Of a stretch of DNA of 39,075 nt, positions 1-39,075 are shown one piece after another. The translations under genes were made by a program, and so were the position numbers. The stretch is from Jiulongibacter sp. (GTDB taxonomy: Bacteria > Bacteroidota > Bacteroidia > Cytophagales > Spirosomataceae): contig JAHEBN010000017.1 of NCBI GenBank assembly GCA_024645245.1, forward strand, positions 1 through 39,075, written 5' to 3'. The notes below the pieces were generated by a model that was given only the letters and a program-made list of their open reading frames with translations, did not search any database and had not been told where the DNA came from. Numbering within the stretch: the first letter of the stretch is position 1; each line of letters begins with the position of its first letter.

Positions 1-488
1 GCATTTACTTCTGTTCCGTCCAGAATTCCTTCGATCAATATTTTTAGATTTTCCGGTTTGAAAAAACTCGGGGTTCCGCCTCCCAGATGAATTTCACTTA
101 TTTTTATTTTAGCACCAATGACTTTGTTATATAATTCCCATTCACGTAGTAAAGCCTCAATGTAAGATTCTTCTACCCCGTGATTTTTGGTGATATGCTT
201 ATGGCAGGCACAAAAAGTGCACAAACTTTCGCAATAAGGTAAATGGATATACAGGCTTATGCTTTTGTCCGTATTTCGAATGCCATTCAGGTATTTTTCA
301 GGGCTGAATTGCTCTAAATCCCAATCGGGCACGGTAGGATAGGAGGTATATCGGGGGCCAGCGGTATTATATTTATCGATCAGCTGATAGTTTTCCAAAG
401 GTGAAATTCTGGTTTTATTCAGCAAAACTAGGAACTTGGGTTTGTGATGAAGATGATTTTTATCATATTTGGTACGATTATTCCTCAT
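1..488 (-). CDS. hemN: Oxygen-independent coproporphyrinogen III oxidase (HemN), partial: N-terminal part only
   Basis: The reverse strand encodes about 162 residues before the window edge; the C-terminal two thirds are missing. Visible are a GPRYTSYPTVP segment and the radical-SAM signature YIHLPYCESLCTFCAC, a CX3CX2CXC cluster as in HemN, followed by the SAM-binding HLGGGTPS motif. In this family the enzyme oxidatively decarboxylates coproporphyrinogen III to protoporphyrinogen IX without oxygen, in the cytoplasm, for haem synthesis. The only upstream ATG gives about 35 residues before the conserved GPRYTSYP block and leaves just 11 bp to the divergent aroQ, so a downstream TTG start (425) is also possible. 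The family call is firm; the start is not. Confidence 0.9.
   Translation of the reverse strand, partial: MRNNRTKYDKNHLHHKPKFLVLLNKTRISPLENYQLIDKYNTAGPRYTSYPTVPDWDLEQFSPEKYLNGIRNTDKSISLYIHLPYCESLCTFCACHKHITKNHGVEESYIEALLREWELYNKVIGAKIKISEIHLGGGTPSFFKPENLKILIEGILDGTEVN
442..471 (+). promoter_or_regulatory. Putative promoter for aroQ
   Basis: TTG at 442-444, a 19-nt spacer, and CATATTTG at 464-471, one mismatch from the Bacteroidota -7 consensus TAnnTTTG. A transcript would begin near 478, about 22 nt before the aroQ ATG. The element lies inside the upstream end of the divergent hemN frame, which supports a shorter hemN. Confidence 0.45.
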
Positions 489-499
489 GAATTTACATT

Positions 500-919
500 A
501 TGGCAAAAAAAATCATCATTATAAACGGTCCAAACCTCAATTTACTGGGTAAAAGAGAGCCTGAAGTGTACGGTAAGCAATCATTTGAAGATTACTTCAC
601 TTTGATTAAAAATGCTTACAGCGATGTGGAATTGCACTATTTCCAATCAAATCACGAAGGTGAACTGATTGATAAAATCCATGAAGTAGGCTTTATTTTC
701 GACGGAATAATTATCAATGCCGGTGGCTTAACACACACTTCTGTGGCATTGGCTGATGCTCTTTCTTCTGTAACTTCTCCAGCGGTGGAGGTGCACATCA
801 GTAATATTCATGCCAGGGAGGCATTTCGACATCATTCGTATCTTACCAGTCGCTGTAAAGGAATGATTGCCGGGCTCGGGCTTAAAGGTTACGAATTTGC
901 TATACGCTACTTTCTATAA
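500..919 (+). CDS. aroQ: Type II 3-dehydroquinate dehydratase
   Basis: A 139-residue protein, the usual size for the dodecameric type II dehydroquinase. It converts 3-dehydroquinate to 3-dehydroshikimate in the shikimate pathway to aromatic amino acids. The N-terminal NGPNLNLLGKREPEVYG (9-25) carries Arg19 and the catalytic Tyr24; FQSNHEG (48-54), NAGGLTHTS (73-81), EVHISN with the general-acid His99, and Arg110 complete the active site. Unrelated to the type I (aroD) enzyme. The start is the ATG that places NGPNLN at residue 9, as in homologues. It stands alone, divergent from hemN and convergent with the next gene (stop-to-stop with no gap), so both share a 3' boundary. Confidence 0.96.
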   Translation: MAKKIIIINGPNLNLLGKREPEVYGKQSFEDYFTLIKNAYSDVELHYFQSNHEGELIDKIHEVGFIFDGIIINAGGLTHTSVALADALSSVTSPAVEVHISNIHAREAFRHHSYLTSRCKGMIAGLGLKGYEFAIRYFL

Positions 920-1888
920 TTATTTATTACCACCCGCCATTGGATTTTGATATCCGGTTGTTTTAAAAGTGAAATTGTCGGAAGAATTAATTTCAGTTAC
1001 TTCCATGTGTGTCTCATTTCCGTTTTTATCGGTGGAGTCCATTCCAAGTACTGCCGATCCTTTCGCTACCATTTTGGCAATTTCCGGGTTTACATCGTAG
1101 TTTAATTTAAAGTTTCCACTGTTGGATGAGCTCATTTTTTTGAAACTCTCGTAATAATTACTAATTACCGGAACATTGCTTCTGCTTATCCAAATTGTAG
1201 ATTTGGAATCATCGGATTCTACCAGATAACCATCACAGGTGTAGCCCAAAATAGTTTTTGTTTGCCCTGTTTTGGTATATTTAGTTTCAGCCATTTTTTC
1301 ATTCGTATAGTTTTCGGCAGCAGTATTTTTCAATCCGAGACCAAACACAGTTTTCTTTCCATCGTTATCCATAAAGGTATACATACTGCTCTGATCAAAA
1401 TCAAAAACCATCATCGACATTGGAGGTGCCGTTTTTTTACCCGAATTGTCCTTGATTTCGTTCATTTTTGAACCCACATAAGAGCCATTTTTGGTGAAAT
1501 AGTATTTCATACTCATTTCATTCTGGTCTTTTTCATTTTTGTTCTTGGAATTCAGTTGCATTACATAAGAAGATTCGAAGGAATAAGATTCTTTAGGCGG
1601 TGCAGCATTAGTAATTCCACTCATAATATTGCCAAATCGTTTGGCCGATTCGGTTACGGCAGAATCCCGCTGAGCTTGTGTGCGTGTGGTACTGTTATCT
1701 TCTGCTCCAAAAATGCCATCTACTATTTTATCCGCAGCCTTATCGGCAGCCCGGTCAGCGGCTTTGTCTACCGTCCTATTTATTATGGTTCTTCGAATCC
1801 TATCTGCCCCCGGAAATTGAGCGAAAATGCTTGTAGACGCCAGCAAAAAAGATACTAAAAGGAGGTAATTTATTATTTGTGTTTTCAT
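920..1888 (-). CDS. Secreted DUF4412-family protein
   Basis: 322 residues with a signal peptide (about 1-23, ending SIFAQ). A low-complexity helical stretch of AADK/AADR repeats follows at roughly 39-56. The rest resembles DUF4412: a beta-rich region with MKYYFTKNGSYVG, a metal-free MMVFDF segment, and the GYTCDGYLVESDDSKSTIWIS block typical of this Bacteroidota family. No enzymatic motif is visible and the family has no settled function; the fold may be a periplasmic LolA-like barrel, which is inference. It ends directly against aroQ on the other strand. Its upstream region (1889-2112) holds no obvious consensus promoter. Confidence 0.75.
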   Translation of the reverse strand: MKTQIINYLLLVSFLLASTSIFAQFPGADRIRRTIINRTVDKAADRAADKAADKIVDGIFGAEDNSTTRTQAQRDSAVTESAKRFGNIMSGITNAAPPKESYSFESSYVMQLNSKNKNEKDQNEMSMKYYFTKNGSYVGSKMNEIKDNSGKKTAPPMSMMVFDFDQSSMYTFMDNDGKKTVFGLGLKNTAAENYTNEKMAETKYTKTGQTKTILGYTCDGYLVESDDSKSTIWISRSNVPVISNYYESFKKMSSSNSGNFKLNYDVNPEIAKMVAKGSAVLGMDSTDKNGNETHMEVTEINSSDNFTFKTTGYQNPMAGGNK

Positions 1889-2112
1889 TCAGTTTTTTCT
1901 TTTCAATTTAGGATAATTCTCCTTGATTTCAAAAAAAATAAATTTGAACCATTCAGTAAATACATTTAAAAATTATGGATGTTTAGTGAAAATATTCAGG
2001 TAAATGGTATATTTTAGACGACGAATGCAAATGTGACTTAAAATTTGAGGTAAAAGGAATTACCAATAAAGTAGGATTTTACGTTATATTTTGAAATTTG
2101 CATAATTCACAG

Positions 2113-3315
2113 ATGTATAGAAGACTTTTAGTAATTTTTTTTGTAATCCCTCAGTTGCTTACAGCACAGGGTGGATTTGTTTCCGTAAGAGGTAAAATAG
2201 TAGGAAAAGAAACCTTATTACCTATATTGGATGCATATATCACGATTCCGACAAGTGGCTTTGGGAATGGAGTTAATGCCGAAGGCGAGTTTTTGTTTAA
2301 GTTTCCGGCATTAAGCCTCGATTCAGAACTTGTAATTTCGGCCGTTGGATATCATGCTTTACGGGGAAAGGCCAGTACTTTTATAAATGATAGTGTTACC
2401 TTTTATTATTTAGAAATTGCAGAACCAATAGTAGCGAATTTAGGTATATCAGATGCCAAAGTTTTGGTACAAGCTGCTATTGATTCTATTCCTGCTAATT
2501 ACCCATCTGGTGATTTTTTTCAAAACGGATTTTATCTTGAAAAGACTTCGATAATAAATCTGGGTGTAGTGAAAATTAATGAGGCATTGATCAGAGTCGA
2601 ACGATTGCCGAAAGACAAAGATTTTCCTTCAAAGATTAAGGCTTTAAGGTCAAGAGCTTTAGATTGGAAAGGACAAAGTGCAAAAGTGGATGGCTGGGGG
2701 TTTGGTAATGGGGCGGAGGTGGTTACCAGGGCCTTAGAAACTGAAATTCCTGAGTTTTTAAGCAAAAAAAGTATCAATAATTATTTTTTTGATCTTGACT
2801 CTGTTATGACACTTTATGAAAATTTCGAGTTGTATGGTATTGAATTCAAGCCTAAAAACGATAAAGTAAGGGGCGGTAGGATTGGTAAAATTTATATTGA
2901 ACCGAGAAGTAAAGCAATAGTAAGAATAAGTTACATGCTAACGCCTCAGGGTATTCAGGATATTGTAAAATCCGGATCATCTAATATTAAAGTAAAAGGA
3001 AATTCAGTAAGTGCAGCTATGCAATATGGTAGATCTGGTGATAAATGGGTGTTACGAGAACAAAGAATTGATTTTAATGCAAATTTTGAAGATCGACTGG
3101 ATAAAAAATTTCGGATAGACTCTGAAATTAGTATCAGGTTTATAGCTAATGAATCGGCGATATTAAGACGTAAATCTATACGGGAAGAAGATGTATTATT
3201 ATCCACAAATGAATTTACAAAAGGTACTTCCTTAAGTCCTGATTTATGGGGTGGAAGCAATTACCTTATTCCTACAGGCGAAATGTTCAGGTTAATACCA
3301 AATTTACGTTACTAA
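2113..3315 (+). CDS. Secreted protein with carboxypeptidase-regulatory-like N-terminal domain
   Basis: About 400 residues. I start it at the ATG at 2113 rather than an upstream TTG at 2098, because this gives a clean signal peptide (MYRRLLVIFFVIPQLLTAQ). Residues about 23-105 look like the CarboxypepD_reg-like beta sandwich (VRGKIVGKETLLPILDAYI... GEFLFKFP... ISAVGYHALRG), common at the N-terminus of Bacteroidota outer-membrane-associated proteins. The remaining 300 residues match no family I recognise but resemble the long beta-rich tails of such proteins; there is no TonB-dependent receptor barrel. Likely periplasmic or cell-surface. Monocistronic, with no assignable terminator. Confidence 0.72.
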   Translation: MYRRLLVIFFVIPQLLTAQGGFVSVRGKIVGKETLLPILDAYITIPTSGFGNGVNAEGEFLFKFPALSLDSELVISAVGYHALRGKASTFINDSVTFYYLEIAEPIVANLGISDAKVLVQAAIDSIPANYPSGDFFQNGFYLEKTSIINLGVVKINEALIRVERLPKDKDFPSKIKALRSRALDWKGQSAKVDGWGFGNGAEVVTRALETEIPEFLSKKSINNYFFDLDSVMTLYENFELYGIEFKPKNDKVRGGRIGKIYIEPRSKAIVRISYMLTPQGIQDIVKSGSSNIKVKGNSVSAAMQYGRSGDKWVLREQRIDFNANFEDRLDKKFRIDSEISIRFIANESAILRRKSIREEDVLLSTNEFTKGTSLSPDLWGGSNYLIPTGEMFRLIPNLRY

Positions 3316-3440
3316 ATGAGTATACGTTAAATATTTTTATTTCAGTTTACTTTTTGTGGTCTCCATTTATTTTTTAAGTCCACAAAATCTAAATTTCACT
3401 TCCACCTATGATATACTGTTAACCGATTTCCTTTATTAAT

Positions 3441-4033
3441 ATGACTTCCTCTTACTTTTTTTATATGATTCAATTTGTTTTCTCCGTATCCGGCGTATAT
3501 AACTTATTCATCTGATTTTAGCCTATGGTTTATTATTTTGTTTTGGGATGTCTTTCAATATCTTTTTGAAAGCAAAAATGATGACTTGTTTATGCTGATC
3601 AATCAATCAATATTTCGACTTTTATTTATTTGTATTCTTTAAATTAAGTAAAGGAGCATTTGAGATTAAGAAGAGCTGGAGCTTATTTATTGGGATATTT
3701 TTAATAAGTTCTGGATTGATTTTTAAAGTTTGCATGAATTTGGATAATCCATTATTCTATTTAATGTATCTTCCTTTTTTTATAATTATAGTATTTTATT
3801 TTGTTTTTGGATTACGAGTCCCATTTGAAAGCAGAAGTTCCTTAGTTATTTTTCAAGTGGCACAACTTATGACAATTCTGGCTGACATGAGTTATATCCA
3901 GAGCGAAATAGCCAATTATTTTCAATTGGATTATGTTGTGCTTAGAGCTGTAAGTTCTGTGGGCGAGCTATTTGTATTAAATAGCTTGTTGAAAGTTATC
4001 CCGACGAAAGAGGAAATTATATTTAAACATTAA
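3441..4033 (+). pseudogene. Frame-broken multi-pass membrane protein gene
   Basis: Three successive frames give a continuous membrane-protein-like product. Frame one runs from the ATG at 3441 to a TGA at 3513; frame two is open from 3469 to a TAA at 3640; frame three is open from 3599 to 4033. Joined, they would encode about 195 residues with some seven hydrophobic segments, for example SLWFIILFWDVFQYLF, SLFIGIFLISSGLIF and FYLMYLPFFIIIVFYFVFGL. The last segment alone (about 105 residues from a TTG at 3716) could still be translated. I do not recognise the family. Two single-base indels in the organism or sequencing errors would both explain it; chance overlap in AT-rich DNA is possible for the first segment. 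The 3' end overlaps ychF by 11 bp in antisense. Confidence 0.5.
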
Positions 4034-5126
4034 ATCGGAAATGCATTACGTCACCATCTTTTACCAGATATTCTTTTCCTTCGATTCGTAGTCTACCAGC
4101 TTCTTTACAAGCATTTTCTGATCCATATTTCACAAAATCATCGTAAGCGATAACTTCAGCTTTGATGAATCCTTTTTCAAAATCTGTATGTATAACGCCT
4201 GCGGCTTGAGGGGCTTTCCAACCTGCCTCAATGGTCCAGGCTCGTACTTCTTGCACGCCTGCTGTGAAATAAGTGTTAAGATGCAGTAATTTATACGCTG
4301 CTCTCAAAAGTCTGTTAAGACCTGCTTCAGTCATTTTGTATTCTTCAAAAAACATGGCCTTATCATCCGGATCTTCCATTTCCGAAATTTGTGCCTCTAT
4401 CGAATTATTCAAAATTATCAGCTCAGCGTTTTCAGCGTCAGCCATTTTTTTAAGTAAATCCGAATATTTGTTACCTGTGTGCATCGAGGCTTCATCTACA
4501 TTGGCCACATAGAGAACAGGTTTTACGGTTAATAAGAAAAGATCGGCAATGGCGGGCATTTCTTCTTTAGTAAGCCCTAATGCACGTACACTGATACCTT
4601 GCTCCAGACTAGCTTTTACACGCTCCAGTACATCTAATTCCGCTTTTGCTTTTGCATCGCCACCTACTCTTGCTACTTTTTGTGTTTTCTGGATTTTCTT
4701 TTCTACACTATCCAGATCTTTTAATTGCAGCTCAGTTTCGATAATTTCTTTATCACTTATCGGGTTTATTTCCCCTTCTTCCCTTAAGACATTCTCATCT
4801 TCAAAACAACGAATAACGTGGATAATTGCATCTACCTCACGGATATTACCCAGAAATTTATTTCCTAATCCTTCTCCCTGGCTTGCTCCTTTTACCAGAC
4901 CGGCTATGTCTACAATTTCGATTTGGGTTGGTACCACACGGTTTGGTTTTACCAACTCCTCTAGCTTAACCAATCGTTCATCTGGTACATCCACTAAACC
5001 AACGTTTGGGTCAATAGTACAAAAGCGATAGTTACTAGCTTGTGCTTTTGCACTTGTAGAAACAGCATTAAAAAGTGTAGATTTTCCTACATTCGGTAGT
5101 CCAACAATTCCGGCTCTGAGCGGCAT
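4023..5126 (-). CDS. ychF: Redox-regulated ATPase YchF (Obg-like)
   Basis: 367 residues, full length for the universally conserved YchF/OLA1 ATPase. The Walker A/G1 is GLPNVGKS (9-16), G3 is DIAGLVKGASQGEGLG, and the G4 position is NVDE rather than NKxD, the change that gives the family ATP rather than GTP specificity. A coiled-coil region follows, then a C-terminal TGS domain (FTAGVQEVRAWTI ... KDGDVMHFRFNV). The family binds ribosomes and is linked to stress response; the exact role is unsettled. Transcribed alone from a well-matched promoter at 5153-5184. The start is the ATG giving the canonical MPLRAGIVGLPNVGKS. Confidence 0.96.
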   Translation of the reverse strand: MPLRAGIVGLPNVGKSTLFNAVSTSAKAQASNYRFCTIDPNVGLVDVPDERLVKLEELVKPNRVVPTQIEIVDIAGLVKGASQGEGLGNKFLGNIREVDAIIHVIRCFEDENVLREEGEINPISDKEIIETELQLKDLDSVEKKIQKTQKVARVGGDAKAKAELDVLERVKASLEQGISVRALGLTKEEMPAIADLFLLTVKPVLYVANVDEASMHTGNKYSDLLKKMADAENAELIILNNSIEAQISEMEDPDDKAMFFEEYKMTEAGLNRLLRAAYKLLHLNTYFTAGVQEVRAWTIEAGWKAPQAAGVIHTDFEKGFIKAEVIAYDDFVKYGSENACKEAGRLRIEGKEYLVKDGDVMHFRFNV

Positions 5127-5152
5127 ATCTTCTTTCTTGATTTTTCAGGGTG

Positions 5153-5184
5153 CAAAAATAGCTGAAATACCCCGCCTTAACAAA
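5153..5184 (-). promoter_or_regulatory. Promoter of ychF
   Basis: On the reverse strand, TTTG (5184-5181), a 20-nt spacer, then TATTTTTG (5160-5153), a full match to the Bacteroidota -33/-7 consensus. Transcription would begin near 5147, about 20 nt before the ychF ATG. Confidence 0.65.
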
Positions 5185-5280
5185 ATGAAATTATTTTTGG
5201 CTAATTCCTTTGGCTGAGTTTCTTGATAGGACTCATCGTAAAAAGTGATATTGGTCACATAGGATAAGCCGGATGTTGAC

Positions 5281-5288
5281 TACATTTG
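5281..5288 (+). promoter_or_regulatory. -7 element upstream of the DUF2892 gene
   Basis: TACATTTG fits TAnnTTTG exactly and lies 30 bp before the ATG at 5319. No TTG sits at the usual 19-20 nt upstream distance, so only half of the promoter is supported. Confidence 0.45.
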
Positions 5289-5318
5289 GTTGATTATTAA
5301 CCTAAACTAGTATTGAAA

Positions 5319-5525
5319 ATGAAAAAGAATATGGGTAATGCCGATCGTGTAGTCAGAACTATAATTGCTTTGATTGTTGGCTACTTGTACTATACAGGTG
5401 CAATAAGTGGCACTTTGGGTATAGTTTTAATGGTTTTGGCAATTGTATTTTTACTTACAAGTTTGGTGAGCTTTTGCCCGCTTTATACTTTATTTGGTAT
5501 GAATACCTGCTCTACCAAAAAGTAG
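5319..5525 (+). CDS. DUF2892 (YgaP-type) inner-membrane protein
   Basis: 68 residues, MKKNMGNADRVVRT... The ATG at 5319 is preferred over a TTG two codons upstream because family members start MKxNMGxxDRxxR. Two hydrophobic helices (about 15-30 and 35-52) are joined by a short loop and followed by FCPLYTLFGMNTC, a conserved cysteine-containing tail. DUF2892 is also the membrane part of the rhodanese YgaP, but here there is no rhodanese domain. The function is unknown; it is a small integral membrane protein. Its promoter-like -7 element is at 5281. Confidence 0.85.
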   Translation: MKKNMGNADRVVRTIIALIVGYLYYTGAISGTLGIVLMVLAIVFLLTSLVSFCPLYTLFGMNTCSTKK

Positions 5526-5586
5526 GTTTCATAAATTAATTCTTTTGTTTCTCCGGCTTTTTTAATCGACCGGTAGTTAAAAGCGG

Positions 5587-5616
5587 ATTTTATTTCAGAT
5601 TTTTGTGAAATAAAAT
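5587..5616. repeat. 11-bp perfect inverted repeat upstream of the aldo/keto reductase gene
   Basis: ATTTTATTTCA (5587-5597) and TGAAATAAAAT (5606-5616) are exact reverse complements separated by 8 nt. The loop contains GATTTTTG, one mismatch from a -7 box, and the next gene starts 13 bp later. It could be a repressor operator over the promoter, or a weak AT-rich terminator for the DUF2892 transcript (only TTT follows). Confidence 0.5.
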
Positions 5617-5629
5617 TTTCTAACAACCT

Positions 5630-6508
5630 ATGCAAAAAGTTTACCTGAGCGACAGTGGCCCTAAAGTTTCAAAGGCCATATATAGTTTTTGGAGATGGGA
5701 AAATGAGCGGATGAATGATACCATTCGTGCCGAAAAAATAATCAATCGCTGTCTTGAACTGGGTATTAATACTTTTGATCACGGCGATACATCTACCGAT
5801 CTCGAAACCGAGAAAACTTTTGGTAAAGTGTTGGCAAATAAATCAATCGGTAGAAAAGATGTTGTTCTTTTTGCCAAGGGAGGTTTACGAAAAAGCAATG
5901 CTACTGGTGAAATTTATTTCGATCATTCCAAAAATTACCTGATTGAATCGGTGGAGCAACTATTGGCCAAATTAAATACCGATTACCTTGATATATTTCT
6001 GCTTAATGGATTTGATTATACGGCCGATCCCGAGGAGACAGCCGGAATCATGGAAAGCATAGTAAAATCGGGCAAAGCGAAACATATAGGTATTGCCAAT
6101 ATGGGTCTCACTCAGCATAAACTTTTAGCTAAGCACCTTGCAATTCCGATTGTTACCAGCCATATCGAAATGAATCTGCTAAACACGGTAGCTTTGAACG
6201 ACGGCAGATTGGATTTTATAAAAGAACAATACAGTAAACCTTTGGTATGGTCTCCTCTTGCTGGTGGTGAAATTCTGGAAGGAGGATCTGAAATCTCGAT
6301 AAGCATTCGAAAAGTACTTACCGAAATAGCAGAAAAATACCAGGCAAATATCGAACAAATTGCTGTTGCCTGGCTGATGGCTGTGGGAGCTTTACCTATT
6401 ATAGGTTCTTTATCAGAAGATCGTATAGCAAATGTGGCAACTGCAGCCGAATTAAAACTGGATAAAGAGGATTGGTACCAAATTAACCGCGAAACCAAAA
6501 GTAAATAA
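5630..6508 (+). CDS. Aldo/keto reductase family protein (YdhF-like) with altered catalytic tetrad
   Basis: 292 residues, the length and order of an AKR TIM barrel resembling E. coli YdhF. Recognisable blocks are GINTFDHGD (45-53), YLDIFLLNGFD (119-129), KHIGIANMG, SHIEMNLL, and the NADPH-phosphate-binding LPIIGSLSEDRI near the C-terminus. Of the Asp-Tyr-Lys-His tetrad, Asp50 and Lys83 (FAKGG) are present. By my alignment the Tyr position is Ser55 (DHGDTS where YdhF has DHADIY) and the His position is Asn126 (LLNGFD where relatives have LIHRPD). Classical carbonyl reduction is therefore doubtful; it may bind NADP(H) without the usual chemistry. The next gene begins at the base after its stop codon. 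Confidence 0.8.
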   Translation: MQKVYLSDSGPKVSKAIYSFWRWENERMNDTIRAEKIINRCLELGINTFDHGDTSTDLETEKTFGKVLANKSIGRKDVVLFAKGGLRKSNATGEIYFDHSKNYLIESVEQLLAKLNTDYLDIFLLNGFDYTADPEETAGIMESIVKSGKAKHIGIANMGLTQHKLLAKHLAIPIVTSHIEMNLLNTVALNDGRLDFIKEQYSKPLVWSPLAGGEILEGGSEISISIRKVLTEIAEKYQANIEQIAVAWLMAVGALPIIGSLSEDRIANVATAAELKLDKEDWYQINRETKSK

Positions 6509-6841
6509 TTGAAAGATCAGGAATTTTATGCTGCAATTTTAGAAAAAACTATTCCGGCATCAAGCTTTGATCATAAAGCACATTTACATTTTGCATTTAT
6601 AGCTATCAAAAAGATGGGTGTCGATTTGGCCAAAACCGTAATATGCAACGCTATCAAAGAATTCGCTGGCTTTGTGGGTTTTCCGGGAAAATACGACGAA
6701 CCCCTTACACAGGCTTCGATTGAAATCCTGAGCGATTTTATGGAAAAGTCTGAGGATCGCGACTTCGATTCATTTCTATCTCAATTCCCAGCACTTTTGG
6801 TAGATTTTAAAGGCTTAATAAAAGAGAAATTGGCTTTATAA
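6509..6841 (+). CDS. Small HHxxHL-type protein of unknown function
   Basis: 110 residues starting at a TTG directly after the upstream TAA, which suggests translational coupling to the AKR gene. It contains FDHKAHLHFAFIAIKKMGVDLAK and, later, KYDEPLTQASIEIL. I recognise this as a widespread uncharacterised family with an N-terminal F(H/D)HxxHL motif, an all-helical core and a KYHETLT-like motif; here the His of the second motif is Asp. The paired histidines look like a metal or phosphate site, but that is inference. Cytosolic, no signal peptide. The lack of an ATG makes the start less certain. Confidence 0.68.
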   Translation: MKDQEFYAAILEKTIPASSFDHKAHLHFAFIAIKKMGVDLAKTVICNAIKEFAGFVGFPGKYDEPLTQASIEILSDFMEKSEDRDFDSFLSQFPALLVDFKGLIKEKLAL

Positions 6842-6961
6842 TTTTTCTGATTTACATATTTCCTTTTTAAACAAGGAAATTATTTGAATAGGAATTTTAT
6901 ACCCTCAAAGTATAAGAATTTTTAGAAATGGATTAGCTTTAGGTATTCTTTTTGATTTAAT

Positions 6962-7495
6962 ATGAAATACTCTATTCTACTATTGGTTTTGTTTTCTTTT
7001 GGCTGTAAAAGGGATGGAGTGGATCCGGACAAAAATCCGGAAAAACTCGAAAAGAAATTATATCGAGATGCTCAAATCGATGGTTTTACCGAAAATTCAG
7101 GTCTTGGTGGCTTCTATTCTATTATAAAAGGTGATAAGTTGGTTTTCGAATTTATTTATCAATATCCAGATAATAAATTAATCATCGACGATGAGCTTAC
7201 CGAATGGTTTGCCTTTCAGATGGATAAAAATATGCCGGAAGGTTTATTTATAAATGATGAGATTTATAAGTTAAATCCTGTTTACCGATATAGCTGCAAT
7301 TGTTTAAATGATTTCGGGACTGATAAAATAAGTGGTCAAATGGAAATCATTAAGAAAAATAAGACCAATTGGACGGTAGAGGTTGATTTAATTTTTACCC
7401 TAAAAAAACCAGAGTTTACACCTGATGGAAATATAAAACCACTTTTAAGTACTTTTGAAAGAAAACTTAATTTTAAGCAGACCTTTAAAGAATAG
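6962..7495 (+). CDS. Hypothetical lipoprotein
   Basis: 177 residues. A short signal sequence ends in the lipobox LFSFGC (Cys15), so it should be lipid-anchored; the following KRDG is compatible with outer-membrane sorting. The mature part is charged and beta-rich, with a YSCNC pair near the middle (YRYSCNCLNDFG) that could form a disulphide. I do not recognise a family. The ATG directly precedes the signal peptide, and no in-frame upstream start is better. Its predicted size and style resemble the lipoproteins at 15736-16287 and 21404-21805, but I see no clear sequence relation. Confidence 0.72.
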   Translation: MKYSILLLVLFSFGCKRDGVDPDKNPEKLEKKLYRDAQIDGFTENSGLGGFYSIIKGDKLVFEFIYQYPDNKLIIDDELTEWFAFQMDKNMPEGLFINDEIYKLNPVYRYSCNCLNDFGTDKISGQMEIIKKNKTNWTVEVDLIFTLKKPEFTPDGNIKPLLSTFERKLNFKQTFKE

Positions 7496-7500
7496 ATTTT

Positions 7501-7530
7501 TTTGATACTCGACAACATTTTTTAGTTTTG
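7501..7530 (+). promoter_or_regulatory. Promoter of the dgoK-like gene
   Basis: TTTG at 7501-7504, an 18-nt spacer and TAGTTTTG at 7523-7530, a full -7 match. The predicted transcript starts near 7537, about 12 nt before the ATG at 7549. Confidence 0.6.
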
Positions 7531-7548
7531 AGAAATCTTCCGAATTAA

Positions 7549-8502
7549 ATGCAAAACTGGCTCAGCCTCGATTGGGGTACTACTTCTTTCCGATTACGTT
7601 TAATTGAAAACGACGTAATCCTGGCCGAAGTTTCGGATTTTCCGGGCATAGCTCTTGTAAATCAAAATTTCAATCAAAGCTGGCCACCACTGGCGGTGTC
7701 GGAGCGGGAATACTTTTTTCTGGATGTAATTTTTCAGGCCGTAGAGAAATTGGCTCAAAAATCCGGCAAAGCCCTAAGTAGTTTACCTATAGTTTCATCG
7801 GGAATGATAAGTTCCTCAATTGGATTATTGGAGTTGGAATATGCTCCTTTTCCAATAAATCTGGATAAGCCGGATTTGAAATATTTTATGCGATCAGGCG
7901 ACAAGAATTTACAGAATGAATTGTTAATAATTTCGGGAAATTCTACCGATAACGACGTTATGCGGGGTGAAGAAACCATGCTGATTGGTTCTTGGGAAAT
8001 AAAAAAGAAAAACGGCGTTTTGGTTTTTCCCGGCACCCACTGTAAGCACGTTTTTTTAGAAAATGGAATTGCAGGTGATTTTAAAACTTTCATGACCGGT
8101 GAAGTATTTAGTTTATTTTCCGATAATAGTATTTTGAGCAATTCAGTAAAAGCCTCTGATTTCAGGAAATACAAAAAGTTTTTTTTGGAGGGTGTAGCTG
8201 ATTCCCGATTGGGCGAAATGTTAAACCTTGTTTTTCATGTGCGTACCAAACAGCTTTTTAAAAAACTCAACCCCGAAGAAAATTATCAATACCTCAGCGG
8301 CCTCATTATTGGTTCTGAAGTGAAAAATTTAACAGCCGAAACCATAATGTTAATCTGTGGAGGCTCTCTCGAAAATCAATATAAGGCTGCTATAGAATTC
8401 GTTCTTCCGGATGCTGAACACATAAAAATAGATGCTACACAGGCCTTAATTATGGGACAAAAAAAAATTGCCGAAGAAATAGATTTCCCCGGCAAAAATT
8501 AA
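7549..8502 (+). CDS. dgoK: 2-dehydro-3-deoxygalactonokinase family protein
   Basis: 317 residues matching the DgoK family, which phosphorylates 2-keto-3-deoxygalactonate in the De Ley-Doudoroff route. The N-terminus LSLDWGTTSFRLRLI is the actin-like ATPase phosphate-1 motif; VSSGMISSSIGL, FPGTHCKHV, the FMTGEVFSL segment and the C-terminal LICGGSLENQY are other DgoK blocks. Cytosolic, own promoter. The usual partner aldolase (dgoA) and a sugar-acid dehydratase are not adjacent. The neighbours are a sulfatase and a Gfo/Idh/MocA protein, so the real substrate may be another keto-deoxy sugar acid. Family call secure; substrate inferred. Confidence 0.88.
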   Translation: MQNWLSLDWGTTSFRLRLIENDVILAEVSDFPGIALVNQNFNQSWPPLAVSEREYFFLDVIFQAVEKLAQKSGKALSSLPIVSSGMISSSIGLLELEYAPFPINLDKPDLKYFMRSGDKNLQNELLIISGNSTDNDVMRGEETMLIGSWEIKKKNGVLVFPGTHCKHVFLENGIAGDFKTFMTGEVFSLFSDNSILSNSVKASDFRKYKKFFLEGVADSRLGEMLNLVFHVRTKQLFKKLNPEENYQYLSGLIIGSEVKNLTAETIMLICGGSLENQYKAAIEFVLPDAEHIKIDATQALIMGQKKIAEEIDFPGKN

Positions 8503-8517
8503 CTTATTTACTTATTA

Positions 8518-9672
8518 TCAGGTAATTATGATTGCATTTTTCTGTGCTCTGATAGCTAACTCCATGGTAAGCAGGCATTGCTCCTGAGGCATGGCGGTCT
8601 CGGTTCTGTTTAGAATATCATCTACAAACTGATGACCAAACGGAAGCTCTACATCCTTGCAGTCCATGTGAATCATTTCCTTATTGTTTACAAAATAGAG
8701 GTGATTACCACCTTTATTGCCTGAAGCTACATCGGTATTTTTCCGTATTTCAATATAGCCATCGGTTCCCAAAATAGTCAATCGGCCATCGCCCCATGTA
8801 TCTAAGCCATCCGGTGTAAACCAGTCTACCCGTACATATCCCGAGCCCTTGTTTCCCTGTACCATGGTATCTCCGAAATCCTCAAAACCGGGATATTGCT
8901 GATGCCTGAAATTTCCCACTTGTGAAGCCAGAATTTTGGCTGAAGTGGAGCCGGTGAAATGCAAAAACTGATCAAATTGGTGCGAAGCAATATCCGTAAT
9001 TATGCCACCCACTTGTTTCATGTCGAAAAACCAGGCCGGTCGGGTCTCCGGCCTTTCCCGATGCGGACCCATCCCAATTGTCTGAATTACTTTGCCAATG
9101 GCACCCGATTGTACCATTTCTGAAGCTTTAATGGTAGCCCTGTTTTCGAGCCTTTCGGAATACATAATCGAATAGATTCTTTTGGTGGCTTTTTGTACTT
9201 TACGTACTTCTGCCAGCTGTTCCAGTGTAATAATTCCGGGTTTATCACTCAAATAATCTTTTCCGGCTTTCATTACCCGAACACCCAGAGGTGCCCGGTC
9301 AATTGGAATACCTGCACTTAATACAAGAGCAATGCTATTGTCATCCAGAATCTCTTTTTCACTCCCTGCTTTTTTCGCATCCGGATATCTTTTGCTGAAC
9401 TCTGCAACTAATTCCGGCTCTTTGGCATAAAAACTCACCAGTTCGCCTCCACCTCTTTTTACTGCTTCGGTCATTCCATAAATGTGCCCGTGGTTCATCC
9501 CGATTACGCTGAATCTTATGCGAGGAGCCGCCCAGGTAGGTAATGGTTTTGATTGGGCTACAATATGCCTGGTGGCCTGCACTTTATTGGCAAATGCTCC
9601 CAATAGTCCGAATCCGGCTGTTTGAAGAGCAGCATTTTTTATAAAACCTCTGCGGTCTGCTTTATTTTTCAT
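8518..9672 (-). CDS. Gfo/Idh/MocA family oxidoreductase with Tat-type signal
   Basis: 384 residues. The start MKNKADRRGFIKNAALQTAGFGLLGAFA is a twin-arginine signal (Arg7-Arg8), so the protein is probably exported folded with its cofactor. A Rossmann NAD(P)-binding domain follows (RFSVIGMNHGHIYGM), then the SDKPG loop that replaces the family's EKP, then the C-terminal alpha/beta domain with VGGIITDIASHQFDQFLHF. Such proteins oxidise or reduce sugars and sugar alcohols. It lies 65 bp downstream of the sulfatase in the same direction, so the pair is likely one transcript acting on a sulfated or modified sugar outside the cytoplasm. The exact substrate cannot be read from sequence. Confidence 0.88.
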   Translation of the reverse strand: MKNKADRRGFIKNAALQTAGFGLLGAFANKVQATRHIVAQSKPLPTWAAPRIRFSVIGMNHGHIYGMTEAVKRGGGELVSFYAKEPELVAEFSKRYPDAKKAGSEKEILDDNSIALVLSAGIPIDRAPLGVRVMKAGKDYLSDKPGIITLEQLAEVRKVQKATKRIYSIMYSERLENRATIKASEMVQSGAIGKVIQTIGMGPHRERPETRPAWFFDMKQVGGIITDIASHQFDQFLHFTGSTSAKILASQVGNFRHQQYPGFEDFGDTMVQGNKGSGYVRVDWFTPDGLDTWGDGRLTILGTDGYIEIRKNTDVASGNKGGNHLYFVNNKEMIHMDCKDVELPFGHQFVDDILNRTETAMPQEQCLLTMELAIRAQKNAIIIT

Positions 9673-9737
9673 TAGGTTGAATTTAATTTTCTAAAGATTA
9701 AACTATTTCTCCGATATACTTGCCTGTACTTGCTTGC

Positions 9738-11141
9738 TTATTTTCTTTCCCATTCGAAATTAAAATCCGGGGAATACTGGTGTTCCACCTTCATAATCGC
9801 CAATAATTCTGCCGCCTTTTCAGGAAACTCCGTTACCAGGTTTTTTTCTTCACCCAAGTCATCAGAAAGGTTATAAAGTTCAACGGTAGTCTTCGTACTG
9901 TCGTTGATTTGAAGCTGTATACATTTCCAGTTGTCTTTTAGAATACCGGTTTTACCACCTTGTTCATAAAATTCCCAATAAAGGAAGTCATGTTTTGGCT
10001 GTTTTTGCCCCAAAAGACTTGGCAGATAGGAAACTCCGTCTGTCTTTTCGGTTAAGGTTTGCCCGCTTAGTTCTGCCAGGGTAGGTAGCAAATCAACAAA
10101 ACCAGAAGCGTGATCCGTTTTACTTCCCGGATTTATTTTTCCCGGCCATCTCACAATCATAGGTACACGGATACCAGCTTCATACAAGTCTCGTTTTGTG
10201 CCTCTTAGGGTACCATTACTGTCAAAATAATCGGCGAGAGCACCGCCTTCGTTTAAGGGGCCATTATCACTTGTAAAAATCAGAATGGTATTATCTTCTA
10301 TACCTTCGGCTTTTAATTTTTCCATGATCAAGCCTACCGTGCGATCCAATTCTGTAATCATAGCTGCATGGCCTTTTTGAGCATCGGGCCAATCTTTATC
10401 TTTATAAATACCAAAATCAGGTATTTCCATGCCGTTATCTCCAAAAGCCGGAGCCTCATTATTGGCATGGGGTAGGGTATAGGGTAGGTAAAGGAAAAAG
10501 GGTTTGTCTTTATTTTCTTCCAGAAAATGCATGGTTTTATCAATGAATTTATTGTGCGAATAAGTTTTTTTATTAGTAGAATGCCCACCAACAAATCGGG
10601 AGTATTTATTGGACGCTAACTCCACAATATTACCTAAAGTATCTTTTTTATCATTTTCCCACAGAAACTCCGGATAATAATTATGAGCATGAACCTGATT
10701 GAGATAACCATAGAAATAATCGAAACCCTGCTTATTCGGAGTACCGGTACTACCCTCATCGCCCAATCCCCATTTTCCGATTAGCCCGGTGGTGTATCCG
10801 GCATTTTTCATCACTTCGGCTACCGTAAGGTCCTCATCCAGAAGGGGAACATCCGCGTTTCCTCTGATTCGGGCATGACCCACGTGTTTAGCAGTCATAA
10901 GCACGCATCTGGATGGGGCACAAACCGTGTTTCCGGCATAATGCTGGGTAAACAGCATACCCTGCGATGCCAGTTTATCGATGTTGGGCGTTTGAATTGT
11001 TTTTTGTCCGTAAACTCCAATATCCCCATAGCCCAGGTCATCGGCCATAATGTAAATCACATTAGGTTTGGAATTTTCTTGTTTAGTACAGGAAGTGAAT
11101 GCTATTCCCAAAAAAGATAAAAGAGCTAGGTATTTATTCAT
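9738..11141 (-). CDS. Sulfatase (arylsulfatase-type) lipoprotein
   Basis: 467 residues. The lipobox AFTSC (Cys18) predicts a lipid-anchored periplasmic or outer-membrane enzyme. The N-terminal metal site IMADDLGYGDIGVYG (31-45) and CAPSR (74-78), with Cys74 as the formylglycine precursor, define an active type I sulfatase; TSDNGP and the late RVPMIVRWPG block fit too. Cys-type maturation needs a formylglycine-generating or anSME enzyme encoded elsewhere. It resembles sulfatases acting on sulfated polysaccharides, but the subfamily is uncertain. It is first in a pair with the Gfo/Idh/MocA gene. Confidence 0.93.
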   Translation of the reverse strand: MNKYLALLSFLGIAFTSCTKQENSKPNVIYIMADDLGYGDIGVYGQKTIQTPNIDKLASQGMLFTQHYAGNTVCAPSRCVLMTAKHVGHARIRGNADVPLLDEDLTVAEVMKNAGYTTGLIGKWGLGDEGSTGTPNKQGFDYFYGYLNQVHAHNYYPEFLWENDKKDTLGNIVELASNKYSRFVGGHSTNKKTYSHNKFIDKTMHFLEENKDKPFFLYLPYTLPHANNEAPAFGDNGMEIPDFGIYKDKDWPDAQKGHAAMITELDRTVGLIMEKLKAEGIEDNTILIFTSDNGPLNEGGALADYFDSNGTLRGTKRDLYEAGIRVPMIVRWPGKINPGSKTDHASGFVDLLPTLAELSGQTLTEKTDGVSYLPSLLGQKQPKHDFLYWEFYEQGGKTGILKDNWKCIQLQINDSTKTTVELYNLSDDLGEEKNLVTEFPEKAAELLAIMKVEHQYSPDFNFEWERK

Positions 11142-11309
11142 TGTTTTCGGGGTTGAATCAAACCCTAATTTATTGTTTCAAAATCGTAAAACCAAAAAAC
11201 ATAGGTATTATGAAAATTTATATTCGCTTTTAATTTTTCTGATTTAAAAGACATGAACTTTTCTCTGGCACAGCCTTTGTATTTTAGGTTAGAAAAAAAC
11301 TTAATCAAA

Positions 11310-11828
11310 ATGAAATTTTACGGAATTGGCTCACGTGTAAAACATCCTGAATTTGGTGCCGGAGTAGTACTAAATGTCCGCTCGGATTATTATCTAATTA
11401 CTTTTATAGATTTCGGCGAAAAAAGAATAAGTCTGGATCAGGAAATGGAAGTAATTGAATACATAGAACCTGAAAAAGATTACGTGAGCTTGTACGATGT
11501 GGAGCAGTCCGTGGCCCGACTTTTACAAAAATGGATGGGCGTAACGGAAATTGTTCTCTTAGGTGAGAAGTGGAAAGGCGGGAAAATGATTCTAATGCCC
11601 GGAAGATCGGATGTGCAATCAAAGGAACTACCTATCGATACTTTTTTTCATAAAATAGTAATGATGCGTGACCGCCTTCGGGTTATAGAACAAAAAGTAA
11701 ATGCGAGCGGATTGGATGATGAAGCGAAAGTGGATATTCAGCAATACATTTCACGCTGCTACGGATCAATGACCACATTCAATATTCTTTTTAAAGAAAA
11801 AGATCAGCAGTTTGTTGGAGCGAAATAA
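11310..11828 (+). CDS. Uncharacterised protein with KOW/CarD-like N-terminus
   Basis: I start it at the ATG at 11310 (MKFYGIGSRVKHPEFGAGVV), giving 172 residues; the frame is open back to 11253 but those 19 extra residues look non-conserved. The first 50 residues have the GSRVKHPEFGAGVVLNV pattern of small beta-barrel (CarD, DUF3553, KOW-like) domains in proteins that touch RNA polymerase or DNA helicases. The rest is helical and charged, with a region (IDTFFHKIVMMRDRLRVIEQKV) that may form a coiled coil. I recall similar hypothetical proteins in Cytophagales. The function is unknown; nucleic-acid association is inference. Confidence 0.75.
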   Translation: MKFYGIGSRVKHPEFGAGVVLNVRSDYYLITFIDFGEKRISLDQEMEVIEYIEPEKDYVSLYDVEQSVARLLQKWMGVTEIVLLGEKWKGGKMILMPGRSDVQSKELPIDTFFHKIVMMRDRLRVIEQKVNASGLDDEAKVDIQQYISRCYGSMTTFNILFKEKDQQFVGAK

Positions 11829-11922
11829 ACAGAAGTAAGATTTTTTTGTTCTAAAAATTGAATTTGCGATTTCATTTTAAACATTCCTCTTTTTTTTAGG
11901 TTTTATTTTAAATCTGTAAAAA

Positions 11923-12096
11923 ATGGAAACTGTAGAAGAAAAGTTAGGTAAGCCCGAAAAGACAATCAGAGAAAAGGAAGATTTTTACTTTAATAAGGCA
12001 GGTTTAATGGTGTTTACGGAAAACTACCATTTGAAACGGGGCTATTGCTGCAAATCCAAATGCCTTCATTGCCCCTATGAACTTATAAAAAAGTAA
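11923..12096 (+). CDS. Small cysteine-rich DUF5522-type protein
   Basis: 57 residues. The conserved C-terminal half reads FTENYHLKRGYCCKSKCLHCPY, with a CCx3CxxC arrangement that matches DUF5522 (a family of YHxxRGxCCxxxCxHCPY proteins). The clustered cysteines suggest zinc or iron-sulfur binding; the function is unknown. The N-terminal 20 residues are charged and probably disordered. It sits 97 bp upstream of rpmB in the same direction, so readthrough into rpmB is possible although rpmB has its own promoter. Confidence 0.82.
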   Translation: METVEEKLGKPEKTIREKEDFYFNKAGLMVFTENYHLKRGYCCKSKCLHCPYELIKK

Positions 12097-12104
12097 AAAG
12101 AGGT

Positions 12105-12135
12105 TTTGATTTCAGATTTATTATTCAGATATTTG
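12105..12135 (+). promoter_or_regulatory. Promoter of rpmB
   Basis: TTTG at 12105-12108, a spacer of exactly 19 nt and GATATTTG at 12128-12135, one mismatch from TAnnTTTG. The transcript would start near 12142, leaving a leader of about 50 nt. Confidence 0.55.
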
Positions 12136-12193
12136 CAGCCCAATTCGGAGAAAAACGTTTCGGGTAAACGAGAAAAGATTAAAGATTGCTATT

Positions 12194-12433
12194 ATGTCAA
12201 AGGTTTGTCAATTAACTGGTAAAAGAACAAGAGTAGGGAACAATGTATCCCATGCTAATAATAAAGTAAAACGCAAGTTTTATCCAAATCTTCAGAAGAA
12301 GAAATTCTTTTTGGAATCTGAAGGTGTTTGGGTTGAGTTGAAAGTATCTACTCAGGCTATGCGTACTATTAACAAGAAAGGTTTAGATGCGGCACTTGTA
12401 CAAGCTGCCAGAAAAGGTACACTTTCTGTTTAA
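12194..12433 (+). CDS. rpmB: 50S ribosomal protein L28
   Basis: 79 residues starting MSKVCQLTGKRTRVGNNVSHANNKVKR, the canonical L28 N-terminus. Only Cys5 is present, so this is the zinc-free form (C-minus) rather than the CxxC type. It binds 23S rRNA near the L1 stalk side. A strong intrinsic terminator follows directly (12457-12488), so the gene is probably transcribed alone or with the DUF5522 gene. In Bacteroidota I recall rpmB being followed by rpmG and DUF4295; here those genes are absent and a repeat array begins instead. Confidence 0.97.
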   Translation: MSKVCQLTGKRTRVGNNVSHANNKVKRKFYPNLQKKKFFLESEGVWVELKVSTQAMRTINKKGLDAALVQAARKGTLSV

Positions 12434-12456
12434 GTAAAGAAATTAATTCGATTAGA

Positions 12457-12488
12457 ACCGAAGTCTGTTTTCAGGCTTCGGTTTTTTT
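12457..12488 (+). terminator. Rho-independent terminator after rpmB
   Basis: ACCGAAGTCTG (12457-12467), loop TTTT, CAGGCTTCGGT (12472-12482): 11 pairs including one G-U, followed by a T-run through 12488. Confidence 0.92.
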
Positions 12489-12501
12489 GTTTGGGAATTG
12501 G

Positions 12502-12947
12502 CCATTGAAAAATCCATAAAAGTAGCTTCATCAGTTTTCTAAGAATACGTTGATGAATTGCACGCGGATAAAGCGGATACTAGTAACGCGGATTAAACGG
12601 ATCGGGAAAATTCGTAAAATCAGCGTCATCAGCGTTCTAAGAATTCGTCGATTAATGGAACGTGAATAAAGCAAGATATTAGTAACGTGAATAAGAAGGA
12701 TCGGGAAAGTCCGTAAAATCAGTGTATGAAAATCCACGTCATCAGCGTCCTGTTTATTCGTGGATTAGTGGAACACGGATAAAGCGGATACAAGTAACGC
12801 CGATATAACGGATCAAAAAAATCTGTAAAATTAGCGTTTGAAAATCAGCGTCATCAGGGTTTTAAGAATTGGTCGATTAATGGAACACGCATAAAGCGGA
12901 TACAAGTAACTCGGATAAAACGGATCGGAAAAATCTATACAACTAAG
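12502..12947. repeat. Degenerate direct repeat array, about four units of 98-113 bp
   Basis: Units begin with CATCAG at 12529, 12627, 12740 and 12852 (spacings 98, 113, 112). Each runs through a GATTAATGGAACxxG part, GGATAAAGCGGATACAAGTAAC, an xxGGATxAAACGGATCGG part and a TCCGTAAAATCAGCGT end; a partial unit end precedes the first copy. No open frame persists and there are no spacers of CRISPR type. From 12950 to 13148 the sequence is unstructured, except for loose repeats of CTTAATGA-like words (13050-13110). Similar phrase-like intergenic repeats occur widely in Bacteroidota; whether they are transposon-borne is not clear here. Confidence 0.85.
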
Positions 12948-13148
12948 TTTTCCAAAGTGCCCATGGCTCTATACTTTTCACAAAACCTAAAATTAACCGA
13001 CTTGATCTTTAATCCTTAGAATATGCTGAGAACGCGTAAAAGCAATTAATGAATCTTAACTCCTTAATGTTTTAAAAGAAAAGAGTCTTTAATGATTTAG
13101 GCAAGAAATTGGGATTAACTTCCTTCATGAATCTTCATTCCTGAAAAT

Positions 13149-13175
13149 AAAAAAAGCCGCCCGAAGGAAGCTTTT
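13149..13175 (-). terminator. Terminator of the glyA-tatC transcript
   Basis: On the reverse strand AAAAGC, an internal mismatch, CC, loop TTCG, GG, mismatch, GCTTTTTTT, 27 bp past the tatC stop. The interrupted stem and UUCG loop with a T tail fit an intrinsic terminator. Confidence 0.6.
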
Positions 13176-13201
13176 AAGTGCAAAGAAACTATAAATGTTA
13201 T

Positions 13202-14068
13202 TTAAAAACCTTCTGCCGCGGCTTCGGCCAACTTTTGCTTATAAATCCGCTGCGAAACCAGAATACTGATTTCATAAAGAATATAAAGTGGAATAGCTAC
13301 CAAAATCTGGGAGATCATATCGGGAGAGGGGGTAATGATGGCGGCTACAATTAATATTACCACAATCGAATGTTTTCTATATTCTCTTAAAAAGGCCGGC
13401 GTTACAATACCAATTTTAGTAAGTACCAATATCGCCATTGGCAATTGGAAAGTTACTCCGCAAGCAAGTGTTAAGGTTGCCAGTACAGATATATAAGACT
13501 GAATATCAAATTGATTTTCGATACTTGGGTCAATCTGGAAATTCACCAGGAAGTTTATGGCAAAAGGAGCAACCACATAATAGCCAAAAAGTACTCCCAT
13601 AAAAAACAGGGAAGTAACATAAAACACAGAACCACGAGCTGCCTTTTTCTCGGTAATTTTTAAGCCGGGCTTAATAAAACGCCACACTTCCCAAAAAACA
13701 TAAGGAAAAGCAAAAAGCAAACCTATAATAGCTGAATAGGTAAGTGCCATCATAAACTGCCCGGAAACTTCCCGGCTCATTAAGGAGAAATTGAGTTTAT
13801 CTACACACATACTGGTAATACCTGTCAGGTCACCAATCCGGCACATTTGTCGGTATGTCCAGAAATCTGGTCGCGAAGGTCCCAATATGATTTTATTGAA
13901 CATAAAATCCATGGTAAACCAGGCTGCTATCATAAAAACCAATATAGCCGCTACTGAGCGGATAATGTGCCAACGTAGCTCTTCCAGGTGCTCCAGAAAA
14001 GTCATTTCTGTACCATCAGATACTTCTTTGTCGTCGTAATCTACTTCTGAGTTTTGATCAAATGCCAT
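13202..14068 (-). CDS. tatC: Sec-independent protein translocase subunit TatC
   Basis: 288 residues with six hydrophobic segments. The N-terminal cytoplasmic TFLEHLEELRWHIIRS (about 23-38) carries the signal-peptide-binding glutamates of TatC. A periplasmic loop between TM1 and TM2 is expanded (SRPDFWTYRQMCRIGDLTGITSMCVDKLNF) with two cysteines, as in other Bacteroidota TatC proteins. It forms the twin-arginine receptor with TatA/B, which are not in this window. It starts 41 bp after glyA in the same direction and probably shares its transcript. The Gfo/Idh/MocA protein at 8518-9672 is a plausible client. Confidence 0.95.
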   Translation of the reverse strand: MAFDQNSEVDYDDKEVSDGTEMTFLEHLEELRWHIIRSVAAILVFMIAAWFTMDFMFNKIILGPSRPDFWTYRQMCRIGDLTGITSMCVDKLNFSLMSREVSGQFMMALTYSAIIGLLFAFPYVFWEVWRFIKPGLKITEKKAARGSVFYVTSLFFMGVLFGYYVVAPFAINFLVNFQIDPSIENQFDIQSYISVLATLTLACGVTFQLPMAILVLTKIGIVTPAFLREYRKHSIVVILIVAAIITPSPDMISQILVAIPLYILYEISILVSQRIYKQKLAEAAAEGF

Positions 14069-14109
14069 TTGTAGGTTTTATCTTTTTGAATAACCCTTAA
14101 ATTTATTCA

Positions 14110-15405
14110 TTAATTCTGAAACAAAGGGAAATCTTTCATCCATTCGTTAATTTCACTCTTAACCGACTTGATGACGGCCTCGTTATCGTGATTAGTCAAT
14201 ACTTTATCTACTAATCCTACCACTCGCTCAAAATCGTTCTCTTTCAAGCCTCTGGTAGTCATAGCAGCTGTACCCACACGCATACCTGAGGTAGTCATGG
14301 CCGTAGCTTCATCAAATGGCACCATGTTTTTGTTAACCGTAATATCTGCCTGAATAAGTGTATTTTCGGCCAACTTACCGGTAATTCCTTTTGGACGTAA
14401 ATCAATCAAGGCCAGGTGATTGTCGGTCCCATTGGAAATTACTTTGTAACCTTTATTCACAAAGGCATCGGCCATTACTTTGGCATTTTTCTGTACCTGA
14501 ACAGCATAGTTGGTAAAATCATCGGTTAGTGCTTCTCCAAAAGCCACGGCTTTGGCGGCAATAATATGTTCCAATGGACCTCCCTGAGTTCCCGGAAAAA
14601 CACCGGAATCAAGCAGCGAGGACATGGTTCTTACTTTTCCTTTTGCTGTTGTGATACCAAATGGATTTTCAAAATCATTACGCATCATGATCACTCCACC
14701 GCGGGTTCCTCTCAGTGTTTTATGTGTCGTGGTAGTTACAATGTGGCAGTGGTCGAAAGGGTCATTTAACAAGCCTTTAGCAATCAAACCAGCCGGGTGA
14801 GAGATATCGGCCAGAAGAATGGCACCTACCTTATCCGCAATATTTCTAAGTCTTGCATAATCCCAGTCGCGGGAATAGGCCGAGGCACCGCAAATAATCA
14901 AACGGGGCTTTTCGGCTGCTGCTGTGGCTTCTACTTTGTCCCAATCAATCAAACCGGTTTCTTTTTCAACACCGTAAAAGAAAGGTTGGAAATACTTTCC
15001 GGAGATATTAACGGGTGATCCGTGAGATAAATGTCCGCCATGCGAAAGGTTAAAGCCTAAAATTTTGTCGCCAGGATTAAGGCATGCTAAAAATACGGCC
15101 ATGTTTGCCTGAGCTCCCGAGTGCGGTTGTACATTGGCCCATGTCAGATTAAATAAAGCTTTGAGGCGGTCGATAGCTATTTGCTCCACTTCATCCACCA
15201 CTTCACAACCGCCGTAGTATCTTTTTCCTGGTAAACCTTCGGCATATTTATTAGTAAGTATGCTACCAGCTGCTTCCATCACTTGCGGTGAAACGAAGTT
15301 TTCAGAGGCAATAAGTTCAATGCCGTGTAATTGGCGATTATGTTCTTTCTGAATAAGGTCAAAAATTTGTGTATCGCGGGAAATACCAGACTGATTGATA
15401 GACAT
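14110..15405 (-). CDS. glyA: Serine hydroxymethyltransferase
   Basis: 431 residues, full length. The PLP-binding lysine lies in [14 protein letters not shown] (Lys229, the E. coli position). [25 protein letters not shown] and [14 protein letters not shown] are the classical SHMT blocks. It converts serine and tetrahydrofolate to glycine and methylene-THF in the cytosol, the main one-carbon source. The start [15 protein letters not shown] is supported by the -7 box at 15443-15450. It is the first gene of a probable glyA-tatC operon ending at 13149. Confidence 0.98.
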
Positions 15406-15442
15406 TTAATCTTGATTTTTTGGAGTTTTTTAAAACAAAGTG

Positions 15443-15450
15443 CAAAAATA
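15443..15450 (-). promoter_or_regulatory. -7 element upstream of glyA
   Basis: Reverse-strand TATTTTTG is an exact TAnnTTTG match 38 bp from the glyA ATG. No clear TTG lies 19-20 nt further upstream. The rest of 15451-15735 holds no convincing gene. Confidence 0.45.
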
Positions 15451-15735
15451 AGGCATCCATTCGAAATTGCTAATTTAAAATAGCTTTAAGTGAGATTTTT
15501 ACACGACATATCATTTAACAAATTTACCAAAATGCATTTTTTAAATATGTTTAGTGAGTTAACGTTGAAAAATAGGAAAAAGCAAAAATTGACCCCTAAA
15601 TCTTATTCTGTACCAAAAAGGAGATGTCTAAATGGAATAAGCTAATTATAAGCATCAACAAAAGACAATACCAGGCTAAAGACTATTTGAAAAAGATTGG
15701 CTTTAATTTATGCAATTACCTGAAATATAAAAAGG

Positions 15736-16287
15736 TCAGTGGCTGGGGTTGTGAACTTCCCCCTTAATGTTATAATTACTCACTTTTCCGATAAAGAGCT
15801 TTTGTCTTCCACTTATCTGGTAGCTTTTAAGTCTGTCATTTTCGATAAGCATTTCAGCTTTTTTTTCTGAATCGTATAAATAATTATTGGTTGCAAGATT
15901 AATTTCAATTTTGACATCTCCATTCTCCAATACGCTGATAATTTGAGATTTAACCGGCAAAAACTCATCCGGTTTCAAAGTATAGATCAAAACTCCCTTT
16001 TCCTCTGTTTTGATATAGCTGTTGGTATAGGAAGATTTATTTAAATCTGCCGAACGGATAATGTCCAGTTCTTTCGCCCAATCTATGTCTTTAGTGTCTA
16101 CATCTTCTTTGTTACCATTAATTTCCATATGCTTATTTAGCATAGGTTTTTTCGTCTGAAAATCAGTAATTTGTTTATCAATTAAGCCTTGCAGATCAAA
16201 GAACTCCTTTTCTGATTTTACATTGGCATCTTGAAACTTACAAGACGCAAAAGCGAACACAGAAACTAGCAGATAAAAATATTTCAA
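15736..16287 (-). CDS. Hypothetical lipoprotein
   Basis: 183 residues with a lipobox AFASC (Cys16), so probably lipid-anchored. The mature part begins charged and helical (EKEFFDLQGLIDKQITDFQTKK), then turns beta-rich, ending QISGRQKLFIGKVSNYNIKGEVHNP. I do not recognise the family. A reverse-strand -7 box TATTTTTG at 16321-16328 lies 34 bp upstream. It follows the esterase gene in genome order, but both are on the reverse strand with the esterase upstream and a 73-bp gap, so cotranscription is possible. Confidence 0.72.
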   Translation of the reverse strand: MKYFYLLVSVFAFASCKFQDANVKSEKEFFDLQGLIDKQITDFQTKKPMLNKHMEINGNKEDVDTKDIDWAKELDIIRSADLNKSSYTNSYIKTEEKGVLIYTLKPDEFLPVKSQIISVLENGDVKIEINLATNNYLYDSEKKAEMLIENDRLKSYQISGRQKLFIGKVSNYNIKGEVHNPSH

Positions 16288-16360
16288 GAATAAAGTAATT
16301 TATACATGTTAAACCAAACTCAAAAATACTAAGTTCAGCCCAAATAATACTTAATCAATT

Positions 16361-17215
16361 TTACTTTACCACATCACTCCAAAGCCACTTCAAAGATTCT
16401 GGCAAAATAGAAGCTCCATGATCAGCTGTATGACCTCCTGTGCCCCAATCGGTTTTAACTTCGTAATTTTTAAATTTTAACGCCGATTCCATTTGTAGAT
16501 TACTAAGATACCAATCTCCATAGATATTGTTTAAATCCGTATTGCCATCTTGCATAAATATTTTAATGTCTTTTTTACTATCTCTACGGATAATGCCGGG
16601 GTATCTGTCACCACCACGAATGTTGGTAAAGCTTCCAAAATGACTCAATACCTTTTGAAAGTAATCATTCCGTTGCCAGGCAGCAGTAAAAGCACATATC
16701 GCACCTGAAGAAAGACCACAAATTGCATGCATTTGGGGATCAGCGGAAATAGTCCAGGTCTTTTTTAATTCAGGAATAAGTTCATTTAGCAAAAAACTCA
16801 CATAACGATCATCCATTTCATCGTATTCGTTTGCTCTGTTTGATGCCCGAAAACGGTTTTCAGGCAAATCTGCGGTGGCATGACCCGGAGTTATAAAAAG
16901 GCCAATAGTTACCGGCATATCCTTTTTTGCAATCAGATTATCAAAAACCACAGGAACCCGCCAGCTTCCAGCAGTATCCACATAGACGTGTCCATCCTGA
17001 AAAATCATTAAAGCGGCAGGCTTATCAGACTGGTATTGAGCTGGCACATAGACATAATATTCGCGGTAGTTATCGTAGGCAATGCTGTGCCAGTTGTATT
17101 TAGTGATTTTTCCTTGGGGAACACCGTTTTGTCTTTTTGAGTCCGGACTTAATTCATATTTTTGAGCCAAAACTGAGGAAGAGAATATTAACAATAGGAA
17201 AAGATATTTATTCAT
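16361..17215 (-). CDS. Secreted esterase of the Fes/esterase-D-like alpha/beta hydrolase family
   Basis: 284 residues with a signal peptide (1-17, ending SSVLAQ). It belongs to the Esterase (PF00756-type) family. The core shows YYVYVPAQY, LMIFQDGH, the nucleophile elbow GLSSG (167-171, Ser169), an acid region in MQDGNTDLNN, and the catalytic His in GGHTADHGA. Relatives include enterochelin esterase and carbohydrate esterases that remove acyl or feruloyl groups from polysaccharides; the substrate is not visible. The periplasmic location and the nearby GH20 and sulfatase genes make a carbohydrate esterase attractive, but that is inference. Confidence 0.88.
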   Translation of the reverse strand: MNKYLFLLLIFSSSVLAQKYELSPDSKRQNGVPQGKITKYNWHSIAYDNYREYYVYVPAQYQSDKPAALMIFQDGHVYVDTAGSWRVPVVFDNLIAKKDMPVTIGLFITPGHATADLPENRFRASNRANEYDEMDDRYVSFLLNELIPELKKTWTISADPQMHAICGLSSGAICAFTAAWQRNDYFQKVLSHFGSFTNIRGGDRYPGIIRRDSKKDIKIFMQDGNTDLNNIYGDWYLSNLQMESALKFKNYEVKTDWGTGGHTADHGASILPESLKWLWSDVVK

Positions 17216-17297
17216 AGTAAAGGGTTTAATAGCAGTAAATTAGCAATATTTATTTAAAATGAATCCTATTTCTTGAAAGTCTTTTGCAATAAAAAGT

Positions 17298-17535
17298 TCA
17301 AGCGGAACGCTGCCCACCCAACCTATTAATTTATTTGAGGTATCATGTTTTAGGAATTAGAGAACAGGCAACAGGAATTAGGCAAAAGGGAACAGGGAAT
17401 AGTTATCTGTAAATGGCATAAGGTTTTGTAATTGGGTAGAAAAATGTTATTCCTACCGTTTCTATACTATTCAAGCAGAACGCCGCCCGCCCAACCAATT
17501 ATTTTATTTGAGGTATCAGGTTTTAGGAATTAGGG
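17298..17535. repeat. Two copies of a 65-bp direct repeat, about 173 bp apart
   Basis: 17298-17362 and 17471-17535 share TCAAGCxGAACGCxGCCC, CCAACC and the TTATTTGAGGTATCA - GTTTTAGGAATTAG segment with few differences. Between them is purine-rich low-complexity DNA with GGAACAGGGAATAG-like words. The start of each copy is also the middle of the tandem unit at 17642-17935. Confidence 0.8.
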
Positions 17536-17935
17536 AAATTAAAAGTTGTTCTTTTACAAAGTTCTTGTTTACCGTTACTAAAACCCAATTTAGAAATTTA
17601 AAAACTTTCATACTCTGGAAGGAAAAGGGCATAAAAAAACCATGTTATTCCTACCGTTTCTATACTATTCAAGCAGAACGCCGCCCACCCAACCTATTAA
17701 ACTATGAAAACTTTTAATATCCTCCAGAAGGAAAAGGGCATAAAAAAACCATGTTATTCCTACCGTTTCTATACTATTCAAGCGGAACGCCGCCCGCCCA
17801 ACCTATTAAACTATGAAAACTTTTAATATCCTCCAGAAGGAAAAGGGCATAAAAAAACGGTAGAAAAATGTTATTCCTACCGTTTCTATACTATTCAACC
17901 CTAACCTATTAAACTATGAAAACATTTAATATTCT
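17444..17935. repeat. Tandem array with a 109-117-bp unit
   Basis: Unit starts ATGTTATTCCTACCGTTTCT occur at 17444, 17642, 17751 and 17868. Copies two and three are almost identical over 109 bp, including CCTATTAAACTATGAAAAC and CCAGAAGGAAAAGGGCAT. The last copy breaks off at 17899 and continues into ACCTATTAAACTATGAAAACATTTAATATTC, next to the small secreted gene. Near-identity of the two middle copies indicates recent duplication. No open frame of interest. Confidence 0.85.
17851..17885 (-). terminator. Intrinsic terminator of the gene at 17940-18410
   Basis: On the reverse strand AAACGGTAG (17885-17877), a 13-nt loop, CTACCGTTT (17863-17855), then T to 17851: a perfect 9-bp stem and seven T. 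It forms part of the tandem repeat; the other copies keep only the left half. Confidence 0.75.
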
Positions 17936-17939
17936 TTTT

Positions 17940-18410
17940 TTATCTGCCGATAGTGTTTTCAAACTTGATCACCGGCTTTTCTAAGTATTGTTCTACTGAA
18001 CGTTCTTCTACTTTATTATTCCAAATGAATTTGAAAACCTGCTCTGTTAACTCTACTTTGCTTAACCATACCTGAGCATCACGGCCTTTTAATTTTTCCA
18101 GTTTCGACTCGATAACATCTGCCGAAGCCAAAAATTGCTCTTTTTCTTCTTCCGTAAGTTTCAAAAACTGTCCGGTAGCGTTATTATAGAGACTCACTAC
18201 TTTGTTGAAAGTCACCCATTCATTTTCATTCTTCTTTACAAATTTCTTCGCCTTCTGGTTCATGTAGACGTTGAAGTTGAAATCTGAACCTGCAATTAAA
18301 TATGAATTAGAACTTACTTTTACTGAATCGTTTGCAATTGATGTACTCACTCCCGAGAACATTAGTGTAATTGCTAGTACAAAATTAATCATTGTTTTTG
18401 ACATAATCAT
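17940..18410 (-). CDS. Small secreted protein, unknown function
   Basis: 156 residues. A signal peptide MIMSKTMINFVLAITLMFSGVSTSIAN is followed by a mostly helical, lysine- and glutamate-rich mature domain (KKFVKKNENEWVTFNKVVSLYN ... TEEEKEQFLASADVIESKLEKLKG). The second ATG, two codons in, would serve equally. I do not recognise the family. Likely periplasmic or secreted. It has a fair promoter at 18445-18476 and its own terminator, so it is monocistronic. The adjoining repeat array starts right at its 3' end. Confidence 0.75.
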   Translation of the reverse strand: MIMSKTMINFVLAITLMFSGVSTSIANDSVKVSSNSYLIAGSDFNFNVYMNQKAKKFVKKNENEWVTFNKVVSLYNNATGQFLKLTEEEKEQFLASADVIESKLEKLKGRDAQVWLSKVELTEQVFKFIWNNKVEERSVEQYLEKPVIKFENTIGR

Positions 18411-18444
18411 GGATTTGTTAAATTTCCCTTTCTGATTGACAATG

Positions 18445-18476
18445 CAAATTTGAACCCAATTCTAATCACTTCCAAA
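18445..18476 (-). promoter_or_regulatory. Putative promoter of the small secreted protein gene
   Basis: Reverse-strand TTTG (18476-18473), a 20-nt spacer and CAAATTTG (18452-18445), one mismatch from TAnnTTTG, 35 bp upstream of the start. Confidence 0.45.
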
Positions 18477-18651
18477 TTTTAAATAAGACGATAAACAGAA
18501 TAAAATTTGGTAAAATATTGTTAAAATTGTACTAAATTAATATAAAAATAGTAACTAACTAATATCAACAATATTATATACTTCTTCTAAAATATTTAAT
18601 TATATAAAATATTTATTTGCAGTAAAATTGAAAAATCTTGAAAAAATACAA

Positions 18652-19212
18652 TCATTCGTTGTAATTATTCATGCAACGATCTATTCCTTCTGTACAAAAG
18701 CTTAAAATCATATCTTTTGCTTTGTCCAATTTAGCAATCATACCTATCAATTCATCTTCCGGAAAATTATCCAAAACATAATCAACCTGCCTTCCCTTCG
18801 GGAAATCATCTCCTACTCCTATGCGTAATCTGGCATATTCACTAGTCCCTAATACGGCCTCGATGTCTTTTAGTCCATTATGTCCGCCTGCCGAACCTTT
18901 AGGCTTAAGCCTTATTTTACCTGTAGGCAAAGCCAGATCATCTGTTATTACCAAAATATTTTCCTTCTCAATCTTCAAATGATTAAGCCAATAATTAAGT
19001 GCCTTTCCCGATAGGTTCATGTAGGTAGTGGGTTTTATCAAATGAATGGACCGTCCTTTGGTTTTCCATTCGGTATGATAGGCCAGCTTTTCCATTTTAA
19101 AAGAGAGTCCTTCCTGAGCAGCAAGTCGGTCAAGTGCCATAAAACCCACATTATGTCGGGTAAATGCATACTGTGGACCGATATTTCCCAGTCCAACTAT
19201 CAAATACTTCAT
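18652..19212 (-). CDS. pth: Peptidyl-tRNA hydrolase
   Basis: 186 residues, usual size. KYLIVGLGNIGPQYAFTRHNVGF holds Asn10 and the catalytic His20. LIKPTTYMNLSGKAL and DDLALPTGKIRLKPKGSAGGHNGLKDI are the other active-site and peptide-binding blocks. It recycles peptidyl-tRNA released from stalled ribosomes, in the cytosol. It is divergent from pyrR with 74 bp between starts. Confidence 0.97.
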   Translation of the reverse strand: MKYLIVGLGNIGPQYAFTRHNVGFMALDRLAAQEGLSFKMEKLAYHTEWKTKGRSIHLIKPTTYMNLSGKALNYWLNHLKIEKENILVITDDLALPTGKIRLKPKGSAGGHNGLKDIEAVLGTSEYARLRIGVGDDFPKGRQVDYVLDNFPEDELIGMIAKLDKAKDMILSFCTEGIDRCMNNYNE

Positions 19213-19252
19213 ATTAACTGTGTTCTGATTAGTGTATTAAGTTTATCCTGAA

Positions 19253-19260
19253 TATTTTTG
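19253..19260 (+). promoter_or_regulatory. -7 element upstream of pyrR
   Basis: TATTTTTG, exact TAnnTTTG, 26 bp before the pyrR ATG. No -33 TTG at the expected distance. Confidence 0.45.
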
Positions 19261-19286
19261 TTTGCAATTTAGTTTATTCCCAAAGA

Positions 19287-19826
19287 ATGAGTAAAAAAAG
19301 ATTGATTCTTAGTCAGCCACTTCTCGATATTACCTTGAAAAGGTTATGTCAGGAAATTATTGAAAACCACGACCGTCTGGCCGATTCGGTAATTCTGGGT
19401 TTGCAGCCTCGCGGAGTTTTTCTTTCCGATAGGCTGGTAAAAATGCTGGAACAGCAATTAGGAAAGAAAGTTTTATACGGCCAGTTGGATGCTACATTCT
19501 ACCGGGATGATTTCCGAAGAAGAGACTCACCGCTAACTCCCAATGCTACTAAAGTACCTTTTGTAATAGAAAATAAAAAAGTTATATTAATAGATGATGT
19601 GCTTTCCAGCGGCCGTACGGTACGTGCTGCATTGGATGCTATGCAGGCGTTTGGCCGACCAGCCAAAGTTGAATTACTTTGCCTTATAGACCGCAGTTAT
19701 AACCGCGACTTGCCTATACAGCCCGATTATGTGGGACAAAAGGTGAATACCCTGGAGTCTCAAAAAGTATTGGTGGAGTGGGCTGAGCAAAGCCCTATCG
19801 GAGATAATATCTGGCTCATGAATTAA
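19287..19826 (+). CDS. pyrR: PyrR-type phosphoribosyltransferase
   Basis: 179 residues. A type I phosphoribosyltransferase fold with the PRPP loop VILIDDVLSSGRT (99-111), LGLQPRGVFLSDRL and a basic segment FYRDDFRRRDSPLTP typical of PyrR. In Firmicutes PyrR binds pyr mRNA to attenuate pyrimidine genes and has weak uracil phosphoribosyltransferase activity. No pyr gene or pyr attenuator is adjacent here, so it may act mainly as an enzyme, or on a distant operon. The stop is three bases from the start of aat, so the two are probably cotranscribed. Confidence 0.93.
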   Translation: MSKKRLILSQPLLDITLKRLCQEIIENHDRLADSVILGLQPRGVFLSDRLVKMLEQQLGKKVLYGQLDATFYRDDFRRRDSPLTPNATKVPFVIENKKVILIDDVLSSGRTVRAALDAMQAFGRPAKVELLCLIDRSYNRDLPIQPDYVGQKVNTLESQKVLVEWAEQSPIGDNIWLMN

Positions 19827-19829
19827 AAA

Positions 19830-20456
19830 ATGTCACAGATTTCGGCTGATTTATTACTAAGTGCCTATTTACAAGGTGTATTTCCAATGGCCGATCAGGA
19901 TGGTGGTATCTTTTGGTACAATCCAGACCCAAGAGCCATAATACCCATAGATAGCTATAAACCTTCGAAATCACTACGACCCATCCTGAATCAAAATATT
20001 TTTGAAATAAAATTTAATAGTCAATTCGTAGAAACGATGCGAAGTTGTGCTCTTCCACGAAAGGATGAACCTGAAACCTGGATTTCAGACGAACTTATTG
20101 AAGTTTATACCGAATTGCATGATCAAGGGTTTGCTCATTCAGTGGAAGCCTGGCAGAATGGAGAATTGGTAGGCGGCCTTTATGGCGTATCTATTTCCGG
20201 TGTATTTTTCGGAGAAAGCATGTTTTACAAAAAACCGAATGCCTCAAAAGTTGCTTTCCATTTTTTAATTAAAGTGATGCAAAAGCAGGGTATGACTTTA
20301 TTAGACACCCAATTTATGAATGATAATGTAAAACGCTACGGTGCAATTGAAATTCCCAGGAAAAATTATTTATTGCAACTTACACAAGCTCTTGACCAGA
20401 AGGTTAAATTCTTGGAAAAGTTGGGTGAAGTAAATTTATGTGAGCTAAATCTTTAA
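19830..20456 (+). CDS. aat: Leucyl/phenylalanyl-tRNA-protein transferase
   Basis: 208 residues. LLSAYLQGVFPMADQDGGIFWYNPDPRAIIP is the family's N-terminal signature, followed by WISDELIEVYTELHDQGFAHSVEAWQNGELVGGLYGVSISGVFFGESMFYKKPNASKVA and DTQFMNDNVKRYGA. It adds Leu or Phe from aminoacyl-tRNA to N-terminal Lys or Arg, marking proteins for ClpS-ClpAP under the N-end rule. It follows pyrR within 3 bp and is convergent with the methylase gene, 4 bp away. Confidence 0.95.
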   Translation: MSQISADLLLSAYLQGVFPMADQDGGIFWYNPDPRAIIPIDSYKPSKSLRPILNQNIFEIKFNSQFVETMRSCALPRKDEPETWISDELIEVYTELHDQGFAHSVEAWQNGELVGGLYGVSISGVFFGESMFYKKPNASKVAFHFLIKVMQKQGMTLLDTQFMNDNVKRYGAIEIPRKNYLLQLTQALDQKVKFLEKLGEVNLCELNL

Positions 20457-20460
20457 ATTA

Positions 20461-21162
20461 TTATTTCCCAAAAGAGAAAATTGCCGGCTTTTTGTGAATA
20501 TCTGGTCGGGAAATACTTTTCCATTTACTAATAGAATATGTTTTCGAAAAAGCATCGGGAGCCGTAATATTAGCAGATATGCTCAAAAGCGTCTGATTAC
20601 CGCAAGTTTCCAGTATAGACTCCAGCATTTGTAAGTTGCGGTAAGGCGTTTCCATAAATAATTGAGTTTGCCCTGTACTCAGGCTTATTCTTTCCAATTC
20701 CTTAATACGTTTTTGCCTTTCTTTCTTATCAATAGGTAAATAGCCATGAAAAGCAAAACTTTGTCCGCTAAAGCCGGAAGCCATTAAGGCCAGTAAAATG
20801 GAGGAAGGCCCTACCATGGGAATAACCTTGTACTCCAGTTGATGTGCAATTTCCACCGCCAAAGCTCCCGGATCGGCAACTCCCGGACAGCCGGCTTCGG
20901 ATAATATTCCTGCATCGCTTTCCAAATGCATCATATAATCAAAGACTTCTTCGAATTGAGAATCTTTGGTGAGTTCGTAAAAAGTTAGATCATCTATTAC
21001 TATTCCCATCGTCAGGCTACTCAAAAATCGCCGTGCAGTTTTAATGTTTTCCACAAAAAACACCTTTAATTCAGTCGCCTTTTCTATTAAATCAGGCGGT
21101 AATGCCGCAGAATGGGTATTTTCTGCCAATAAAGTGGGAACAAGATAAATATTTTTCGACAT
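20461..21162 (-). CDS. RsmI-like tetrapyrrole-methylase-fold SAM methyltransferase
   Basis: 233 residues. The fold is shown by the N-terminal NIYLVPTLLAE, by LSEAGCPGVADPGALAVEIAHQLEYKVIPMVGPSSILLALMASGFSGQSFAFHGYLP, and by QLFMETPYRNLQMLESIL. RsmI adds the 2'-O-methyl group of C1402 in 16S rRNA. This shorter Bacteroidota form, lacking the usual GTPGIRDPG-type start loop, may be a paralogue, so I do not assign rsmI. No signal peptide. Starts at the only good ATG; upstream DNA is AT-rich. Confidence 0.85.
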   Translation of the reverse strand: MSKNIYLVPTLLAENTHSAALPPDLIEKATELKVFFVENIKTARRFLSSLTMGIVIDDLTFYELTKDSQFEEVFDYMMHLESDAGILSEAGCPGVADPGALAVEIAHQLEYKVIPMVGPSSILLALMASGFSGQSFAFHGYLPIDKKERQKRIKELERISLSTGQTQLFMETPYRNLQMLESILETCGNQTLLSISANITAPDAFSKTYSISKWKSISRPDIHKKPAIFSFGK

Positions 21163-21260
21163 TTATTGTATGTTTTGTATTTATTAAAAATACTATCTAA
21201 ATGATAATTATTGTATTTATAATAATTTCAATATTAAATGAATGTTTTATTATAACACCA

Positions 21261-21284
21261 AAATCCTCCAAATTTGAAGGTTTT
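21261..21284. repeat. 24-bp imperfect palindrome in a divergent intergenic region
   Basis: Centred on AAATTT, ten of twelve positions pair (AAAxCCTxC / GxAGGxTTT). It lies 98 bp upstream of the RsmI-like gene and 120 bp before the lipoprotein gene, so it could be an operator; the rest of 21163-21403 is simple AT-rich DNA. Confidence 0.4.
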
Positions 21285-21403
21285 CCTCTAAAATTAAATC
21301 CTTTTGTTTGTTAGCTCTTATAATTTTTCTGTTGATTGTTCAGCTTTGGGTAGAAAAATAAGATTTTACAATTAACGTTTTAATACAATAATAAGGTTTA
21401 GAG

Positions 21404-21805
21404 ATGAAAAAATTAGTACTTCTGCTGCTTCTCAATTTTTGCTTTTCATGTAAAAAAGAATTTAATGGAATTGTACCCAACACAAACTGGGGTGCCGATC
21501 ATGCCAGTTTAATTACCAATCCGGAAGAATGGTACATAGAGCTAGACTGTGCACATGTGATTATTTCCAATCCTGAATTTGACAAAAATGGAAACTTCAA
21601 TTTACCCGGAGAATATTTCCAGGAGTTCGGAATAGTTATAGAGGATCCTGATTTCGAAGGTAATAAACCTCAACCCGCGTTAGTTAATGGTAAAATTTAT
21701 AAGGATAAAATTGAACTCACCTTGAAGCTAAGCAAGGACAATTTACCAATCGGAACTTACACTTTTCAGATAAACAAAGATGCAATTCTTTTCAAATGTG
21801 CCTGA
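21404..21805 (+). CDS. Hypothetical lipoprotein
   Basis: 133 residues. The lipobox LNFCFSC gives a lipidated Cys at residue 16, followed by KKEFNGIVPNTNW. The mature part is acidic and beta-rich (ADHASLITNPEEWYIELDCAHVIIS ... GTYTFQINKDAILFKCA) and holds two more cysteines at its ends. I recognise no family. It ends 2 bp before pepP on the other strand. Confidence 0.7.
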   Translation: MKKLVLLLLLNFCFSCKKEFNGIVPNTNWGADHASLITNPEEWYIELDCAHVIISNPEFDKNGNFNLPGEYFQEFGIVIEDPDFEGNKPQPALVNGKIYKDKIELTLKLSKDNLPIGTYTFQINKDAILFKCA

Positions 21806-21807
21806 TT

Positions 21808-23187
21808 TCACCTTAAAGCCTCAATTTCACCAATGCTTTTAGGAATGGGAGTACCCAAAATCTGATGAGAGTCAGCGGTAATTAACACATTATCTTCTAT
21901 CCGAATTCCACCAAAATCATGATACGATTTTAATTTTTCGAAATTTATCCAATCCCTAAACTTCCCTTCCGTCTCTGTTTTAGTTAATAACTCAGGTATA
22001 AAATAAATACCGGGCTCAACAGTAAGTGTAAATCCGGTTTCCAGTTTTCTTGCTAATCTTAAACTTTTTAAACCCAATTGTGTACTTCTTTTCAAATCGG
22101 GAGTATAACCCACCCTATTTTCACTCAAATCTTCCATGTCGTGCACATCCAGGCCAATCATATGTCCTAAACCGTGAGGCATAAATATTCCTCCCACACC
22201 TGCTTCGGTCATTTCATCTACATCGCCATTTACCAAACCAATTTCCTTCAATCTGTTAAGCATTAATTTATTTGCAGCAATATGTACTTCCCGGTATGCT
22301 AAACCGGGTCTTAGCATAGCAATCGAACTGTTTTCCATTTCCAAAACAATCTCGTAGATTTCGGCTTGCTTTGAGGTAAAAGTGCGATCTACCGGACAAG
22401 TACGGGTAATATCACCGGCATAAAACATGTTATTTTCCGCACCGGAATCATTGAGAAGCAATTGCCCGCCTTTTAAAATATTTCCATGATAATGATTATG
22501 CAGCGTTTGACCATGAACACTTAATATTACCGCATAAGCCATATCCGCATCCATGGCTTTGGCTGTTCGGTAAATTTCAGACACAATCTCGTACTCGTAT
22601 TTACCAGGACTAACCGAACGCATGGCATTCAAATGCATTTTGCGGCTAATATTCACGGCAATTTCCATTTGTTCTATTTCTTCTGCCGATTTATAGGATC
22701 GCTGAGCGATAATAGCGTCTATAAATGTGGTTGAAGCCATTTCGCGAATTTCGGCGGGTGTTTTGGATAAAAACTCAGCCAACATTATCAAATTATCGTG
22801 GCGGTAAAGAGGCAAAATATGTATTCGATTCTTATTTTTCTGAATAAAAGAGGCTAAAGTAGAAAAATCCTGACGTCGGTAAATACCAGCCTGACGAGCC
22901 TTTTCACCTAAAGATTGCTGCTGACCAACCCAGATAATATCATCAATACTAAATTCGTCGCCAAATAGAATTTCTTCTCCTGATTCGGCATCGATTACTG
23001 CAGCAAGACCGGGCTGTGAAATCCCGAAATAATAAAGAAAGTTACTGTCCTGACGAAAATTATAGGTATTGTCGCGGTAATTAATTGGTGACTCATTATT
23101 ACCCATAAACAAGATTAATCCTTTCCCAACCGCTTTTTTCAATTGACTGCGACGTGCTATATATACTTGTGCCTGAAACATTTTCAT
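21808..23187 (-). CDS. pepP: Xaa-Pro aminopeptidase (M24B)
   Basis: 459 residues: an N-terminal creatinase-like domain (1-165) with DSNFLYYFGI, then a pita-bread catalytic domain. Metal ligands are Asp247 (LLNDSGAE), Asp259 (AGDITRT), His342 (PHGLGHMIGLDVHD), Glu391 (TVEPGIYF) and Glu431 (GIRIEDNVLIT). It removes N-terminal residues preceding proline, in the cytosol. The start ATG overlaps the mpg stop by 4 nt (ATGA), indicating translational coupling; a second ATG two codons later is an alternative. It is the last gene of an echA-mpg-pepP operon. Confidence 0.95.
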   Translation of the reverse strand: MKMFQAQVYIARRSQLKKAVGKGLILFMGNNESPINYRDNTYNFRQDSNFLYYFGISQPGLAAVIDAESGEEILFGDEFSIDDIIWVGQQQSLGEKARQAGIYRRQDFSTLASFIQKNKNRIHILPLYRHDNLIMLAEFLSKTPAEIREMASTTFIDAIIAQRSYKSAEEIEQMEIAVNISRKMHLNAMRSVSPGKYEYEIVSEIYRTAKAMDADMAYAVILSVHGQTLHNHYHGNILKGGQLLLNDSGAENNMFYAGDITRTCPVDRTFTSKQAEIYEIVLEMENSSIAMLRPGLAYREVHIAANKLMLNRLKEIGLVNGDVDEMTEAGVGGIFMPHGLGHMIGLDVHDMEDLSENRVGYTPDLKRSTQLGLKSLRLARKLETGFTLTVEPGIYFIPELLTKTETEGKFRDWINFEKLKSYHDFGGIRIEDNVLITADSHQILGTPIPKSIGEIEALR

Positions 23188-23759
23188 TTTTTACTGATGT
23201 ATTTATTGTTTGAAACATAAAAACGGTAGGGTAATTCATCACCTTTCCCTTTGGCAATTCCGATTCTGGTTGTTGATATAATATTTTCTATTTCAAAATT
23301 AGTGTCGATTAAATAAAATGGCTTACTAGCTAAACTATGAAAATTTAAATGTTTTACAATACCTATAGCAGATACCAATTTTCCGGGTCCGCTGCATAAA
23401 TCTAATTCTCTTTCCTTTCCTCTTCTTTTTTTCATCAAATCCAGACCTTGTACGGGCTGTAAGGCCCTTATCAATACAGCTTCACCAATTCCGGTTTTTC
23501 CTGAAACCACATTAAAACAATGGTACATGCCGTAAATCTGATACACATAAACAGTTCCGGCTTGCCCAAACATGGGTTCATTTCTGGGCGTGCGTTTATT
23601 AAAAGCATGGCAGGCAGGGTCATTGAATAAATAGGCTTCTGTTTCTACAATTATTCCAGAACAAATCCCATAGGGACTTTCATGTATAAGTTCTTTTCCC
23701 AACAGCTGTTTTGCCAAATTTAAAGTATCGAAAGAAGAATAAAAATCAGGACCCAACAT
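23184..23759 (-). CDS. mpg: AAG/MPG-family 3-methyladenine DNA glycosylase
   Basis: 191 residues. LLGKELIHESPYGICSGIIVETEAYL contains the catalytic Glu of the family's VETEAY motif; DPACHAFNKRTPRNEPMFGQAGTVYVYQIYGMYHCFNVV and ELDLCSGPGKLVSAIGI are characteristic. It excises alkylated purines (3-methyladenine, hypoxanthine) to start base-excision repair. It lies 3 bp downstream of the enoyl-CoA hydratase and overlaps pepP by 4 nt; the shared transcript appears to reflect only genomic convenience. Confidence 0.95.
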   Translation of the reverse strand: MLGPDFYSSFDTLNLAKQLLGKELIHESPYGICSGIIVETEAYLFNDPACHAFNKRTPRNEPMFGQAGTVYVYQIYGMYHCFNVVSGKTGIGEAVLIRALQPVQGLDLMKKRRGKERELDLCSGPGKLVSAIGIVKHLNFHSLASKPFYLIDTNFEIENIISTTRIGIAKGKGDELPYRFYVSNNKYISKK

Positions 23760-23762
23760 GGT

Positions 23763-24548
23763 TTAATTCCCTTTAAACTCCGGTTTTCTTTTTTGCAAAA
23801 AAGCCATAACTCCTTCGCCAAAATCATTGCTTACGCCGCATTTCGTTTGTGCTGCCGCTTCCATATCTAACACTCCCTGTAAACCATTTTCATAAGTTTT
23901 GTTCAGAATGTATTTCATTTCGGCGATAGCTTTGGTAGGTGCTTGCGTGTAATAGGCAATCATGTCATGGATAACAGTATCCAGTTGATCGGTAGGAGCT
24001 GTTTTTATCACCAAACCCAAGTCCAGGGCTTCTTTCATATAAATTTTGCGACCCGTACTGAAAATATCAAAGGCCTTTTGCATACCTACCAGTCGGGGTA
24101 GAAAAAACATAGAACCGGCATCGGGCATTAAACCAATCCCTACAAATAGCTCGGTCATGTAGGCATTTTCATCTGCAACAATCATATCACAGGCTAATGC
24201 AAGAGACATTCCTGCACCGGCGGCAATGCCGTTCATTCTACAAATTACAGGTTTAGGTGCATTGCGAATCGCATGAATAAGTGGCTCGTAATTCTCCTTA
24301 AGAGTTTGTCCCAATGGTTTTCCTGCATCTTCAAAACCGGCTTTCAGATCAGCTCCGGAGCAAAAAGCCTTTTCACCCGTTCCACTTAAAATAATTACCC
24401 GTATTTCCTGATTTTCAGCGGCATGGGTAACCGCTTTAGCCAGCTCTTTTAAAATCCCGCCATTTAAAGCATTGAAAACTTCAGGACGATTTAAGCTAAT
24501 TCTGGAAACACCAGAATCATTTTCAGTTAAAATATATTGATAATTCAT
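23763..24548 (-). CDS. Enoyl-CoA hydratase/isomerase family protein
   Basis: 261 residues. I place the start at the ATG at 24548 (MNYQYILTENDSG), where crotonases start; an upstream ATG adds 24 non-conserved residues. Visible blocks are SRISLNRPEVFNALN, the oxyanion-hole CSGADLKAG, MNGIAAGAGMSLALACDMIVADENA, and GIGLMPDAG, where an Asp replaces the second catalytic Glu, as in PaaG-type isomerases. It handles a CoA thioester in phenylacetate or fatty-acid breakdown; no other paa genes are here, so the substrate is uncertain. First gene of the echA-mpg-pepP operon, with a reverse-strand -7 box TATTTTTG at 24618-24625. Confidence 0.9.
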   Translation of the reverse strand: MNYQYILTENDSGVSRISLNRPEVFNALNGGILKELAKAVTHAAENQEIRVIILSGTGEKAFCSGADLKAGFEDAGKPLGQTLKENYEPLIHAIRNAPKPVICRMNGIAAGAGMSLALACDMIVADENAYMTELFVGIGLMPDAGSMFFLPRLVGMQKAFDIFSTGRKIYMKEALDLGLVIKTAPTDQLDTVIHDMIAYYTQAPTKAIAEMKYILNKTYENGLQGVLDMEAAAQTKCGVSNDFGEGVMAFLQKRKPEFKGN

Positions 24549-24709
24549 AGTTTGTTGATTGAGGTACTTTATTAGAATACGAAAGCTCAAATTAGTATTA
24601 TTACAATACCAATGATTCAAAAATAAAGGATATAAAATTAAAAGTCTTCATTTATACAAAAATACCAAAACAAAGCTTTTATATTCGCTGTTTTTTTCAG
24701 TTAAAAGGA

Positions 24710-26647
24710 ATGGATAAGTACAATAATACCAGTAAGTTATCAGCGGCAGGTCTTTTAATTAGCTTGGGAATTATATTTGGGGATATCGGTACTTCACCTC
24801 TTTATGTACTTCAGGCCATAATGTCAACCTCTGTGGTTACGAAAGAAGAAATTTTAGGTTCGCTTTCTTTGATATTCTGGACTTTGACATTTCAAACTAC
24901 CCTGAAATATGTAATCTTAATATTACGTGCCGATAATAAAGGTGAAGGTGGCATTTTTGCATTATATGCCTTAGTTCGTCGTCACAAAAAGTGGCTTATT
25001 ATTCCAGCAATTATTGGTGGAAGTGCACTTTTAGCTGATGGAATTATTACTCCACCTATATCAGTATCGTCGGCAATTGAAGGTTTGCAGCTGAAATACC
25101 CGTATATTAACACAATTCCAATAACGATAGTCATTTTATTAGCCTTATTTTTTATTCAAACTTTGGGAACCAATATAGTTGGCAAAAGTTTTGGACCAAT
25201 CATGTTGGTATGGTTTAGCATGATGGCTGTATTAGGTTTAAATCAGATTATTAATGATCCCAGTATTCTGAAGGCAGTAAATCCGTACTACGCGTATCGA
25301 TTATTAAGTAATAATTCGGGAGGTTTTTGGTTATTAGGGTCGGTATTTTTATGTACCACTGGTGCTGAAGCTCTATATTCAGACCTTGGGCATTGCGGAA
25401 AGCAGAATATTCGTATTTCCTGGGTCTTTGTTAAAATTTGCCTTTTGTTAAATTACTTCGGTCAAGGAGTTTGGGCACTGTCAATCACGGGCAGCACTCT
25501 TCACGGTCTGAAACCATTCTACGAAATTATGCCGGATTGGTTTCTATTAACTGGCATATTAATAGCCACTTTGGCTACAATTATTGCTTCTCAAGCATTA
25601 ATTTCAGGCTCATATACACTTATATCAGAGGCTATCAGACTAGGACTATGGCCAAAAGTAGTAGCCAAGTATCCTAGTATTCAAAAAGGCCAGATTTACA
25701 TTCCAAGTGTAAACTGGCTTTTATGTGCAGGTTGTATTGCTATTGTGCTACATTTCAGGCATTCAACTAACATGGAAGCGGCTTATGGTCTGGCGATTAC
25801 CCTTACAATGCTTATGACCACCATTTTGACCGGTTTTTATTTATACACACACAGGTATAATAAATTAGTAATCATTACCTTTTTAGTTTTTTACCTGATA
25901 GTAGAAGTAGCTTTTCTTGCTGCCAATATGCTTAAATTTACTCATGGTGGATGGGTTTCCTTGCTAATTGCCACTATCATTGCAATTGTAATGACGAACT
26001 GGTACTTTGCTAATAAAATCAAAAACAGACTTACAGATTTTGACAAATTAGAGAAGTATCTGCCTGCATTAAAAGAATTAAGTGCCGATGAAAGTATACC
26101 TAAATATGCTACGCATCTTGTTTTTATGACGAATGCGAAAAGGAAATCCGAAATTGAGTCAAAAATAATGTACTCCATTTTTGAAAAAAGGCCCAAAAGG
26201 GCAGACATTTATTGGTTTATTCATGTAGATATACAAGATGAACCATATACAATGAAATATAATGTAGATATAATTGCACCAGACGATGTAATTAGAGTTG
26301 TATTTAAACTGGGTTTTCGGGTCGAGCAAAAAATAAATTTATACCTTCGGAAAGTAATTGAAGAAATGGTAAAAAGAGGCGAAGTAGATATAACAAGCCG
26401 CTATTTTTCACTTGCTAAACATAACATTACTGGCGATTTTCGATTTGTTGTTTTAGAAAAATATTTATCGGAAGAAAATAATTTGCCATTTTTGGAGCGA
26501 ATTGTAATGAATACTTACTTCTTTATTAAGAAATTTACCACGCCTGAGCATAAATGGTTTGGATTAGAAACAGCCTCGATTAAGGTCGAGAAAGTTCCAT
26601 TAATAATCCGACCTTACAGGAATTTATATCTTGAGCGTGAGGATTAA
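24710..26647 (+). CDS. kup: KUP-type potassium uptake protein, copy 1
   Basis: 645 residues with twelve predicted membrane helices in the first 450, then a cytoplasmic C-terminal domain of about 190. The family signature GIIFGDIGTSPLYVLQAI is near the N-terminus; DNKGEGGIFALYALVRRHKKW, LLADGIITPPISV, FLCTTGAEALYSDLGHCG and HFRHSTNMEAAYGLAIT are other KUP blocks. It imports K+ with H+. It is followed 9 bp later by a second kup copy, its closest relative here. Probably the first gene of a kup-kup-epimerase unit; no consensus promoter found upstream. Confidence 0.96.
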   Translation: MDKYNNTSKLSAAGLLISLGIIFGDIGTSPLYVLQAIMSTSVVTKEEILGSLSLIFWTLTFQTTLKYVILILRADNKGEGGIFALYALVRRHKKWLIIPAIIGGSALLADGIITPPISVSSAIEGLQLKYPYINTIPITIVILLALFFIQTLGTNIVGKSFGPIMLVWFSMMAVLGLNQIINDPSILKAVNPYYAYRLLSNNSGGFWLLGSVFLCTTGAEALYSDLGHCGKQNIRISWVFVKICLLLNYFGQGVWALSITGSTLHGLKPFYEIMPDWFLLTGILIATLATIIASQALISGSYTLISEAIRLGLWPKVVAKYPSIQKGQIYIPSVNWLLCAGCIAIVLHFRHSTNMEAAYGLAITLTMLMTTILTGFYLYTHRYNKLVIITFLVFYLIVEVAFLAANMLKFTHGGWVSLLIATIIAIVMTNWYFANKIKNRLTDFDKLEKYLPALKELSADESIPKYATHLVFMTNAKRKSEIESKIMYSIFEKRPKRADIYWFIHVDIQDEPYTMKYNVDIIAPDDVIRVVFKLGFRVEQKINLYLRKVIEEMVKRGEVDITSRYFSLAKHNITGDFRFVVLEKYLSEENNLPFLERIVMNTYFFIKKFTTPEHKWFGLETASIKVEKVPLIIRPYRNLYLERED

Positions 26648-26656
26648 ATTTAACCG

Positions 26657-28600
26657 ATGAGTCATAGCAGTAATCTTTCTAAAGTTTCGGCGGCCGGCCT
26701 ACTGGTAGCCATGGGAATAATCTATGGTGATATAGGTACATCACCATTATATGTTATGAAAGCTATAGTGGGCAACCGACCGATAACCGAGGAATTGGTT
26801 TTAGGGGGCGTTTCCTGTGTTTTCTGGACACTTACTATGATTACCACTATAAAATATGTAATCATGATCCTCAGAGCAGATAATAATGGGGAAGGTGGTA
26901 CTCTCGCATTGTTTGCCTTGGTACGACGGCATGCCAAATGGCTTACCATTCCTACAATGATAGGCGGAGCAGCACTACTGGCAGATGGTATAATTGCTCC
27001 TCCTATTTCGGTTTCATCAGCAATAGAAGGTTTGGAAATTATATATCCCAGCATTAGCACAATACCTATTGTAATTACAATTCTTACCTTACTTTTTTTG
27101 GTTCAGATTTTTGGAACAAATGTGGTAGGCAAGGCTTTTGGGCCTATTATGTTAGTCTGGTTTGCTATGTTAGCCACGTTTGGCATTGCCAATATTGCAC
27201 ACATGCCCATGGTTATGAAAGCACTCAACCCCTGGTATGCATATAATTTATTGGCCAATTACCCAGAAGGATTTTGGCTCTTGGGTGCTGTATTTCTTTG
27301 TACCACAGGTGCCGAAGCCTTGTATTCAGACCTTGGCCATGTGGGTCGTAATAATATCAGGATAAGTTGGGTTTATGTGAAAATATGTCTTTTATTAAAC
27401 TATTTCGGACAGGCAGCTTACTTGATGAGCATCGAAGGTCAGCTTTTGGGTGATAAAAAACCCTTCTTTGAATTAATGCCCGATTGGTTTATACTGCCCG
27501 GTGTGGCTATTGCCACTATGGCAACCATTATTGCCAGCCAGGCGATGATCAGCGGCTCGTTTACCTTGATATCAGCTGCCATTCGTTTGAACTTTTGGCC
27601 AAAAGTAAAAATACATTATCCTTCGGATGAAAGAGGGCAAATATACATACCAAGTGTTAATATTCTATTATATATGGGATGCCTGGCAATCGTATTTTTC
27701 TTTCGCCGTTCTGAAAACATGGAGGCCGCATATGGGCTTTCCATCACCATTACCATGCTAATGGATACTGTACTTTTGGCCTACTTTTTATACACCCACC
27801 GCAATAATATGTGGTTGGTTTTATTCTTTTTGTTGGTATTTATTTCCTTGGAAGGTTCCTTTCTTTTTGCCAATCTGGAGAAATTCCCTCACGGCGGATG
27901 GGTTTCCTTGTTGATTTGTGGTGTGCTTGGTGCTGTGATGTATATCTGGTTAAAAGCTTTTAATATCAAGCTGCGTTTGACCGAATACGAAAAGCTTGAC
28001 AAATACATGGATTCACTAAAAGAGCTAAGTAAAGATATCACCGTGCCGAAATACACCACCCACCTGATATTTATGAGCAATGCTTCCAGGGCGACAGAAA
28101 TCGAAACCAAAATCATTTATTCTATTTTTCAGAAAAGACCAAAACGTGCCGATGTGTATTGGTTTGTACACGTTGATACTACCGACCAACCCGATACACT
28201 GGAATATAAGGTGAAACAATGTGCTCAGGATGATGTCTACAAAGTGACATTCCGTCTTGGTTTCCGAACTCCACAAAAAGTTCACTTATATTTCCGACAC
28301 GTTTTGGAAGAAATGGTTAAAAATGCTCAGGTGGATATTCGCAGCCGATATGAATCATTGAATAAACACAATGTAATAGGTGATTTCCGGTTTGTAGTTT
28401 TGGAAAAATTCCTGTCATATGATAATGATTTACCTTTCTTTGAAAACATGATTATGAAGGCCTATTTCTTTATCAAACAATTTACTTCATCTGAAGACAA
28501 ATGGTTTGGGCTGGATTCTTCTGCAGTAAAAGTGGAAAAAGTACCTTTATTGATCAAGCCTGCTGAAAACATAAAACTTAAAGAAATCCCTTGGGATTGA
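26657..28600 (+). CDS. kup: KUP-type potassium uptake protein, copy 2
   Basis: 647 residues, the same architecture as copy 1 with most motifs shared (GDIGTSPLYVMKAIVG, GGAALLADGIIAPPISV, VFLCTTGAEALYSDLGHVG). The two proteins align along their full length without gaps of note, so they arose by tandem duplication of a whole gene. Nucleotide sequence and codon use have drifted, copy 2 being richer in G and C, so the event is old. Differences cluster in the loops and the cytoplasmic tail, which could mean different regulation or affinity. Potassium supply in Bacteroidota often relies on such paralogues. Confidence 0.96.
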   Translation: MSHSSNLSKVSAAGLLVAMGIIYGDIGTSPLYVMKAIVGNRPITEELVLGGVSCVFWTLTMITTIKYVIMILRADNNGEGGTLALFALVRRHAKWLTIPTMIGGAALLADGIIAPPISVSSAIEGLEIIYPSISTIPIVITILTLLFLVQIFGTNVVGKAFGPIMLVWFAMLATFGIANIAHMPMVMKALNPWYAYNLLANYPEGFWLLGAVFLCTTGAEALYSDLGHVGRNNIRISWVYVKICLLLNYFGQAAYLMSIEGQLLGDKKPFFELMPDWFILPGVAIATMATIIASQAMISGSFTLISAAIRLNFWPKVKIHYPSDERGQIYIPSVNILLYMGCLAIVFFFRRSENMEAAYGLSITITMLMDTVLLAYFLYTHRNNMWLVLFFLLVFISLEGSFLFANLEKFPHGGWVSLLICGVLGAVMYIWLKAFNIKLRLTEYEKLDKYMDSLKELSKDITVPKYTTHLIFMSNASRATEIETKIIYSIFQKRPKRADVYWFVHVDTTDQPDTLEYKVKQCAQDDVYKVTFRLGFRTPQKVHLYFRHVLEEMVKNAQVDIRSRYESLNKHNVIGDFRFVVLEKFLSYDNDLPFFENMIMKAYFFIKQFTSSEDKWFGLDSSAVKVEKVPLLIKPAENIKLKEIPWD

Positions 28601-28608
28601 TATCTTTG
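28601..28608 (+). promoter_or_regulatory. -7 element between kup copy 2 and the epimerase
   Basis: TATCTTTG, exact TAnnTTTG, directly after the kup stop and 17 bp from the next ATG. It would allow separate expression of the epimerase gene with a very short leader. Confidence 0.4.
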
Positions 28609-28625
28609 CATTCAAATTACTATTA

Positions 28626-29693
28626 ATGAGTAAAAATATTCTGATCACCGGTGGTGCCGGTTTTGTAGGTTCTTCTTTAGCTTTTGAGTTAAAAGCAAAT
28701 TACCCACAATATGAAATCTATTGCTTGGATAACCTCAAAAGAAAGGGATCTGAGCTCAATGTTGCCCGTTTGGGTAAAGCCGGGATTCATTTTGTGCATG
28801 GTGATATAAGGAATAAAGAAGATTTTGATGTTTTACCCAAAATAGATTCAATAATAGAGGCATCAGCTGAACCATCGGTTTTAGCAGGTTTGAATGGTTC
28901 GCCTGATTATTTGATGAATACCAATCTATTTGGTACCGTAAACTGCCTGAATTTTGCAGTTAAAAATAAATCGGATTTTATATTCCTTTCTACCAGTCGT
29001 ATTTATCCCATTAAAACGATAGAGACTCTCAATTTTGATGAAGCAGACACACGTTTCGTTTTGTCAGAAAAGCAAGCCGTATCCGGTGCTTCCGAAAAAG
29101 GAATTGCAGAAGGTTTCCCGCTTACGGGGGCAAGATCCTTGTATGGAACTACCAAATTGGCATCTGAACTCATTATCGAAGAGTACCGGGAATTTTTTGG
29201 TCTGAAAACTGTAATCAATCGCTGTGGGGTACTTACTGGCCCCTGGCAAATGGGGAAAGTGGATCAGGGAGTAATGGTACTTTGGATAGCAAAACATTAT
29301 TTTAAAAAAGAACTCGCCTATATCGGATACGGAGGAAGTGGCAAGCAAACACGTGATATGATGCACGTGAAAGACCTTTACAGACTTATTGACTGGCAGC
29401 TTCATCATATCGATGAGATAAACGGCGAAACTTTTAATGCCGGTGGTGGCGTACAGGTAAGCACCTCATTGCAAGAGCTAACGGCCATTTGTCAGAAAGT
29501 AACAGGTAATATAATCCATATCAAAAAAGTAAAAGAAAACCGCCCGGCCGATATCAAGCTTTATGTGACAGACAATACAAAAGTTACACAGAAAACCGGC
29601 TGGAAGCCTGAAATTGGAATAGAGCAAATAGTTGAGGAGATAACCGCTTGGCTAAAAGAACATGAAGAAGCCCTTAAACCTATATTAAGTTAA
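28626..29693 (+). CDS. NAD-dependent epimerase resembling CDP-paratose 2-epimerase
   Basis: 355 residues, extended short-chain dehydrogenase type. ITGGAGFVGSSLA binds NAD; STSRIYPI supplies the catalytic Ser and YGTTK the Tyr-Lys pair. Long matches to CDP-paratose 2-epimerase (Tyv/RfbE) are clear: KGSELNVARLGKAGIHFVHGDIRN, ASAEPSVLAG, VINRCGVLTGPWQMGKVDQGVMVLW. That enzyme makes CDP-tyvelose for lipopolysaccharide, yet there is no other CDP-sugar gene nearby, so a different nucleotide sugar is likely. It lies 25 bp after kup copy 2. Confidence 0.85.
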   Translation: MSKNILITGGAGFVGSSLAFELKANYPQYEIYCLDNLKRKGSELNVARLGKAGIHFVHGDIRNKEDFDVLPKIDSIIEASAEPSVLAGLNGSPDYLMNTNLFGTVNCLNFAVKNKSDFIFLSTSRIYPIKTIETLNFDEADTRFVLSEKQAVSGASEKGIAEGFPLTGARSLYGTTKLASELIIEEYREFFGLKTVINRCGVLTGPWQMGKVDQGVMVLWIAKHYFKKELAYIGYGGSGKQTRDMMHVKDLYRLIDWQLHHIDEINGETFNAGGGVQVSTSLQELTAICQKVTGNIIHIKKVKENRPADIKLYVTDNTKVTQKTGWKPEIGIEQIVEEITAWLKEHEEALKPILS

Positions 29694-29712
29694 AAATAAA
29701 GGTCAATTAAAT

Positions 29713-29739
29713 CTCTACTTCATTTATTGATGAAGAGAG
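29713..29739. terminator. Hairpin between convergent genes
   Basis: CTCT-A-CTTCAT (29713-29723), a 6-nt loop, ATGAAG-AGAG (29730-29739): ten pairs with one bulged base. It lies between the epimerase and the convergent small gene. No T-run follows on the forward strand, so function as a terminator is only a possibility. Confidence 0.4.
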
Positions 29740-29779
29740 GGAATATGTTTGATTTCTTAAAATAATTCTTTTGATAAAA

Positions 29780-29899
29780 TTACTTATAAGATGGCTTGTA
29801 TGGATTGCTATAGGTAGGTTTTACTTTTTTCCCTCCAATGCTGTAAACCACTACACCAAGTGCTAATGCGGCTAATCCAACTAAAACTCCTTTTTTCAT
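29780..29899 (-). CDS. 39-residue single-TM peptide
   Basis: MKKGVLVGLAALALGVVVYSI then GGKKVKPTYSNPYKPSYK. It has an ATG start, a hydrophobic helix of about 18 residues preceded by two lysines, then a basic Tyr/Pro/Ser tail ending in TAA, with no other long frame in the intergenic region. The organised layout (positive-helix-positive) argues for a real gene, probably an inner-membrane micro-protein; the function is unknown and there is no family assignment. Confidence 0.6.
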   Translation of the reverse strand: MKKGVLVGLAALALGVVVYSIGGKKVKPTYSNPYKPSYK

Positions 29900-30135
29900 G
29901 TTCTTAATTCGTAAACTTGTGAGAAATTAAACTTCCTGGGTAGCTAATTTGTTGTGCCGATTCTTAAATTTTTCTTAAAAATTTATTTAAAGGGAATAAT
30001 CCTATTTAAAAATCAGTAAATGCTACTATAGGTTCAAAGACCCATAAATAATGCCAAAAGTTGGAATGAAAATAGGTATATTTCGAAATTATTTATTATT
30101 CGGTAACTTTTAAAGATTTTAAGTAATATTTAAGT

Positions 30136-31074
30136 TTGAAAGAGATTCAATTTGAAGGCATAATCTGGCGATCTACTGGCTCCTGGTATGAAGTAAGAGA
30201 TCAGGAAGGAGAGTTTATAAATTGCAGGCTAAAAGGTAATTTTAAAATAAAAGGTTTGAAAGTTACCAACCCGCTTGCTGTGGGCGATCGGGTTAAATTT
30301 ACCAAGGAAAATACGGAGGAAATCAATGGAATGATTACCGAAATATTGCCAAGGAAAAATTATATAATACGCAAGTCAGTTCATAAAACAGCCCATGGTC
30401 ATTTGTTGGCCTGTAATCTGGATCAGGCCATTCTCATTGTTACACTTTCTTCACCCAGAACTTCCCTTGGGTTTATAGACCGATTTTTGGTAACGGCTGA
30501 GTCTTTTCGAATACCGGTAGTAATCCTTTTCAATAAATCCGATTTAATTACACCAGAAGAAAAAGAAACACTGGAACACTTAATTTACTTGTATGAAACA
30601 CTTGGATACACCTGCCGGTCGGTTTCGGCTCTTTTAGGAAATGGTATTGATGAAGTACGCCAGTTATTGAAAAATAAAACCTCATTGATATCCGGTCATA
30701 GCGGGGTAGGTAAGTCTCAATTCATTAATTCCTTACTGCCCCACCTGGATCTGGCAACCTCCGAAATTTCCACTTTTGCCAATAAGGGAGTACATACCAC
30801 CACCTTTGCCGAAATGTTTGAGGTTGAACCGGAAACTTTTATTATTGATAGCCCGGGAATTAAAGAGTTAGGTTTAATGGAAATGGAGCCTGCAGAAATC
30901 AGCCACTATTTCCCGGAAATGCGTGACCTTTTGGGTCAATGCAAATTCCATAACTGCCTGCATATCAACGAACCCAAGTGTGTGGTGAAAGAAGCGGTGA
31001 CTGAAGGATTCATAGCCGAAAGTAGATTTATGAGTTACTTAAGCATGCTCGAAAACGAAGATAATCGCCGATAA
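30136..31074 (+). CDS. rsgA: Ribosome small subunit-dependent GTPase A
   Basis: 312 residues, starting at TTG (no ATG fits; the next conserved element begins at residue 9). An N-terminal OB domain (IIWRSTGSWYEV ... DRVKFTKENTEEINGMITEILPRKN), then a circularly permuted GTPase with NKSD (133-136), G1 GHSGVGKS (187-194) and DSPG (238-241), then the zinc site Cys269, Cys274, His276, Cys282. It helps 30S subunit maturation. Standalone; the region downstream is the GNAT leader. Confidence 0.96.
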   Translation: MKEIQFEGIIWRSTGSWYEVRDQEGEFINCRLKGNFKIKGLKVTNPLAVGDRVKFTKENTEEINGMITEILPRKNYIIRKSVHKTAHGHLLACNLDQAILIVTLSSPRTSLGFIDRFLVTAESFRIPVVILFNKSDLITPEEKETLEHLIYLYETLGYTCRSVSALLGNGIDEVRQLLKNKTSLISGHSGVGKSQFINSLLPHLDLATSEISTFANKGVHTTTFAEMFEVEPETFIIDSPGIKELGLMEMEPAEISHYFPEMRDLLGQCKFHNCLHINEPKCVVKEAVTEGFIAESRFMSYLSMLENEDNRR

Positions 31075-31131
31075 ATCCTGTCTGATAAGATAAAACTAAC
31101 AATTCCTTAACAAAAATTAGTCTGCATATAC

Positions 31132-31163
31132 TTGCAGGTTACTTTTTAAAGGCTCTATATTTG
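31132..31163 (+). promoter_or_regulatory. Promoter of the GNAT leader transcript
   Basis: TTG at 31132-31134 (in CTTGCAG), a 21-nt spacer, and an exact -7 box TATATTTG at 31156-31163. Transcription would start near 31170, about 11 nt before the leader peptide ATG and 180 nt before the GNAT ATG. Confidence 0.6.
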
Positions 31164-31180
31164 TACCGTATTAGAGAAAA

Positions 31181-31243
31181 ATGATAAGCATAAATCTTCC
31201 CATATCGCCTTTTCGACGAATGAGGTCCGTGAGGACCCAATAA
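31181..31243 (+). CDS. Predicted arginine-rich leader peptide
   Basis: A 20-codon frame: ATG at 31181, TAA at 31241-31243. The peptide ends FRRMRSVRTQ (residues 11-20). Codons 12, 13, 15 and 18 are arginine (CGA, CGA, AGG, AGG): four of seven consecutive codons. It begins about 11 nt after the predicted transcription start and its stop codon lies just before the terminator hairpin. A leader peptide this rich in one amino acid, placed before a terminator, is the hallmark of translational attenuation sensors (trp, his, leu leaders); arginine is the predicted signal. No Shine-Dalgarno is present, as expected in Bacteroidota. Chance occurrence cannot be excluded without conservation data. Confidence 0.65.
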   Translation: MISINLPISPFRRMRSVRTQ

Positions 31244-31282
31244 GGAGGTATACCCTTACGGGTAACACTCCGGTATTTTTTT
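31224..31282 (+). promoter_or_regulatory. Predicted transcription attenuator with alternative RNA folds
   Basis: Fold one: hairpin GGTCC-GTGA-GGACC (31224-31237, GNRA loop) plus a terminator: inner stem TACCC (31251-31255)/GGGTA (31260-31264), outer stem GGAG (31244-31247)/CTCC (31268-31271), optional AATA/TATT pairing, then seven T (31276-31282). Fold two: GTCCGTGAGG (31225-31234) with CCTTACGGGT (31254-31263), ten consecutive pairs with three G-U, which destroys both. A further small hairpin TGAGG-TAAG-CCTCA (31327-31340) sits just before the GNAT start. Pairings were found by eye, not energy-calculated. Confidence 0.65.
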
Positions 31283-31350
31283 CTTCAATCAATTTTCACA
31301 ATTTAAAGGATACAGCGTCTCCCAGCTGAGGTAAGCCTCAAAAAACGACG

Positions 31351-32067
31351 ATGAATACATTAGAAAAAACTATTATCAGAGAATTCATAGTGCAGGTTGC
31401 CGGCATTGAGCACGAAGTGTGGGCCGATACCATTTGCGATGAAATGGCAGCAAGTGCCGCCGCCAGAGGAACAGGTATCGCACGTCGATCGCCTGAGTAC
31501 ATCAAAAAGAAAATGCAGGAAGGAAAAGCCGTTATTGCCCTTACTAAGGACAATGACTGGGTGGGTTTTTGTTACATTGAAACTTGGGAACATGGTAAAT
31601 TTGTTGCTAACTCAGGTTTGATTGTACATCCCGATTACCGCAAAAGTGGAATAGCTACTGCCATCAAGGCAAAAGCTTTTCGTCTTTCCAGATCGAAATA
31701 TCCGGAGGCTAAAATTATTGGTTTAACAACCAGCATGGCGGTAATGAAAATCAATTCGGAGCTTGGATACGAACCGGTGGCATTCAGTGAACTGCCTAAG
31801 GATGATGAGTTCTGGAAAGGATGTTCCAGCTGTGTCAATTACGATATACTAACCCGAACAAACCGGGCACACTGTCTTTGTACAGGAATGAAATATGATC
31901 CTAAAGAAGTTAAAAACGAGAAATCGAAATGGGAATTCACAAAGGAATCTTCTCTATATGAAAAATGGACAGCAATGAAGCAAAAAATCCTGCTGAAAAT
32001 GGAGGAGAGCCGGAAAAAAAAACTTCAACTGAAAATGGCCGAAAAGAAAACAGAATTAGCGGCTTAA
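31351..32067 (+). CDS. GNAT acetyltransferase, probable arginine-biosynthesis type
   Basis: 238 residues. The GNAT acetyl-CoA loop is VHPDYRKSGIATAIK (92-106), with the R-x-x-G-x-A core. Four cysteines follow, GCSSC (158/161) and CLC (175/177), which could bind a metal. The C-terminal tail (190-238) is lysine-rich and probably helical. I recall proteins with the CxxC...CxC layout heading arginine operons (before argG) in Bacteroidota, serving as N-acetylglutamate synthase; here no arg gene follows, so that role rests on the leader and this memory. The arginine-rich leader upstream is independent support. The start is the ATG right after the leader hairpin. Confidence 0.8.
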   Translation: MNTLEKTIIREFIVQVAGIEHEVWADTICDEMAASAAARGTGIARRSPEYIKKKMQEGKAVIALTKDNDWVGFCYIETWEHGKFVANSGLIVHPDYRKSGIATAIKAKAFRLSRSKYPEAKIIGLTTSMAVMKINSELGYEPVAFSELPKDDEFWKGCSSCVNYDILTRTNRAHCLCTGMKYDPKEVKNEKSKWEFTKESSLYEKWTAMKQKILLKMEESRKKKLQLKMAEKKTELAA

Positions 32068-32093
32068 TAGATTCGATTAAAGGAAAAATTGAA

Positions 32094-32101
32094 TAGCTTT
32101 G
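32094..32101 (+). promoter_or_regulatory. -7 element upstream of the EamA gene
   Basis: TAGCTTTG, exact TAnnTTTG, 34 bp before the ATG at 32136. No -33 match at the right distance. Confidence 0.4.
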
Positions 32102-32135
32102 AAATCGTTTGGAAAAACTACCAAACTGTTTTTTT

Positions 32136-33029
32136 ATGCCTTCTGATCAAAAAGATTTTATCAAACTGCATTTTCTGGTAGTTATACTTGGATTTACAGC
32201 CATTCTCGGGAAACTTGTGCAGATTGACACCCTGGGTGTGGTACTATTTCGTACCCTTGTTGCCTCCGCGGGTTTAGGTGTTATTTTTTACTACAGGAAG
32301 TTACAAATACCAGATAAGAATCAGATTATAAGACTATTGGCTATTGGTTTTGTGTTGGGAATACATTGGATATGCTTTTTTGGATCAGCACGTATGTCTA
32401 CGGTTTCTTTAAGTTTAATAACCTTTTCAACCACCTCATTTTTTACCAGTGTTTTAGAACCTTTGGTAAAAAAAGAACCTTTTCGGCCAAAAGACATGTT
32501 TCTTGGGCTCCTGGCCATAGCTGGTATGTGCCTAATTTTTACGTTCGAATTTGCACATCTTGATGCCATATTAATTGGTTTGGCAGGTGCCTTGTTATCT
32601 GCAATTTATACCATATTGAATGCTCGTTTGGTAAAAAGTTCCAATAGTACCACTATCAATTTTTTCGAACTATCCGGGGCTTTTTTGACTCTATTACTCC
32701 TTACAAGCATTATCTATATAACTAATAATCAACTCATTGGGAATATTATCCCTAACTCCGATGACTGGATTTGGCTGTTGATTCTGGGAATTGGTTGTAC
32801 GGTATATCCTTATTTGGAGATGGTAAAACTACTGGAGAAATTCAGTGCCTTTACTGTAAATCTGGCCATAAATATGGAACCGGTTTATGGGATAGTTATG
32901 GCTTGGCTTATTTTTGGAAAGGAAGAAAAAATGACACCGGGATTTTATGCCGGAGCTGCCATCATACTATTTTCGTTGGCTCTAAATGCCTGGTGGCGTA
33001 AAAAAGAAAGAGCCCTTTCAGCTTGCTGA
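32136..33029 (+). CDS. EamA/DMT-family transporter
   Basis: 297 residues with ten hydrophobic helices in two EamA repeats (about 10-130 and 150-290). The ATG at 32136 (MPSDQKDFIKLHF) is chosen over an in-frame TTG nine codons upstream. PYLEMVKLLEKFSAFTVNLAINMEPVYGIVMAWLIFGKEE is the typical second-repeat end of metabolite exporters such as YdcZ/RhaT-like carriers. The solute is not predictable. The stop lies within the hairpin at 33010-33037. It follows the GNAT gene by 68 bp but has its own -7 element. Confidence 0.88.
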   Translation: MPSDQKDFIKLHFLVVILGFTAILGKLVQIDTLGVVLFRTLVASAGLGVIFYYRKLQIPDKNQIIRLLAIGFVLGIHWICFFGSARMSTVSLSLITFSTTSFFTSVLEPLVKKEPFRPKDMFLGLLAIAGMCLIFTFEFAHLDAILIGLAGALLSAIYTILNARLVKSSNSTTINFFELSGAFLTLLLLTSIIYITNNQLIGNIIPNSDDWIWLLILGIGCTVYPYLEMVKLLEKFSAFTVNLAINMEPVYGIVMAWLIFGKEEKMTPGFYAGAAIILFSLALNAWWRKKERALSAC

Positions 33030-33037
33030 AAGGGCTC
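33001..33037 (-). terminator. Terminator of rpmE2, overlapping the EamA stop codon
   Basis: A perfect 13-bp inverted repeat, GAGCCCTTTCAGC (33010-33022) and GCTGAAAGGGCTC (33025-33037), loop TT. On the reverse strand it is followed by TTTCTTTTT, so it ends rpmE2 transcripts; on the forward strand no T-run follows. Confidence 0.88.
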
Positions 33038-33059
33038 CGTATTAATTCTTTAAAATGAA

Positions 33060-33305
33060 TTATTTCATTCCGTAACGCTTCTTGAACTTGTCAACACGTC
33101 CGGCAGTATCTAATAATACATTTTTACCAGTATAAAAAGGATGCGACTCCGAGCTAACCTCTACTTTACAAACAGGATACTCTTTACCATCTTCCCAGGT
33201 AATATTTTCTTTAGTCTCTACACATGAGCGAGTGATGAATTTAAAATCTGAAGATAAATCCCAGAATACCACTTCTCTATAATTTGGATGAATGTCTGCT
33301 CTCAT
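33060..33305 (-). CDS. rpmE2: 50S ribosomal protein L31 type B
   Basis: 81 residues starting [23 protein letters not shown], the type-B (zinc-free) L31. The frame stays open upstream to 33359, but those 18 residues lie over the promoter and are not part of L31. The paired cysteines of type A are missing; two unpaired-looking cysteines occur. It sits in the 50S subunit near the bridge to 30S. In many bacteria the type-B form serves under zinc shortage; in Bacteroidota it is often the only copy. Confidence 0.96.
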
Positions 33306-33348
33306 TATTAAATATATCTTTTTAAAACTAATTTTTCTAATCGGGCTG

Positions 33349-33379
33349 CAAAGATACAAATGATTAATATTAAATCAAA
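33349..33379 (-). promoter_or_regulatory. Promoter of rpmE2
   Basis: Reverse-strand TTTG (33379-33376), a spacer of exactly 19 nt, and TATCTTTG (33356-33349): a complete consensus match. Start near 33342, about 37 nt leader. Confidence 0.7.
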
Positions 33380-33399
33380 TAATCGTTAAAATTTATAAC

Positions 33400-34485
33400 T
33401 TATATTTTATCCATTTCAGCCAATAAAAGTTCGATTTGCTCTGATGAATTGGCTACAAAATTGGAAATCCGTATTTGAGATAATTTTTTGGGACCATAAC
33501 CGGCACCTACGATCAGGTTTTTCTCTTTTAGAACATTAATAATTTCGGAAGACGGAGCTTCCGTGTCTATTACTGCTACGGTTCGGCTCCGCAAAGCTTC
33601 TTTTTGAACCGATACGCTGTATCCTTGCTTATTCTCAAAGAAATTATAAATCAGTTTGGCTTTACGATCCGTTTCTTTTCTAATGGCATCGATACCCGTT
33701 TTATTCATGTCTTCTGCTACTTTTCCCAAGAGAAAAATCTCCATAACATTTGGCGTGGCCGGAGTTTGATATTCTTTACTCTGGCTCCATAATTCGGGCA
33801 GTGTATGATGTGCACCAATACTCAAACCCTTTTCATTTTTAAGTTTGTTTGCCTTTTCCAGACAAGCTTCATTGGCAATCCAAACTCCAAGACCGGCAGG
33901 TAAGCCAAAGGATTTTTGCACAGAGAAAAAGGCTGTATCCACTAATTTGAAATCCAAATCAGGTATCGGAGCTGAAGAAACCATATCCACGGCTATTAAT
34001 TTGTCCGAATTGCTTCTCTTTAATTTATGAATGTCCGCTTCCCGCATCTGTACCCCGCTGCTGGTTTCATTCTGAGTGGTGGCTATTAGTTCGGCATATT
34101 CGGGAACCTCGATTTCTCCATAGGTAAACCCTTCACCCATAGGCTTTTCCATTTTATGAGCATGACGACCCAAGGCCGCAGCATATTGATAAAATTTCTT
34201 CGAGAACGAACCATTTACCAAGTGAAAAGACTCCAACTCAACACAATTCAAAATAATTCGCTCCCAAATTTCGGAAGCAGAGCCGGTAAACATGATGGCA
34301 TTTTCAGCCGGGATATTTAGGAGTGTACGCAGTTGCTCATCCGTGTGCTGGTAAATTTTCTTGAATTGCCCACTGCGGTGTGAAATCGAGCCTAACTGAT
34401 TATCCACAGCTTCCTGTAAATATTCTTCAAATTTTTGGTATAGTTCTGCCGGTCCAGCGGTATAAAAAATCTGTTTTCTTGCCAT
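33400..34485 (-). CDS. Class V aminotransferase, SerC-like
   Basis: 361 residues from the ATG at 34485 (MARKQIFYTAGPAELY); an upstream ATG would add 7 residues. Fold type I PLP enzyme of aminotransferase class V. YTAGPAEL, SHRSGQFKKI, FTGSASEIWERI, ATTQNETSSGVQM and the PLP lysine in FFSVQKSFGLPAG (Lys191) are visible. It resembles phosphoserine or serine-glyoxylate aminotransferases; SerC proper has a different start (NFSAGPA) and usually sits with serA, absent here. Substrate not assigned. Own -7 box at 34504-34511. Confidence 0.88.
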   Translation of the reverse strand: MARKQIFYTAGPAELYQKFEEYLQEAVDNQLGSISHRSGQFKKIYQHTDEQLRTLLNIPAENAIMFTGSASEIWERIILNCVELESFHLVNGSFSKKFYQYAAALGRHAHKMEKPMGEGFTYGEIEVPEYAELIATTQNETSSGVQMREADIHKLKRSNSDKLIAVDMVSSAPIPDLDFKLVDTAFFSVQKSFGLPAGLGVWIANEACLEKANKLKNEKGLSIGAHHTLPELWSQSKEYQTPATPNVMEIFLLGKVAEDMNKTGIDAIRKETDRKAKLIYNFFENKQGYSVSVQKEALRSRTVAVIDTEAPSSEIINVLKEKNLIVGAGYGPKKLSQIRISNFVANSSEQIELLLAEMDKI

Positions 34486-34503
34486 GTTTTTCTGAATTGT
34501 CCG

Positions 34504-34511
34504 CAAAATTA
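34504..34511 (-). promoter_or_regulatory. -7 element upstream of the class V aminotransferase
   Basis: Reverse-strand TAATTTTG, exact TAnnTTTG, 19 bp from the ATG at 34485. No -33 box at the right distance. Confidence 0.4.
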
Positions 34512-34580
34512 GCCAAACAAACAGAAAGGTTGGCAGGAATAGTAAACTTTACTGATATTATAAGTAAGAATAGTTAATTA

Positions 34581-35078
34581 TCAACTGATATGAATTTTCT
34601 CACCCAAGGTGTCTTCCACAAAATGATGGATTGTAAAGGTTTGCTCTACACCCATTTTTTGTCCGGTTTGGGCAACCAAATAAGCAATTAAAGCCAAAAT
34701 GATTAAAACAGGAAGTACCCAGAGAATTTGAGACTCTAAATGCAAACTCAGCCGTACCAGACCTACCGTACTAATAAAGAAAAATGCCAAACCTAAAATA
34801 GAATATGCAAACAGAAAAATCACCCAAACAGAAGGATGTGGTCCGTAACGCCCTTTCATTAAAGTTCTTTCGTCATCGTGATAAACATATAAACTTAATT
34901 GAGGCGACCAGAAATGTTGATTTTTGTGCACAATACGAATTGTAGCATGCGGCTCGTGAATTATGCCGTTTATTTTGTCTTTGTTTTTTTCTAATCCATC
35001 TGAAAGTTTGTTGAAAATTTCCGGTACACTATCCGTACAAGAATGGGTAAATCTCGGTCTTACTCTGAAACTCGTCAT
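34581..35078 (-). CDS. Two-TM membrane protein of unknown function
   Basis: 165 residues from the ATG at 35078 (MTSFRVRPRFTHSC), preferred to an ATG 45 nt upstream. The N-terminal half is soluble and polar, with HEPHATIRIVHKNQHFWSPQLSLYVY; two membrane helices follow (about 92-115 and 120-145), then a short C-terminal tail. The soluble part with its RVRPRF start looks conserved, but I recognise no named family. Monocistronic. It could be a membrane-anchored signalling or envelope component; nothing more can be said. Confidence 0.7.
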   Translation of the reverse strand: MTSFRVRPRFTHSCTDSVPEIFNKLSDGLEKNKDKINGIIHEPHATIRIVHKNQHFWSPQLSLYVYHDDERTLMKGRYGPHPSVWVIFLFAYSILGLAFFFISTVGLVRLSLHLESQILWVLPVLIILALIAYLVAQTGQKMGVEQTFTIHHFVEDTLGEKIHIS

Positions 35079-35223
35079 ATTCTTAGGGTTATATTTCGAG
35101 CTAAAATAACATCGCATATTCATTCATTTTATGACTTTGGGCATAACTATACTTTAAGGTGTATTAAGAATAGTTTATTGAAGCTCGTGGAAAAATAAAT
35201 TACCAGCTTTGAATTCAAAATCT

Positions 35224-35231
35224 TAGTTTTG
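35224..35231 (+). promoter_or_regulatory. -7 element upstream of the DUF4494 gene
   Basis: TAGTTTTG, exact TAnnTTTG, 22 bp before the ATG at 35254. No -33 box at the right distance. Confidence 0.45.
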
Positions 35232-35253
35232 CAGGCTTAAAAAAATAAAAATT

Positions 35254-35748
35254 ATGACAAGTTGGTATCAGGTAAAAATAAATTATCAAAAAGAAGAGAA
35301 TGACCGTGTGAAACAAATTAATGAGTCCTACCTCTTTGATGCGGTTTCCTATACCGATGCAGAAGCACGTTCCTACGATTACCTGGCGGCCACTGTACCT
35401 GGTTTTCAGCTTTTGGCAATTACTAAAATGAAGTTGAACGAGGTATTTTTTAATGAAAACCCTGCAGCAGAATATTGGTTTAAATGCCGTGTTCAATACA
35501 TTATTTTTGACGAAAAAACCAAATCGGAAAAGAAAACTGCCGTAATGATGCTTGTAGCCGCCGAAAATGTGAAACAGGCATTCGGAATTCTTGAAGAAAG
35601 ACTGGGTTCGGTAGATGACTACATCATTTCTGATATCAATGTAACTAAGATTCTGGAGGTAATACCTTACGAAGAAAATATAGAAAGAAAAATTCAAAAT
35701 GCCACTTTGAAGCCACTTTCTGAAGTTATTGGGACAGTAGAAGAGTAA
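35254..35748 (+). CDS. DUF4494-family protein
   Basis: 164 residues. MTSWYQVKINYQKEENDRVKQINESYLFDAVSYTDAEARSY and a C-terminal region VTKILEVIPYE fit DUF4494, a Bacteroidota-specific family. It is a soluble alpha/beta protein without signal or membrane segment; no active-site motif is apparent and no function is established. It stands apart from its neighbours, with its own -7 element, and ends 97 bp before the DUF4160 gene. Confidence 0.82.
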   Translation: MTSWYQVKINYQKEENDRVKQINESYLFDAVSYTDAEARSYDYLAATVPGFQLLAITKMKLNEVFFNENPAAEYWFKCRVQYIIFDEKTKSEKKTAVMMLVAAENVKQAFGILEERLGSVDDYIISDINVTKILEVIPYEENIERKIQNATLKPLSEVIGTVEE

Positions 35749-35770
35749 TCCCGAAACTTAGGTCTTTAAG

Positions 35771-35836
35771 TTGTCATTTGAAAGGATAATTTCGTAAATT
35801 TGACAAAGCCAATGATTTGATTTTCAATTGACAAAG
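35771..35836 (+). promoter_or_regulatory. Promoter and possible operator of the DUF4160-DUF2442 pair
   Basis: TTG at 35771-35773, a 21-nt spacer, -7 box TAAATTTG (35795-35802). Direct repeats TTGACAAAG at 35800-35808 and 35828-35836 (28 bp apart, start to start) flank the predicted transcription start near 35809, the layout expected for an autoregulatory operator. Confidence 0.5.
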
Positions 35837-35845
35837 AATAATACA

Positions 35846-36112
35846 ATGCCAACTATTTCCATGTTTTTTGGTATAATAATAAGAATGTATTATGCTCCTA
35901 AAGAACATAATCCACCTCATATTCATGTATATTTTCAGGAATTTACAGCCGTCATAAATATTGAAGATTTAGAATTGACTACTGGAAAATTACCTGCTAA
36001 ACAATTAAGACTTGTGCTAGCATGGATGGAAATTCACAAAGATGAATTAGTTGCAGACTGGAAATTGTGCCAAAATGGTGAAAAGCCTTTTGCAATTGAC
36101 CCACTAAAATAA
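35846..36112 (+). CDS. DUF4160 protein
   Basis: 88 residues from the ATG at 35846 (MPTISMFFGIIIRMYYAPKEHNPPHIHVYFQEF). The start and the HNPPHIHV motif, followed by LPAKQLRLVLAWMEIHKDELVADWKL, are the DUF4160 signature. The family commonly occurs directly before a DUF2442 gene and is sometimes listed among toxin-antitoxin-like modules, but this is not proven. The conserved His pair suggests metal binding or catalysis. The DUF2442 gene follows 10 bp later. Confidence 0.9.
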   Translation: MPTISMFFGIIIRMYYAPKEHNPPHIHVYFQEFTAVINIEDLELTTGKLPAKQLRLVLAWMEIHKDELVADWKLCQNGEKPFAIDPLK

Positions 36113-36122
36113 ATTTTTAACT

Positions 36123-36365
36123 ATGTATCAAATAATTAAAGAAGTTGAACCCATTTCCGACTATAATTTATTACTAACCTTTAATAATGGCGAAAAAAGG
36201 AAGTTTGATGTAAAGCCTTATTTGGACCTGGGAATATTTAAAGAATTAAAAGATAAAAAACTGTTTAAGACGGTTAAAGTAAGTTTTGACAGTATTGAAT
36301 GGCAAAATGAAGCCGATATTGACCCCGAAGTTCTATACAAGGATAGTATTTTAATTAATTCTTGA
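36123..36365 (+). CDS. DUF2442 protein
   Basis: 80 residues, MYQIIKEVEPISDYNLLLTFNNGEKRKFDVKPYLDLGIFKELKD, the DUF2442 core: a small beta-meander fold (NE0471-like N-terminal domain) with VSFDSIEWQNEADIDPEVLY at its end. Forms a two-gene unit with DUF4160. In longer relatives DUF2442 is joined to an HTH domain; here no HTH exists, so DNA binding is not supported by this protein alone. Function unproven. Confidence 0.9.
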   Translation: MYQIIKEVEPISDYNLLLTFNNGEKRKFDVKPYLDLGIFKELKDKKLFKTVKVSFDSIEWQNEADIDPEVLYKDSILINS

Positions 36366-36389
36366 AATGATTAATTTTTAGACAATTAA

Positions 36390-38678
36390 TCATTTCACTT
36401 CAATCTCGTCTACAAATAACCAGGCCTTATTTCCTTTTCCGGGGTGATCTTCAGGCAACATGCCGTAGTTTTCAGCTGTAATTTTAAGATACCGGGCATT
36501 TTGTCCATTTAAATTGATATTAATCCTTTCCACTTTTTTTGCATTATCAGATTTCATTACTGCTCCGCCAGGGCTGACAAAAGTTTTACCGTCTTCAGAA
36601 AGTGATATTGAAACCATTTTAGGAAACATAATCCAACTATCGGGAGCGTTTAAGAAACCGATTCCCGCACTTGTGAGCTTTGTACTTTTTCCCAGGTCAA
36701 GTACCAATTCCAAATCTTCCCCGTTTACACCAACCCAGGTATTCAGGTTATCGGCATTTCCGGTTTTACCATCTGTAAGTGCGAACTTACTTCCGCCAGT
36801 ATATCTTGATTTGCTAGATTTTAATTTATATTCTAATCCCGTAGCTTTATTTACCATTAGAAAATCGGAGAGTGGTTTGCCGTATTGTTCATTTTTTTCA
36901 TTAAAAAGTGCCGCATTCAATTGGGTATTTGAACTCAGCGTAATGCCTTCTGATTTATAGATAAGTGATTGAGCATTCACCTGTGTTCCATCTAAAGTAT
37001 ATCGGATTTTTGACCCCTGATCTTCATTTGTAAGTAATGCCTTTAACTGACCTGTTCCGCCTGGTTTCACTTCTAATTTAATATTATAGATGGACTCGGA
37101 GTAGTTTACACCCAACAATTTAAGCTTGCTAAAGTGCCTTTTAACTCTATCCATAAAATCTGCCTCATTTTTACCCGGTGCCGACCAGCCCGTCTCGGCG
37201 ATGGCTAATGCTCGTGGAAAAGTCATGTATTCTGCTTTTTCGGGAGTGGCCACATATTCTGTCCATAGATTTCCCTGAACACCCAAAATATGTTTTTTCT
37301 GATCTTCAGTAATATCTTCGGCTAGTGGCTCGTACGAATATACTTTTTCCAATGGCAAATATCCTCCAATTGCTAAAGGCTCATTCGCCGGATCGCCCTG
37401 ATAATAATCTATGTAATAATAGGTATTGGGAGTCATTATTACATCGTGGTTTAATTTAGCGGCTTCTATTCCACCTTGTACACCTCTCCAGCTCATAACA
37501 GTAGCATTGGGCGAAAGTCCACCTTCGAGTATTTCATCCCAACCGATTATTCTACGGCCTTTTGAGGTCACAAACTGATCAATTCTTTTGATGAAATAAC
37601 TTTGAAGCTCATGTTCGTCTTTCAGCCCCTCTTTTTTCATCAAATCCTGACAAAAAGCCGAAGCTTTCCAAGTGTCTTTAGGGCATTCATCACCACCAAT
37701 ATGGAGGTATTCCGAGGGAAACAAATCCATCACTTCGGTAAGTACATCTTCCAGAAAAGTGAATGTTTTTTCTGATGGGCAAAAAACTTGTTTTTCGACA
37801 CCCCAGCGGGTCTTCACTTCATAAGGGCCACCCGTACAACCCAATTCCGGATAGGATGCCAAAGCGGCAAGTGCGTGGCCCGGCATTTCTATTTCCGGTA
37901 TTACATTTATGTATTTTGATGCCGCATAGGCTACAATTTCCTTTACTTCATCTTGGGTATAAAAACCACTATGGGGTTTTCCATCTCCTCTGTTTTCACT
38001 GTTGTGGCCGAGCGGAGTCTCTTTTCTTGTAGATCCAATCTCCGTCAGTTTGGGATATTTTTTGATTTCGATTCTCCAACCCTGATCTTCGGTAAGATGC
38101 CATTGAAAAGTATTAAACTTGTACATGGCCATCAAATCCAAGTATTTTTTGATAAAAGAAACCGGCAAATAATGTCTGCCCACATCCAGCATTAAGCCTC
38201 TGTAGGCAAATCTTGGTGAATCACTTATCTCACATATTGGCAAATCCAGTTTTAATGAGTTTTCGGCTGAAGAACTGTATATTTTGCTGTCAAAAAGTTG
38301 AAGGAGGGTTTGATAAGCATAGAAAAAGCCCTGATCAGATGCAGCTTTTATTTCCACATTTCCTTTTGTAATTTTTAGATTGTATGCCTCTTTTGCCAGA
38401 GATTCGTCTTTTTTAAATACAATAGCATTAGAATTTTCTGAATTCGTAATTTCCAGGTTTTTACCCGAGGTAATCAGAAATCGCAACCTCATGTTTTCGG
38501 CAATCGCCGTAGCTTCTGCATCCCCTGCCGGAATGACAATTTTGGTTTTAGCGTTTAACTCGTAAAATCCTTCGCCAATTGTTACCTTTTCTGGTTTAGG
38601 AATAATAGGCAATGTTTTTTGGGCTGAAGTAAAAAAAGAAATGAAGCTAAATAAAAGAAAAGTGAATTTTCTGGACAT
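36390..38678 (-). CDS. GH20 beta-N-acetylhexosaminidase
   Basis: 762 residues from the ATG at 38678, chosen because MSRKFTFLLFSFISFFTSAQ is a signal peptide; the frame extends 27 codons further without sense. Domains in order: GH20b N-terminal domain (about 25-150), the (beta/alpha)8 catalytic domain (about 155-490) with FAYRGLMLDVGRHYLPV and the catalytic pair in HIGGDECP (Asp330-Glu331), a chitobiase-like C-terminal region (IRYTLDGTQVNAQS), and an F5/8-type carbohydrate-binding domain at the end. It removes terminal GlcNAc or GalNAc from chitin fragments or glycans outside the cytoplasm. With the sulfatase it points to polysaccharide use. Confidence 0.96.
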   Translation of the reverse strand: MSRKFTFLLFSFISFFTSAQKTLPIIPKPEKVTIGEGFYELNAKTKIVIPAGDAEATAIAENMRLRFLITSGKNLEITNSENSNAIVFKKDESLAKEAYNLKITKGNVEIKAASDQGFFYAYQTLLQLFDSKIYSSSAENSLKLDLPICEISDSPRFAYRGLMLDVGRHYLPVSFIKKYLDLMAMYKFNTFQWHLTEDQGWRIEIKKYPKLTEIGSTRKETPLGHNSENRGDGKPHSGFYTQDEVKEIVAYAASKYINVIPEIEMPGHALAALASYPELGCTGGPYEVKTRWGVEKQVFCPSEKTFTFLEDVLTEVMDLFPSEYLHIGGDECPKDTWKASAFCQDLMKKEGLKDEHELQSYFIKRIDQFVTSKGRRIIGWDEILEGGLSPNATVMSWRGVQGGIEAAKLNHDVIMTPNTYYYIDYYQGDPANEPLAIGGYLPLEKVYSYEPLAEDITEDQKKHILGVQGNLWTEYVATPEKAEYMTFPRALAIAETGWSAPGKNEADFMDRVKRHFSKLKLLGVNYSESIYNIKLEVKPGGTGQLKALLTNEDQGSKIRYTLDGTQVNAQSLIYKSEGITLSSNTQLNAALFNEKNEQYGKPLSDFLMVNKATGLEYKLKSSKSRYTGGSKFALTDGKTGNADNLNTWVGVNGEDLELVLDLGKSTKLTSAGIGFLNAPDSWIMFPKMVSISLSEDGKTFVSPGGAVMKSDNAKKVERININLNGQNARYLKITAENYGMLPEDHPGKGNKAWLFVDEIEVK

Positions 38679-39002
38679 GAGTTTTATTTTATAAGTTCTA
38701 CAGGGTTTAAAAACGTGCCTGAATCCTAAATTATTTACAAAACTTATTGAAAGAGGCAATTGGCTTTAAAAATACGATTTAATTGATATAGACGAAGGGA
38801 ATTGTTGAAATAATTAATATCATTGGGTTGAAATTAGATAGGGGATTGGATTTTAAAAATGAGGTTCTCGGTTTCGTCCAAGTTAATATGTTTTAGTACC
38901 GAATTAATATGATTTTTAGCTTCAAAATCTTGTTTCAGGTGAACTAAGCGTGGGCTGAAAGGTCAAGCGAACTTACGGTTATATGATAGATCAAAGTCAA
39001 GC

Positions 39003-39075
39003 CTGTCATGTCAACCGAATTGAGGGCTGTCAGTTCTAGCGAATTTAGGGCTGTCAGTTCAAGCATATTTAGGAC
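39003..39075. repeat. 24-bp direct repeat at the window edge
   Basis: Three contiguous copies (39003-39026, 39027-39050, 39051-39074) of CTGTCAgTTCaAGCgaATTTAGGG; the array is cut by the window end. No spacers, so not CRISPR. The interval 38679-39002 before it shows no gene, and I see no -10/-33 pair there either; 38960-38990 has a distantly related GGTCAAGCGAACTTACGG. Confidence 0.75.

Follow-up and report, generated by a model that had tools for sequence, protein, structure and literature searches.

A putative arginine-sensing leader upstream of argA2 in Jiulongibacter sp. and other Bacteroidota

Organization of the argA2 locus

The whole stretch of DNA analysed here, called the window below, comprised 39,075 nucleotides of Jiulongibacter sp. 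(assembly GCA_024645245.1, contig JAHEBN010000017.1, positions 1 to 39,075 of the forward strand). Its plus strand carries argA2 at 31351-32067, a gene for a GNAT family N-acyl-glutamate synthase assigned to the first step of arginine biosynthesis. The GNAT gene of Bacteroidetes arginine operons has been described as ArgA2 and proposed to be an N-succinylglutamate synthase, and a growth/fitness defect rescued by arginine has been reported for BT3761 (argA2) of B. thetaiotaomicron (PMC9026213). The window gene was equated with ArgA2 by orthology, argG adjacency and this published description. Two ortholog samples were used, one of 80 loci (mostly Spirosomataceae) and a second, class-level one of 89 loci, and in 86 of the latter an argG homologue lies downstream of the orthologous GNAT gene on the same strand. 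The order in Dyadobacter is GNAT, argG and then, as far as the translated frames indicate, argC and argD. The next gene after argA2 in the window encodes an EamA-type transporter, and a strong palindromic hairpin with a T-rich tail on the minus strand was observed at the end of that gene (33009-33038). The argG gene of this genome was located on another contig and no leader was found upstream of it, so argA2, not argG, would be controlled here.

The region upstream of argA2 begins with a predicted promoter at 31132-31163 (+), composed of TTG at 31132-31134 and the -7 box TATATTTG at 31156-31163. The box is an exact match to TAnnTTTG, given as the consensus of flavobacterial sigma-A promoters in PMC9723704, and similar boxes were aligned at the equivalent position in most relatives. 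About 17 bases downstream begins the frame 31181-31243 (+), which is translated as the 20-codon peptide MISINLPISPFRRMRSVRTQ with Arg at codons 12, 13, 15 and 18 (CGA at 31214, CGA at 31217, AGG at 31223 and AGG at 31232; putative sensing codons 31214-31234) and the stop codon TAA at 31241-31243. The Arg-rich frame behind an exact -7 box, as given in a preliminary description made from the letters of the window, was thus borne out by the translation and the box. The same description had proposed that rare-type codons CGA and AGG would sharpen the response; this was not upheld, because CGA and AGG make up 17% and 13% of the Arg codons here, respectively, and are not rare (AGA 29%, CGT 18%, CGC 13%, CGG 11%).

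Conservation of the leader peptide and its hairpins

A short ORF was found at the equivalent place in nearly all of the 80 orthologous loci, with a PFRRMRSARTQ-like or HTTPFRFRSERTI-like end. In the group of the window, pN/pS was 0.26 in the coding frame versus 2.4 and 3.7 in the two shifted ones; across three groups, this one among them, the in-frame values ranged from 0.22 to 0.33 and those of the shifted frames from 0.9 to 4.6, and for Emticicia, after frame alignment, they were 0.60 and about 1.0, respectively. At the Arg positions of the leader the amino acid was kept while the codon was exchanged between AGG and CGG, or among AGG, CGA and CGG in other groups. Leaders at orthologous GNAT genes, whose alignment had been suggested as a check, therefore do contain recurrent Arg-rich frames with their Arg codons kept, and the comparison shows purifying selection on the leader frame and its Arg codons as coding sequence.

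Arg excess was estimated in the last 12 codons of ATG-started ORFs, with the expectation taken from dinucleotide shuffles. At least three Arg were present in 46 of the 87 loci counted in the class sample (5.7 expected, z 17.8) and at least four in 24 of them (1.1 expected), the runner-up amino acid being Pro with a z of only 3.2. The peptide sequence diverges widely among families and the Arg richness persists; leaders such as INFTPLRRIPRRR are also carried by other classes of Bacteroidota, and by sequence comparison the Arg-rich leader is conserved across the phylum. Among the loci collected, the leader and the start-codon element (see below) labelled as Flavobacterium sp. SUN052 (L074) match those of Rudanella and Spirosoma relatives, and this genome label may be wrong.

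The ArgR domain (PF01316) was absent from the genome of the window (98.5% complete) and from all 61 family genomes, with the positive controls matched in both searches. Judged by coordinates, argR lies directly upstream of argA2 in all seven class-sample genomes having both genes (loci L142, L163, L164, L166, L168, L169 and L170), and the Arg leader was not found at these loci. The leader was thus present in none of the seven argR-bearing loci versus 46 of the 80 others (Fisher p 0.004), a comparison of limited independence since five of the seven loci belong to one family. Repressor and leader therefore look interchangeable at argA2, and the leader seems to stand in for the absent arginine repressor.

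Purifying selection on the peptide would also be expected if the ORF encoded a functional small protein with no regulatory role. This reading is considered very unlikely, since only the Arg-rich ends are kept and the remainder is not recognisably alike across families, while the ORF always lies upstream of argA2, is overlapped by hairpins and is missing where argR occurs.

Hairpin 1, GGTCC(GTGA)GGACC at 31224-31237 (+), is built from the last Arg codons of the leader, and three of its five pairs have compensatory double changes. Its GGUCC/GGACC stem is replaced by GAUAU/AUAUC only in Emticicia relatives, and this switch was probably one event because it is confined to them. Hairpin 2 (31244-31271) varies in many lineages, with double changes in six of seven pairs among relatives. 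When both hairpins were scored on 44 aligned sequences, 91.9% of the cells were paired and double changes were present in 9 of the 12 pairs; neither the pairing nor the covariation score was reached by any of 500 shuffles, and pairing dropped to 27-54% in the slid-partner control. The fold of the whole leader was beaten by only 5 of 200 shuffles (z -2.33). Covarying stems in related leaders, another check suggested beforehand, were thus found for both hairpins, and the comparison shows hairpins 1 and 2 to be real structures, as judged from the aligned sequences.

A CCUACGYGG core is common in hairpin 2 of the relatives, and it or a close variant recurs across families despite stem changes (L084, L086, L093, L113, L117, L120, L123, L133 and L144). 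A possible further helix after hairpin 2, UAUACCC/GGGUAUA (for example in L058) or, in L012, CUACCC/GGGUAG, was observed upstream of argA2 in Dyadobacter at the place of the start-codon element. Hammerhead-like letters around GUCCGUGAGGAC were rejected, the conserved core being absent in relatives.

With a covariance model of the leader, one strong copy per genome was obtained in 39 of the 61 family genomes (E <= 2.3e-8). Ten weaker extra matches to the leader or the start-codon element in the 61 genomes were inspected; one was a divergent argA2 leader and the other nine were apparent chance matches, most of them inside reading frames. A chance ORF with fortuitous hairpins is given almost no weight and is refuted by conservation, namely by the recurrence of peptide and hairpins at the equivalent place in dozens of orthologous loci, the frame selection, the covariation, the single copy and the Arg excess.

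Termination and the element at the start codon

Hairpin 2 and the seven T at 31276-31282 form the predicted intrinsic terminator of the window (31244-31282, +), whose energy is -13.9 kcal/mol and which was equalled by none of 30 shuffles. In the preliminary description this terminator was set against a mutually exclusive antiterminator of 10 bp with arms at 31225-31234 and 31254-31263 (+). Both the terminator with seven T and the 10-bp complementarity, three pairs of which are G-U, do exist, but the two folds are unequal, with about -13.9 kcal/mol for the terminator versus -7.9 to -10.3 kcal/mol for the antiterminator. By folding energies, the terminator stays dominant with a ribosome modelled at Arg codon 12, 13 or 15, and inspection of the alignments and folds of the relatives found no antiterminator. 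Co-transcriptional folding could favour the earlier helix. Furthermore, the 5' arm of the terminator would be occupied as long as a ribosome rests on the stop codon, so that termination needs ribosome release. A U-tract terminator matched by at most 1 of 30 shuffles was present in only 21 of 129 leader-bearing loci; convincing intrinsic terminators were limited to the window, its nearest relatives and scattered other families, and in most relatives hairpin 2 is followed by pyrimidines with no U-tract. The proposed terminator/antiterminator switch was not sustained by these results, and since no conserved, competitive antiterminator was seen on inspection, the leader is regarded as working like an attenuator but not as a proven classical member of that group.

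With the antiterminator weak or absent and the U-tract mostly missing, the output of an Arg-codon leader could instead, as with Salmonella speF, be termination by Rho in the C-rich gap or control of argA2 translation, a reading considered possible but somewhat unlikely. Besides the pyrimidines after hairpin 2, the C/G ratio of the gap between leader and gene (1.6 in the family and 1.4 in the class sample versus 1.10 in 363 control upstream regions) would suit Rho, although C richness is indirect evidence and a good intrinsic terminator is present in the clade of the window. A precedent for both kinds of output is speF orf34, which uses Rho, masking of the RBS and RNase G (PMC6386406).

Translational control is further suggested by a conserved element at 31304-31353 (+) that pairs with the start region of argA2. 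It contains P0 (GGA/UCC, 31308-31310/31320-31322), the loop of which carries (C/U)GUC, complementary to GAC(G/A) immediately before the AUG; P1, formed in the window by CGUC at 31316-31319 with GACG at 31347-31350; and, between the two strands of P1, a variable hairpin P2 at about 31327-31340. The block was present in 43 of the 83 loci examined, about half of the family (the window, L002-L008, L010, L015, L024, L046, L054 and others), and its model gave a single strong match per genome, while the additional weaker sites that were inspected proved to be chance matches. Of 28 distinct sequences, 18 have C-G and 10 have U-A as the fourth pair of P1, with no exception; the first pair of P0 is A-U or G-C. 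In a control in which the 3' arms were re-dealt, the outer pairs gave 87 versus 84 expected, which was not significant, so the case for the structure is made by the invariant cores, by covariation at two pairs and by the variable P2. From these patterns the element is probably a pseudoknot that extends over the start codon of argA2, and it probably acts in translational control. Against translational control as the output of the leader, the element is missing in Dyadobacter despite the presence of the leader there. Pairing of GACG codons of the leader with CGUC of the element was also considered and rejected, as it was suggested only by the folds of the window and Emticicia and not by the others.

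Proposed control of argA2 and its relation to known leaders

Regulation of an arginine gene by an Arg-codon leader peptide is strongly supported at the sequence level, because Arg codons change synonymously, the frame is under selection, the hairpins covary, the leader adjoins a biosynthesis gene of the same amino acid (ArgA2, usually followed by argG) and leader and ArgR exclude each other. These points sustain the arginine-leader interpretation made earlier, the exact switch excepted. Our preferred reading, held with reasonable confidence, is that 31132-31350 is the leader of argA2, in which a ribosome stalls at the Arg codons and transcription terminates before argA2 when arginine is ample. 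When charged tRNA-Arg is scarce, the ribosome would stall at the Arg codons (31214-31234) of the 20-codon peptide; a ribosome halted at codons 12-13 would occlude the 5' arm of hairpin 1 but not its 3' part, and the opening of hairpin 1, itself made of Arg codons, would alter the downstream folding. With ample arginine the peptide would be completed, hairpin 2 would form and transcription would mostly end upstream of argA2, the intrinsic terminator 31244-31282 being the most likely site in this genome. That the leader senses arginine is likely; that the ribosome stalls, that low arginine raises expression and that the response is exerted through termination are what we infer.

H-T-T-P-F and R-S-x-R-T beside the Arg codons are shared by 45-50 of 50 sequences despite synonymous changes at several of their codons, and the conservation of HTTPF as amino acids goes beyond what tRNA charging requires. 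In the class leaders, Arg also stands at a fixed distance from the stop codon (codon -8 in 33 of 46 and codon -2 in 36 of 46). The nascent peptide might accordingly arrest the ribosome in response to arginine, as fungal AAP and SpeFL do, instead of serving as a simple Arg-tRNA sensor; we consider this unlikely, as families that share the Arg richness have widely different peptides, and ribosome geometry could equally set the Arg spacing. A combined scheme, in which two layers of RNA control at argA2 replace ArgR, is similarly speculative: the nascent peptide would aid the stall in the leader, and the start-codon pseudoknot would sense arginine or a pathway metabolite or bind the enzyme.

Ribosome-mediated leader-peptide attenuators control the trp, his, leu and thr operons, and the Bacteroid-trp motif is a tryptophan leader in Bacteroidota. 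The argA2 leader resembles the former in its short ORF with end-product codons upstream of a pathway gene, its paired hairpins and, in the window, its U-tract terminator; it differs in the amino acid, in the lack of a convincing antiterminator, in the rarity of the U-tract among relatives and in the conserved element at the start codon. The Bacteroid-trp motif concerns tryptophan, not arginine, and shares with the argA2 leader and with the leaders of Flavobacterium psychrophilum the phylum and attenuation upstream of amino-acid biosynthesis operons, the latter leaders being covered by a general remark in PMC9723704, whose main text names no amino acid. Arg-codon leaders have already been described for speF of Salmonella (PMC6386406) and rbf of Staphylococcus aureus (PMC13009471), neither of which controls arginine synthesis. 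In speF orf34, as here, consecutive Arg codons, codons 12 and 13 in both, sense arginine, a hairpin lies 3' of the stop codon and the leader controls the next gene; however, it regulates ornithine decarboxylase through the outputs named above, and the next gene of the present leader is argA2 and not speF. A DUF2618 core (PF10940) is conserved in the SpeFL peptide, with which the present leader was compared by description. In S. aureus rbfL, arginine limitation is likewise sensed by the Arg codons of a leader, but this leader has eight codons and its stall blocks the RBS of the biofilm regulator gene rbf, so that low arginine represses.

Neither the window nor any of six relatives gave an Rfam match at the gathering score, the best hit in the leader region being unrelated (E 0.49), and neither the leader nor the start-codon element is in Rfam. 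An arginine leader controlling arginine biosynthesis was not found described in the literature searched, which for F. psychrophilum refers to the main text of PMC9723704. With this leader, arginine would join the amino acids sensed by leader peptides of biosynthetic genes, and the start-codon element is a further candidate for an undescribed RNA. For the Bacteroidota, the leader is a candidate for the means by which arginine synthesis is controlled in the absence of ArgR, and it becomes directly testable whether a protein repressor and a ribosome-based sensor have been swapped at a single operon.
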